64,000 nt of DNA from Ophiocordyceps camponoti-saundersi (nom. inval.) (Eukaryota > Ascomycota > Sordariomycetes > Hypocreales > Ophiocordycipitaceae): NCBI GenBank assembly GCA_003339415.1, contig PDHQ01000095.1, positions 56,299 through 120,298 on the forward strand, in the 5' to 3' direction. Position 1 is the first letter of the stretch. Each line of letters opens with the position of its first letter. This document shows positions 1-64,000 of this stretch, one piece after another. The translations under genes and the position numbers were made by a program. The notes beneath the pieces are model-generated. The model was not told the origin of the DNA. It saw only the letters and a list, made by a program, of their open reading frames with translations, and did no database searches.

Positions 1-14
1 TGTGATTCAGCAAC

Positions 15-200
15 ATGTGCACTCAGGTGAACAAGAGATGGGCCTGCGGACATATTGGCTTCTTCCACATCAAATGGTGCCGGAATCAGTTCAAGGGCTG
101 CAAGGGGCCGTCGGCCCAGCACGAGACGGTGGATGATAACGAGGAATGCGGCGACTGCAAGCGCCGCTACGCGGTCCCCAAGTCTTGTTCGCCCAAATGA
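15..200 (+). CDS. Small Cys-rich hypothetical protein (61 aa)
   Basis: Short ORF from the ATG at 15 to the TGA at 198-200. The 61-residue product has seven cysteines, including WACGH, KWC, KGC and a CGDC pair, so it could bind zinc or form disulphides; no signal peptide is visible. Lys and Arg are frequent. Small Cys/His proteins of this kind, usually beginning MCTQ with a CGH motif, are common as uncharacterised proteins in Pezizomycotina (family knowledge, no function known). The ORF sits at the window edge, so it may instead be the last exon of a longer gene starting to the left. Confidence 0.45.
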   Translation: MCTQVNKRWACGHIGFFHIKWCRNQFKGCKGPSAQHETVDDNEECGDCKRRYAVPKSCSPK

Positions 201-1457
201 GTTGACGACGGATGGTTGAGAGAGGGCGGCATGTCGTGCCGTCGGCGCGTTGATGTTTTCTTCTTTTCCAATTTCCCTCCCCTTCAATGTGCTTTATGAT
301 GATGCGAAGCTGTTAGGTTCGGCGTGAGACGCCTCCATTGATGGGCGAGAAACGGAGGGGCTTTCAAGGGTCTTCCCGGCAGGACTACGCAGATCGTCAT
401 GGTGGACGACCCGCTTAAAGCCGGAGGAACAAGGCTGAGGATTGACGCCGTTAACAGCCGTCTCTTGGCATTGTCCAGCCTCGCCCATCATACGATGTCT
501 GTGCATGTGCGTTTGTGTGTTTTGTTCAGTCCTTGTGCAGTCTACCTACCGATTCACTGCTTTGCTGGCAACTTACATACATACATACAAGCCTCATACT
601 TACATACATGCTACTACCTACATGCAAACTAGGTGCATACTCCGTACATAAATACCTGGTATGTGTATCATGGATGTATGTATGTATGTGTGTGTGTGTG
701 TGTGTACAAACATCCCAGGTACAAATACGGATAGAAGGACTCTCACTCTCACTGTCTCCACGACACACACACATGCATACATAGAAAATCAGCAGCCTGT
801 GTCACGCCATCGGGTCGCCGTCTCGGATGTCTATCCCGGGAGGCTGCCATATCGGAGCGGCGGACGGAGTCGCCGTGTGCGAGATGATCCGGGAAGGGAG
901 GGGATGGGATGGGACGGGACGGAGACGATGGTAAGTCGAAGAGGTATCGTAGCATGCTTCTTCATCCCTATCTTTCTCTCTGTCGCTCGCTCGGCTGTCC
1001 CCTCTTCTCTCGTCGATGACCAATTTCCTCGTGTACCTAATGTAGGTACATGTCGTAGTAATCTTGTGCCTTGTTGCCTCTCCTCTCTCTCTCTCTCTCT
1101 CTCTGTCCTTTCTCCCCTCCTCCACGCGCTCTCCATCCTAGTGTGTCCCTCGCTCTCTCACACATACACACACACATACATACACACATACCACACACTC
1201 TATCTCATCCATCTTTCTTCCCCTCTCTCTCGCTCACACACAAGCACACAGTCTGTCCCTTCCCCCGTCGAAGCTGAAGACTAAGGCGGAAAGCAACGGT
1301 GCGGCGTTGCCGAACTTTCCAACTTGGCAAACCTTGCGACCCCCATATCTGCCTGTCTGCCTGCCTACTGCCTGCCTACTACCTACCTACCTCTCAACCT
1401 ACTACATACCTGTCTCTCTGCCTCTAACTACCTATTGTTTAACCTGCTGCAGCCCCC

Positions 1458-1528
<71 letters not shown>

Positions 1529-1566
1529 ACCCCCCCCCCTCCCCCTCCCCCCCCTCTTTTTTTTTT

Positions 1567-1603
<37 letters not shown>

Positions 1604-1982
1604 TGGGGATCTGTCGTACCTTTATTTAACCCTCTCGTGCCCTCCACTTTTGCCAGCTTGTGCCGCGGGGAGGGGCGGGAGGAGGTCTCCATCGCTCTGG
1701 CCGCCCTACCGCCCTACAACACGACTCCTCCACGACGCTTCCTTCGCCCTCTGTCGCCGCGTCGTGACGAACAGACATCGACATACAGGTAGACGCAAAC
1801 AATACAGCGGAAAATATAAACTCGCCTCCGTTCATTATCCACCTTTCCTCTCCCCTCCTCCCCTCCCCTCCCCCCCATCTCGTACCCTGCTCGCCTCTAC
1901 CCACATGCGCCTTGGCATCGCGACTACATACATACATACATACTTTCGCCTCGCTACCGTCTTCCGACTTCGCGACGCGAAC
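201..1982. other. Intergenic/5' region of bHLH gene, low complexity
   Basis: No gene is recognisable. It contains CATA and TG microsatellites (about 575-780), CT- and CA-rich tracts (1080-1260), an extreme poly-C block (1453-1603) and a possible TATA box (TATAAA, 1815-1820) 163 nt before the bHLH start codon. The longer open frames here are low-complexity translations. Confidence 0.6.
1453..1603. repeat. Extreme poly-C tract (70 C and 34 C runs)
   Basis: An uninterrupted run of 70 C covers 1459-1528. A short A/T-interrupted C/T stretch follows, then a second run of about 34 C (1570-1603). Runs of this length are rare in fungal DNA and hard to sequence or assemble, so the true length is unreliable. 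The tract lies about 380 nt upstream of the bHLH start codon. Confidence 0.9.
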
Positions 1983-3535
1983 ATGGATGGCGATCCTCCT
2001 CTGAACCTGCCGCCGTCGTCGATGGCCGCTGAGCAGTATCAGCAATACCCTCTTCATCAGCAGCTGCATCAGCACCAGTACCAAATGCCGACGCCGGTCA
2101 CCGCCTTCGACTTTTCTGCTCAAGATTCCATGTCCTCCTTCGATCCAACCATCGCCGCTCTCACCCACATGTCCTTCGTTCCACCCCCTGGGCCCTCGTC
2201 CAGCCTTCGAGACGACAGCTCGCTCCAGCCCCCACAGCGCCAGCCCGACTGTTTCCCCCCGGGTAACAATCTGCGCGACGCGAAGCGCATCAAGGTCGAT
2301 CCAGAAACCCCCACACTAGACTCGATGGACCAGTGGATTTGCCTCGACGATGACGCCGACAAGATGGGAAGCTTCGAAATCGACTATTCAAAGCGCAATG
2401 ATCTAGCCGGTCAGAACAGGTGGGAAATACACTCCGCTGGTTCTCGCGCCGACGCACATAGATATATTGACCCCTCCCCTCCTGACTTAGCACATGTGCT
2501 ACCGCCTATACGATGCCGGGCTTGGGGACCGGACTGTATGTGAGGGCCACGGCGCCATTCCGAGAGGAGGATTTTATCGACGATGCCGCTTTCGAAGACC
2601 AGATTCTCTCCGAAGACGATGAGGCCTTGGACACGACGCAGCTTCCGACTGGCCAGCCTCTTCAAAATGTTGCCCCCCAGTCGCTGCCTCCGTCCGAACC
2701 GTCTGATAGGATCATCTTCACCCCGGCATCGCTGCCCTGGACTGGGGAGACGCCGAGGCTGATGAGGCGAGACCTTTGGGGGGCCGTCCCCCGGGGGTGG
2801 AGCCAGGCCCTAAGCCCCGACGAGCAACGACAGCTCCTCGAAATTGCCCTCAACTCGGGCCAGATGCCCGGTACCTTCATCCCCCCAAACGGATTCGGCA
2901 TAGGATTCGGTGCCGGGCTGGGAGGGCGGCTACCGACCGAACTCGAACGAAGACCGAGCGTCTTCGAAACGACGCAGCAGGGCACGTCACTGGGGGCCGA
3001 AGAGCTTCCAGACGCTTCGCTGAAACATCCAAGGCGTCTGGCTGCAGCGAGACCTGCACCGACCAAGAGACAGTCGGCGCCGGAGATAGGCAAGCCCAGG
3101 TCCGCCGACCGGATAGCCCACAACGACGTGGAGCGCAAGTACCGGACAAACCTCAAGGTCAAGATCGCCGAGCTGCGAGACGCCGTGCCCGCACTACAGT
3201 CGCTACCGCCTGGGACAGACGCCGAGGGGAGCGGTGGCGTCCAGGGTGCCCCCAAAGTGAGCAAAGTGAGAAACCCCTCCCGTCCCCCCTCCCTTCCTCC
3301 TTTCCCGTTTATAGAACGAATCGCTCAAGACTCGAGTCGAAAGGGCACCGTCTTGACCAAGGCGACCGAGTACATACAGCAGCTGGAACAGAGGAACAAG
3401 GCCATCATGCTGGAGCATCAGCAACTCGCACGCCGCCTGCAGGCATTCGAGGCCTTGTTCAACAGCATGCACAGCCAGCCAGACCTGATGCCCAACCACA
3501 GTATGACGCTCTTCGACCCGAGAGGCTTCTGCTAG
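1983..3535 (+). CDS. bHLH-ZIP transcription factor, SREBP-like, without membrane segments
   Basis: Predicted 467-aa nuclear regulator in three exons: 1983-2419, 2491-3265, 3344-3535. The first intron (71 nt) is the only GT-AG pair that joins the two frames. The second (78 nt, inside the HLH loop) restores KVSK-GTVLTKATEYI. The basic region HNDVERKYRTNL carries the H, E and R contacts and the tyrosine that marks SREBP-type bHLH proteins, which bind sterol regulatory elements as well as E-boxes. Helix 2 runs into a leucine-zipper-like segment (EYIQQLEQRN onward). The N-terminal 145 residues are Gln/Pro rich. Fungal SREBPs of the Sre1/SrbA type carry two transmembrane segments after the bHLH; this protein ends about 50 residues after helix 2, so it resembles tail-less bHLH factors such as SrbB. 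Start chosen at MDGDPP; in-frame codons further upstream lie in low-complexity DNA. Confidence 0.82.
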
Positions 3536-6198
3536 GACCTAGCGGAGATGAACGACCTCCGTCGTCGTCGGTCGTTCATTCCGCTCAACCAAACCTTTCT
3601 TCTTTTGTCTTTAGGCTTTTCACTATCTAATTTGTTCGGCGAGATCTTTTCTTTCTTTTTTTTTGTCCTTCGCAATTTTCTGGTGAATGTATGTGACGAC
3701 GACATCAGGGGCGATGACGAACCATGCAGCTATCTGATATAGGGGGAACGGGAAACCGCAAAGGGATAGAGAAACGTTGCTCATCTCCACACGGCGCATG
3801 TCAGCTACCAGACTCGACTGGACGTATGTATGTACGGACGGTATGTATGAATGTACTGTATGTATGTATGTATGTATACCAGGACTTTTTACTATCACGT
3901 AGCGACGGGCCCTTGAAGGTCGGGGAAGGCGTACGACCCACCGTCGATGAAGATGCAACATGACATTGCTTGAGTTCCGGGCAGCGAAGACGGACGGCCC
4001 CTCTTTCAAGTCCCAGCGCCTCCCCACCCCCTTTCTCCTCCCAACTCTTTTTCTTAGTAGATGGGTAGGTAGGCAGGGAGGCGAGTTGTATGTATGTATG
4101 TATGTAAGTATGTCTGTAGGTTGGTATTTACGGACATACATAGGTAGGTAGGTAGGTAGACAGATAGGTGGCAGGTAGGTAGGAATGTAAGAAGTGAGGT
4201 AGGCTTCTAAACAAAGTGAGAAGTGAGTTTCCTAGGTTAGTCTCTTCAACTTTTAGTTCCCGTGTGCCCGTAACTCGACTTGGCTAGTGACAGCCATGTG
4301 TCGAGTCTGCAATTACGTATGTAGTTGGAAGAACAAAGAGATTGTCTCATCTCTCTAGAGAAGAAAATATGTATATACATATGTATGTATGTATGCTTGT
4401 AAAAGAGACGAGTAATAAAGTTTCTTCTCGACGTAACATGGGCTAAAGCTTCGAAGGGGGGGGGGGGGGGGGGGGCCGCCCACACCGGCGCCCCCAAGCC
4501 CTCCTCCCCACTCCACACCCACCCTCTATCCCCCAAACCCTCCCTCTAATCCTCTGTCNNNNNNNNNNNNNNNNNNNNNNNNNNNNNNNNNNNNNNNNNN
4601 NNNNNNNNNNNNNNNNNNNNNNNNNNNNNNNNNNNNNNNNNNNNNNNNNNNNNNNNNNNNNNNNNNNNNNNNNNNNNNNNNNNNNNNNNNNNNNNNNNNN
4701 NNNNNNNNNNNNNNNNNNNNNNNNNNNNNNNNNNNNNNNNNNNNNNNNNNNNNNNNNNNNNNNNNNNNNNNNNNNNNNNNNNNNNNNNNNNNNNNNNNNN
4801 NNNNNNNNNNNNNNNNNNNNNNNNNNNNNNNNNNNNNNNNNNNNNNNNNNNNNNNNNNNNNNNNNNNNNNNNNNNNNNNNNNNNNNNNNNNNNNNNNNNN
4901 NNNNNNNNNNNNNNNNNNNNNNNNNNNNNNNNNNNNNNNNNNNNNNNNNNNNNNNNNNNNNNNNNNNNNNNNNNNNNNNNNNNNNNNNNNNNNNNNNNNN
5001 NNNNNNNNNNNNNNNNNNNNNNNNNNNNNNNNNNNNNNNNNNNNNNNNNNNNNNNNNNNNNNNNNNNNNNNNNNNNNNNNNNNNNNNNNNNNNNNNNNNN
5101 NNNNNNNNNNNNNNNNNNNNNNNNNNNNNNNNNNNNNNNNNNNNNNNNNNNNNNNNNNNNNNNNNNNNNNNNNNNNNNNNNNNNNNNNNNNNNNNNNNNN
5201 NNNNNNNNNNNNNNNNNNNNNNNNNNNNNNNNNNNNNNNNNNNNNNNNNNNNNNNNNNNNNNNNNNNNNNNNNNNNNNNNNNNNNNNNNNNNNNNNNNNN
5301 NNNNNNNNNNNNNNNNNNNNNNNNNNNNNNNNNNNNNNNNNNNNNNNNNNNNNNNNNNNNNNNNNNNNNNNNNNNNNNNNNNNNNNNNNNNNNNNNNNNN
5401 NNNNNNNNNNNNNNNNNNNNNNNNNNNNNNNNNNNNNNNNNNNNNNNNNNNNNNNNNNNNNNNNNNNNNNNNNNNNNNNNNNNNNNNNNNNNNNNNNNNN
5501 NNNNNNNNNNNNNNNNNNNNNNNNNNNNNNNNNNNNNNNNNAAAAAAAAAAAAAAAAAAAAAAAAACCCCCCCCCCTCCTTTTTTTTTTTTTTTTTTTTT
5601 TCCCCCCCCCCCCTGCCCCTTCCCCCCCCCCCCCCCCCCCTTTTTGGCTTTGTATTCCGTCCTTCGCGGAATCAGTCGTCACATTGAACTACGTTTATAT
5701 GTACAATATCGGAGCTCTCCGTTGATAGGGGAAAAAAAAAGGAATTTAGGCCGGAAAAAAAAAACTAAGAGAGAGAGAGAAGAGGAGAAAAGAAGAGAGA
5801 GAGAACTTTTGGATCGGCCATGGGTGACGTTGGACAATGTTGAGGGGGTTATGTGAATGTGGTGGTTGGGGCGAAATCGGGTGTCACCTTGAGCAAGTAA
5901 GATACCTAGGCAAGTGGTGACTTCTCTCGTCCGAGGTTGGAGGGTTGAAATCGCATGCCTTAGGTGGCTGGCAAACCCCTCTCTGAGACAGCCCTCGATT
6001 CATCATTGCGTCTCAACCTGCTGCAGAGTTTTTATCTTGACTTCCTTGTCCAAGAAGCACGCTGACCTTGGAAACAGTCCAAGAGCCAACCGTACATAGA
6101 GCATCCCTCTCCGTCTACATTTGCACATACATACATACATACATACAGATATGCTATCGTACACACATACAGACATACATGCTTCCGTATCAACGTCA
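3536..6198. other. Intergenic region containing the sequence gap
   Basis: No gene seen. The left part has TATG and GGTA microsatellites (3825-3880, 4085-4200) and ends in a 20-G run (4456-4475). The middle is N. The right part starts with A, C and T homopolymers (5542-5640) and continues with GA-rich DNA. A gene hidden in the gap cannot be excluded. Confidence 0.6.
4559..5541. other. Assembly gap (983 N)
   Basis: A continuous run of N. The left flank is G- and C-rich. The right flank is a chain of homopolymers: 25 A, 10 C, about 20 T and C blocks up to 5640. This suggests the gap edges are low-quality read ends. Confidence 0.99.
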
Positions 6199-7728
6199 CT
6201 AGGACCGCAGAGCCTCAATGTCGTCCACCTCTTTGACGGCCTCTACCGATAGAACGTACGGCGAGTCGTCGTCGACGCAGACGCTGTCCTCGATGCGGAT
6301 GCCCATGCCGCGAAAGTGACTGGGCCACCGCTCGTCGTCGGGCACATAGACGCCAGGTTCGATGGTGACGCAGTGGCCCTTGCGCAGCTTCTCCCTGCGG
6401 CTGTAGCCGGGACAATCGTGCACGTCGAGGCCGATGTAGTGGCCAACGTGGTGAGGGAAGAGCTGTTGCACGTTTTGTAACGACACGTCAAAGCCGATGG
6501 CCTTGAGCTCTTCCAAGAGGCCGCTGACGGTGACGCCGTGGATGTCCTCGAGCGACATGCCGGCAGACTCGCGGCATAGGGATACGCAGGATCGCTGGAC
6601 GCGCAGGACCGCTTCATACAGGTCGCGTTGGGCCGCCGTGAAGCGACCAGAGACGGGCCACGTGCGGGAGATGTCGCTTATATACGACCCGTACTCGCCG
6701 CCGGCGTCGACGAGGATGAACTCGCCGTCGCGGAAGACGTCGTTGTTGAAAGTGTAGTGTATGCAGTTGGCGCGGTCACCGCCAGCAATGACGGGAATGT
6801 ACGCCGTACCTTCGCACCCGTTGACGATGAACTGATAATCGAGGTAGGCGTGGACGTCTCTCTCTCCCGTCCAGGCCTTACGCATGGCGTCTGTTATGGC
6901 TCGACCGGATGCCCGGCCGGCCTTTCTCATATTTGCTATCTCGGCCGGACTCTTGATGGCACGCAGGTCGTTCATCAGCGGCGACAGGGGCTTCGTCTTG
7001 GAAGAGACCTTGGAGAGGGCCAGATGTACGGATGCGCAAGACGAGTCCGTATCCGCAAAGACGTGGTCTGCCGCCTCAAGAATACGGGGTAGGGACGACT
7101 CGAGAGCATCAACCGATTGCGAACTGTCCGCGTTGAATATTTCGGTGCCGGCATCGACGCCGTTGCGGTATCCAGACCACTGCTCCTGAAAAGCGTCCTT
7201 GGGCCGGACGAATAGAGAAAAGAGATGGTCGTCATGACGCGGGCCCGTCTTGTGTATGAGAGCAACTGCATCGGGCTCGTTCCAGCCCGTCAGCCAGAAA
7301 GTATTGGTCTCTTGTCGAAAGGGATAGAAGACGGCTCCGGACTTGTAACGGAGTGTGGCCCCGGACAAGACGGCCACGCTGCCAACAGGCAGGGCGTCGG
7401 CGAGAGCGGCGCGACGGTCGGCATATTCCTGAGCCGAGATTCCCGGTGTGACTTTGGTGCCATGTTAGGAGACTAGGTACTGTTGGTCTCGTTTGTTGGG
7501 AGGGGGCAACTTGCTCTCGCCGGGTTCGAGGATGTGGGGGTGCGTCTCATGGATAGGTTGACCGAACCGGAAAGCTCCGGTCTGGACAGTGGACAGCTCT
7601 CTCCTTCCGAGCTGCGTTCGGGGGGACAAATAAAACCTCCAAGTAGATGACACAGCCGAGAGCGAAGAGTTTGACTGAAAGCTCCTTAGCAATGGTCGTA
7701 GTCGCCTCATCGTGGCCGACGGTGCCAT
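6199..7728 (-). CDS. icp55: Mitochondrial Xaa-Pro aminopeptidase, intermediate cleaving peptidase 55 (M24B)
   Basis: Predicted 488-aa metallopeptidase. In yeast, Icp55 removes one residue from proteins after the mitochondrial processing peptidase has cut, which stabilises them. Two exons on the minus strand: 7728-7515 and 7451-6199. The Arg/Ser-rich N-terminus (MAPSATMRRLRPLLRSF) looks like a mitochondrial presequence. An AMP_N domain follows (YPFRQETNTFWLTGWNEPDA), then the M24 pita-bread fold with all metal ligands: two Asp in LVDAGGEYGS/SDISRT, His in FPHHVGHYIG, Glu in TIEPGVY and Glu in IRIED. Joining the exons in frame requires a GC-AG intron of 63 nt (donor GCAAGT at 7514, acceptor ending 7452, branch CTAAC), which gives EPGEITPGISAQEY; no GT donor fits the phase. 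Divergent from dbf4. Confidence 0.9.
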
Positions 7729-8197
7729 GGCTCAAAGGCCGGTCGACGATGATATGCTGAGAGGCAGGTAGATGCCCAGAATAGCTCATCTCCACGGATC
7801 AACCGTCGGCCCGTCGTTGCTGCGGCAAGGGCTGATTGTTATTTGTTAATGTCGGCTGAGTAAGCGAATCGAAGCTTGTTGCCAAGCGCGAATTCCCCCC
7901 CCCCCCTCCAGGACAACAGAGAGGAGCGAGCTGTGATACGCCTCAACAAAGACCAAACCAGGCTTCACTTCCTTTCGGGGGCGTCTTCTTTGATCTCACC
8001 TCGCAAAGGCTGTTCATCCCTCTCAATGCCTTGGTAACATCTATATCTGCCCGTCCGTGAGCCCCGCAACCGTCGACGTGTGGCTCTCCCTGCGCGTCGC
8101 GTCTTGCAGGCCACGCTCTACCGAGTCGGTCCACTGCTGCCCGAATCTCGTCTCCAAGCTGGCTAACAGACGCCTCAAAGGCACTTGCAGGACGTTC

Positions 8198-10369
8198 ATG
8201 GCAGCCGTATCTCTATCGCCTACGCCAGCTGCCATGTCCACGCGGCGGGCACCCCTCGCCAGCAACCCCAATGCCGCCAACTCGCCTTTGCGTGGGGCCT
8301 CGTCCCTGCCCTGCTATGCCAAGCAGAAACGATTTCAACGAGAGGATGCATACGTTCAGCCGCCTCCCGTGAAGAAGCAGGCGTTGGAGAACGGCAGTCA
8401 ACGTGCCATACGTTCCCCCGGCCGGCCGCTTCCTCAGCGTGCACAGGTCCTCGTTCAGCGAACCTCCACCTCCGCTACTCGCTCGGCAAACAAAGACCGT
8501 ATCTCTAGGGCCGCCTCCGTCTTTTCCGCACACGACGCAGATCACGAGAAAGAGGCCTGGAAGAAGCACTACAAGGCCAAGTTTCCGAAGATGGTCTTCT
8601 ACTTCGAGAGCATCCCTGATGACGTCCGGGCCAAGTTGACCAAAAGGGTCACTTACTTTGGCGCTGTAAGACGGCCTCTACCTCGTCCCTGCTGAGGTCT
8701 GCCTTTGTCGTGCTCACGCTACTTTCCTTGCAGCGCCAAGAACCCTTCTTCTCCATCGACGTCACGCACGTCATCACCACCCGCACGATCCCCCCCGAGC
8801 GAGCGGAAAGTGCCGCCCAGGCTTCGACGACTTCTGCCGAGACTGACCAGCAGCGGAAGCAACAGTCGGAGGAACAGCCTCAGACGATCAACCCCTCCTT
8901 GCTCGATAGGAACCCAGCTGCTCGACGCAAATTGCTCTTTGAATTCCGCCAGCCGCCCGGTTCCTCGCAACAGCTCAAGCGGGCCGGCAACGGGAACAAC
9001 AAGCCTAAGAACAATGATGTTCTGCACAAGGCTCGCGAAATGGGAAAGAAGATTTGGTCGCTGGAAAAGTTCCAGAATATGCTCATGGTCCTCTTGGAGT
9101 CAGAGTCCCTCGGTCCGACTCGAAACACGGGCATCCGCAACCCACTCGGTGCCTCCAAGAACTCGCAGGAGCCAGACCTGCTTCAGCTGCTGAACAACGA
9201 ACGCATCAACGGACCCTCGGATCGCGACCCCACGGCCGTCAGCAGAGAGCTCGTGTACTTTAAAGGTCCTTACATCTACGTCTGGGACATGGACGAGAAG
9301 CAGAAGCCCATCATGGTCCGGGATTTCCCCAAGGTGGCCAACAAGGCCGACGGCGAGTGGCCTCAGTTTCGCAGCGTCGCTAATGGACGCTGCCCTTTTG
9401 TGGAAGACGTTGAGCTTATAACAGAGAGGAAAGACTACCGCAAGACCCGTGAACGGGAAAAGGCCCGTGCCGCCGCGGCAGCAGCAGCGACGGCAGCGGT
9501 GGCGACGACAGCTGAAGTAGCAGCGACGGCCGCTGCCGCCAAAGGGCAAGAAGATGCCGTGCCGATGCCCAAACCATCGGAGACGATCTCCCTGGGCTCG
9601 GGCAAGCGGACCTTTGCCGAGATGGAAGACGGCTGCCGCAACGCACTGGCGGCTCGTACGACAGCGCCGGTGCCCCTACTCGTCTCGGGGGCGACCAAGG
9701 TACTAACGACGCAGAACGCGTTTATCAGCCGGGCATCAGCCTGCCCCGGACGGCTCTTGGGTGGCGAACCCCTGGCCTCGGGCATGCAGCCCTCGAACGT
9801 GACCTCGGCCATCCGCTCGCAGATGGTCTCGTCTACTGCGGGTGTCAACGGAGCCAAGGCGGGAACAAGCAAGGAAGTGCACGGGCTGCAGAGAAAGGTG
9901 CTGCAGAAGACGACGGCTTCGGCTTCGCACGACCCCAGCCCGCGTCGACTAGCCGAGGTATCGGTGGATGCCGCATCTAGCAAACCGATGAGCCGCCAGA
10001 CATCGCGAACCGTGTACGCTCAGGAGGACGAGGGCCGGCCGCAACGCGCGGCGGCGGCGACGACCGCTCCCGCCGACGGCAGAGAGTCGGTAAAGCCGCG
10101 GTCGCAGCGGACGACGCTGAGGAGCAAGAAGGATTTGAAGCCCGGATATTGCGAGAACTGCCAGGAGAAGTTTCCCGACTTTGACGATGTGGGTTCTGTC
10201 GCATTGGTTTTCTGTGATGGCCGACTGACGAGAAGGTGGACAGCACATCATATCCCGAAAGCACCGCAAGTTTGCTGAGAACAACGACAACTGGACTGAA
10301 CTCGACAGCCTTCTCGACCAGTTGAAGCGCATACCAAAGTACCACGACGACTCGGAGTCCGGGTGGTGA
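8198..10369 (+). CDS. nimO: Dbf4/Dfp1-type regulatory subunit of the Cdc7 (DDK) kinase
   Basis: Predicted 682-aa activator of the Cdc7 kinase, which phosphorylates the MCM helicase to start DNA replication in the nucleus. Three exons: 8198-8665, 8734-10188, 10244-10369. Motif N is a BRCT-like segment (FYFESIPDDVRAKLTKRVTYFGA, continuing across intron 1 into FFSIDVTHVITTRTIP). Motif M lies around ELVYFKGPYIYVWDMDEKQKPIMVRDFPK. Motif C is the DBF zinc finger: YCENCQEKFPDFDD before intron 2 and HIISRKHRKFA after it, supplying the CCHH ligands. Introns of 68 and 55 nt are canonical, the second with branch CTGAC. An Ala-rich stretch (AAAAAATAAVATTAEVAATAAAA) sits near residue 240. The start could also be the Met at 8234 (MSTRRAPLASN). 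The symbol follows the Aspergillus nidulans homologue. Confidence 0.9.
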
Positions 10370-11205
10370 AGTGCCCCTGACTCAACGTCCCCATCGCCCC
10401 CTTCGCATTTTCCAGGCCCGTCGGCCTACGCACTGAGATACCAGGTGGCTGGGCTCGATCGATGAGCCCTTTATTATTCTTCCTTTATTACTGTCGTTCT
10501 TTTCTTTTTCATCCGCTTTTTGGTCGACGCGGTTTTCGTCCTCTGGTTGCAGGGTCTCCTCATCGCGCGGCAGCATGGGTTTGGGCCTCATATCCTCCTC
10601 CCCCTTTTGTTCCTGTCTTCTTTTTCCCCATCACGGAGCTTGGACGAAGCATAACGGCGGCGGTGAACATGGCCTTGTTGGCCCTCTACTGCTCATCTCT
10701 CATCAACTATCTATCCACCTTTTTCTTGTCCTTTCTTTCTTTACCTTTGTAATCACTACCATATCTCATTCTGTCGGGCACGACGAGCAAGGAGGGCGCG
10801 AAGGGGGGTGCCTGTTGGTCGGGCATTGATTGGTGCGGTGGTCTTTGGGCGATAGATTGGCACGAGCGACAGGCACATACAAAGCACGAAACAGAGAGTG
10901 TAGGTTGAGTTGCGAGTAGTAGAGATGTATGGTGTATATACCATTGTTTGAGTGTTTATACATGTGGTGAGCGTGAGTCTCTCTGTGTGTCTACCCCTAC
11001 GTCTACTCTTACTACGTGTATGTAAAAGCCTGGGACTCTGGCGTGAGTGGTGAAGATACATACAGGTAGATGTGTAGCGTGCGAGAAACTGTTAAAAAAC
11101 ACTGTACATTCTCTCGTCAAGTCCGTCCTCGCAATTCCGCACCTCTCTTTCTTCTCCCACACACATCATCTCTTCCCCCACCACGACACCCCTCCGTCAG
11201 CAGCC
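10370..11205. other. Intergenic between nimO and atg12
   Basis: T- and C-rich DNA downstream of nimO, then sequence serving as the atg12 promoter and leader. No ORF has family features and no repeat larger than short pyrimidine tracts is seen. Confidence 0.5.
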
Positions 11206-11697
11206 ATGGCTTCAGACGGGCGTCTCCCATCGACAGCGGACGACGACGACGACGAATCGGCCTCTCCCGAGCTTCCGCTGACGATGTCGGCGTCGGTGAT
11301 GCTGGCGGACCTCCCGCGTGACGCGACGGCGGCGCTGGCCGAGGCCGGAGCGTTCGCGCACGACAAGGTGGTGGTGCGGTTCAAGCCGGTCGGGGCGGCG
11401 CCCGCTCTGGCGCAGGACCTGTGCAAGATCTCGGCCACCAGGCGCTTCGAGGAGGTGGTTCGCTACCTGAGGCGGAAGCTTCGCTGTGCCGAGACGGACA
11501 GCGTCTTTCTCTACGTCAATAGCGCCTTTGCGCCTTCGCTGGATGAGGTGGTGGGTAATCTGCACCAGGTAGGTGAGATTACCTGTGTCTCTTGTCGTCG
11601 TGCTGCTGATGTCTGGTTGGAACGACGTCGAAAGTGTTTCAAGAATGCCCATGATCAGCTTGTTGTTGCATATTCTATCACGCCCGCTTTCGGATGA
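11206..11697 (+). CDS. atg12: Autophagy ubiquitin-like protein Atg12
   Basis: Predicted 141-aa ubiquitin-like modifier. Atg12 is activated by Atg7, transferred by Atg10 and joined to Atg5; the conjugate acts as E3 for Atg8 lipidation during autophagosome formation. Exons 11206-11568 and 11635-11697 flank a 66-nt GT-AG intron whose removal restores [18 protein letters not shown]. The acidic N-terminal tail ([13 protein letters not shown]) precedes the ubiquitin fold ([15 protein letters not shown]...[20 protein letters not shown]). The protein ends in TPAFG: the C-terminal glycine used for conjugation is exposed without processing, as in other Atg12 proteins. Tail-to-tail with panB. Intron 1 has no stop in frame, so a retained form would carry 22 extra residues. 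Confidence 0.95.
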
Positions 11698-11850
11698 ATC
11701 ATTTGTTTTCTTCAGAAGAGAAAAAAACACCCCGTCTAGTCTATCTTCCTTCTATGCAAAGAGCATCGACAAATGAGAGGAAAGGAAGAATGCAATCGCT
11801 ATCCCTAATACCCAACATAAGAAAAGAAGAGAAAGAAGGAAAGGGAAATC

Positions 11851-12944
11851 TTAGAGATCTTTGATGGTCTTGGCAAACTCGTCGAGCTCCTCCTCGGGCA
11901 TGGGATAAGTGTGACTCCGAGCCGGATACTGTCGCGTCTTCACATCGTCGCGGTATGCCGTGAGGGCCCTGATGGTCTCTCCCCAGACGTCGCCGTACTT
12001 CTTGACGAACTTGGGCAAGAAGCGGCCCGGCGGGAAGTTACCGATCATGTCGGTCTGCACCAGCACCTGACCGGAACAGCCGGCACCGGCGCCGATGCCG
12101 ATGGTGGGGATGGAAAGCTTCTGAGTGATGATGGCCGCCACCTCGGCGGGCACGGCCTCGACGACGACGCCGAAGCAGCCGGCGGCCTGGACGGCGAGGG
12201 CGTCCTCGAGCACCCTCAGCGCACCCTGGGTCGTCTTACCCTGGACGCGGAAGCCGCCGAGGGCATTCTGCCGCTGGGGTGTGAGTCCGACGTGGCCGAG
12301 AACGGGGATGCCGGCGGTGGTGATTTTGCGAATGGTTGGCGCCATCTCCTCGCCGCCCTCGAGCTTGACGCCCTGGACTCTGCCCTCCTTGACGAAGCGG
12401 ATGGCTGTGCTCAGACCCTGCTCGGGGGCAATCTCATAGGTTCCCATGGGCAGGTCGCCGACCTTTTGTGTGGGTGGTTGTGTGGTCAGCAGCTAGCTTA
12501 TCTTTGTCCAGTCTCGAGGAAGTCTATGCCTCAAGGAAGACTCACGGTGAAAGCGCTCTTTGTAGCGCGGGCGACGGAACGGCAATGCAGCAGCATCTCC
12601 TCGAGGAGGACCTCACTCGTGTCTTCCATGCCCAGGGCTACCATGGCCAGGCTGTCACCGACGAGGATGACGTCGATTCCGGCATGGTCGGCGGCGTGGG
12701 CACTGGGGAAGTCGTGAGCGGTTATGACGGTTATAGGGTCGTTCTTCCGATGCAAGGACCGTAGAGTTCCGAGTGTGACCTTGTTCCGAGGGTTGGACGG
12801 GGGGGCGCCGACGGGAGAGTGTGAGCTGCATCGGAGCTGCGACCGGGGGGGTCCGACAGCCGAAGCCGGGGCCGAGGTAAGCCGGACCGATGGCGGACGG
12901 AGGGCAAGGGCGAGTTGTCTGGGCCAACAACGGGACAGGGCCAT
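11851..12944 (-). CDS. panB: 3-methyl-2-oxobutanoate hydroxymethyltransferase (ketopantoate hydroxymethyltransferase)
   Basis: Predicted 336-aa enzyme of the first step of pantothenate (vitamin B5, then coenzyme A) synthesis: it adds a hydroxymethyl group from 5,10-methylenetetrahydrofolate to 2-oxoisovalerate. Exons on the minus strand: 12944-12546 and 12462-11851, separated by an 83-nt GT-AG intron between SAFT and VGDLPMGTYE. Family motifs are clear: ITAHDFPSAHAADHAGID and ILVGDSLAMV (metal-binding Asp), PVLGHVGLTPQ, VVVEAVPAE (metal/catalytic Glu), and IGIGAGAGCSGQVLVQTDM. The first 45 residues are Arg/Ser/Ala rich, consistent with a mitochondrial presequence. Convergent with atg12, 153 bp apart. 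Confidence 0.95.
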
Positions 12945-15002
12945 GGTTGTGATGCAGTGGATGGAATGGTAGGGGGTTTTGTTTATTTTCCTTGCTTTTC
13001 CTTTTTTCCTTTTTTTACTCTGAGGTTACGAATTTTTGGTTTGGCGCCGTCATGGATCGACGATTGTGTTTATGGATGTGAGTGAGTGAGTGAGTGGTAA
13101 TGTGCGTGTGTGCCAGGGCCTTGCGGCAGCAGCAGCAAACAGCAGCAGTAGTAGTGACCAGTAGTAGTGACCAGTAGTAGCGGATCCGGATTGGAGGTTG
13201 GTTGGTTGGTTGGTTTCCTTGGGCGGGAAGAAGCAAAATCGTGTGATTGATGGGAGGCAACTCCGGCTCTCTCTTTTGTTTTTTAAGGAGATTTCTCACT
13301 ACCAAGGAAAAGAAGGGGGAAAAAAAGACGAAGAAGAGGAGAATGCCGGTTGAAACAAGAAGAAGGAGGAATTCAATTGCCAGTCCGAAGAAACCGGCCT
13401 TTTTATCCTTTGACCTCAGTATAACTTTTACGGTGTAGAATCTGGTATTCGCGCTAGGCGGTACCTGTAGGCTGTCACCATCAGGCTACTCCTCTGCGTA
13501 CCACTGTGTTTGTAGGTAGTAATTCCTCCCTAATAGGGGGATAAAAGGAGAGGATAGATGGTATGTATAGTCTGTCTGAGTCAGCAGGGCGTGGGCTTTG
13601 GTATCTACGGATATACTGAGTTTTTATATCACGTCAGGGAATTGGTCGATGGTTTTAAGTAGGTACTGTAGGCATGAATGTGTATGTATGTACATGTGTA
13701 TGATGATGGAAGTGAAGGTGAATAGAGATGGCACGGGGAATGAGAAGAGATCATTAGAGATATATACATACATATACTGTATGAACATAAGAGGCTCGTT
13801 CGTGTCGACGAGGCGAGATGTTCATTATAGTCGAAATCTTATTACAAAGACCAAAGGAGAAGTAATTAAAAAAAATGAAATTAAGATCGTCGAACTCGAA
13901 GGAGCGAAACAACTTGTTGACCTGCCTCGTTCCCATATATATACATACATACATAAACACATACGTAAATAGCGCTGGTTAAAGGTTCTGGGGTTCGAGA
14001 GAACGAGGCAAGGTCGAGTATTACCTCATAACGCTTTGCTTCCTCGTTCTGAACCAAGATATATGAGTTGGAACAAACTCCGATGCCTTCCCTCTTCTCG
14101 ATTCGGAAACGATACCATGCGTACATTTCTTCCCCTTAACCTGACGTGAGAGTGATCGGTGCATCTGTGATCATGAGATCAATGTGTGTACTCGTGCCAC
14201 CACTTTTAACAGCGTCGAGCCAACAACAATGGTCCGTATCGTGAGCTCAAGGCTCTCATGTACATACACGAGCGGGCTTACTTACATACTTGCACATGTA
14301 AAGTTATATAACACATAAAGTGATTGCCGTGTGGTTTGTTTATGACCGCTTTTCATTTCCTAAGCTTTGCTACAGGTTCCTTCAGCTCTCTTCTCACTTT
14401 CTTTAATGTCCTCGGCAATTTAAAGAAAAGACGATATCGAGAACGAGAGAAAATAAAAATGACAACGTCGAAGAAGAAAGCGGACGAGAAGAAACATTGC
14501 GCGTCCAAGTTGGGCTTATGTATGACGCTGCTTCCATCGTTGTCATTGGGCGAGTTGCTGCTTTAAGAGCCACCTTCCCGACCGTTGGATTGGATTGGAA
14601 TGTCTCTATCCGCAATCCGTACTTAGGTTCTTCCGGAACCGCGCTTAAATCTCGGCAGAACTGTGCCGTCTCGTGATTTCGACGACCCTCCTCCACTCCA
14701 TCTCTGTCACTCTCTCTCTCTCCTCTCTTTACCTTCTCCTCCTCTGTCTCCGTCCCTACCGCGAACTCTCGTCGTCTTTTCGTCTGTCGTCCTCCTTTGT
14801 CCTTCGAAACCGTCCGACACCCACGCCTCGCCTTGCCTTCTCCCGACGACCATAGAAGATCGCGTCGAATACAAAGACAGAAAGGCTGAATCGTTAACAT
14901 AACCTCCCCCGCGACGCTGAGCGATCACGTCGTAACGCCCTCTCCTTCGCTCCGGGGCCGTTTTGGAACGTTGGCAACACAGCTCAAAGCGCAAACGCAG
15001 CC
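12945..15002. other. Gene-poor intergenic region, 2.1 kb
   Basis: No convincing gene. It holds short repeats near 13080-13220 (GAGT, GCA/GTA triplets, a 13-nt unit CAGTAGTAGTGAC repeated, GGTT), AT-rich DNA around 13600-14500 and CT-rich sequence (14690-14760) that probably forms the promoter and 5' leader of ubc8. Confidence 0.5.
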
Positions 15003-16131
15003 ATGAGCAGCCCACGCCGCCGTATCGAGACTGATGTGAGTGGCCTGATTGATGGCTACCTGGTAGTTTTCCTTTGCTAACCTGTTCGGCCCTTGGTCAT
15101 CTAGGTCATGAAGTACGTCACAGCTTCTACTAGCCCTTGTTCTCCTGACCTCGCCGGAGATCGCAGTTCACTAATAACGCGGCAGGATGTTCGTTGGGCG
15201 TCCTGAGCGAGAGCCACACCGTCGCAGCTGACCGAAGCAGGCTCATGAGCGATTACGAGGTGACGCTCGTGAATGACAATAGTGAGTCACCAACCCCTTT
15301 TCACCCACTTCGTTGGACCAACTTTGACTCACGACCCCCTTTCTGTCCAGTGTGAGCCTCTTCACCACCTCCTGTCGCCGAAATACCCGTCTCACCCTTG
15401 GCTCTCCCAGGCAAGAGTTCTTCGTGCGCTTCAAGGGCCCAGCCGAGAGTCAGTGCATCACAAGGGCGAAACGGCCCCACTCCCCGGCGGTGCACGCTGA
15501 CATGAGAGTTTCCGCGCGTAGCACCCTTCGAAGGTGGCATATGGAAGGTCCACGTTGAGCTTCCGGATTCGTACCCGTACAAGAGTCCAAGCATTGGATT
15601 TGTTAACCGCATCTTCCATCCCAATATCGATGAGCTGTGAGTCGAAGAGGCTTTCTCGTCTTCTCCTTCATCCCCCAAGGCCGGCTGAGACGGTCGCTGA
15701 GAACTGGTCAGGTCCGGCTCTGTCTGCCTTGATGTCATCAACCAGACTTGGTCGCCGATGTATGATATGATCAACATCTTCGAGTCGTTTTTGCCGCAGC
15801 TCCTCCGATATCCGAACCCGACAGACCCCCTCAACGGCGAGGCCGCGGCGCTTCTGATTAGAGAGCCCAAAAGCTACGAGGCCAAGGTCAAAGGTGAGTG
15901 TGCGCCCTTTCGATTCCTCTGGGAGTGGTTTTTCCGAACCGGACGAGGCGAGACGCGATGCGGCGGGGCCATGAGCTGAGGCTGGAAGCAGAGTACGTTC
16001 AAAAGTATGCTACCAAGGACGCGGCAGACGACGCCGGCGCCGAGAGCGAGGAAGACGACGACATGTCTTCGGTTGCGAGCTTCAGCGACGCCGAAGACGA
16101 AGAGCCGGCTGGGCAGATGGACGAGTTATGA
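15003..16131 (+). CDS. ubc8: Ubiquitin-conjugating enzyme E2, Ubc8/UBE2H class, nine exons with two microexons
   Basis: Predicted 186-aa E2; in yeast Ubc8 works with the GID/CTLH ligase that degrades gluconeogenic enzymes. The only assembly I found that keeps the family sequence is: 15003-15035, 15105-15112, 15186-15188 (GAT), 15241-15281, 15351 (single T), 15411-15448, 15522-15636, 15712-15893, 15992-16131. All eight introns (52-98 nt) are GT-AG. The sum is 561 nt, exactly 187 codons. The product reads [56 protein letters not shown], then [20 protein letters not shown], whose Cys in SVCLDV is the catalytic thioester residue. An acidic Ser/Asp/Glu tail (residues about 155-186) is typical of this class. 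Without the 1-nt exon the frame breaks between NDN and QEF; without the 3-nt exon one Met is lost. Confidence 0.9.
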
Positions 16132-16733
16132 TGGCGCCAAAGTCGTTTCTCTCTTTTCCTCTTAGTGTTTTCTCTCTCCTTTTTCTCTCCCCTCCTGTTT
16201 ACATCTTCATCCTCCCCCCTTCTCCTTTTTTTTTCTATTAAAGCTGTGATACCGGTTACATTTGGTATCGAGGGAAAGAAAAAGGTTTCATGTCACTTTT
16301 CCATTGGATGGCGTCAAGTTGGTAATGGTCAGGGAGGGCTCGCAGTTTCAGGTTTTCTCCCCCCCCCCCCCCTTCCCCCCCATCTCTTCCCCCTTCGTTT
16401 TTGAAGCGATGGACGACGGGATGGAATTGCATAAGCCATTGGTGTTTTTTTCCTCTTTCATTTATTTTTTTGCCCGTCTCTTTTGTTTCTTGCCCTTTCC
16501 AACTCAAGTTTCAGGCAGGTAGCTGTGGTTGGTTGTGTTATCGCGATCGGCAAATATGATCGTGATGCGCATCGCTGTTGTAGATATGTATGTACAGAGG
16601 TTGGCCGCAACATGAAGTAAATCTACATACGTGTGCTCTTGCGTAAAATTCATTCTACAGGGGGGTATCATATGACGAAAAGATTGACCGCTGAAAAGAA
16701 AAAAAAGAGAAAGAAAAAGAGGAAAAAGTAGCC
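16132..16733. other. Intergenic, convergent 3' regions
   Basis: Pyrimidine-rich DNA between the convergent ubc8 and CWC16-like genes, with T and C homopolymers (about 16360-16380). Presumably the two 3' UTRs; no ORF with features. Confidence 0.5.
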
Positions 16734-17825
16734 TCAGTCGGAATCGTACTGCACCAAGGCACTAGACATGGTGGCTTGCTTCGCAGGCGGCGGCGGCGGT
16801 GGGGGGCCGTCGGGTCGTTTCCTCTTAACGCCACGCAGTCGAGGCTGACTCCGGGCTTGCAGGAAGGGATCTTGGGCAAGGCGGGTCTTTGCGGCGAGTT
16901 CGGAGACGAGGCTGGCTCGGGTGGCGGCGGCGGCGGCGGCGGCGGAGGAAGAGGAGGAGGAGGAGGAAGAAGAGGTGGTGGTTATGTTGGTGGAGGAAGA
17001 GTGAGGGACGGGGTCGAGGGGTCGTTTTGGTGCGTTGGCGGGGGTGAATAACGGCTTCTCGAGGGCGTCGTCGTCATCGTCTTCTTGATTGAAAGAGACG
17101 AGCGAGGCGAGACGAGCGTCGTCGTCATGGGCGGGGAGGATATCCAGAGCAAGACCCATTGCATCGCGGAGACGATCTGCCGAAGCGGCATCTTGCTGTC
17201 GACGTATCCGACCGGGACGAAAGGCATTCCTCAGCCTCTGATTCTGAGCGTACGGATCATTCCAATAACGAGCGGAAGAATGCAACAGTCCTAGAATGCG
17301 CTCATCCGCCCGACGCAGCTGATGACGATGTTCGATGGTCCTCTCCAAGGCGGAAAAGGCACTGGACCTCTTCTCCTCCCTCAAAAGACCGTCCTCCGAC
17401 GCCCTCGTCCGACCAACATCATCTCCCTCGTCTACCCATCGTTTCGTACCGCCGCTGACGACGACGTAAGCCGTGTTCCGCGGATCAGTCCGAATCTCGA
17501 GCGAACCGCCGCAGTCGGCGTGGCGGAAGCGGAAACTCCACAGCGGCGTCGTAAGGTACGATCCCACCCGGCGCTTCTCCGCGTTGAACCTCACGCCTTG
17601 GCCTATCAGCGTCGGCTTCGGGCAGCTTTCGCACCATACTGCGAAGGGCATCTCGAAGCGGACCGTCGGGCCCGGTGGGGAGGAGGAGGAGGCGGGCGAG
17701 GTGGTGGTGGCGGGGCCGGCGTCTCTTCGGCTTCGTTTTTGGCGTCGGGCGCGCCGGGGGGATGATGATGATGATGACTCTTGTTGGTCTGGGGGCATGT
17801 AGCGCCCCATGTTGAAGCCCTGCAT
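16734..17825 (-). CDS. CWC16-family splicing factor, CCDC130/Saf4-like
   Basis: Predicted 363-aa single-exon nuclear protein of the CWC16 family (Yju2/CCDC94 and Saf4/CCDC130), which act in or near the spliceosome. The start at 17825 gives MQGFNMGRYMPPDQ, the hallmark N-terminus of the CCDC130 branch; a longer frame upstream starts in low-complexity DNA and is not needed. The zinc-binding core follows: two CxxC-type pairs around FAVWCESCPKPTLIGQGVRFNAEK and the downstream HADCGG segment, then SLEIRTDPRNTAYVVVSGG. The N-terminal half has an inserted Ser/Arg-rich linker (SSSSSSPRRARRQKRSRRD) between the start motif and the core. The C-terminal third has Ser and Ala homopolymers and ends in a basic RGVKRKRP segment, probably nuclear targeting. 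Confidence 0.88.
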   Translation of the reverse strand: MQGFNMGRYMPPDQQESSSSSSPRRARRQKRSRRDAGPATTTSPASSSSPPGPTVRFEMPFAVWCESCPKPTLIGQGVRFNAEKRRVGSYLTTPLWSFRFRHADCGGSLEIRTDPRNTAYVVVSGGTKRWVDEGDDVGRTRASEDGLLREEKRSSAFSALERTIEHRHQLRRADERILGLLHSSARYWNDPYAQNQRLRNAFRPGRIRRQQDAASADRLRDAMGLALDILPAHDDDARLASLVSFNQEDDDDDALEKPLFTPANAPKRPLDPVPHSSSTNITTTSSSSSSSSSSAAAAAAATRASLVSELAAKTRLAQDPFLQARSQPRLRGVKRKRPDGPPPPPPPAKQATMSSALVQYDSD

Positions 17826-18499
17826 TTTTTGTTCCTTTTGGTCTCGGTCTCGGTCTCGGTCTTGGTGATGGTTATCGGCTTGGTGGGTTACTGCGACGGC
17901 CTGATGATGGGTGAAGAATGGTGTGGGAAGAGAGAAAAAAAAAAGATAGGGCTGGTCTGGAGGAGGTTTGGCTTTCCTTCTACTGGTGATTGTCCGGATG
18001 GTAGCGGATGAGTCAGCAATCATGGTGTCATCAGCCTCTCAGCCTTGTGTGTGTGACGTGTGACGGTAAAAAGGTTGGACGGTTGTAGGGTAGGTCGGGA
18101 AGGAAGGGGCAGGAAGATGAGAATACAGAGCAAATTGAATGATCTGACTAATGTGATGCGTGGCTTGGAGGTTCTAGAGCTGCCTACGTCCATAGATACA
18201 TACATGTGTGTAAAGAAGGGGGGTGTCTAGATGAGAAAAAAAAAAAGGCCCGACCGGAGCACCCCCTTCTTGCTTTTCTCTTCCCTGCCCGTCAGCGGAT
18301 GATGCAGCCCTGCGCGGTGCCCCCCTCCCCCTCCCCCTTATGATTTACATATGTATGTAGGTAGTCCGTATGTGCGGATATGTATGTGCGTATGATGACG
18401 AGACTTTTTTTTCTCTCTTTCAAAGAGGCGGAGGCGCACGGTGGGGGAATGGGGGATGGGAACCAACGAGGAGGTCTCGTCACTGTCTCTTTCGGGCCA
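17826..18499. other. Intergenic upstream of the CWC16-like gene
   Basis: Promoter side of the CWC16-like gene, with a GGTCTC/GGTCTCG short repeat (17845-17865), a C-rich block (18318-18340) and a TATG microsatellite. No gene seen. Confidence 0.45.
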
Positions 18500-18507
18500 T
18501 TTTTAAT

Positions 18508-18575
18508 GAGTATTCATATTTGCCACGGCACCTATTCCTATTAGACACGACATTCTGAAATTAGCGGTACGTACC
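18508..18575 (+). repeat. Left terminal inverted repeat of the MITE
   Basis: Starts GAGTATTCATATTTGCCACG and ends GCGGTACGTACC. It pairs with 18894-18962 with about five differences and one single-base indel in its inner half. The TSD TTTTTAAT abuts its outer end. Confidence 0.88.
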
Positions 18576-18893
18576 TAATAACAAAGATAATTTTTTTTGC
18601 CCGGTACAAAGTCGTAGGACGCCTAAAGTTACTCGTAATCTATAGGTATCTATCTTTTCTGCCTACCTCTACCTACTTTTACGTTTCTATGCCTAACTAA
18701 GCCTACCTATACCTTCTATACCTACCTCTACTTACCTCTACTTTTTTTTTTCCGGCTAGAAAACGCAAAGCGTGCGCGCGGGTAGATAAAAAGATAGGTA
18801 CTTACGGACTACGAGCGATATTTAAGTCTCCCTAGGCCTTATACCGCTATCACGTTACGTAGTGGGGTAGGTCGGAAAATGCCTTAGTAATTC

Positions 18894-18962
18894 GGTACGT
18901 ACCGCTAAATCTAGGAGTGTCGTGTCTAATAGGAATAGGTGCCGTGGCAAATATGAATACTC
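18894..18962 (-). repeat. Right terminal inverted repeat of the MITE
   Basis: Reverse complement of the left repeat; its outer end reads GAATACTC on the plus strand and is followed by the second TTTTTAAT copy at 18963-18970. Confidence 0.88.
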
Positions 18963-18970
18963 TTTTTAAT

Positions 18971-21164
18971 CTCGCGGAACGTAACCATATGCGGAAGAGA
19001 AGGGGGAGAAAAGGAGGAGGAGGAGGAGGGGGGCGACACTCGTATTGTATGTATGTAAGCAGATATCTAAGAGTATATACGGACGTAGATGGATGGATGG
19101 ATGGATGGATGGATGGATAGACGGATATATATAGATGCTGGTATGTTTGTTGATATGCAAGTCTAAGGGGACGTCTGTAATCCGTATAAACAACAGAGAA
19201 TAAAGAGATTGTCCACGAGGCTGCTGTCTCGAACACAAAGGAAAGAGGGCTAAAATAGACCAGAGCCTAGTACGGAACAGGTCTGTAGGTAGTTTAAAGA
19301 CAGGTTGGTGACGATGAACGGACCTTGTTTCTCACTCTTTCCCCCACCCTCCTCTCTCTTTCTCCTCCCTTTTTAACTCTCCTTTTGCACGAGGGGCTAG
19401 GTAAGGCAGTTAGCTAGTAAACCGTCTACGTAGGTAGGTGGCTAGCTCGAGAGAGGGGAGGGAGACGAAAAAAAATTGAGGCTGGAGGGAGGATTAGAGT
19501 CGGAAGGTTAGTACCTAGGTAGGTAAGGGTAGTAGTATCCTTAGAAGAAGAGGAAGAGGAAGAGACGTTGAATGAAGGCTTTGACTTTGCGTTTTTCTAT
19601 GTACGGATATGGAAAGCCAACCTCCTTTTTCCTCTTGCTGCTCTCTCCCCGTCCTCAAATCCTCGTGACGAGCTAAGCGGAATGCAGCTATAACAAAGAA
19701 ATGAAGAGAATACGAACATTATCCGCACATACTATACGGATTATCCGTACATACATACATACATACATTGTTGACAGCTATTCGGAGTTTACCCATATCA
19801 CATTATATAATATCCGTACCTATTTATATAGAGAGAAGAAGCGGGAAAAAAAAAAGGCAATCATCTTCTTGCCCTTGATGCTACGGAATTCGGAGCGTAG
19901 CCTGTAATCCGTATCCGTATGCAGGCTGTGCGGAAAGGTAGGTGTAGGTATGTGATGACGCTGCTTCCTTTATGCAACCCCCCCCCCCCCCCTTCTCCTC
20001 ATCCCCTGTGATCGTGGAGCCTTACCCAACTAGCAGCAGCCTAGGGACGTCTGTACATGCTGTAGGCCTAGGTCATGTACCCCTAAGCCACGCTGCACCG
20101 CCTCCTCCAACGTCTGCCCACTCTAGTCTATCCTCACCGTCGGCGTCCACCGTCACTCTCCCCTCTGTCCATTCCCGCCCGTATCTTCTTCTCCTTCTCC
20201 ACCCACCCAAGAAGCGAAATTCATTTTTTTTTTCCCTTATTAACATTAAATCACTGCCGTAAATGAGAGTCGCCAAGCGTTAGGCCAGAAGTGAATACAT
20301 ACTGTACATAATAACGTGGAAGAAAAAAAAAACATGGGGAAAAAGGGAGAGAGACGGTGGAGGTTGGTCTTTTCTGATGTTTCAGCTATCAAACAAAAAA
20401 AAAAACCCTGCTTTTTTTTCCTTCTTAGACACTGAGAAAGAGAAAGAGAGAGAGAGACAGGATCCCCTCCCTTGATTTGACTCCCTCTCTCTCTCTCTAT
20501 CTCGTCTAAACGGAAACCTGACCACAAACGTACGGGCGTTCGGACCAGCTTCATACAGCTTCATACATACAGCCTATGTAAACCCACACCCACCTTAACA
20601 TAAACCCCACTCTCCCACCCTCCTTCACCCTCCTCCACACCCCTCCACACCCCTCCAAGACAGTGAGAGAGAGAGAGAGAGAGGGAAAAAAAAAAGGGCC
20701 TCACCAGCCTCCTCCTCCTCCTCCTCCTCCTGAGTCTGACAGGAACAGGAACAGGACAGGACAGGTAGGTGGTAGGGATTACGACCTACCTACTAGGCAG
20801 CCAACTACCTACCTACCTATATAATCATATAATAAGAAGAAGGCTATTTGTTTCATCCGCCCTCCTGATCTTCATCTTGCTCTTCCTCTTCTTCTTCTTC
20901 CTCGTCTTCTTTTTCCTTTCTTGCTGTCCTCCCTGGTTATCCTCCTTTTACCTCCCTGTTTTAATCCGTTTCGTCTCTTTACCCTGTCATCGAATACTAC
21001 AGTTTTAATCTATACATATATTCTTTCTTCTTCTTCTTCTACTCCTCCTCTTTCTCTTTCTTCTTCTTCTTCTTCTTTTTGCTCTTCTTCTTCATATCAC
21101 CTTCGTTTCTTTTCTCACCTCTATTCCCTCGCTTCCTACAACTACTTCCTCCTCTCTTCGAAAC
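18971..21164. other. Gene-poor region upstream of the Crh gene
   Basis: No gene recognised. It contains a GGAT tandem (19088-19118), GGTA/CCTA repeats, a CATA microsatellite (19750-19770), a C run (19979-19992), CTC triplets (20708-20732) and T/C-rich DNA (20860-21160), the last probably the promoter and leader of the Crh gene. Confidence 0.5.
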
Positions 21165-22558
21165 ATGAAATCCTTCTCTTCCAAGGCCCTCGTGGCCCTG
21201 GCCAGCTCGGCTCTCGTCTACGGCCAGACATACACCGCTTGCAACCCGCTGCAAAAGAGTTCGTCTTCCCCTCTCTCTCTCCTCTTTACTACTGTCTTCT
21301 CTTTCACATCTTCAGCTGCCTGAGATGAAGCAATGAGAAAGAAGAAAAGACTAATTAAACTCACAGAATGTGATGCCGATCCCGCTTTCGGCCACAAGGT
21401 CGACTGTGACTTCCACCAAGCCTGTCCGGCCTTCAACACAAAGGGCGCCAACATCGACTACGGCGCCAAGGGTGCCGTCTTCACCATCAAGGCTGACGGG
21501 GACTCGCCCACCATCCACACGGGAAATTACATCTTCTTCGGAGAGGTCGAGATCGAGGTCCAGGCCGCTCCGGGCCGAGGCATCGTCACCAGCGTCGTCC
21601 TCCAGTCTGATGATCTCGACGAGGTAAGAAAAAGCCCTTTCTCCCCATCATCATACCACGTTCATGATGTACTGACAGAGGGGACACACAGATCGACTGG
21701 GAATGGATCGGCAGCAAAAACACCCAAGTCCAGTCAAACTACTTCAGCAAAGGCAACACCGACACCTACGACCGCGGCGCAACCCACACCGTCGCCAACC
21801 CGACCGGCCAGTTCCACACCTACAAGATCAAGTGGACGCCCTCGTCCATCGTCTGGTCCATCAACGGCGAGGTTGCCCGCACCCTGACGTACGAGTCGGC
21901 CAAGGGAGGAAGCGCCTTCCCCCAGACGCCCATGCAGGTCAAGATCGGCACATGGGTCGCCGGCGGCGCCAAGTCGTCTCCCGGCACGGTCGAATGGGCC
22001 GGCGGCAAGACCGACTTCAAGGAGGGCCCCTTCCTCGCTTACTACAGACGCATCAGCATCACCGACTTCGCCGGAAAGGACACGCCCGCCAACGGCGGCG
22101 TCAAGGAGTACGTCTACAAGGACCATAGCGGCACCTTCAAGAGCATCGACGTCAAGATGGGCCATTCTACCGAGGACAGCAAGCACGCCGAGAACGGCCT
22201 CGGAGACGGTCACGACAACGGCAGCAGCAGCCACAACGAGAACAAGTCTGCCGTCGAGGAGAACATGGTTACCACTACCGCCTCGTCTTCGCACTCCTCT
22301 TCCACCTCCGGCCCCGAGTCCGACTCCTCGTCCAACTCCTCCTCCTCCTCCTCCTCCTCCTCCACTACCATGGTCACCGTCGGCTCCGGCTCCAACGCGA
22401 CCACCACCCTGTCCTCGCCTCGCAAGAGCGGCCCGACCTCGACCTCCGGCTCCGGCTCTCAGTCCACCTCCATCCCCGGCAGCGGCTCTACCACTCTCCC
22501 CGCCGCCGCCCTTTCTCTCGTCATGGCTATTTTCGCCGCCCAGGTTCTACTCCTGTGA
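21165..22558 (+). CDS. GPI-anchored Crh-type chitin-glucan transglycosylase (GH16)
   Basis: Predicted 405-aa cell-wall enzyme that links chitin to beta-1,3/1,6-glucan. Exons 21165-21258, 21367-21623 and 21692-22558, with introns of 108 and 68 nt. Residues 1-20 form a signal peptide (MKSFSSKALVALASSALVYG). The secreted part begins QTYTACNPLQK, the usual Crh N-terminus. The catalytic GH16 motif DEIDWEWIG has nucleophile Glu117, Asp119 and acid/base Glu121; intron 2 falls directly after Glu117. Family features continue with NTDTYDRGATHTV, FHTYKIKWTPSSIVWSING and PMQVKIGTWVAGG. The last 130 residues are Ser/Thr rich with a poly-Ser run, then end in a hydrophobic tail (LPAAALSLVMAIFAAQVLLL) typical of a GPI attachment signal. 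The exact 3' end of intron 1 could shift, because the joint LQK-K-CDAD rests on one acceptor. Confidence 0.92.
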
Positions 22559-23646
22559 AAAGAGGAGCCCCCTTTTCTCACACATCCCTCCCTCTCCATC
22601 CCTGGGGCCCCTTTCTCTGTCTCATAATTTCTTTCTGCATGTACACATTACATCTCGACGAAAACATCGATCCCAGCCGACGTCAAATAATCTAGCATTT
22701 GTTGAATTTTTTTTTTCCCTTACTTCCCCCCTGGAAGCAAACATCTCACCCCCTTCCTCAACAGACATCTGACTCCGAAATCATCCCATCTTCAACCTTG
22801 TCTAACCCCCTCCCCCCAACTTTATCCGTCACATCTCCCCTTTTTTACTTGTTCCCTTGCCTTGTTGAGAAGGCGGAGGCTTATCATGTCACTTTTCTTC
22901 AGGGGAGGCTGGCGTCATATGCGGGGATGTCGTGACGAGGAGAGCGGGAGGGGAAGGGAGGGAAGAAAGCCTCGTCCTGTTTTTTTTTTCCATATCATCT
23001 GTTCGCCATCGTCACATAGTACGGATACAATTTGCAGACTCAATGTCAATTGTACATATCAACTAACCTGCCCAACTACCTAGACGCTTGTGACTGTGAG
23101 GCAAGTAATCCGCATATGTATGTATGTAAGAGACCCATGTTCAAGTACGAGGATGTATGTATATGTATGCATAGATGGATGTGCATATGTATGCACACAC
23201 GAGTGAGGGTGACGCGTCCGTTCGTCCCCTGTCGATCCGGTGCTAGCACCTGTTGATCCGAATGATTGATGAAACTGACAGGCTGCCGATCCTATCGCTG
23301 GCCCCCTACCCGGCCCCCCCGGTCCGTCTCCGCACCAACGGACCACGGCTTGGTAATTTCCGGTCCCGAGGGCCGGTCTTGACGTTGGTGACGGTCATGC
23401 ATGACAATGCATTGTGCTACCCTCCCCCTTTCCCCCTTCCGGAATCAACGGGGCCCTGAGACAAAGACAGGACGAGCTGATCGGCCGCTATTCGAAACGG
23501 CTTCTCTGTCCGGGAAGTGGGGTCTTGATCCACAGCCGCCTGTTTCAAAGAAAAAAAAGGGGGGGAAACAGGGAGAGGGAGAGAAAACATGGCGAGTTGG
23601 TAAGGGAAAACAGGCGGAAAAAAAAGCGGGAGGCGCCAAAGAATGT
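22559..23646. other. Intergenic between the Crh gene and tRNA-Glu
   Basis: T/C-rich 3' region of the Crh gene, then TATG repeats (23110-23200) and a GA-rich stretch (23550-23640). No ORF with family features. Confidence 0.45.
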
Positions 23647-23726
23647 CTCCGATACTGGGAATCGAACCCAGGGCTGCTCGGCACCCATATGAGAGCGAGC
23701 GATGTTAGCCACTACACCATATCGGA
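23647..23726 (-). tRNA. tRNA-Glu (CUC) with 8-nt intron
   Basis: Read on the minus strand, the 80-nt gene begins TCCGATATGGTGTAGTGGCT and ends TATCGGA plus discriminator G. Acceptor halves TCCGATA and TATCGGA pair fully, and the T arm is CTGGG-TTCGATT-CCCAG. The anticodon stem GCTCG pairs with CGAGC but encloses 15 nt instead of 7. Placing an 8-nt intron (TATGGGTG) after position 37 leaves the loop CTCTCAC with anticodon CTC. The gene body and D arm match the usual eukaryotic tRNA-Glu. Confidence 0.93.
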
Positions 23727-24654
23727 TTGTGGCGAACGTTAACAGCTTGTGCTTTTCATTGGTATATATACCAAACACAAAGACATCGGCCCTAACGCAC
23801 GATTCAGGACCTTGCAACGTGAGCATTTCTTGCTATTGACTTGGGGCAACACCAACGTGTCTTGTTGTCTTGAACAGACACATCTCAACTCGACACTATT
23901 TGAAAGGGCTGAATTTAAAGTTATTAAAAGGAGGAGCGAGTCATCTCTATCGAGCCGGAGGAACAACCAAGTCAACCTCGCTGTTCAGCCGCTAACTTGG
24001 ACGTTGAGATTAAACCCCTGATTCAAGTAACCTCTCTAAGAGCTTCTTGACCAGCGTCTTCCTCGAAAGCCTTGGAAGCCGTTATTTCCACATTGAAGTT
24101 TCCACATTGAAGGGGAAAGAAACAGATGATCCTTGGGAAATAAATTCGGAATAGCTGCTGTGGTTGCGATTGAACAGCTTAAACGTGGTCCGCGGACGAA
24201 CAGCGTGAATTCTCGTTCTGGAAGGCACAGAAACGGTCGTTTGGCGGGGTGAAGGTCATGCATGTGAATACCGCATTCCTTTCTGACCTACGATGTATCT
24301 TTCAGACGGCAGAGATGGACTCTTTACCATCGTGTTCCTCCGTAACTCTCCCCCTATCGTAACCGTCCAGCCACACTTGACCTCGCCTCTCTTCCACAGC
24401 CAGATCTAAAGACAATTCTCTTCGGTCAAGTGGGAAAGAAGGAGAAAGACGCGCTTTCCTCTTCAATCTTCATACATATGCCACACGTGACATGGCCAAC
24501 CGAACGACCATCACCAGCTTCCTTCCCCCCCCCCTCTCGGTCGAACTCACAATCGACCTTGGCTCGACCATGAGAGCGTTATATTGAAGCAGCACATTTT
24601 TCTCGTCTCTCTCTCTCTTCATCTCCTTTCCAAACACGACCCGAACAGCGAAAG
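23727..24654. other. AT-richer intergenic stretch upstream of the Sec63-only ORF
   Basis: No recognisable gene, and in particular no helicase motifs, although the next ORF is a helicase C-terminus. It includes a tandem 14-bp duplication TTTCCACATTGAAG (24085-24112). Base composition is lower in GC than the coding neighbours. Confidence 0.5.
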
Positions 24655-25677
24655 ATGGCCACCCCTTCAACACTAGCCAGCACCACTCCAAAGACACCCC
24701 CAGATCTCCACGCAATCCAACTACGACACAAAGTCGCAGCCCCGACCTTCAGGGCCCTAACAGGCGTCGCCTCCTCCCCGGACAGACGCGAGGTCCTACA
24801 CCAAGCCTGCCAAGCCATTGAGTTCCGCTCCTTCCCCATCCGCCAGACGGAACGGGGCTTCTTTCGTCACATCAACGACCACTTGCCGATAGCCTACCCG
24901 CTACCGCCCACGACCAACATCGCCGAGCCGTGGCAGAAAGTCTTTCTGCTCGTCCAGGTGGAAGTCCAGAGGCTAGGCTGGCCTCCCAAGTTATCAGCCG
25001 AGGCACGCAGGCTGCTTCTCCAGGAGCGCCCTCGCATCTACCAGCTCCTGGACCGCTTCCTGCGATGTCTCGTCGATATACTCGGCCACAGACGTCACGG
25101 GAGGGGCGTCGTCGTCGCCCTCGATGTTCTGAGGAGCGTCAAGGCTGGTGTCTGGGAGGGCGCCGATAATGAGCTGCTGCAGGTTGCGGGCATCGGACCC
25201 GTCAAGATGAAGAGACTCGTCGACGCGGGCGTCAAGTCCATAAGACAGCTCGCCCGTCTCGAGTTCTATCACATCGAACGCCTCTTGAGTCGGAATCCTC
25301 CTTTTGGTCACCAGCTGTTGCATCTGGTTTCTGGCTTTCCGCTGCTCAGCTTGCACTTCGATCCCATTGGCCCTTATCCTCCGGTCCCTGCGTCATCAAG
25401 GCCCGACAACCATCACCAATCGCTCTTCATCGTCCGCTTCATCGTCGGATATGACAATGACAAAGAACCATCATGGAACAAGTCTCCTTGGATCACCCTC
25501 GTCGTCGAGAGCGAGACCGGCGAGCTCTTGTGGTTCTGGCGAGGAAGCGTTAAGCGAATAGACGGTGGCAAGGAGCTGATTGTCGGTCTCGGAATAAGGG
25601 GGGCAAAGATCAAGGTCTCGCTGGCTTGCGAGGAGATTGTTGGCACCTTGATTCGTACTGAGCACAACGTGCCGTGA
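24655..25677 (+). CDS. Sec63-domain protein: C-terminal portion of a MER3/HFM1-type meiotic helicase, helicase core absent
   Basis: Uninterrupted 340-aa ORF. From about residue 25 to the end it resembles the Sec63 region of Mer3/HFM1, the DNA helicase that promotes meiotic crossovers: GFFRHINDHLPIAYPLP, PWQKVFLLVQVEVQRLGWP, RIYQLLDRFLRCLVDILGHR, GVVVALDVLRSVKAGVWEG, a helix-hairpin-helix (LLQVAGIGPVKMKRLVDAGV), RQLARLEFYHIERLLSRNPP and a final beta-sandwich (SLACEEIVGT). A full HFM1 is over 1,000 residues, with DEAD-box and winged-helix domains before this; none are present here or in the 900 nt upstream. The start MATPSTLAST has A at -3. The frame is intact with normal codon use, so it may be expressed; equally it may be a rearrangement remnant. 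A GTGAGT donor overlaps the stop codon, so a spliced longer C-terminus is possible. Confidence 0.75.
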   Translation: MATPSTLASTTPKTPPDLHAIQLRHKVAAPTFRALTGVASSPDRREVLHQACQAIEFRSFPIRQTERGFFRHINDHLPIAYPLPPTTNIAEPWQKVFLLVQVEVQRLGWPPKLSAEARRLLLQERPRIYQLLDRFLRCLVDILGHRRHGRGVVVALDVLRSVKAGVWEGADNELLQVAGIGPVKMKRLVDAGVKSIRQLARLEFYHIERLLSRNPPFGHQLLHLVSGFPLLSLHFDPIGPYPPVPASSRPDNHHQSLFIVRFIVGYDNDKEPSWNKSPWITLVVESETGELLWFWRGSVKRIDGGKELIVGLGIRGAKIKVSLACEEIVGTLIRTEHNVP

Positions 25678-26129
25678 GTGAACTGGCTACCTCTTTTCTA
25701 GTGCAAATCGCCATGTCAACCTCGGCCGAGAGATCTAGATATCTGGCTCTTGATAATAAAGGGGGGAAACAATCACTTTTTCTCCTAATCGCCGAACCCA
25801 TAGCTTGTTCATTCGTACATGATGCCACACGGCGAGCCTCTAAGCCAGGAGTTCTAGGAATGTCCGAGTAAGTCCAACAACGGCCTGCCGATGTAACAGA
25901 TAAACGGGCAGCTTCGCCTATTTTCAGCCCAACGTCGCAAGCTCTGTAGATGGACGGGCGGGTGAGTGAGTCACTGAGGCAGCCCCTGGGGCTATTGTGT
26001 CTCATCGCGCCGCAAAAAAACAAAATGAGACTGCGTCGTCAACGCCCGAGCTGAAAGCCAGGTGCGTCAGTCCAACCGACTGGTCGACGACACCACCCGA
26101 GAGACAAGTTTGAGACGGTCGAAGGACCA
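25678..26129. other. Intergenic, convergent 3' regions
   Basis: 452 nt between the Sec63-only ORF and the SLP2 stop. An open frame (25738-25871) could be a downstream exon of the Sec63 gene but has no recognisable domain. Confidence 0.4.
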
Positions 26130-27415
26130 TCACTTCTTTGCCGCCGTCTTGTCGAATCCGTCGAGGACCGTCTCCTTCATCGCCCGCCGCCTCGCCGCCG
26201 CCGCATCTTCCACCCCTTGAGCGCCTGCCGACGCCGGCTGTTCGATAGCCGCATGGTTTTGTTGGCGGCTCGCGGCTCCCATGGCCTCCTTGGCCATGGA
26301 GCCCGCCTGAGCTTGGCTCACCTTGCCGTAGACGCTAAGCCCGGTGGCAATCATGCTGCCGATGTCACCGACATTGCCGGGCACGACGATGGCGGTGCCC
26401 TCCTTGGCTAGCCTGCCGAAAGACTCGACGTACTTCTCAGCCACGGACAGGCTGATGGCACCCGTGGCGCTCTCAGCGCCTTCGTGGATGCTGCGGGCGA
26501 CGGCATCGATGCCCTGAGCCGTGGCGCGGGCCTTTAGCAGGATGGCCTCGGCCTCACCGTCGGCCTCGTTGATGCGCTCGGCACGCAGGGCCTCGGAGGC
26601 GAGGATGACGCTCTGCTTCTTGCCCTCTGCTATGTTGATGGCGCTCTGCCGCTGTCCCTCGGAGTCGAGAATCTCGGCTCGCTTGGAGCGCTCGGCCGTC
26701 ACCTGGCGGTGCATGGCCTCGACGACGGCAGCGGGAGCATGTATGTCGCGGATTTCGTACCGCAAGCACGTCACGCCCCAAGCCTCGGCCGCGTCGTTGA
26801 TGGCGGCGGTGATGTTGGTGTTGAGAGCGGCGCGTTCCTTGAGGACGTGATCGAGAGAGAGCTGGCCGATTTCCGAACGCATCGTGGTCTGGGCGAGCTG
26901 GGAAATGGCGTACTCGGCGTCTTCGACACCATAGCTGCGGGAATTGTCAGCGGCAAACAGACATGCAGAACTTCATACATGTATAGATATATGTCTTACC
27001 TTGCCTTGTAGGCGTCAAAGACGCGGGTAAAGAGCACCCCGTCCAACTCGAGCGTCACATTGTCCGCAGTGATGGCACTCTGACTCGGGATCTCGATAGC
27101 CACCTCCTTGAGACTCTTGACGTAGGCAATGCGATCAAGGAACGGAACCAGGATAGCCAAGCCGGGCTCAAGGATGCGATTGAACTTTCCCATTCGCTCC
27201 ACGATCCAAGCCGTCTGCTGCGGCACGAATCGAATGATGGTATTGGCTGGTAGCCGCGGCTTCTGAAAGTACGACGGCATCGGACTCGCGAAGCCAGCGG
27301 GAGGAAGCGGTCTCGCAGACCCGGTGAAGAGACGAGCTTGTCCCGCCGCAAGGCTGGCCCGCACCAATGACGCACGCCATAGCGACGGCCGCGAGCAAGA
27401 AACGACGCCCCTCAT
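26130..27415 (-). CDS. Mitochondrial stomatin-like protein 2 (SPFH family)
   Basis: Predicted 406-aa scaffold protein of the mitochondrial inner membrane; SLP2 homologues bind cardiolipin and organise prohibitins and proteases. Two exons on the minus strand: 27415-27000 and 26934-26130, with a 65-nt GT-AG intron giving FDAYKA-SYGVEDAEYA. The N-terminus MRGVVSCSRPSLWRASLVRA is basic and lacks acids, as a mitochondrial presequence should. The SPFH domain runs from IIRFVPQQTAWIVERMGKF through EIPSQSAITADNVTLELDGV and YAISQLAQTTMRSEIGQLSL. A long coiled-coil follows (AEILDSEGQRQSAINIAEGK, ADGEAEAILLKARATAQGID). The C-terminal 50 residues are Ala/Gln rich. Head-to-head with mms2. Confidence 0.93.
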
Positions 27416-27676
27416 CGACCAAGACGATGTCCTCGAAAGGAGGCGCGACGTTGAAGAGAGAAGGGAAAACAGGCAGAGAGAGCTTGGAGTCGCAAAGCGT
27501 CGACCAAGATGAGAGAGGTTGTGAAGGAAGAAGGAAAAAAAAAACCACACAAAGGTAAGCTGTAGCTGCTGTTGCTGACTAATACAGTGTTTGGCCCGAC
27601 CGCTCCGTGGAATCTACCATTCAATGACGCTCCCAATGCATGAAACTCCAGTTAAACGACCAACTCAACCACAAAC
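27416..27676. promoter_or_regulatory. Shared divergent promoter of SLP2 and mms2
   Basis: Only 261 bp separate the two divergent start codons (27415 minus, 27677 plus), so the promoter and both 5' leaders must share this DNA. No TATA box is evident; a short A tract lies at 27535-27543. Confidence 0.6.
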
Positions 27677-28333
27677 ATGGCGACTGTTCCACGCAACTTC
27701 CGTCTCCTTGAGGAACTTGAGAAGGGCGAAAAGGGACTCGGCGCCGAGGCCTGTAGTTATGGGCTCGAGGATCCGGAGGACCTGCTGATGAGCAACTGGA
27801 ACGGCACCATCCTCGGGCCTCCGAATGTAAGCCCCTTCCACGAGTTACTTGTCCGGTTTCTGTCGTTGATGGACGTTGTCACACTTCTGTCTGTCTTTTA
27901 TTCACCCTTACTCTTTCAGCTCTCTCCCCCCTCCCCTGCTTTGAATCCTCTTCTCTGCAAGCAACGCTAAATACCAAACCAGTCCGTACACGAGAACCGT
28001 ATCTACAGCGTTAAGATGCACTGCGGCGAACAATACCCCGACAAGCCACCGACCATACAATTCGTCAGTCAAGTCAACCTCCCCTGCGTGAACCCCCGCA
28101 ACGGCGTCGTCGACCCCAAACAACTGCCCTGCCTCAACCAGTGGAAGCGGGAGAATACCATGGAGACGGTTCTCATAGAGTTGCGCAGGTGCGTCGCTTT
28201 GACCTCTCGGATGACTTCTGCCTCACCAAAAAAGAAAGTCATCAGTACTCACCATTCATGACACAGATACATGGCCGCTCCCGCGAACAGAAAGTTGGCA
28301 CAGCCCCCTGAGGGGTCGACATACGCATCTTGA
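27677..28333 (+). CDS. mms2: Ubiquitin E2 variant Mms2 (UEV)
   Basis: Predicted 140-aa catalytically inactive E2 that pairs with Ubc13 to build Lys63-linked ubiquitin chains, mainly on PCNA in post-replication repair. Exons 27677-27826, 27983-28188 and 28267-28333; introns 156 and 78 nt. Sequence hallmarks: [80 protein letters not shown], and the C-terminal helix [14 protein letters not shown]. The usual HPN motif and active-site Cys of true E2s are missing, as expected for UEV proteins. Confidence 0.95.
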
Positions 28334-28766
28334 GGGTCTTCATCCAAGATATAGATCATGTCGAGGGAAATAAGGGGACTGGCTATTTGGCGATCCGGGC
28401 GACTTTGGCATGGGAACATGTAGGTATGTGCTTTAGATACCTAGGAAGGGAAGTGGCATTGGCTCGTTCTGCTTCAAGCACCCCAGAGACCCGCCGTGAG
28501 GATAGCATCATGAAACGACAGGCTACAGTAGATTGTACAGCTTAAATGATGACATGGATTCTTGCACTGATAGGCTCGAGAGAAAACAGTAGGCAGTGCC
28601 CCTAGGCGCCGCGAGAATGCTGTCCGCTTTTGATGACTTCCGACCGCCCCCTGACTATGCATCTGAACAAAGAGAAAGGAAATGAGAGGCGTGAAAATAA
28701 GAGCACGGTATGTCCTTCCAATGCCACAACTAACAAAAGAAGTCAAACTGAGTCGATCGTCTTTCC
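28334..28766. other. Intergenic, convergent 3' regions
   Basis: 433 nt between mms2 and the convergent disordered-protein gene; no repeat or ORF of note. Confidence 0.4.
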
Positions 28767-31091
28767 TCACGGCTTCTTCCAGCCGGGCCGGCCTCGGCTT
28801 TCAGACCCCGCAGCCAGTAGGCCTGGTCCCAAAACGCTCAAGCGCGCCGCCTTGGACGTCCGCTCGGACGCAGCGGCAGGGAACGTCTCGGGGGAGACGG
28901 GACTGTCCGGCCGAGGGACGCCCGTCTCGGTTGCGAGCGGCTCCTCCATCACGCCGGCAAGACGGGCGAAGCTTTCGGGATGGAACTGGTTCGACTCGGC
29001 GTCCGAGTCGGATTTCTTTCCGTCCTCGCGCCGTTGGGACCGGCTCTCCAGGGCTGCGTGCCAGTCTCGGAAATCGCTCAGGTCAGGACGCGGCTCGGTG
29101 TCGAGGAAGAGGGGCACCTTTTCGAAAAGCTGGTCGCAGATGGAATCCTCGCTGTCGTGCTTGTTGCTGCGCCCGCTGTCTGCATCGACGGCGGCGGCGG
29201 CGGCAGACCACCGCCGGAGCGATTGGCTTCTTGATTGACGCTCGTGCCGGCCTCCGAGCTCGAGACCGATCACCGCCAACTGGGCCGTCGGTCTCTGCGA
29301 CGCCCTGATACGCTGATCCCGTGAGCCTCGACGCTGAGCGGTGCGCCTCCATCTCTCGGTGCCTGGCTCTGCATCTTCATCCCCTTCCTCACGTTCCCAT
29401 TCGTGGCTTTCTCTCAGCTCGGCGAGACTGCTACTGCGTATATTTCGTTGCCGGTGTCGAAGAGCGGACAGAAGCATCTCCTCCTGTCGGCTCACGGCCA
29501 TGAGCCGGCTGTGAGTGTTGGGGCCATCGACGGACGAGCGGGCTGAGCGGATGTAGAAATCGACAGACGTGGGACTGAGCGGTGGCGTCAGTTGATCGGT
29601 GGAGGAGCTGGCGACGGAATCGCGCTCAAAAGTCGGCTTCCAGTCAACCGACTGCTGCGGCACTTCGTCCAGTGTTTCCTGCGCAGAAGATGACTTGTGG
29701 CGGGCCGCCTGAAGCGTGACGGCACGGGCTTCCCGAATGCTATAGGAAGAATTCCGACTGTGGGCCGAGTTCACGGAATGGGTAGACACGAGGGATGCTC
29801 GGCGAGGGGGCGAACTCCGCGTCACGGAGGCGCTGTCCATCGCTCTCGACGGCAAGGTCGTGAAGGTGTGAGCCAATGAGAAGCTGGCCCTTTTCTTCAG
29901 CTTTCCGACTTGTGGTGGGCTTTCGACATCCGTCGAAGCTTCATCAGAAAGCCTTAAGAGAGAGGAGACTCGCGGCGGCAGGCGGATTTCCGGCATGGAC
30001 GGCCGCCGCTCCACAGACACGAGAGAGGTACGTCGCTTGACAGACGCCAAGGTTGGACTCTTGAGGTACGGGAGGACGATGTCGTCTTCGCCCTCGGAGT
30101 CGGAGAGTAGCAGCACGCTCGTTTGCCTCAAATCGGCGTGCCCGAAGCTCTTGTCGGTCGTCTTGGACGAGTTGGACGTTTGGGTTTGCCGACTCGAGAC
30201 GGTTCGGGTAGAGTTGGTCGTGGGAGACTTTCTTTCCGAAGACTTCCATTCGTGAGCGGTCCGATGATTGAGCGGCGCGGGATCGTGAAACCAATTCGGA
30301 CCGCCGCCCGCTTGCTTGCTCTTCTTGGGTCGAGCCGGGGAATGGGAGGGCTTGGGCTGGCTGAGATCTGGCTGGGAGTACTGCCTCATGACATGACGCA
30401 TCGACCTCCTTTCGTAATTGTCGTACAGGGTCGGCAACTCGTTCAGGGCATCGTTGGGCCGCGGCCACGGGGCGCCGGGCCCAGGCGACGGCAGGGTCTC
30501 CTGGGTGTGCCGACGCTGGCGCGGCCGTTGAGTGATGGTCGACAAGATAGAAGGCGATTTCATGACGAGTTCGGGCCCGAGGACGAGCCCGACAGCGGGC
30601 TGACCGAGATGTGCTGCTGGGCTGACGGGGCATACACCGGGATCGAGCCCGGCGGGCTTCTTCTTATGATGTCCGCGAGACTTGTGGCAATTTCCGGAAG
30701 TAGGGGGCCCCTTGGCCATGGCAGACGATGACGTCTGCTGGGATACGGATAGGGGAAGCTTGGACTTGTCGTACCACGATTTGATGGTGGACGAGGAGCG
30801 ACTCTTGCGAAGGATGCTACGGCCGGCATCGGAATCGTCAAAGTCGAGACGTGGGTGTCGTGGAAAAAAGTCCGAATCGTTGTCTGACTTTGCAATTCCC
30901 ACGTCGTCGAAGGCGTCGTCACAACTGGTGACGGAGGTGAGCGACGTGTCGTCGCTGGACGAGGCGTCGTCCCGATTGGGCGGAGAGTCGATGCTGAGCG
31001 GCGTCGAGCCTAGGATCTTGTGCGCCTTGCTGAGAGGTTCCATCGAAGACGACAGCATAGCGGTCTTCTTTCGGGGCGGGAAGAGAGCCAT
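28767..31091 (-). CDS. Hypothetical Ser/Arg-rich disordered protein (774 aa)
   Basis: Long single-exon ORF with fungal codon use; I do not recognise a family. The start MALFPPRKKTAMLSSSMEPL is chosen because the frame upstream (to 31205) is atypical; it is followed by SKAHKILGSTPLSID, a conserved-looking segment. The rest is rich in Ser, Arg, Pro and charged residues, with no transmembrane segment and many basic-Ser clusters (GRSILRKSRSSSTIKSWYDK, SVERRPSMPEIRLPPRVSSL, ASVKRRTSLVSVERRPSM) that look like kinase or 14-3-3 sites. One stretch of order may be the SVSRQEEMLLSALRHRQRNI region near residue 525, and RDWHAALESRSQRRED lies near the C-terminus. A signalling or cytoskeleton-linked regulator is possible but is inference only. 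Confidence 0.75.
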   Translation of the reverse strand: MALFPPRKKTAMLSSSMEPLSKAHKILGSTPLSIDSPPNRDDASSSDDTSLTSVTSCDDAFDDVGIAKSDNDSDFFPRHPRLDFDDSDAGRSILRKSRSSSTIKSWYDKSKLPLSVSQQTSSSAMAKGPPTSGNCHKSRGHHKKKPAGLDPGVCPVSPAAHLGQPAVGLVLGPELVMKSPSILSTITQRPRQRRHTQETLPSPGPGAPWPRPNDALNELPTLYDNYERRSMRHVMRQYSQPDLSQPKPSHSPARPKKSKQAGGGPNWFHDPAPLNHRTAHEWKSSERKSPTTNSTRTVSSRQTQTSNSSKTTDKSFGHADLRQTSVLLLSDSEGEDDIVLPYLKSPTLASVKRRTSLVSVERRPSMPEIRLPPRVSSLLRLSDEASTDVESPPQVGKLKKRASFSLAHTFTTLPSRAMDSASVTRSSPPRRASLVSTHSVNSAHSRNSSYSIREARAVTLQAARHKSSSAQETLDEVPQQSVDWKPTFERDSVASSSTDQLTPPLSPTSVDFYIRSARSSVDGPNTHSRLMAVSRQEEMLLSALRHRQRNIRSSSLAELRESHEWEREEGDEDAEPGTERWRRTAQRRGSRDQRIRASQRPTAQLAVIGLELGGRHERQSRSQSLRRWSAAAAAVDADSGRSNKHDSEDSICDQLFEKVPLFLDTEPRPDLSDFRDWHAALESRSQRREDGKKSDSDAESNQFHPESFARLAGVMEEPLATETGVPRPDSPVSPETFPAAASERTSKAARLSVLGPGLLAAGSESRGRPGWKKP

Positions 31092-32347
31092 GTTTCTCCG
31101 ACTTGCAGGCGAGAGAAGAGAGAGGAGATGGATATTAGACAGGTGGCGGGAGCCTGTGGCTTTTTTCCCCCCGTCTGTCTGGAGGGCATAGCGGGTCGCC
31201 GCCAAGTTCTGTCAGGAGGTCTCTTTGATACACGGTTTTTCTTCTTCTTCTTTTTCTTCTTCTTCTCCAGAGAAAAGGAAGAGACGGGGAGGGGAAGAGA
31301 AAGCAGGGGGGGCGACGGTTGAAAAGGGAAACAAACAAGCCGATCAAAGACCAACTGGATCCCCGAAAATCATCGTCGGGCACTTGTTTGATGGGTCCCA
31401 CAGCCTAATTAGAAGCAAGCTGCAGATGCGGACAGCCGATCAAGCAGGGAGTGTGGAGACCCCTGACGGTTGAGCAGGGAGGGACCAAGACCAGTGGATG
31501 TAACATCGTCATGACTCTCCCACCTTTCTTCACCAACCTGGAGCGGCCCGTCGAGGCCATGCCGGGCGGGGACTCGACAGACCGAGCGGGGCGGCGAAAC
31601 CGTCTCCTGCGCCTGATGGAAGTGTGTCTTGGTAAAGAGGAATAACCGCGCGGCACGCTCACCGAGGGCGCTCTGCAAAAGGTTCGGCCCTGAACCTGAA
31701 CCTTGCCCCCTGCCTTGGTCTCATTCCTTTTGGCTTTGGCCCCTTGCCGTCCCCTGAACGCCTTGGAAAGAACGTCTTCATTGTCTTCATTAGCCGACCA
31801 TGGTCTCTTTTTGCTTTCTCTCCTCTGCCAATGACCCTCCTCAACTCACCAATGCCGTTCATGTATCCGTACATAAGACTGCTGCTTCGCGGCACACCAT
31901 CCGAATCCGAACCCGCGCCCGTGGCGGCGGGCTGAGATGCGTCACTGAGTGGAGCGGGAAATGACTTCCTGCATGTTGTAAAATGCGTCGGCATACCGCT
32001 CTTCGACATGCCACGTCTAATTATATCACCAACGCCGCCTCATGCCCGGACTGCTCCCCGGATCTCGCCATCGAAGCCGTCTCGCCATTGTCAATCTAGC
32101 CGTTTTGCTCATCGCAATCATACTTGTAGAAGCACAACAGACCTGTCACATATATCCTTGCAATCATCTCTTGCTCGGTGGGTCGCCGGCTCCCCACCCC
32201 CCTCCCCTGAAGCCGGCACTCACTCTCGCTGCAACCTGTCCAGCGGGTCCGCCCTTGGTCACTGGCCGCTGCTAACTGGCAACGGCATATGTATGTACAT
32301 TGCGTCTGGCTCGTTCCTCGCGTCAGATTCAGGTGCGCCGTCCGGGC
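31092..32347. other. Intergenic, 1.25 kb
   Basis: Promoter side of the disordered-protein gene, with TTC triplets (31236-31268), and the 3' side of the flavoprotein-like gene. A 116-codon minus-strand frame at 31659-32009 has no domain signature and is not called. Confidence 0.45.
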
Positions 32348-34120
32348 TCAGAGATATCGAGTCTGCAGCCATTCCTGGTTCCTCATTCTCAGGTCCAGCC
32401 CGTACTGTGCCCACCACCGCCGTGCTTTCCGCTGGTCTCCGATGCCATCTTCTAGCGCCTCCTCGATGTTGCACGTCCGGAACTCGACCGGTTGCTTCCT
32501 CCCGTCCATGCCCTCCAGCTCGCCGTGCGCGAACCTCCGCCACCATTCGAGAACGTCGACGTGCTGGTGCATGGTCGAGCTGATGAGCACCTCGGTGTCG
32601 AAGATGAGTTTGCCGTCCCCCTTTAATCGACGCCAAGTCTCCAGAACCTCGACCCGCCCCCAACGGCTAGCCACCTTGGCCACGCTGTCGCCGTGCGCCA
32701 CGGGTATGCCCGACGCGTCCCACCACCGGAGCACCTCAGTCTGTCCGTGCTGTGTGGCCCAGAGCAGAGACCGTCCCGGCCGGAGGACGATGCTCTCGTC
32801 CTGCGCCGCAGCGTCGCGCCACCATTCGAGCACCAATAGATGACCTCTGCCGCTGGCCTGCTCTAACGCCGTTTCGGTGTATCGCAGGGGTAGGCCCGAG
32901 CGCCGCCACCACCAGTCCAGCACCCGAACGTGACCGTTTTTGGATGCCCCGTCGACCGCCTCTGCGTCGTAAACGTGCTTGTCGCGGAACCACACGCTCT
33001 GCTTCCAGTAGTCTAGCACATCCGTCCGAGGGTAGTAGGCCGACGCATTGGTCGGCAGCGTCGTCCCGTCAAAAGCCCTGAAGAGTTCCGGCCGGTTGAT
33101 TTCCATGTACTCGAGGACTTGGATGAGGGCGAACCGTATGACTAGCTTGACCACCAACGCTGGTAAGTCCTTGAAGTTGGGCGGTGACTGAGACAGCTTT
33201 TTGCATATGGCCGGCGAGCTGCACGTAAGCACCGTCCACTCGAGCTCGTGCTCATACACTTGGAGCTCATCGCTCGCGTCCTTTGGTTCTAGGCGCCACG
33301 GCGGCGGCATCGGGAGGTTGGTGTAGATACCCAGCGCCTTGGCCATTTCCCAGTCGCCGGCAAAGTCGAGTACCACGGTCCAGATCTCGGGCGGTAGCTT
33401 GGCCTTGACCTTGCCGGAGGTGCCGACACCGGCACCAAGAACCGTAGCCGTGTCCGTCGCGACCTCGACGTCCCTCCCCAGGCTCAGCAGGTCGGCCTGA
33501 TTCTTTATGAGACCCAGCACCTCGTTGAAGCCGTTCCAGTTAGGTACCCGCTTGGGCGTAGGCGTGCCCTCGTAATGCCACAGTATCGGGGTCATGACGC
33601 GGACCCAGCTCCACTTGCGATGCAGTTTGCTCAGCTGTCGCTTCGTCGTCGGGTTCGTCCACATATGGGTGCTCATGCCGGGCACCAGGACAACGCTCTT
33701 GTGCGTCTTCCACCCCCGCAGGACGGCGCCGAGGAGGGTGTCAGAAATGCCGGCGAGCATCTTTGCGATGCCATCGGCGTCTAGCGGCACGCACACCATC
33801 AGGTCGGCCCATTCGACCAACTCGTAGGCCTGCTGTCGGTAAAAGTCGATGTCGTCGGCCCGCTCGCCCTGGCCGAGGACCAAATTTCGGTTCTCCATGA
33901 CGATGATGGTTTGCGTCAGTCGGGGAACCACGTCGTCGACAATGGCCCTCGCCTCGATCTCCGGGCTCTTGGAGAGGCGGACAACGAGCGCCTGCGCCCA
34001 TGATGTGTCTCGCGGACCCGTGGCTGCCACCAGCAGATGCAGTCTGCGGTGCTGGCTGCGCATGTCGTTGAGCGATGCGGACGATGATAGCCTCGAGGCG
34101 TAAGACGGGAAATACGCCAT
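32348..34120 (-). CDS. PPCDC-like flavoprotein domain fused to ankyrin-like repeats; catalytic residues replaced
   Basis: Single-exon 590-aa protein. Residues about 25-220 match the flavoprotein (HFCD/PPC-decarboxylase) fold: LHLLVAATGPRDTSWAQALV, then VEWADLMVCVPLDADGIAKM, LAGISDTLLGAVLRGWKTHK and VVLVPGMSTHMWTNPTT, equivalent to the WAD-APLSANT and PAMN-MW motifs. The signature residues are altered: the catalytic His before WAD is Ala (AYELVEWAD), the Asn of PAMN is Ser (PGMS), and the Cys-containing CGD loop is absent. This suggests an FMN-binding or purely structural pseudo-enzyme, as in the moonlighting Hal3 relatives. A middle module (LPPEIWTVVLDFAGDWEMAK) looks F-box-like. Residues about 390-560 hold five degenerate ankyrin-like units of the form HVxVLEWW (GHVRVLDWWW, GHLLVLEWW, TEVLRWWD, RVEVLETWR, HVDVLEWWRR). 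Function unknown. Confidence 0.8.
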   Translation of the reverse strand: MAYFPSYASRLSSSASLNDMRSQHRRLHLLVAATGPRDTSWAQALVVRLSKSPEIEARAIVDDVVPRLTQTIIVMENRNLVLGQGERADDIDFYRQQAYELVEWADLMVCVPLDADGIAKMLAGISDTLLGAVLRGWKTHKSVVLVPGMSTHMWTNPTTKRQLSKLHRKWSWVRVMTPILWHYEGTPTPKRVPNWNGFNEVLGLIKNQADLLSLGRDVEVATDTATVLGAGVGTSGKVKAKLPPEIWTVVLDFAGDWEMAKALGIYTNLPMPPPWRLEPKDASDELQVYEHELEWTVLTCSSPAICKKLSQSPPNFKDLPALVVKLVIRFALIQVLEYMEINRPELFRAFDGTTLPTNASAYYPRTDVLDYWKQSVWFRDKHVYDAEAVDGASKNGHVRVLDWWWRRSGLPLRYTETALEQASGRGHLLVLEWWRDAAAQDESIVLRPGRSLLWATQHGQTEVLRWWDASGIPVAHGDSVAKVASRWGRVEVLETWRRLKGDGKLIFDTEVLISSTMHQHVDVLEWWRRFAHGELEGMDGRKQPVEFRTCNIEEALEDGIGDQRKARRWWAQYGLDLRMRNQEWLQTRYL

Positions 34121-34781
34121 GATTCAACGGCTCGATCGAGGGGCATTTTTCGTACAATCGATCGCTCGCTGTTTCTTGGCCAGGACCGACTGCAGCGGCT
34201 CCAATGGCGTCGTCGGAAGCTTGGAGGAAAAAGAAAGTGATGGGGAAAAAGGAACGGCAGTCTGTGGGGCAGGGGATAGTGGTACGTACTGTTTGTGTAT
34301 GTGACACACACACTGTACGAGATCCTGCGGGAGGTTGTTACCACAACGAAGGAGTTTCTTAATTAAGGGTTTAATAAGGCTGCCCCGTGATGGCTTCGTC
34401 AAGCATACAGACAGATAAAGCACTTACTAACTTACTTACATACAACTTCAGGAGGCTATGCATGTACGTATGTACCTACCTATGTGTATAGATGATGTGG
34501 CACTTGTGGGAATACTGAAGTCTGAAGATACCTAATCATGGCCTCATGAATAAACCTTGGTCCGCGACAACTGAGGTTAAGGCGCGCCCTAGTTTAAAGA
34601 GAGGATAGCAGAGCTACTGGGCTGACAAAGAAGAGAGGGCCTAGGCGGCGTGACCTTTGCGGCGGCTCGAGTTGCTGTCAAGGTTCTCCATTACTTTGAA
34701 AAGCGTGTTAGAGATGGCTTTAGCACATGAAAGTTGCGAGTCTACTTGTACTTGAAAAATGACCCACGATGTTGACGTCAA
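34121..34781. other. Intergenic upstream of tRNA-Leu
   Basis: Promoter side of the flavoprotein-like gene and 5' flank of the tRNA; no gene seen. Confidence 0.4.
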
Positions 34782-34889
34782 GCCAAGATGGCCGAGAGGA
34801 AAGGCGGTAAATTTAAGCGTGTGACGTGAGCGTTACATTTTGAACTTTACTATCGAAAGATATCCAGGGTTCGAATCCCTGTCTTGGCA
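34782..34889 (+). tRNA. tRNA-Leu (UAA) with 27-nt intron
   Basis: Class II tRNA. Acceptor GCCAAGA (34782-34788) pairs with TCTTGGC (34882-34888), discriminator A. T arm CAGGG-TTCGAAT-CCCTG. The long variable arm TATC-GAAA-GATA is the leucine/serine type. The anticodon stem GTAAA/TTTAC encloses TTTAAG and C with 27 nt between them, giving anticodon TAA and an intron after position 37. Intron-containing tRNA-Leu is usual in fungi. Confidence 0.93.
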
Positions 34890-35294
34890 GGCTTCGAGCA
34901 TTTTTTTCCCATCAGTTGCTTTTTTTCTTCCTTCTTTCCAAATTCCATTTCAATTTTTATTTTACGCATCCGTGGCCCTCACGTGTAACACAAAATGTTT
35001 GTGTATACATATGTTACATACCTCTTCGTAAAGAAACGTAGGAGGCGCAATAGCTATCCGTCCGATATATACACAGCATGTCTAACCGTGTGACTAAGCT
35101 AGAACTCTAAATCGGTAGTTGGCATTAGCGATGCTTTAACAGTAGATATAGGTTCCGGGCTGGCGTCATGAGTAAGGCGACATAGCCCTGTCACCCTTCG
35201 ACCTGAAGCTTTATACCGCCAGCTCATGGATGACGCTCCAGCTCGCCGTCTCTCTCACCGGTAGGCAGACGACTGTCAGGCGGCCTCGCCTAAA
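34890..35294. other. Intergenic upstream of mon2
   Basis: T-rich Pol III terminator-like tracts (34900-34930) follow the tRNA, then about 350 nt of ordinary sequence forming the mon2 promoter. No ORF of note. Confidence 0.4.
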
Positions 35295-38200
35295 ATGACG
35301 GCACAGTTGCTTTCCTCGGAGCTGGCCAATCTTATCCAGGAGAGCAAGAGGAAACATAATGACTTGCGCCAGGTATGACTTTCAAACTCTTGCGCCGCTC
35401 TGTCGTGTCGTCGCTCACGTCTCTCGCTTCTGGTCAGGCCGCCGACAAGTCGCTGGAAGAGCTCAAGCAGCTAGGCAATCTTTCGGAAGCGGCTGCTGCG
35501 GAGCGTGTGTCTACTTCGTCCCGTCATACCGCCGCCTCGTGCTTCGTCTGACCACGTCTTCCCTCAACAGAGCTTTCTCGCAGACCTGCCTTCGTCAATC
35601 CCTTCATCATTGCTTGTGGCACCAAGAATGCGAAATTCACGGGCATTGCCATCGTCTGTCTGCAGCGGCTCATCGTCGCCGGCGCGCTCCCGCCTTCGAA
35701 ACTGGGCCAGGTCGTCGACGCCCTGATGCAGGCATCCTCCGCAGGCCTGGACGTGCAGCTCAAGATCTTGCAGGCGCTCCCGTCTCTGCTGCAAAACTAT
35801 GCGGCTAATCTGCAGGGCAACTTGTTGGTTACGGTTCTTGACGTATGCTTTTCACTGCAGAGCAGTAAGAATGCCATCGTCAACAACACGGCCGCCGCCA
35901 CCCTGCAGCAACTGGTGGTATCAGTCTTTGACAAGGCCGTGTCCGAGGATAGTATGTGTTTCGATACATCGTCAAGCTCGAAGATGCTTTGGTTGCTGAC
36001 TGTCGATAGGAGACGCGTCCGATGCGCCCGTGGTCGGTGAGGCACCGTCCGCCGCCGGCCCGGTCGAGCTCCGCGCAGCGGCGTTGGACGCATACCGAGT
36101 GAGCTCTCTGGCTCTCGCTGTCCTCAAAGTGCGACTTTGCTGAAGCTACCTGCAGATCTTTAGCGACCTCTGCCTCATGACCGAGAACCAGCGGCCCGAG
36201 TTTCTACGCCTCTCGGGCCTACCGCAGACATTTGGACTAGAGCTCATCGAGTCTGTAATCACCAATCATGCCGCCGTTTTTGCGACTCATCCTGAACAAG
36301 CCGAGATCCTCCGAGTACGCGTCATGCCCTTGGTCATCAGTGCGCTCAAGGGCAAGCCGGCATTTCCTACCTGCGTGAGGCTCGTCCGCATTCTCTTTAC
36401 CATACTCCGCCGCCACGTGAGCATACTGCCAAAAGAGTGCGGTGAGGCTCTCGACATCTTAACCCAGCTTCTGGACCAAGACTCCCCCTTATGGAAGAGG
36501 GCCCTCTGCATGGAGGTCTTCCGGGGCATCTTCGCCGAGCATGCCCTGGTACGCCGCATCTACTCCTTGTACGATGCCGTGGCGGGCGAGAGAGACACAT
36601 TGAAAAGTCTGGTGGCGACGTTTGTCCGGCTGGGAACCGAAAAGCCTGCCGTGATAGGGCTGGGTCACCAGTCGACGATCCCGGCTTCGGACCCGGCCAA
36701 CGCTTCGGTGGCACCCTCTGACCAGGCTATGTTGGAAGCCAGTGGCATGGCCGGCATTATCGGAGGGGGCTCGCTGGGATCCGAAGGTCACAGCACCGGC
36801 ATCAGCGTTCGCTCGAGTTCTGTTCGTGTGTCATGCATTGATCAGCTTGACAAGACCGAGCCGCCCGCCATCCCCGAGTCCTATATCTATGGGCTGGTCT
36901 TGACCTGCCTATCGTCCTTGTCTGACGGCCTGGCCAAGTTCATCCTACCGCTCACCGTTCCTGGCGATGGCCGCAGCCGGAAAAGGGCGCACGCCAGGCC
37001 TGATCGTCCAACGGACTCACCTGTATCGATTCACTCTGCGGTGGATAGCCCGTTCTCCAAGGGAAGCACCAGGGACAGGTCCGTCTCTTCCACGTTCAAG
37101 AAAAATCCCGTTCCCCTCAATCCCTTGGACATGGAAGATCACCCCCTACATGCCGATGTCAAGATATGCGCCTCCATGGTCGAGGAGTGTTGGCCGGCAA
37201 TCCTGGCTACGTGCTCGACTTTTCTATACGCCTCACTAGACCAAGAGTACTATCATGGGCTTGTGCGAGCATTTCAGAGGTTCGCCCATGTGGCGGGACT
37301 TTTACACCTTTCGACACCACGAGACGCGTTCCTCACGACGCTCGGAAAGTCGGCCGTTCCACCCAATTTGCTCTCTGCATGCTACGGTCCAAGCCTGTCA
37401 AGGCCGACGCCGTCGAGTCCACAAAGTGAGGTCACGGCAAATACACTTTTCAACAACGCGCGTGGCCTCCTTGGCGTCGACGGCGGCACTGCGCCATCGT
37501 CATCTCCTTCGTCGGAACGACAGCGACAGGCATCTGTCGATGCGACGGCGGCACCGACGCTCAACACCCGGAACCTGCTCTGTCTGCGCGCTCTTCTGAA
37601 CCTGGGGATCGCGCTGGGACCCACGCTCGGCCATGCTTGGAGCATCGTCCTGGAGACGTTGCAGCAGGCCGATTTCGTACTCTTCTCTACCGGCAAGGCT
37701 CCCGGCCGGACACCCTCTATCGGACGCGGTCCGGACTCGGCCGAGAACGAGTCGACGTCTCTCATGTCCAACTTCGCCAGTGAGGTTCGCGCCGTCGAAA
37801 TCGCGGCGTCGAGGCTGGCCGAGAGCACCATTGACTTCCCAAACACCTCTTTCGTCGAGGTGGTCGAGGCCGTGTGCGTCCTCGTCGAGGCGAAGCCGTC
37901 GGACGGGTCCCGGAGAAGCAGTGCGGCTCACGTTCCCCCTGCTGACACCGCTGCGGCTGCTGCTGCCGCCGTCGACGAGTTAAGCCGGGCACGCCCGGAC
38001 ACGCATCGCCGTGTGCAAAGCTTCTCTGGGCAGGCTTCGAGCGCGCCTACGCAGGAGTATCTGTTCGCGCTGAACAAGCTCGGCGAAATCGCCACCATTA
38101 ACCTCGAAAGGCTACTGGGCAGCGATCCCGACGCGTCGGGGTGGCATAGGTTGACGCGGGAGCTCGTCAGCACACTGACATCGTCGACGATGGCTCCGCC

Positions 38201-40789
38201 GGTCAGGACCAAAGCGGCCGAAATACTTTCGCGGCTCATGCTGGACGCCGCGAGTGCGGCGGCCGCCATGCCCGGCGAGGGCGACGACGTCCGAGGCGCG
38301 ACGCAGCTTCGAGTGCTCTTGGCTCTCAGGGACGCCCTCACGCCCCTGCTGAAGCATGCTCGCGGCTCTTCGGTTGCGAATCAGGTGACGGATGTCAGCG
38401 TTCACGACATCATCCTCGAGGGTTTAAAGAGCATCATCGAGGGTTGTGGTGAGAGTCTCGTCTGCGGCTGGGATACGGCATTTGAAATCATCGGTAGTGT
38501 GTTTGACTCGGAACGGCTATTGTCTGGAGAGAAAGAAGAGTCGTCGTCGGCTCGCGCCGGGATTCTGACGACGCGATCATCCAAACTCGTACGCTCGTCC
38601 TTCGGCTCGCTGCAACTCATCTGTTCCGACTTCCTGTCGTCTCTGCCCAAGGCTTGTTTCCTGATCCTGGTGGATACGCTATACAAGTTCTGCTCGCAGG
38701 ACGATGACTTGAACATTGCATTGACGGTACGTTCTTGACCCATGATATCCTTCCAATGCCAATTCGTCTCGTGCAGACCATCAACTTCTTTTGGGTCCTG
38801 TCCGACTTCCTCTCCGCAAAGGAGGAGTCGCTCGACATCACGGCGGAGCTAGTGAGGCAGGGCGACCACGAGAACGGGCTGGAAAAGCTGGCGGCCGACG
38901 GCGAGCAGACGGGATCTGATGCCGCGTTGTGGATGTTGCTCTTGCTGCGACTCACGGCGGTGACGACGGACGAAAGGCTCGAGCTGCGCAACAGCGCGAT
39001 CCAGACGCTTCTCCGCATTTTCGATGCCTACGGCGACCGTCTCGGCGCCGAAGCCTGGTCTGCCTGCGTGGAGTCTGTCATATTTAGGCTGCTTTCCTCC
39101 CTAGAGTCGGAGCTCGAAGCCGCGGAAGAAGATGACGACGTCGGCGAATGGCACGGCACGTGTGTCATTGTCATCAACGGCATCTCGGACCTTCTGGGTA
39201 ACTACCTCGACGTTCTGACAACTCACGAGACCTTTAACCGGCTCTGGCGTGAGTTGCTCGGGCATATGGCGAAGCTACTGGACTTTCAAACGCTCGACAT
39301 TAGCACAGCGGTGTTCAAGGCCTTGACTCACATCCTGTCACGCGTCCGCGACGCGGAGAAGACGAACTTGAGCGAGGCGTCTGTCGAGTGTGTGTGGGAC
39401 CTGTGGTCTCGCAGGATCCCGAAGTCGCGGAACGTCACCAACGCGGGCAGCAAGGCAGGGAACAATCAGAACTGCCTGATCGCATTTGTGGCAGCCCTAT
39501 CCGAGCTGTATCATCTTCTGCAGAACAAGCTGACGGTAGAGAGGGTGAAAAGAATGCTCACGCTGTTGCGGGAGACGGTGGAAGCGTCCGAGGGCTCCTA
39601 CGCGGCCGACGTGGAGAGCACGACGCCTCTTCAGAGGCATGTTCTGGATGCGGTGCAGATGATCCGGACCGACGTCGATGGCGTGCCGTCCGTCGTCATC
39701 AGACAAGTCTCCGGCTTCGTGACGATGGCATTTGAACAGGGCCGAGCGGAGGGCAATGCCAGAGGCATTCCGAAACGGACCTACATCGCCATGTCCAAGG
39801 CAAGCATGACGATGCTGCAGACGCTCATCTCGAGGCACGCCTCTACCAAGGACGTGTACACGAGCGGCGCCGTGGCATCCGCTCTGTCCGCTCTGTGCAG
39901 GCCCATCAAGCTCAAATACGGCTTCCACGTGGTAACCAAGTCGGCGCAGCCGTGGAGGCTGGCGACGACGGCCGCCCTCGAGGTTATGGAGGCGACGTTG
40001 CCGCGGTTGGACTCCCTTTCCATCCCCGGCGAGACGACTCGGGCCATCTGGGCCGAGGCCGTCTCCGTGGCGGGGGGCATCCTCGGCGCCGAAACAGACA
40101 GCATGCGGGCCGAAACGAACTTGGCTGACGACGAGGAATTCGACATGGCGTCCATGACCAAGCTTAGGCAGCTGGTCATCCCCGCGCTTGGCGGGGACGC
40201 GGTCGGGGACGAGACGCGAAAGGCCTACGCCGAGAGCCTGTTGAGGACATCCATCGTTCACCCTCTCACGGCGGCCGAGTGGTCGCTGGTGAACGATGGC
40301 AAGGGCGACGAAACAGAGCTTGCGTCCCTTTACGAACTACGTCCGGGGCGGACGGCAGCCAAGACAGCGACAAGACGAGCGCGCGTTGCCTACGTCGCCC
40401 TGGACGAGCTCTTTTCGCTCGTATCGGCCGTGGACCGGGAGTGCTCGCGACGCGCTCTCTGGCTTCGCATCGCCAGCACAGCGGCGCCACTCCTCATGCT
40501 ACGATGTGCCCTGACGTTACGGGGCTACGCGGCAGACCAGCCCCTGCGGGGGAAGATGCCCCAGCCGCTTAGCCAGCGCAGGGAGTTGGTGTGGATGCTG
40601 AGGAAGCTGGTGGCGCTGAAGAGCGAAGACGAGGCTCTTGGGGGGGGCGAGGGCGAGGAACGGAAGCATCTCCTTCAGCTATACCCTCTGATGGTGAGGT
40701 CTCTCGGTGTCGACGAGGACGGGGAGGTGCAGGGGCTGCTGCAAGAGGCCTTGGAGGCGGTGGGATCGGCGCGGCCCTGTGGCGCATAG
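35295..40789 (+). CDS. mon2: Mon2, endosome/trans-Golgi trafficking scaffold (Arf-GEF-like, no Sec7 domain)
   Basis: Predicted 1,732-aa peripheral Golgi/endosome protein. Mon2 has the DCB and HUS regions of large Arf exchange factors but no Sec7 catalytic domain; with Dop1 and Neo1 it controls vesicle recycling. Six exons: 35295-35372, 35438-35504, 35571-35951, 36010-36098, 36156-38726, 38777-40789; introns 50-66 nt, the first four packed into the first 860 nt. DCB: MTAQLLSSELANLIQESKRK, then RRPAFVNPFIIACGTKNAKF and GIAIVCLQRLIVAGALP. HUS-like region: DLCLMTENQRPEFLRLSGLP, TFGLELIESVITNHAAVF. The C-terminal part has long alpha-solenoid stretches and the conserved ETNLADDEEFD segment. Length matches the family. 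The frame is open through the 2.57-kb fifth exon. Confidence 0.93.
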
Positions 40790-41192
40790 ATGTGCGTGCA
40801 GTATCGTGCAGCATGTAGGTATGATATGTGTATGGCTGTCGTACGGGAGGTATAGCGTCTAGTTGAGTATGTACGGATAGGATGAAGCCGGGGCAGAGAG
40901 TGTACACGTAGACATGGCCATGTACGGAGTCCGGATAGTGCGAGAGCAAAATGTGTCTGTAGTCTTCATACCTACCTACTATCCTACCTTAATGTGTCGT
41001 CAATATTGGTATGCAGCATATTCGTACGTATAAGACGAGTGTGAGAGGACAGGGGTTGGGGTAGGGGTTGGGGTTACTGCGTACAGGGTAGGCAGACTTG
41101 AAATGTGACAAAGACGATATGCACGTGTGTTGTAACAGTAAAGGAGAGGCATTTTTCCACCGCTCAATCGCATCCATCTTTTTTTTTACGTG
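40790..41192. other. Intergenic between mon2 and trm7
   Basis: About 400 nt with a GGGGTTG short tandem (41053-41075) and short CTACCTAC repeats; no gene seen. Confidence 0.45.
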
Positions 41193-42426
41193 ATGGGCAA
41201 GTCATCCAAGGACAAGCGCGACGCCTACTATCGGCTAGCCAAGGAGCAGGGCTGGAGGGCACGCAGCGCCTTCAAGCTGCTGCAGCTAGACGAAGGTGAG
41301 ATGGAGAGAGAGAAAGAGAGAGAGCGGAGGAAGGGGGAAAAAACCGGGTGGGAGACGGTGGCGGCGCTGACTTTTTTTTACGGCGACGGGGGCAGAGTTC
41401 GACCTATTCTCGGGCGTGCGGCGCGTGGTGGATCTATGCGCGGCGCCGGGGAGCTGGTCGCAGGTGCTTTCGCGAGTGCTGGTGCAGGGAGAGCGGTTCG
41501 GTCACAGGGCGTGGAGGGACCGGGATGCGAGGCTGAGACAACAGATGCTGGGTATCGTCGTCGACGAATCGGAGGAGGATGAGGAGGAGGATGAGGAGGA
41601 GGAGGAGGAGGAGGAAGAAGCCGGAGAGAAGGAGGACGAGGAGGACGAGGAAGAAGTGGATGATGGTGGGATACCGCGGCCGACGACGACGACGGCGGCG
41701 GCGGCGGCCGCACCCGCACCCGACGTCAAGATCGTCGCCATCGACCTGCAGCCCATGGCGCCACTACCGGGCATCACGACGCTACGGGCGGACATAACGC
41801 ACCCGACGACAGTACCGCTCCTCCTCTCGGCGCTAGACGGCGACGAGAAGCCAGACGGGAACAACCGCGTCGACCTGGTGCTAAGCGACGGCGCGCCCGA
41901 CGTCACGGGCCTCCACGACCTCGACATGTACGTGCAGTCGCGGCTGCTGCTAGCGGCGCTCAACCTAGCGCTGTGCGTCCTCCGACGGGGCGGCACCTTC
42001 GTAGCCAAGATCTTCCGCGGGCGTGACGTCGACTTGCTCTACGCCCAGCTCGGCGTCTTCTTCGACCGCGTCGTCGTGGCTAAGCCGCGGAGCAGTCGGG
42101 CCAGTAGCGTCGAGGCCTTTGTCGTCTGTCTTGGTTTCGGACCGCCGACGGGGTTTCGCGCCAGTCTTGATCGGCCGCTTGAGGTGTTGGGTCGTCGCGG
42201 CGGGGATGTTGGCGATGATGACGATGCTGATGATGATGATGATGGTGGTGATGATGGTGGCGAAAGGTGGATCGCGCCGTTTGTGGCGTGCGGTGACCTT
42301 TCGGCTTTCGACTCGGATGCGTCGTATCGGCTTCCGGAGCATCATGTCTCGCTGGATCCGGTGCAGCCGCCGATTGCGCCGCCGTATAAGCGCGCGATGG
42401 AGATGCGAGCGGCACAGTCGAGGTGA
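41193..42426 (+). CDS. trm7: tRNA 2'-O-ribose methyltransferase Trm7 (FtsJ/RrmJ family) with acidic insert
   Basis: Predicted 377-aa methyltransferase; Trm7 methylates C32 and N34 in the anticodon loop of tRNA-Phe, Trp and Leu with partner proteins Trm732 and Trm734. Exons 41193-41295 and 41396-42426, intron 100 nt. Start [23 protein letters not shown] motif [15 protein letters not shown]. The K-D-K-E catalytic set is complete: Lys in RSAFKLLQ, Asp in [12 protein letters not shown], Lys in FVAKIFRG, Glu in SSVEAFVVC. Compared with about 310 residues in yeast it is long, because about 65 low-complexity residues (mostly Glu/Asp, then Thr/Ala) are inserted between beta-1 and [15 protein letters not shown] second Asp-rich patch ([14 protein letters not shown]) lies near residue 310. 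Convergent with the GNAT gene. Confidence 0.93.
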
Positions 42427-42597
42427 GAGACACACCAGAATGGCAGAGAAACACACACACACAAGAGACGGGACAAAAAAGAAGAAGAAGAAGAAGAAGA
42501 GGAGGAGGATTATTTGGAGGGTAAAAGAGATAGAGAAAAACAGGCTGAACAAGGCATTGGTTCAAGATACATGTAAAGACACCTCTCTCTCTCTCTC

Positions 42598-43304
42598 TCA
42601 GTGGTTCTCCGGGACGTCCTTCATGCCGCGACCGCCCATCTCCAGCAGTACCAGACCGGCCGAGGGCCCCTTGTCGAAGTCGACGGCGCCCAGTTCGCGC
42701 TTGTACATGCGGGCGGCGGCCTTGTCGTGGGTCATGAGGATGAGGCCGCGGAGGTTGGGCCACTCGTCGACGAGCTCCTTGAGGGCGCGCATCATCCAGG
42801 AGGCGAGGCCTCGTCGTTGGAACTCTTCGAGGACGAAGACGTCTGTGAGGTAGGCGAAGGTGACGTAGTCGGTGACGATGCGGGCGAGGCCTGCCATGCG
42901 AAAGCCGGGGCCTGCTCTGGTGGAGCGTGGGAGGCCGTCGTTTCCTTAGGGGGGGGGGGATGTATGTATATTGTCAGTTGGTTGAAAGAGGAAGAGAAGG
43001 AGGAGGAGGAGGAGGACAAACGCTTCATGTCTTCCTCAGAGTCCGGTACGGCGTAGATGCTTAGAGTCAAGCAGTTATCGAGCATCTTTTTCATCTGACT
43101 CGGTTCGAGCGGATCATTCCACCACATGAGGTCAGAAGTGAAGACGTCATTGACGACATCGCCGTCGAGGTAAGTCTTATCGGTGGTGAGGAAGAAGCCA
43201 TCTCTAAACCAGGATCTCGACTGTTGTTGACGATGATGATGATCTTCTGCCTGTTGTTGTTGTTGTCTTCGACGGAGGAAGACGGCTGCGTCGCGGGATC
43301 CCAT
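42598..43304 (-). CDS. GNAT-family N-acetyltransferase
   Basis: Predicted 209-aa acyltransferase; substrate unknown. Exons on the minus strand: 43304-43022 and 42944-42598, with a 77-nt GT-AG intron (branch CTGAC) that joins SEEDMK to RNDGLPRSTRAGPGFRMAG. The GNAT core is clear: GLARIVTDYVTFAYLTDVFV, then motif A with the acetyl-CoA loop (EEFQRRGLASWMM) and a C-terminal motif B (LILMTHDKAAARMYKRELGA). The N-terminus has a Gln/His-rich stretch (RRRQQQQQAEDHHHRQQQ) followed by FFLTTDKTYLDGDVVND. Related fungal proteins of similar length are described only as GNAT acetyltransferases. Confidence 0.85.
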
Positions 43305-44259
43305 GTTGGATGATCTGGGTTCGAGAGGGAGGGGGAGGGAGGGAGGGAGGGAATGGTGTTGGTTTTTTTGTTGAACTTGTTGGGTTGTTGGAGACTTGAT
43401 GGGAGGTTTTTGGAGAAGGGGGAGGGGGGGTTTCAAGGTGGTCGACGATGTGCGATGGATGTAGCGAGCATTCTCGATGATCTTTTGATCGTCTTGGTGT
43501 CTCTCTTCTCTTTCTCTTTCTCTTCTCTCTCTGTGTATGTGAGTTTCCGTCTTTGCAATCCCTTCTTCGACTTCCTCTTCTTCTTCTTCTTCCAAGAGAG
43601 AAAAAAAGATGATACAAAACAAGTCTTTGTCTCTTGTTGGGGGGGGAAGAGGGAGGGAGGGAGGGAAGGGGAAGGGGAAGTCAAAGCAAAGCAGAGCGCA
43701 TGAGAAAGACGGAAAGGAAACGAGAAGAAGATCTCTCTTACACACAAAAATCCCCCCCAACCCTATCTATCTATCTATCCATCTAGCGAGCGCCAAGATT
43801 CACTCGACTTACCTACTTACACTACATATGTCTGGGTACGACGGATACAAGGGGGGTGGGTGAAACCCCGAAGAAGGAATAGGAGGGGGTGGGACGTATG
43901 TATGTAACAGCTTTTGGTTCAACGAAAGCGGGTTGAGTCGTGCGGCGGCGGCGGCGGCGGCGGGATGGAGAGAGAAGGTAGGGGGACGCGGGGGGGGGAC
44001 TCTGCAGCCGTGTGTTTGTTCACTAACAAAGTAGGTACCTACCTAGCCAAGGGGGAAGGCCCGGAAGGGTCTCTCTCTGTCTCTCCTCTCTGTCTCTCCT
44101 CTCTGTCTCTCCTCTCTCTCTCTCTCTCAGAGGCTGTTGTCGGATCCCCCCCCGCTCGCGGAAATCGTGGGGTAAACCATTAAAAACGGCTATAAGCGGG
44201 AAGGGAAAAAAAAAAAAAAAAAAAACTCACCTTGCGTTGCTGTTACGTACGATGAACCC

Positions 44260-44301
<42 letters not shown>

Positions 44302-46420
44302 CCTCCACACACACACTCTACCAGGGTTTATACTTACTTATTTTGACTCACACAAATAGCAAAGAAAAGAGGAATATCCCGTGTGTACGTAATGTTATTT
44401 TTAGTCTTCTTCCTACCTACCTATTCTCCTTAGTACTTGTCGATCCATCGTTTACTACTCCGTACGGATACCTGCCAACCTGTCTTCCTACCTACCATCC
44501 TTACATAGGTAGGGAAACTTTCCATCCTTCTAACCCTTACCCCCCCCGATCCCCAGCGCCACGTCCTAAAAGTAAAAACCAAACAGGTACTAACCGATCC
44601 GTAGTATGTTGGATACCTAAGGATGCTACCTACCTACTCTTAATATCACTATCAGTACGGAGTACTAGACGCTGTATGTCGATTTACCCCCGTCAAGGCC
44701 CCCCCCCTTTTTCCCCCCCCCCCCCCCCCCTCGTCACGCACGCCTTCAACCCGTCCAAGTTTACAGATAGATGCCTTGATTATTTTAATCTTTACCAGAT
44801 AGCATCTACGAACCTAGGTTCCCCTCTACTGCTTCAAGGCCGAACCTGATGAGAAACATACATACATACACACATACCTACCTACCTAGATGCTCACATC
44901 CATCTCCATCTCCACCTCCATCCCTTCGCATTTCCAACTACCTAGGTACCTACCCAGCATATTCGTGTAAAGCACACACACATACATAGGTAGGTACCTA
45001 CATTTCGCTGTCGCCGCCGCGCTTCATCACTACATACTACCTTTTGTAGCGCCTGCACGTGGCGTCGGGATATCACCTTTACGCTTCCTACCTACCTACC
45101 CATTTACATACATACATAAATACTCCTACACTCCTACCATGTATGAACATGCCATGTGAATACCACCACTCAACCTCTTCCCTCTCCTCATCCTCCTCCT
45201 CCTCCTCCTCCTCCTCCTCCTCCTCTTCTTCTTCTTCCTTTCTCATCAAGTAAGACATAAAGCATAAAAGGAAAGAAGGAGGGGTTAAAGCATAAATTGA
45301 ATCATTAGATGCATGCATGCGTGACAGATGGATGCATCTCATCCATTCACTTCGCACCGCTCTCGTCGCTTCATTTATTCGATAAGACAACCATGTCTCT
45401 CTCTGACTATCCGTCCATCCGTCCATCCATTCTTTCTTTCTTTGTTCATTCATTCTTCCATTCCTCCGTCGCCAGAAACAAAAAGACGCATCCATCTTCC
45501 ATCCTTCCTCGAATCTGACCCAAAAAAAACCCCCATGCCTCAATCCGGCCAGCTCACACACACCCCACCCCCTTTCGCCTGCCATGTCATTCTTCCATGG
45601 ACTCGTGACTTGCACCGGACGCCCGTTATCGGGTAATACAACAGGCCACGAGGCCAGCCTGCATAGTGCATGTGTGTGTGTGTGTGTGTGTGAGTATGTG
45701 AGTGTGTATGTGCAACAAATACGATGCATGCATCATCGACATACATATAGACATTAGTACGGATACATTACAGCATGCATGCAATATACATACATACACA
45801 TGCCTATCTATCCGTACGACACCTCGATACATACCACGTACAGACTTATCTACATGCTATTTATTGTGTCAATCTCTTCCCTTCCTACCTGTTTGCTCCC
45901 AGATACCCAACCCTCGCCTCGTCACCTCTCAGCTGAGCTCAGCCGGCACCGCCGCCTCGTGCCCGGACCCCCGGATCCTCTGCCCCGCATCCCCGACGGC
46001 CCGGGTCTGGAGCAAGGTGGGGAAAGCACGTGCTTCTATTCGTTTAAGCAATAGGCACGCCGTCACGGGATGCGCACGTGCCCTTTTAGGTTCTTCTAAC
46101 TTTTCAAGGTGCTTTAGCCTTTAGCCCACAGGGTATTGGTCACGGGACAGGGCGACATACACGTCACGAGGACACGCGTCCTCAACGAGTCATCGAGAAC
46201 GAGTCACAGAACGAGTCACAGCCCCACCCCCTCATCGATGCTCATCATCGTCAAACAAGACATATAAATAATGGAATCCTCTTTACAGAGCCATGTTCTG
46301 CTTCTCTTCGCAGACAATAACAGACAAAGACGAAGAAGAAAACGATGAGAAAGAAAGTACAAAGACAGGCATAAAAGCCACAAGGAAAATCAGAAAACCA
46401 CAAAAACTTTTTTTGTTGCC
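43305..46420. other. Gene-poor region, 3.1 kb
   Basis: No gene recognised. Contents: GA/CT-rich DNA (43450-43760), GCG triplets (43941-43962), CT microsatellites (44070-44130, 44262-44298), an A run (44206-44225), C runs (44700-44730), CTC/TTC triplets (45186-45238), GT repeats (45670-45710) and two TACTCCGTA-type motifs (44456, 44656). Confidence 0.55.
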
Positions 46421-47758
46421 CTATTGCCCCTCCATCCCCATCAACGCAAGACGCTTCCAGTGATCCCGATCTGCCTCCAGCTCGGTAATGCGCTGCTCCA
46501 GTTGTGTCACCCGTTGAGCTTTACGCTCGCGCGACTTGCGAGCAGCCATCGTGTTGCGTGCTCGCTTAACCGCCACCGTGTCGTTCGGGTCCTCGACAAT
46601 GATGGGAGGCAGGTTCTTGTCTCGTTTGCGAGCGTTGACACCGGCCACGGAAGAAAATCGGCCTCCGCCGATTGGTGGAGAGTCGACCATTTTCTTGTGG
46701 ACGTTAGAAGCAGACTCCTCTGGCGTCTCCACGGGTTGCTCCGGCGAACTATCCACGCTTTGGACCTGATCGGTGCTGCCGTTGGACTCGACAGGGAAGA
46801 GAGGATACCAGTTGTCAGCGCTGACATCCAATTCGGTGCTTCCAAAATCTGGCGATGTAGTTAAACCGTCGAACTCCGGCGATCCATTGCAGAGCGATGG
46901 TGACGTCAAGGTCGTAAGAGCTGCCGAGTTGGGTGCAGACATAAAGGGATCCGACAGGAACAGATCCTGAGGCGAAACGGTAAAGTTGGACGAGGCGCTG
47001 GACTTGCCGCCCGACGACTGCAAGGCGGATGGAAAGACTGGGGGCGCATCGCCAAAGGTGGTGAGGTCACCCAAGTCGACATCTGCATGGACAGGCGAGT
47101 TAGCGACGGCTGGACGAGTAAAAATCATCAAGTGATATAACGTACCGGCGGCGTTCATCATGTTGGCCGTAGGGACACCTCCGTCCACTGTTTGCTGGAA
47201 ATGTGGGACAGAAGAGTTAGACTGGTCTGGATGCAAAGACAGGGTCGATGACGGAGCCGACGAGGCGTAAAACGGTTGATTGACTATGTGAGGGTTTGAC
47301 AGAGACTGATATCCGAAGAGCTGGGCCACAGGTTGATCCTTGACAGCCGGAGAACTGAGCTTTTGACACGAATGACGGCGCTGACCGCTTGGTAGCGAGG
47401 GTGCAGCGTGATTAAGTGTTCGCGGACGAAGGTGAGGGCTGTCGAACAGGACAAAATCCCGTTGAACGCCCTCGGGGGTCAAGAACTGGGATGCTGGTGG
47501 TGCCGGCAGGGCGGGAGCAGCTGAGTTGGGAGACCATCTTGACTGAAGATCCGTGTTGGAAAATTCGGGCAAGACGTGGGCCTGAATGTTGGCGGTTGAG
47601 TGGGGAGCGTTAGAAGAGAAGCTTTTCAGAGCAGTATTGCTCGAGTCCAGATTGGCCCTAAGGCGATGTGAGATTTCTTGGGGGAAAACGGGGATGTTTA
47701 GGGACTGAATCTTGGCGGGATGAAAGATGTAGGCAAGGGAAGGGGAGGGTTACGGCAT
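46421..47758 (-). CDS. cpc1: bZIP regulator of general amino-acid control (CPC1/CpcA, Gcn4 orthologue)
   Basis: Predicted 392-aa activator that induces amino-acid biosynthetic genes through TGACTCA sites on starvation. The C-terminal bZIP is diagnostic: DPNDTVAVKRARNTMAARKS, RERKAQRVTQLEQRITELEA, DRDHWKRLALMGMEGQ. Intron 2 (47145-47083, 63 nt) is canonical and gives MNAAD-VDLGDLTTFGDAPP. The 5' end is the difficult part: the open frame upstream of LPEFSNTD has no ATG. Using the donor GTAACC at 47753 and acceptor CTTAG at 47658 joins ATGCC (47758-47754) to GGCCAATCTG, giving MPANLDSSNTALKSFSSNAP in frame. This start is inferred, not proven. The leader has one uORF and a TGACTCA box, as expected for this gene family. 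Confidence 0.85.
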
Positions 47759-47859
47759 CGTGTGATGCCGCCAGGGGCGCGGGCAATGCTAGATGAAAGG
47801 GGTGGCGATGCCTGGAGATGGATGATGAGAAGAAAGGAGGAAGAAGAGGAGGAAAAGAG

Positions 47860-47892
47860 TCAGCTTGGGGAGAGGTGGGAGAGACTGGGCAT
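47860..47892 (-). promoter_or_regulatory. Upstream ORF in the cpc1 leader (MPSLSHLSPS)
   Basis: Ten-codon ORF on the minus strand (ATG 47892-47890, TGA 47862-47860), ending about 100 nt before the proposed cpc1 start. It is the only ATG in roughly the 300 nt upstream. GCN4 and CPC1 genes are controlled by leader uORFs through eIF2 phosphorylation (established knowledge); position and size fit, function is inferred. Confidence 0.55.
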
Positions 47893-48936
47893 TTTGTAAG
47901 CGGTCCAGGCAGCGGCCTACGGTACGAATCAGCCAAAGTAAAAAGGACACGAAGCACTAGCAGAACAGAGAGGGGATTTTGCAGTAGCGATAATAAGCCC
48001 CTAGTAAACTCTCAGGTACCCCTGGACCCTGGGGGGGGAGAAGGGAGAGAAGAAGATGGGGGGGCAGAGTGGGGCCGTGCCTGTGACTCACACTTTTCCG
48101 CGGTAACCAGATTGGGACTGGCCGGTGGCAGAGCCTGCAGCGAAGAAAGGCTCGGTGATTTGAATGATGATGGTGATGATGGTGATGATTATGATGATGA
48201 TGATGGGCAGTGCAGGAGGCTTGATTTTATATGTATGTATGTATGTATTTACTGCAGATACGGAAGCAATTCTGCCAGTTGTCTCTTTTCTGCCGTTTCA
48301 TCTGTCTTTGTGCGCTGTGGCGTATCATTGTATATAAAGATATACATACATACAGCAGAGATCATGAATGAAAGGCTTTCTCGTCCGTACATATGTACAT
48401 ATGTACATACTCCGCACATGCGGATACTATCCGTAGTACGATATCCGAGGCCAGATAAACATCCATTTTTTTCCTTCTTTTCCTCCCATCAACATCATCC
48501 GTGCATTCGCTAGCCGTAAATGAACGCCATCCTCGCGGCAAGGGGGTAAAGAGAAAAGTCTCCTGTGCGAAGCTCTCACAGGGCGACAAAATTCCAAATC
48601 GGCAAACGAACTGCATGCCTTCTCCAACATGCATGGGAGATTGTTGTACGACGTATAAAAAGATTCGTATGGACGCTTATAGTACGTATATCTATGTACG
48701 GGGCATGTAGGCCGGTAGGTAGGCAAAATGTGCGGAGCATACATGTCTGGATGATGTTGCTCGTACGAAAGTCCGTAGTACATACATATCCGTACTTTGG
48801 CATAACAAGCAACCAAAGGCCCGAATTGGCTCGTCCGTCAGCAGCCGCACTCTCTCAACTCGCCCGTCACTTGTCACCAGCCACACAACCACACACACTC
48901 TCTCTCTCTTTCTCACTCTCACGCCCACACATCTCG
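47893..48936. other. Intergenic between cpc1 and the CCDC174-like gene
   Basis: cpc1 promoter and leader, then TGATGA and TATG repeats (48160-48250) and sequence downstream of the CCDC174-like gene. No other gene seen. Confidence 0.45.
48084..48090. promoter_or_regulatory. CPC1/Gcn4 binding site TGACTCA upstream of cpc1
   Basis: Perfect TGACTCA about 330 nt upstream of the proposed cpc1 start. Gcn4/CPC1 proteins bind this sequence, so autoregulation is plausible. A half site GAGTCA lies at 47857-47862. Confidence 0.5.
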
Positions 48937-49986
48937 TCAGCTCCTCGTACCGACTTCTCCCGATTCTGTCGTCTCTGCCGCCCCCCGGTCCGTCAGCCCG
49001 TCGAGAAAGTCGTCAGCCTGCCGCTTCGCCCGCCTCGCACCCATGTCTCGCCGTCTCCGCTCAATCTCCCGCCGCCGGCCTTCCCTTTCCTCTTCGCGCG
49101 CCTTGCGTTGCTGCTCCGTCCGCTGCCTCTCCGCCTCGAGCGCGCTCATCTCGCTCTTTCGCGCCTCCTCGTCCTTGCTAAACTTGTAGAAGCTGACGCC
49201 CTTGGTGCGAATCTCCGAATCCGCGTCGTAGTGCGTCATGGCCGGCGGCGTTGCGCTTCGGTCCCGCTTTCGAGCCAGCTCTTCCATCTTGTCCGGGTCG
49301 TCCGGGTTGAAAGCCATTGTCTGCACCGCGTCGCCGTAGATGAGCTTTTCCGGCGCCGATGGCCGTGCTGACATGCGCTCCAGCTCCTCTGCCCCGAGCA
49401 ATCCGCGCCGTGCCCTTCGTTGCATCCTCTCTTTTTCCGCCCGGGTGCCTCTCCGTCGTCGCCCGAACTCGTCGTCCCATTCCACAATTTGCTCGTCCGC
49501 CTCGTCATCATCGTCGGAGCCACCGCCATTGCTGCTGCTGCTGCTGCTAACGAGGCCGGAATCATCCTCATGACCTGCACCTCGCTCGGCCCATTTTCGA
49601 TCAAAGTCTATCAGCGGCTCTGCCTCGTTGTCCTTGGGCACATAGTCGCCGCGCTTCATCGCCGCGTAGATTCGGGCTTTGCTCTCCATGTTGCGCTTCG
49701 CCCGAGCGAGCTCTTGCTTTTCTTCCTCCGTGCCCGTCACTTGCTTGAGCTTCAGCTTTGCGCCGTCCGGGTCTGCACTTTGCTGCTTCGCTGCCTTTGT
49801 AGTGCGGAACATGTCCTCCTTGGGATTTTTCGAGGACCTGGCTCGTGGCGTCACCGTGCCGGAGGTAGCAGCATTGGAGATGAGTGACGACAGCTGAGCC
49901 GTGAAGTCGAGCGACGTTGCGAGCGCGACGCCACGCTTCTGTTTCTTGGCTGACCGCCGGCCGTAAAGATCGGGATCTTGTGGCAT
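48937..49986 (-). CDS. CCDC174-family coiled-coil protein
   Basis: Predicted 349-aa single-exon protein of the CCDC174 type, a poorly studied nuclear family linked to the exon-junction/splicing machinery in animals. Landmarks: MPQDPDLYGRRSAKKQKRGV at the N-terminus, KNPKEDMFRTTKAAKQQ, KRNMESKARIYAAMKRGDYV, then the family signature EQIVEWDDEFGRRRRGTRAE. Towards the C-terminus are GVSFYKFSKDEEARKSEMSA and a strongly charged coiled coil (QQRKAREEEREGRRREIERR). A Ser/Gly/Asp-rich linker (SSSSSSNGGGSDDDDEA) precedes the signature. No intron is needed. Divergent from hom6, 349 bp between starts. Confidence 0.85.
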   Translation of the reverse strand: MPQDPDLYGRRSAKKQKRGVALATSLDFTAQLSSLISNAATSGTVTPRARSSKNPKEDMFRTTKAAKQQSADPDGAKLKLKQVTGTEEEKQELARAKRNMESKARIYAAMKRGDYVPKDNEAEPLIDFDRKWAERGAGHEDDSGLVSSSSSSNGGGSDDDDEADEQIVEWDDEFGRRRRGTRAEKERMQRRARRGLLGAEELERMSARPSAPEKLIYGDAVQTMAFNPDDPDKMEELARKRDRSATPPAMTHYDADSEIRTKGVSFYKFSKDEEARKSEMSALEAERQRTEQQRKAREEEREGRRREIERRRRDMGARRAKRQADDFLDGLTDRGAAETTESGEVGTRS

Positions 49987-50335
49987 TTCAGACTATGTCA
50001 AAGCGTGGAATCTGAGATCAATGCGAGATTTGAAGATGCGAGATTCGGAGATGTGCCATCCACGATGTTCAAGGTTCATAAGATAAGGGGATGCTAGATT
50101 CGAGATATGCCAGCCTCGGCACAAGCCACCCTGCACACTAACAAGCCACATCTTTCAACAAGGCTCAAGCCACATCTAATAAGGCTGCCTGACTAAGATA
50201 GGATGAAAAAAAAAGGAAGAAGAAAAAGCATACATACAGACCATCCCTTCCGGCCTAAGTAGGTCCTACGCACGTGTGCCGCTCGCGGGACCTTCTTAGC
50301 TTCCAAGACTCTCATCTAATCGACTTCACTTCACC
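49987..50335. promoter_or_regulatory. Divergent promoter of the CCDC174-like gene and hom6
   Basis: 349 bp between divergent starts. It contains repeated AGATTCGAGAT/GAGAT segments (50030-50105) and a TGACTAA (50190-50196), one base from a CPC1 site, which would fit amino-acid control of hom6. The regulatory role is inferred. Confidence 0.35.
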
Positions 50336-51477
50336 ATGAGCGCCCCCAATAAAGTCTTCGTCGCCGTGATCGGTTGGTCTACCTGCTCTCGTCCCGGCTG
50401 CTGCTGACCAGCGCAGGCGTCGGAGGCGTGGGCAAATGCTTCCTCTCCCAGCTGCGAACCATCGCCGCGCGCAGGCCGTCTCCCAAGCTCAGCCTCTGCT
50501 ACGTCTCGTCCAGCCGAAAGGCTCTCTACAATGACGACTACTCCGAAATTGCCATGGACGGCATAGTCGAGGCGCTGGCCGCATCCAGTAGAACTCCCCC
50601 GGCGCTCCCCGACGTCATCGAGTACCTCGCTGCCGCTCCGGCCAAGGCGATTCTCGTCGACAACACTAGCTCGCAAGACGTTGCCGACGTATACCCTCTC
50701 GCCCTTAGCCGGGGCTTGAGCATCGTTACACCCAACAAAAAGGCTTTCTCTGGATCCTACAAGCTCTGGCAGGACATCTTTGCCGCCTCGGCCGCCTCCG
50801 GTGCCAAGGTCTACCACGAGTCGTCTGTTGGCGCTGGGCTGCCCGTCATCTCTACTCTCAAGGATCTGGTCGAAACGGGCGACAAGGTGACGAAGATCGA
50901 GGGCGTCTTCAGTGGTACCATGTCCTTCCTCTTCAATTCGTTCGCTCCCACTCACGGGAGAGGCGGCGACTGGTCCGCCGAGGTAAAGAGAGCCAAGGCT
51001 TTAGGCTACACCGAGCCAGATCCGCGCGACGACCTCAACGGGCTCGACGTGGCGCGTAAGTTGACGATCCTGGCCCGTATCGTCGGCCTTCCTATCCAGT
51101 CGCCGACATCCTTTCCCGTTCAGAGCCTCATCCCGAAGGAGCTCGAGTCTTGCAGTAGTGGCGACGAGTTTCTTCAGAAGCTTCCCGCCTTTGACAGTCA
51201 AATGGAGCAGACCAAAGTCGCAGCCGAAAAGGCGGGCAAGGTGGTCCGCTTCGTCGGTAGCATCGACGTGGCCGCGAACCGGGTCAAGGTCGGGCTGGAC
51301 GAGTTTGATCGGTCGCATCCGATCGCGTCGCTCGAGGGCAGCGACAACATCATCAGTTTCTACACCGAGAGATACGGGAGCAATCCCCTGATTGTACAGG
51401 GCGCCGGCGCAGGCGGCGAGGTGACGGCCATGGGCGTGACGGCAGACCTGCTCAGGGTAGTGGCGCAAATTTCATAG
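50336..51477 (+). CDS. hom6: Homoserine dehydrogenase
   Basis: Predicted 365-aa cytosolic enzyme reducing aspartate semialdehyde to homoserine with NAD(P)H, the branch point to threonine, methionine and isoleucine. Exons 50336-50372 and 50417-51477; the 44-nt intron, the shortest in the window, falls inside the nucleotide-binding glycine motif (VFVAVIG|VGGVGKCFL). Family landmarks: LVDNTSSQDVADVYPLALSR, SIVTPNKKAFSG, YHESSVGAGLPVISTLKDLV, GDKVTKIEGVFSGTMSFLFN and the substrate-binding DPRDDLNGLDVARKLTILAR with its catalytic lysine. The C-terminal PLIVQGAGAGGEVTAMGVTA closes the NAD site. Length matches yeast Hom6 (359). Its stop codon is one base from that of the convergent membrane-protein gene. 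Confidence 0.95.
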
Positions 51478-51478
51478 A

Positions 51479-51880
51479 CTATGAGAGCGACTTTGACAGG
51501 TTCAAGGAGACGGGCGGCGGATCATTGTTGTTGTGAACCGGTTTTTGCCCCCATGCCGCGTCCTCGGCTGCGGTGTAAGCCAAAGGTGCAGAAGAAGATG
51601 GCTTCGAAGTAGGCTCATGAGGAAGAGGCGAGGGTCGGCCGAACAATTGTCTCCAACACCATAACAACAGGTCGCCGGCGACGAGGAAAAAGAGGGGTAA
51701 TATGATGAGCGTTCCAAGGACAAACTGGCGACAGTGTCAATCCGAGATGCCGATGACGACAGAGAAGCCAAGCAAGGGTTTTATGTATGTACTTACACAG
51801 GTGATGGAGATGATGCGGATAAGGAGCGACGACGACGGCACGTTGACGAGGATGAGATCGGCCACGAGAGGCTTGGCCAT
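51479..51880 (-). CDS. Small single-pass membrane protein, hypothetical (109 aa)
   Basis: Two exons on the minus strand, 51880-51797 and 51724-51479, joined by a 72-nt intron with a perfect GTAAGT donor and CGCCAG acceptor; phase is 0 on both sides. The product begins MAKPLVADLILVNVPSSSLL, continues IRIISITC|FVLGTLIILPLFFLVAGDLL, and has one clear transmembrane helix at about residues 28-46, then LLWCWRQLFG and a hydrophilic Ser/Pro-rich tail of about 50 residues. No signal peptide of classical form. I do not recognise the family; a mitochondrial or ER membrane protein is possible but unsupported. The coding case rests on the fit of the splice sites and the amphipathic order of the translated exons. 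Confidence 0.65.
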
Positions 51881-52254
51881 GACGATGAATTGTTTTGCGT
51901 GATAAAGAAGAAAGGTGTTTGAGATGAGGAGGATTTTCCCGTAGGCAACGGCGCGCTGAAGAAGGGGGGGGGGGGGGCGCCGTTTTACATACAACAGTCG
52001 CGCATGACGTGGAAAGGAGCCGAGGAGCCGAGGTTGGACCTTATCGATTCACCGCCTGCCCGATATGTGGCCGACTTCGCATCTGCGGATACCAAATCTT
52101 TCATTCGCAGACAGACAGATCCTCGTCTGATTCCACCATCACCTTGCAGCAGACAGAAAAGGCCTCGACTGATACAGAATCCAACGTGACGGCTTGATCG
52201 GCCCATCCATACAGGGCATCCTCGACATCCTCGACCCATATTACACGCACGAGA
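51881..52254. other. Intergenic between small membrane protein and trm8
   Basis: 374 bp divergent interval with a G run (51966-51977); holds both promoters. No gene seen. Confidence 0.4.
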
Positions 52255-53200
<946 letters not shown>

Positions 53201-54150
53201 AGAAAATAAACAATCCAAAACCCCCGTCCCTCCTCTTCGGTGAGGACACCCCTTTTTTGGTGAAGAGGAAGTTCCAAGGGGGAGGGCGGCAAGCATCACC
53301 GGGGCTCAGCGACGAGACTACGAATGCAGACGCGCAACAGAGGACTGGGGGCCGGTTGATTACGACGCCTCAGGGGTGTGAAAGTGTGTGAGTTGGAGTG
53401 TGGTGTGTGTGGGAGTGTGTACGGACAGGTATGTATGTATGCCCCCCTCCCCCCCGGCTTGGTGCTGGCTGGTGACCTGGCAAGGAGACGGCTTTGCCGA
53501 CGCGTCCGGTGATGACGCGGGCCTCCCCTCGTCTCCGCGCCCTCGACTCCGCGCCCACGCTGCCGCCAGGCCGAATACCGGGGTCAATTTGTCATGATCC
53601 AAACCAAGTTCTAGTCCTTGGGAGGGGGTTTAGGAAACGTGGTTTGTGTTGCACTGCAGCGAACGAGTCCGACGACGGGATGTTCGTACAGCAGATCAAA
53701 ATTATGATGCTGATGCTGATGCTTCTGCTGCTGCTGACGATGATGGGGTGGTTGGTTGCTGGGGTGGAGTTTTGACCCCCATAGAACCGTGGGAGAAGGA
53801 AAAGAATGTTTTGGTCCGGGTGTTGGGGCATCTGGACAGGTAGCTACGGATACACTGTGTACGGATGTGAGGCTTCCAAGACAATTCCGCTAGACGGACG
53901 GTTAAATAAAGAAGGACCAGATGATCGAAAGGGGAGAAAAGCCCCGGACCATCTCTTCAGCCCTCGGCCTTTCAGATGCCGGAGCATGGGGAGGTGGATC
54001 ATATGTACATATCCGTAGAAAGGTAGACCGGCGGAAGGCGAAGAAACGGAGCAGACCAAGGGTATTCCTTAAAATAACTACGAATACCAAGCAGTTTCTA
54101 ACTCTGGGGCGGACCACGATGTTGTCATTGGTGAAGTTTCCCGGGAGAAA

Positions 54151-54181
<31 letters not shown>
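54151..54181. repeat. Poly-G tract (31 G)
   Basis: An uninterrupted 31-G run followed by GTGTGTGTG. Length is probably unreliable, as with the other C/G homopolymers here. Confidence 0.9.
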
Positions 54182-54182
<1 letters not shown>

Positions 54183-56205
54183 GTGTGTGATTCTGCTCTT
54201 CCTTCTTCTTCCTCCCCCCCTCCCCGGTTGAGTACATACATACAAAACAGCTACCTAAACATACCCCCAGGCCGGATGAGCAACGGGGAGAGGCAGAGCC
54301 ACTAGGAAAGAATGGGTTTAGATGGAAGGATGAAGATGGGATGGGAACCGTGCTCGAGCCTCTCTCTGGCCCCCCATGTCTGCTCTCCCCCCCTACCTCG
54401 GGGCGGGCAGTAACGGTACGGATACACAATGTACAGACTAGCTTGAAACAAAGACGGAGAGAACCGCTTCGTTCGCGGTGGGCCGAAACAGCAACCGATC
54501 AGCGGCTAAATCCTAACTCCGCCGGCGATGAGCGACACCGAGGGGAGGGAAGCGAGAGAGAGAAAAAAAAGGGGGTAAACCCGGTTACGGAGGAGAGAGA
54601 GAGAGGATGAGAGGGTGGGAAACCAAAAAGAAATGAGTCAAGGATCGGTAGGTAAGAAAGATGGATTATGACGCAACTTGTCCGAAGACTTTCGAGCCGT
54701 GGCTTCTCTTGCTCGGCCGAGATATAGAAGGGGGGGGGGGGGGAAGGCTGAAGGGGGGCAAAAGCATGTGAGTCCAACAGCCATGATAATCCGACTAATA
54801 CAACACAGGAACGAATTGCGACGGGGACATGCTGCGGAATGAAATCAAAGAATGGGGATGAGAAAGCCATCTTTCTCGACCGGGCTGTTGCAGCTAACCG
54901 GTGAGGAGGTTAGAGGGAGAGACGGGGGAGAGGGAGATGGGAGTTGGAGTTGGGGAGAGAGGTATCGAGTAGATGGATCGAGGCTGAGAGGGCGAGAGGA
55001 GGCGCTGTGGGTGGAGAGAAGAGAAGACGGGACGCCGCCAACGCTCGGACGGGAGAATGGAGAGGAGGAGAGAGGAGGAGGAGGAGGAGGAGGAGGAGGA
55101 GAAAGCAGTCTTGTTCTTTTCTTGTTCTTTTCTTCTTTCCGAGTCCCTCTCTCTCTCTCTCTCTGTCCACTCTCTTTCTCTTCATTGGTATCTTCCCTTC
55201 CTCCTTACCTAATTAGGTACCTACCCATTCTTTCAATATAAGATGGAAGAAGAAGGTGATGATGATTCTGATGAAGAAGCAGACGCAGAGGTACAAGATG
55301 ATTAAGCATTCCACACAACGACCCCATGACGTCTTTCTCTATTGCCTTTTCTCTCACAGCCTCACTTTCTTTCCCCATCTCCCTATCAAAATAGGAAGAT
55401 AGATGGAAGGAATGCGCCACGCAGAAGGAAGGCTCACGAGGAAGGGGGGGGAGGGACCACCTTGTTCGTATCTCCGGCTCTGGCGCCAAATCAGCCAAAC
55501 AGAGAGCGGAAGCGGCACTCAGCCCTTTTTTTTGTCCGCGCCCCCTTTTCGTGGCTTTTTTTTCTTTTCTTTATTTGCTTTTTCAGGCTTCTTTCTTGCC
55601 TTGCTGCCTGGGATTGGTATCAAAGGCGGGATTGCCTGTGTAGGTAGGTAGACGGGGAGAGGTGTGTGTGTGTAAGTGCGCGCACGGATGGGGGGAGGGA
55701 TTGATTCCATTGCTGCCTTGAGAGGAGACAGAGAGAAGGGGGGGGGAAGGGGGGGGTGAGAGGAAAGAAGAGAAGCATGTATCCGTATGTGCAAGATAGA
55801 AAAGGGCGGATCAATATCTAGAAAGAAAGAAGGAAAGAAAGATACGGAATAATACTACGGTCCGTACATGCGTGCTTGTGTTGTGTCCGAATGATGGAGA
55901 CAGAAACATGGCTTCACAGAGGCCGAAAGAGCGGACCGAAAACGAGGCTTGACAGAGTGTCAAGAGACACAGATGGGGTGACGGAGAGATTGAGAAGGAG
56001 ACGTTGAAACGCAGGCCTTCGGAAACGGCCCCCACTGACGGTCCGGCAATCGTCCCATGATGGGGGGGGGGGGGGGAACAGGATTGATTGATGATTGATG
56101 GTGGTTCTTTTTTGGGTCAGTTTTTTTTTTGAAGCTACACGCCCCTCCCTTTTCCTTCTTTTCCTTTTGGGAGTATTTTCTTTGCTTTGATATGGAAGAA
56201 AAGGG

Positions 56206-56262
56206 GATGGGATGGGATGGGATGGGATGGGATGGGCATAGGGATAGGGATAGGGATAGGAG
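56206..56262 (+). repeat. GGGAT then AGGGAT tandem repeat
   Basis: About six GGGAT/TGGGA units are followed by four AGGGAT units. The G triplets are evenly spaced, so the G strand could form a quadruplex. The unit resembles the telomeric TTAGGG but is internal and not identical. Confidence 0.75.
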
Positions 56263-58446
56263 GATACCTGGTATGGAGATGGAGATGGGTGGGTGGGGAG
56301 TGTGTTTAGCAGGTGGACCAGGCCAGGCCAGGCCAGGCCCATCACACACTCACACACTCACACACACACGCTGCGCATAAAGGCGGCCGGCCGGCGGTGG
56401 TAGTAGTGATGGTGGTGGTGGTGGTGGTGGTGGCTGCTGCTGCTGGCGCTGCTGCTGGTAGGCTGTAGGGTGGCAGTGGCTTTTCTCGGCGCCGCCTCTC
56501 CGCCCGCCGCTGCCCGCCTTTTCAGCAGCAAAACGGCCAAGGCGGAGGCCTGAACTGGCGGTCGCCCACGAGGCAACCGGCGGGCCGTATGTACTTTTTT
56601 TTTCCCTTTCCCTTGATGGTGATGCGATGCGATGCGTCACGTTCGGCCGACGCGTCGCAGGAGAAGAGGGGGAAAGTGACACTTTGTGATGGCGATGCTG
56701 CCTGGTATTGACCCTTTTCAGGACCTACCGTCTATCATCTGCCATCGACTACTATCTGTGTGCGGAAAGTCAGCTATCTATCCGGTCTGGAAACGGCGGT
56801 GCTCGACGACACCGACAACGACAACGCACACTCACACTCACACTCACACACTCACACACTCACACATTCACACACACACCCTTCAGCCCTATCTGTCATG
56901 ACAACATATCGACCACGCTCGCTGCCACCCTTCCCCCCCCCCGTCCCTCCCTTCCCACACACTTTAATACTCACATACATAGGTCACAGGTGTCTCTATT
57001 GTAAAGCAGCAAGGTAGTAATGGGATGTATCATGGATGTATGTGTGCATGTTGAAAGTTGCCTGTCTCGACTCAAGCAAGACAACAGAGAGCACGCACAC
57101 ACACACACGCACACGCACTCACTCACACACTCATGCATACAAACACACATACCTGCATAACTACATCCATACATGCCAAAAAAAAAGGACTCGCTCTCTT
57201 TCGCCGTCACCGTGCGTCGCGTCCCTCGGCGTCTCCGACTGGGCACACGCCCCCCTGCCAATTGGACGCGCCAACAAAGTGCTCCGACCCGGCACACGCC
57301 TTTTCCGCCAAATGCACGTGTGCGCAGCTCTCCGATACACGAAAGCCCGCATCTTGACTGTCTCAGTTGTACCGCCTCGCTTTCTTTTCTTTCTGGCCGG
57401 CGCCGAGCGAGGTGGCATGTGCACAGCCGGGGCGTGCGTCCAGCAGGTGCTGTATCCGTAGGCGCATCTGTATGTACGGATATAGACTACGCCTTGCAGG
57501 GAGAGAGACACAAGAGAGAGAGAGAGAGAGAGAGTCAGAGAGAGAGCCTCTTGTTTTATGTAGGTAGATTTGTATCGCATGTAGGCGAACAGTGCCGTTG
57601 AATCAGAGAGGCCCCCCCCCCGGCACACACAGGTCAGGAGGCGTGAGAACCTTAAATGGTCAGTAACGGATATCCACAAGGCCGACCGTCGGACCCGGCC
57701 CGACGCGCGGGGGAGAAACAGCAGACACGCACGCACGCACGAATAACTACTATGTGGATATGTACATATTACGGATAGGTGCATGGTCATTTACACATAC
57801 TCAGTACCTACCTACATAAACCAAGAGGAATAGAGGAGACAGAGAGAGAAAGATAGACAGATAGACAGACTGAAAGAATAGAGAGTAAAGAATAGAAACG
57901 AACAGAAAAACACAGGAAAAAAAAGAGAAAGAGAGAGAGAGCCGGCCCAAACATGACGGACGACCTCGGACGGCAGACAAGAAACAGATGCACTCACACA
58001 AGGACACAAACACGCGGCACGGCACGGCACCGAGTCCCGCCGCAGGGCGAGACGAGGCTTAGCCAATAGGCGTCGTCGGCCGAGCAAACCGGCTGGCACA
58101 AGCCCCGAGCAGGCCCTTCGGAAGAGGTGTAACGCTGCTGGGGCTCGGCTGTCGCTCCACCCAGACGGCTGGGTTGCATCACCCATCTCTCTCGAGTCCG
58201 GCCCAGGGATCCAGCTCCTCGTCGTCTTCGTCGTCGTGCCATGGCAGTTTCGACAAAGGTCTCCACACACGACAGGGTGTCCGCCTTTTCTTCCTTCTTC
58301 TTCTTCTTCCTAAGCTCTATCTTGCTTCTCTTATCGTCCTCTCTCTTTTTTGTTTTCCCTTGTGAACGATCTAGACCTCCGAGAGGTGGCTCCACCGGGC
58401 CTTACGAACGGCTTTCCGGACCGAGCCCTTTAACGACAACGAAGAC

Positions 58447-58480
<34 letters not shown>

Positions 58481-58704
58481 TAGTGATAGGGCTGACGGGG
58501 GTGTGGAAAGGGGGTGGAAGGGTAAAGTAGACGGACACATTTTGCCTGATGCGGAACAAAAAAAAATACAAAATAGAAGATAAAGAGAGATTCAAGGCAG
58601 TCTTGAATTTTGTTTCTTTTTTTTTATATCCTTTCTCTTTCATTCCCCCCGCGGCGCTAAGCCTGGCTGCTATTCTCGTCTCGAGAGAGGGAGAGAGAGA
58701 CATG

Positions 58705-58739
<35 letters not shown>

Positions 58740-58958
58740 GGACAGAGTCAAGTCGATCGTTGCTTTTTTATTCACTTTAGATTCAAAACAAAAAAAAAAG
58801 TGTAAGTGACTAATAAAGTGCGGGCAGGGCCCAAAAATAGTATGTACCTACACCTTAGTTGCTTGGTGGGTGACAAAACGACGCACGTGCAGGGCCCACA
58901 CTAGAGTTTTCCCCCCCCCTCCCCCTCCCTCCTCCCATCTCCACCCCCTCTCTACCTC

Positions 58959-58990
58959 GGGCTGGGGCTGGGGCTGGGGCTGGGGCTGGG
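58959..58990 (+). repeat. GGGGCT tandem repeat (about 5 units)
   Basis: Five consecutive GGGGCT units; a possible G-quadruplex sequence within the gene-poor region. Confidence 0.75.
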
Positions 58991-60778
58991 CGGAGGGAGG
59001 GAACGGACGAGTAGGAGAAGGAGGAGGAAGAGGAAGAAGAAGAAGAGGAGGAGACATCCGCTTTCTGCTAGACGGGGGGACGCGGGGGAGGGGGGGGGAA
59101 GTGGAGAGGATGAGGTGGGCCCTCTTCTTTTTTTGGGAACCATCATGGGATCTTCATCATCGCTTGCCGTCGAGACGAAACGATGACAGATGAAAGGGGA
59201 GCGAAAGATCAACGACCGACAAGGCAAGGAGGATGAAAATGTGCGCGCGCTGGCGGCTCAACTCCGTCGCCACGCCGTCAGTTGCCCAAGAAGAATAATG
59301 TGGCCCAGGTCAACTACACCAGACCACACCCCCCCCCCCCCCTTTCCCTTCTTCGTCCTCGCCTTGTTTTTTTTTTCCCTTTCTTTTCTTTTCTTCTTTC
59401 CTTGTTGTTGCGACCTGCTCTCGCCCGCGGATCCTGCGCTAGCCCGCTGCCGAGCCGTGGCTGGCTGGCCTAGCACGCAAAGCGGCTTCGTGTCTCGACC
59501 TGCCCCGGTGGAGATTGGGACCCCGGCGCGCGAATTGTTCGAGAAGCAAGGCTCCCCCCCCCCTCTGCGTCTCCCCCCCTTTTCTCTTTTCCTCTTGGGG
59601 TTTTTTTTTATCTTTTGCCTTTCCATCTCATACCGGCGTACGGAATATGCTGACGGGTAGGTAGGTATCTAGGTAGGTAGGCTTTCAGATAGATGTACAG
59701 ACATATCGTGTACGGACACGGAGATGATACACATGCGGTGGGACCTTCTCCTCATCCCACTCTCTCTCTCTCTCTCTCCATCCCCTCCCCTCCACCCCCC
59801 CTCTTCTCTCCGCGTCGCCGCCCCTCCCCTCCACCAGACCCAGCCCTACGACGAATACTCAGTCCGTCTACTCAAGCTGGTCCTTGGTCCAAAGCCTAGC
59901 AGAAACGGCGGAGGAAAGAGGGTGCAAGGGAGGACGTGGAGGAGCCAAAGAGGAGGGGGAGGTAACCGACGGGCAAAATTAGCCCCTTTTATTACGCCGG
60001 GCCGGTGGCACGGGAAAAATCGGTTAACCACCCGCCCCCCCTCCCCCCCCCCCCCCCACGACGACGGGGACCCACGCTCCACGACGGTCCACGGTCCACG
60101 GTCCACTGCGGCGCGGTCCACGAATGATTTCCCACGCCCCCACCCCCTCGCTCGCTCTGTCGACCCCACCCTGGCAGATGCACTGCAGTCCCAGCTTTAG
60201 GACCGCCAGCAGATCGTCCCGCCAGACGTGAAGAGAGAGAGAGAGAGAGCGAGAGCGAGAGCGAGAGTGAGCGCGCGCGCGAGAGAGAGAGCGAAAGCGC
60301 GAGAGAGGCCCGTTATGCGTGACCCCCCGTGTGCGACGATGGGTACCGCCTCGACATCTACATCAGTACCCCGTTACGTGCCGGCCTGGCAATCTTTGGC
60401 ACCGGAGACATTATAAGTATTCAGCTATCCTCTCCGTCTGCGCCTCCGCCATAAGCTAGCTGTGAATCTCTTGTCTTTGGTTCACAGCATTTCTCTCCAT
60501 CTTCCCTCTCTCCCAGATATCATCTGCCTTCCCCCCCACCTCCTCCTCCTCCTCCTCCCCCTCCCCTCCCCCCTCAACTTTTCTATATATGCATTTTACA
60601 TCTCTATATATTTTTGTATATATATAGACGCCTGATCTCCTCCATCATCATCGCGGACACGCGTTCTCGGCTTCCTCTCCCTCTCCGAGGGCTTCCTCTA
60701 CATACATACACACACACACACACCCTACACTCATCACACATCCACACTCACACATACACGCACATACACTCGCACAGC

Positions 60779-61019
60779 ATGTCCATGTTCGCCATGCCCC
60801 AACATTACGGCTACGCCGCGCCGGCCGCGCCCACACGACACTACGCCACCCACGGCACCAGCAGCGCCTTCAGCAGCTCTGCGCATCCGGACGAGGATTG
60901 GACCAAGATCTCAGATCTCGCCGAGCGTCGGAGGATACAGAACCGCATCGCTCAGCGCAATTACCGTATGTTTGTTTTCGCCGTCGATTGTTTTTGTTTT
61001 TGTTGTTTTTTCCCCTTTT

Positions 61020-61060
<41 letters not shown>

Positions 61061-61839
61061 CGTCCCGACAGAGATGCAGCTAACCGCGACGCAGGCAAGA
61101 AGCTTAAAAGACGTCTGGAAGATCTCGAGCGCCGGGCCGGCTCTTCGGACGAGGCCGAGCCCGAAAAGAAGCGCACGCCAAGTCCCAGCAAGACCAGCAG
61201 CAGCAAGCGCCAGACCAGCGCGGCCAAGACCAAGAAGGCGCAGCCAGTCAAGGTGCTGGCGCCGGGTCAGTTCACGCCGCCCATGGATCACGCCGACGAC
61301 GTCGTCTTCGGCACGCCCGTCTACGACGACCGCGACCGGTCGCACACGCCGCCCATCTTCCCCTACACGCCCTACCCGGCGCCGGACGAGCTGCTGCTAG
61401 ACCCTTACGGCTCGGCGCCGCCTTATCCCGCCATGGCGCCGGACCCGTACCCGGGGTACCTGACGGCGACGTTGCCGCCCATGACGCAGTTTGGCGACGG
61501 CATCAAGCGGGAACCTTTTGAGGACGGCGGCGGCTTGAACCCGTATCTGGGCTACGGCTTCGTATCGGGCGTCGACATCAATAGCATGCAAAGCTCTTAC
61601 GACCCATCCAACCCTCATGTGAGCTCTTTTCCCCCTCTCCACCCGCCTCGTTCTTCGTCTTTGATGGACCTCGGGTCGGCACGTGTGTTTTTTTTTTCTT
61701 AATTCACTAGCTAACGTGGGAGAAGACGCCGCCCCTGTCACATTCCTTTGACCGTTCGGCTTCGTGCTCGGAGACAGGATACGAGTATCCGACGACGCCG
61801 TTGTCGATGCCCGGGTCACCTGGTATGCTACAACAATAG
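60779..61839 (+). CDS. bZIP transcription factor
   Basis: Predicted 279-aa nuclear factor in three exons: 60779-60965, 61095-61618, 61711-61839. Intron 1 (129 nt) cuts the basic region, and its removal gives AERRRIQNRIAQRNYRKKLK followed by RRLEDLERRAG, a textbook fungal bZIP DNA-binding motif with the N-x-x-A-Q-x-x-Y-R core. The zipper is short, as in many fungal bZIP proteins. The middle is Ser/Lys/Pro rich, then Pro/Tyr rich (IFPYTPYPAPDELLL, PYPAMAPDPYPGYL). Exon 3 ends with YEYPTTPLSMPGSPGMLQQ, a conserved tail of this unnamed Sordariomycete bZIP group. Start chosen at MSMFAMPQHYGYAAPAAP; the frame upstream is CA-repeat translation. The in-frame, stop-free intron 1 makes the unspliced reading deceptively long. 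Confidence 0.9.
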
Positions 61840-63898
61840 CAATGACAAGACAAACATCAGAAGGCAAAAAGAAAAAAGAAGAAGAAGAAGAAGAAGAAGA
61901 AGAAGAAGAACCAGAAATTCATTATTTTCTCGGGTTTTTCCAGAAGAAGAATGAAAAAAAAAATTCCCACAACGCACAAAAAAAATGACCGGAGGAAAAG
62001 ACTTGCAGCGACTAGACACGAGGCACAGTCGGCAGGATTTCCAACCATGGACCCTTTGTGGAGGGAGGTATATACCCCAACATACATACATGCATACACA
62101 CACACACAACACAACACACACACACACGCATCATTAGCAACGAAACCAATCCTTCTTTCTTTCTCTCGTTAACGGCGTCGGATTGGGGGGGGGGCGCGCG
62201 CGCAAGCCGGAAGGGAAATGGAGGTGGGGTGGAAAGGGGTGAAGCTTTTTTTTTTTGGGAGGGCAAATGGGATGGAGTTTTTTTATTTTTCCTTCTCTAT
62301 TTCTGTTCTCTGTCAATATTTTTGTTTTTCTTTCTTTCTTCCTTTTTCAAGGAGGGGATTTTCGGGCATCTCTTTTTCCTTTTCTTTTCTTTTCTTGTCA
62401 CGAGGCATTGCGCGGCGACTTTTACGGGATTCGGATCTCTCTTCCGTTCAGCCCATCCATTTTTTCTCCCCCCTCCCCCCTTTCTTCTTCTTCTTCTCTT
62501 CCCCTTTTTTTCCCCCCTCCTCCATATTTATGTAGGAATCTTCTTTCTACTTTTTTTTCCTATTCGAATGACAGAAGAAGAATAGGGAAAAGAGAGAAAG
62601 CGAGAATAAAAAAAAAATTCAGAAATTGCACAAGGAAAAGAGGGGAAGGAAAGAAGGGAAGAAGAGAAAAGAAGAAGAAAAAAAAAGCCAAGAGACTTCT
62701 TTGCTTTTTTCTTTTTGATTCTTTTCCTGCCTTCTTTTGCCAAGTTCCGGTTTTCTTTTCCCCCGCCCTTGTATTTGCCTGTGCAAGTTTTGCCTTGTCC
62801 TTTGCCTTGCTTTGCCTTAGTAGGTAGGTAGGTAAACAGGTATCTACGTAGCCCCATCCCGTAGGTTGGTAGAGAAGACAAGGAGGGTGTGGGATGGGAT
62901 AAAGGATGGGATGTATGTATGTATGTATGTGTGTGGTGGCGGCGGCGGAGGAGGCGACGGGCGGACAGGATTGGATTAGGAAGGCTCCGAATGACCTGGC
63001 GGTAAAGTACGGATATGTGTACATCACACGACGGAGGAGGGAAAGACAATCACGGAGAGAGACGAGACGAGATGGAGAAGAGAGAGAGAGAGAGAGAGAG
63101 ACGGGGGGAAAGAAAACACACACACACACAATCTGTGTCGAGGACGAGCGAGGCGAGGCGGACTTGCATGCCTGTGTGTGTGCGTGTGAGTGTGAGTGCT
63201 CTGTCTGCATGTATCCGCCTCGCGAATCAATCTGATTCGGGACCGTAGACGCCGAGACGTCTTCTTTCTCCGAACCCCTGCAGCCTCAGCCCGGGGGCCG
63301 GGGTGGGGCTTCTGGAGTGCTCGGCGACCATGACGTCGGACGTCGGACGGGGGGGGGGGGGGGGGGGTGCGTGAATAGATGTTTAGGTACGGAGTACGGA
63401 TATAGTATGTACGTATGTCGATACAGTGGTGTAGATGTGTGTATGTACGGATATAGGTACGTATGTGGTCACGATTGGGGGAGAAGGGAGGGGGGGGGAG
63501 GGGGAGAGGGAGATGTGCGCTTCGGTGAGGCCGAGGTCGGTTCGGGTTGGGGGGGAACGCGGCGAGGAGGGAGGGGGGGGAAACGCGGCGAGGGGGTGGA
63601 CAGTAGGTAGATGGTTGTGGTGGTGGTTTCCGTTGAGCGATGGACGATGTGCTCTTAGCAAGTTGGTCGAACCGTTGGAGTCGAGCCATGGTCATGTGAC
63701 CGCTACACTAGATCCACCGTATTAGCGTCCGTAGAATCTGGTATTTATATCTGTTTTGTTTTGTAGGCTACAGCACACGTGACTTCATCTCATCTACCGA
63801 TAGCGCACCCTACACGTGACAGCGTATCGGGTGCATGTGATTCAATCCTGCAGGCAGTGCGTCTCGTATTCGTATGTATAGACTCGAGAAACCCCCCG

Positions 63899-63937
<39 letters not shown>

Positions 63938-64000
63938 CCGCCCCCCCCCCCCCGCCCCAGCCCGCACGGCGGCCCCCCCCGCACCAAGACAACAAACACG
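61840..64000. other. Downstream low-complexity region to the window end
   Basis: No gene recognised. GAA triplets (61874-61912), TTC/T-rich DNA (62280-62560), CA/TG repeats, GA repeats (63075-63105), a 19-G run (63349-63367) and a C-rich block (63886-63960). A degenerate tRNA-like sequence lies at about 63660-63722 (minus strand). Confidence 0.5.
63886..63960. repeat. Poly-C block near the window end
   Basis: A run of about 38 C (63899-63936) followed by shorter C runs separated by single G; length uncertain. Confidence 0.85.

Follow-up and report, generated by a model that had tools for sequence, protein, structure and literature searches.

One-base exons have been found in only a handful of genes in the literature searched. 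CYP621A of Fusarium, a seldom-expressed P450 gene, is described as containing a one-nucleotide exon, G (AGGGT), with 18 SRA reads; the case was spotted by manual annotation, the two short introns together span 139 nt in F. graminearum, and the authors claim the first fungal gene of this kind (PMC12940212). Yeasts of the Candida parapsilosis group (CTG clade) have snoRNA host transcripts in which introns one base apart are reported to be removed stepwise, RNA-seq having given the order in one cluster; these RNAs are non-coding, so that the base matters neither for a reading frame nor for a residue (PMC5033589). In the plant gene APC11 of Arabidopsis, the one-base exon is an A within a 422-nt intron stretch, was tested by mutation in protoplasts, and is explained by the authors through intron definition and stepwise removal (PMC4674806). 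The 1-nt microexon of plant VPS55 has alternative forms in some lineages and is supported by RNA-seq and RT-PCR (PMC8831610). One-base exons between two introns are also described in mitochondrial genes, cox1 of Trichoplax (PMC5436844) and rnl of Ophiostoma, the latter a Sordariomycete in which the exon lies between two group II introns and is not spliceosomal (PMC12308204).

The ubc8 gene of Ophiocordyceps camponoti-saundersi (order Hypocreales) very probably has a constitutive one-nucleotide exon, T15351, which forms the ATG of VNDN-M-QEFF between exons 4 and 6. It resembles CYP621A in being a fungal nuclear protein gene with a one-base exon and two short introns, in the restoration of a conserved motif and in its wrong gene models; it differs in being a single-copy E2 gene, in its exon base (T), in its apparent conservation far past one genus and in an adjoining 3-nt exon. 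The Candida hosts are likewise fungal, nuclear and spliceosomal with introns one base apart, and APC11 is likewise a ubiquitin-pathway gene whose frame requires the one-base exon. As described for VPS55, the exon is absent from reference annotations and conserved over a large evolutionary distance, the conservation being apparent in the case of ubc8. An earlier note on this DNA was right that one-base exons are known from few genes, but it regarded a fungal case as notable in itself, and 'first fungal one-base exon' is not claimable because Fusarium CYP621A and the Candida snoRNA hosts precede it (PMC12940212; PMC5033589). The gene, the breadth and the adjoining 3-nt exon appear to be unreported in the literature searched, and literature searches joining ubc8/UBE2H with microexon terms found no paper naming ubc8 among the matches listed. 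What is apparently new is a one-base exon in a single-copy housekeeping protein gene, with seeming conservation across an order and perhaps across most Pezizomycotina.

The window (the whole 64,000-nt stretch analysed) contains the following features of ubc8.
15003..15035, + strand: exon 1, 33 nt, codes for 11 residues (splice model and homology)
15036..15104, + strand: intron 1, 69 nt, GTGAGT...CTAG, branch motif GCTAAC
15105..15112, + strand: exon 2, 8 nt, GTCATGAA
15113..15185, + strand: intron 2, 73 nt, GTACGT...GGCAG, branch motif ACTAAT
15186..15188, + strand: exon 3, 3 nt, GAT, the extra residue of DVMK-M-LMSDY
15189..15240, + strand: intron 3, 52 nt, GTTCGT...AGCAG, branch motif GCTGAC
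15241..15281, + strand: exon 4, 41 nt, 3' end ...AAT GAC AAT A
15282..15350, + strand: intron 4, 69 nt, GTGAGT...GTCCAG, branch motif ACTCAC 18 nt before the end
15351..15351, + strand: exon 5, T, putative one-base exon, middle base of ATG (Met29 of the 186-aa protein)
15352..15410, + strand: intron 5, 59 nt, GTGAGC...TCCCAG, branch motif TCTCAC 15 nt before the end
15411..15448, + strand: exon 6, 38 nt, G CAA GAG TTC...
15449..15521, + strand: intron 6, 73 nt
15522..15636, + strand: exon 7, 115 nt
15637..15711, + strand: intron 7, 75 nt
15712..15893, + strand: exon 8, 182 nt, contains the Cys of SGSVCLDV
15894..15991, + strand: intron 8, 98 nt
15992..16131, + strand: exon 9, 140 nt, terminal stop TGA
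15282..15415, + strand: alternative 134-nt intron, GTGAGT...GCAAG, reproducing the deposited protein (NDN-K-FF, without M-Q-E), judged wrong

Exons 1-6 thus measure 33, 8, 3, 41, 1 and 38 nt in succession. The encoded protein has a UBC domain (PF00179, 135.4 bits for the T-exon model) and its best PDB matches are UBE2H (8pjn) and the yeast E2-24 kDa protein Ubc8 (8pmq), which places it in the Ubc8/UBE2H group of E2 enzymes. The 45.7-Mb assembly holds a single high-identity ubc8 match (89-98% over three exons), all others being at most 51% identical; judged at high identity, ubc8 is a single-copy gene in this species.

At the junction the sequence reads ...GACAATA/GTGAGT...GTCCAG/T/GTGAGC...TCCCAG/GCAAGAG (slashes mark splice boundaries), and introns 4 and 5 split the ATG codon of VNDN-M-QEFF. 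The canonical introns that the earlier note placed at 15282-15350 and 15352-15410, around T at 15351, have the sequence and coordinates it gave, and its joining of A, T and G into ATG, yielding NDN-M-QEFF, is borne out by the joined exons. Each side of CAG/T/GTGAGC is a complete intron with a donor, a branch-like motif (CTCAC in both, ending 18 nt short of the 3' end of intron 4 and 15 nt short of that of intron 5) and an acceptor. With T15351 the joined exons form one open frame, whereas its omission destroys the frame, as the note had also said, and leads to stops; the base is required for the frame and for the conserved Met. The further claim that no other donor/acceptor pair restores the frame proved wrong: if single introns are at least 40 nt long and paired ones at least 45 nt, the frame stays open across the junction in 18 GT-AG solutions with one intron and in 18 with two, the T exon being among the latter. 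NDNMQEFF is obtained from the T-exon solution only among all enumerated combinations, and the 18 single-intron and 17 other two-intron readings all fail to restore VNDNMQEFF. We infer that T15351 is included in the mRNA of this species and used constitutively, the expected junction being AATATGCAAG; the junctions AATAAGTTC, AATAGCAAG, AATA/GCAAG and AATA/AGTTC would be contrary to this reading. A zero-nucleotide recursive splice site, in which AG stands directly before GT, typically within a very long intron (PMC13149111), differs from this arrangement, which is AG/T/GT within a total stretch of 129 nt.

To assess chance, the 129-nt stretch was put through 20,000 dinucleotide shuffles, with the ends fixed and both halves at least 45 nt long. 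YAG/T/GTRNGY arises in two of the 20,000 shuffles, and in one of 20,000 if each half must also contain a CTNAY branch motif; the corresponding counts are 6/20,000 and 3/20,000 for any exon base, and 249/20,000 and 52/20,000 for T with any GT donor. The bare motif YAGNGTRAGY occurs four times in the window, where 2.83 occurrences would be expected; alone it means little, and its position and the protein give it meaning.

Relatives were collected by two full-length protein searches (best 120 of 6,247 and best 120 of 5,995 matches), which gave 138 different proteins, each a 90% cluster representative: 96 with NCBI records (mixed source included) and 42 from jgi/lgn/ena/merc only. Among the NCBI entries, we take 39 to be Hypocreales from their species names; the remaining 57 include the plant-labelled P0001 and P0138, in both of which the exon-4 segment is present, and Saitoella, which lies outside Pezizomycotina. 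The jgi/lgn/ena/merc ORFs probably derive from RNA, given their short contigs and uninterrupted frames. Among the matches listed, Met at the T-exon junction is found in 0/39 Hypocreales models, 13/57 other NCBI models and 42/42 of these transcript-like ORFs, comparative data that back the earlier note's proposal of a one-nucleotide exon in ubc8 as the best reading. Pseudocercospora P0056, which reads NDNSMQEF, stands outside the 13 of 57; part of these 13 perhaps have the correct Met through loss of one intron. A third search (residues 1-50) enlarges the non-NCBI set to 61 among the matches listed, in which Met is present in 60 by a strict pattern and the 61st also reads NDNM (P0128 reads NDNMSEFYVRL, and P0108 likewise NDNMSEF). 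Yeast Ubc8, with which the earlier note had compared the residue, aligns at the Met position without a gap. VNDNMQEF also occurs outside Pezizomycotina, in S. pombe, Mortierella, Rhizophagus and others, and the Met is therefore ancestral; its conservation across fungi is directly visible in these proteins.

The same models serve as their own control. Among the matches listed, the three downstream intron positions are intact in 36, 37 and 38 of the 39 Hypocreales and in 53, 53 and 54 of the 57 others, and the exon 1/2 junction, which adjoins the GAT exon, in 30/39 and 47/57; these positions are assumed to hold introns in the relatives, which are known here from proteins alone. Because the downstream positions are mostly intact and the T and GAT sites are not, gene prediction fails mainly at both tiny exons. 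A genome-contig search for the relatives' DNA returned three distant prokaryotic loci (L002-L004), and viral contigs returned none.

The wrong models can be decoded on the assumption of A/GT...AG/T/GT...AG/GCAAGAG, a structure deduced from protein and not from DNA, in which the first and second introns correspond to introns 4 and 5. Among the matches listed, a K-F class (acceptor five bases on) comprises 4/39 Hypocreales and 7/57 others, including O. camponoti-saundersi and O. polyrhachis-furcata; an S-x-QE class (donor four bases on, GTNN/GT) 6/39 and 8/57; and a class ending in R-QE (3' end of the second intron retained, AG/G) 15/39 and 12/57. In the S...V-QE class, the first intron is retained, G/T/G, and the second removed exactly (P0023, P0122; P0066, P0068; Cordyceps militaris, Zarea, Apiospora and Tricladium); P0019 and P0033 likewise end in V-QE. 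In the NDN-MY/MF class, the first intron is exactly out and T is followed by a translated GTA/GTT donor (P0006, P0024, P0067, P0113; P0085, P0093), NDN-MY in three Fusarium, Beauveria and Diplocarpon being A/T/GTAY. Several wrong models would thus decode to AG/T/GT, and the last two classes, if decoded rightly, would fix the exon base as T in eight genera (Cordyceps, Zarea, Beauveria, Fusarium, Apiospora, Tricladium, Diplocarpon and Coniosporium). P0063 (NDN-MH) falls outside the MY/MF class, P0031, P0101 and P0107 lack exon 4 wholly, and nine entries (P0004, P0011, P0034, P0040, P0073, P0089, P0106, P0114, P0132) have no or a doubtful class. Four models read NDN-R-QEF, of the right length with R for M (P0059, P0082, P0121, P0135; Monilinia, Dothistroma, Baudoinia and Ascochyta); here a cDNA aligner may have forced one transcript base onto the intron G, giving AGG. 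Neurospora tetraspora P0049 carries an NDN-KAM-QEFY insertion outside all predicted error classes, and ubc8 may be differently structured in the Neurospora lineage.

A direct comparison of model and transcript-like ORF is offered by Ilyonectria. In a tree of the post-junction part (113 rows: the window, 28 of the 39 Hypocreales, 28 other NCBI and 56 of the 61 non-NCBI entries), which comes from a short search and whose forks are in many cases weak, P0047 and the Ilyonectria destructans model P0026 are identical. The two agree at 169/169 aligned positions outside the junction, and differ at the junction itself, which reads NDN-TPFLPTDTSSTSNRSSR-QEFF in P0026 versus NDN-M-QEFF in P0047. It is strongly indicated that a single nucleotide would be included in the mRNA of a Nectriaceae relative and that AG/T/GT would be common to other Hypocreales; related fungi seem to share the one-base exon.

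The neighbouring exon 3 shows a similar problem. A model without GAT is one residue short after DVMK relative to yeast Ubc8 and most transcript-like ORFs (DVMK-M-LMSDY). Within 15113-15240 (128 nt), a single AG/NNN/GT lies 20 nt or more from either end, CAG/GAT/GTTCGT. It yields a 73-nt intron with branch motif ACTAAT and a 52-nt intron with branch motif GCTGAC, and it supplies the missing codon. Shuffles produce the GAT exon in 6/20,000 cases (2/20,000 with branch motifs) and any 3-nt exon in 805/20,000 (51/20,000 with branch motifs). Among the matches listed, the residue is intact in 2/39 Hypocreales models (P0053, P0122), 29/57 other NCBI models and 40/42 transcript-like ORFs (37/42 by a narrower pattern); both misses among the latter, P0047 and P0130, fall outside the pattern since they begin at MKM, a start that would fit an RNA retaining only intron 1. 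The GAT exon at 15186-15188 is missing in the deposited model, and its residue is absent in 37 of the 39 Hypocreales models among the matches listed. The earlier note's numbering (exon 4, exon 6) may count this exon, which was itself undescribed there.

Introns 4 and 5 are sized like the rest of the gene's introns (52-98 nt) and have the same kind of signals, although the CTNAY branch motif is absent in ubc8 introns 7 and 8. Given the size and signals of the flanking introns, each short and with its own donor, branch-like motif and acceptor, each would be recognisable by intron definition, which would suffice, the exon requiring no signal of its own. The two introns are probably removed sequentially, in either order, because two spliceosomes would hardly fit splice sites one base apart. 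Removal of intron 4 first would rebuild the second donor as ATAT/GTGAGC, and removal of intron 5 first would turn the acceptor into CAG/TGCAAG, so that both orders would leave a proper substrate for the second splicing step. The authors of the APC11 study likewise argue for stepwise removal (PMC4674806), which is also described around single-base exons in the Candida snoRNA transcripts (PMC5033589). Two-step splicing, which the earlier note set against a one-base exon, is therefore no true rival: the mRNA is identical under either name, and stepwise removal is probably the actual route. Splicing of the GAT exon is proposed to follow the same route as that of T15351.

Four other explanations can be weighed against constitutive inclusion of T15351. 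Inclusion might be partial or regulated, with some transcripts skipping T, or using a donor four bases on (GTGA/GT, NDN-SE-QEFF) or an acceptor five bases on; frame-preserving alternatives do exist, but skipping T alone leads to an early stop, and such forms occur in 0/42 transcript-like ORFs among the matches listed, although assembled ORFs would hide minor forms. We consider this unlikely, and it is compatible with the T-exon reading save for the word 'constitutive'.

A single 134-nt intron, 15282-15415, with its acceptor GCAAG within exon 6, would give NDN-K-FF as deposited and predicts the mRNA AATAAGTTC, so that ATGCAAGAG would contradict it. It preserves the frame, has a strong donor and, together with an intron at 15040-15185, reproduces the deposited protein (P0005, CP533_3117) letter for letter; K-F is also the reading of the 4/39 Hypocreales and 7/57 other NCBI models among the matches listed. 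However, two residues are lost at a site whose length is constant from yeast to the transcript-like ORFs, the K-F reading occurs in 0/42 of these ORFs among the matches listed, the Pfam score falls to 128.0 from 135.4 bits, and an AAG acceptor is used beyond a better CAG. Translated intron sequence is also present in the N-terminal part of the deposited model, between exons 1 and 4. This intron is very improbable.

A sequencing error is less probable still. An assembly or base-call error, with one base missing or extra and one ordinary intron as the true structure, would produce a like frame problem, and one assembly of the species was compared; it is rejected because relatives show the same problem, separately sequenced relatives failing at the same codon (Met in 0/39 Hypocreales models among the matches listed) and O. 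polyrhachis-furcata, a separate genome, repeating both errors of the O. camponoti-saundersi model. The second donor, acceptor and branch-like motif also stand exactly where they are needed. A spliceosomal twin intron (stwintron), as described in filamentous ascomycetes, where two closely linked U2 introns are likewise excised consecutively at one place but one splice signal of the external intron is interrupted by the internal intron, with no exon base between (PMC5639578, PMC12403724), can be dismissed, since the split donor at A/GTGAGT is not rebuildable (the base before 15282 is A, with no internal GT at 15283/15284), the [D1,2] form, with the internal intron between bases 1 and 2 of the external donor, is not found at 15278-15290 or 15346-15358, and the acceptor-split reading gives the disfavoured NDN-K-FF product.

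It is somewhat probable that the T exon and the 3-nt exon together are an ancient feature of ubc8 in most Pezizomycotina (at least Sordariomycetes, Leotiomycetes and Dothideomycetes), with two introns one base apart in a single ATG codon, retained since the ancestor of the group and hidden because such exons defeat placement by annotation programs. If so, no other protein-coding one-base exon known in fungi would be as widespread, and intron definition alone would maintain exons of minimum size over long times; deep conservation in such a housekeeping gene would mean that an exon can do without any internal information if its introns are short and self-sufficient. As a small gene in laboratory moulds, ubc8 is a tractable system for the order of intron removal and its limits. 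That 0/39 Hypocreales models are correct among the matches listed points to a gene class beyond the reach of current annotation, and frame conflicts at conserved motifs are a possible route to further such exons.

Elsewhere, the window contains an assembly gap at 4559-5541 (983 N, with long homopolymers nearby), and C runs of 70 bases at 1459-1528 and 34 bases at 1570-1603.
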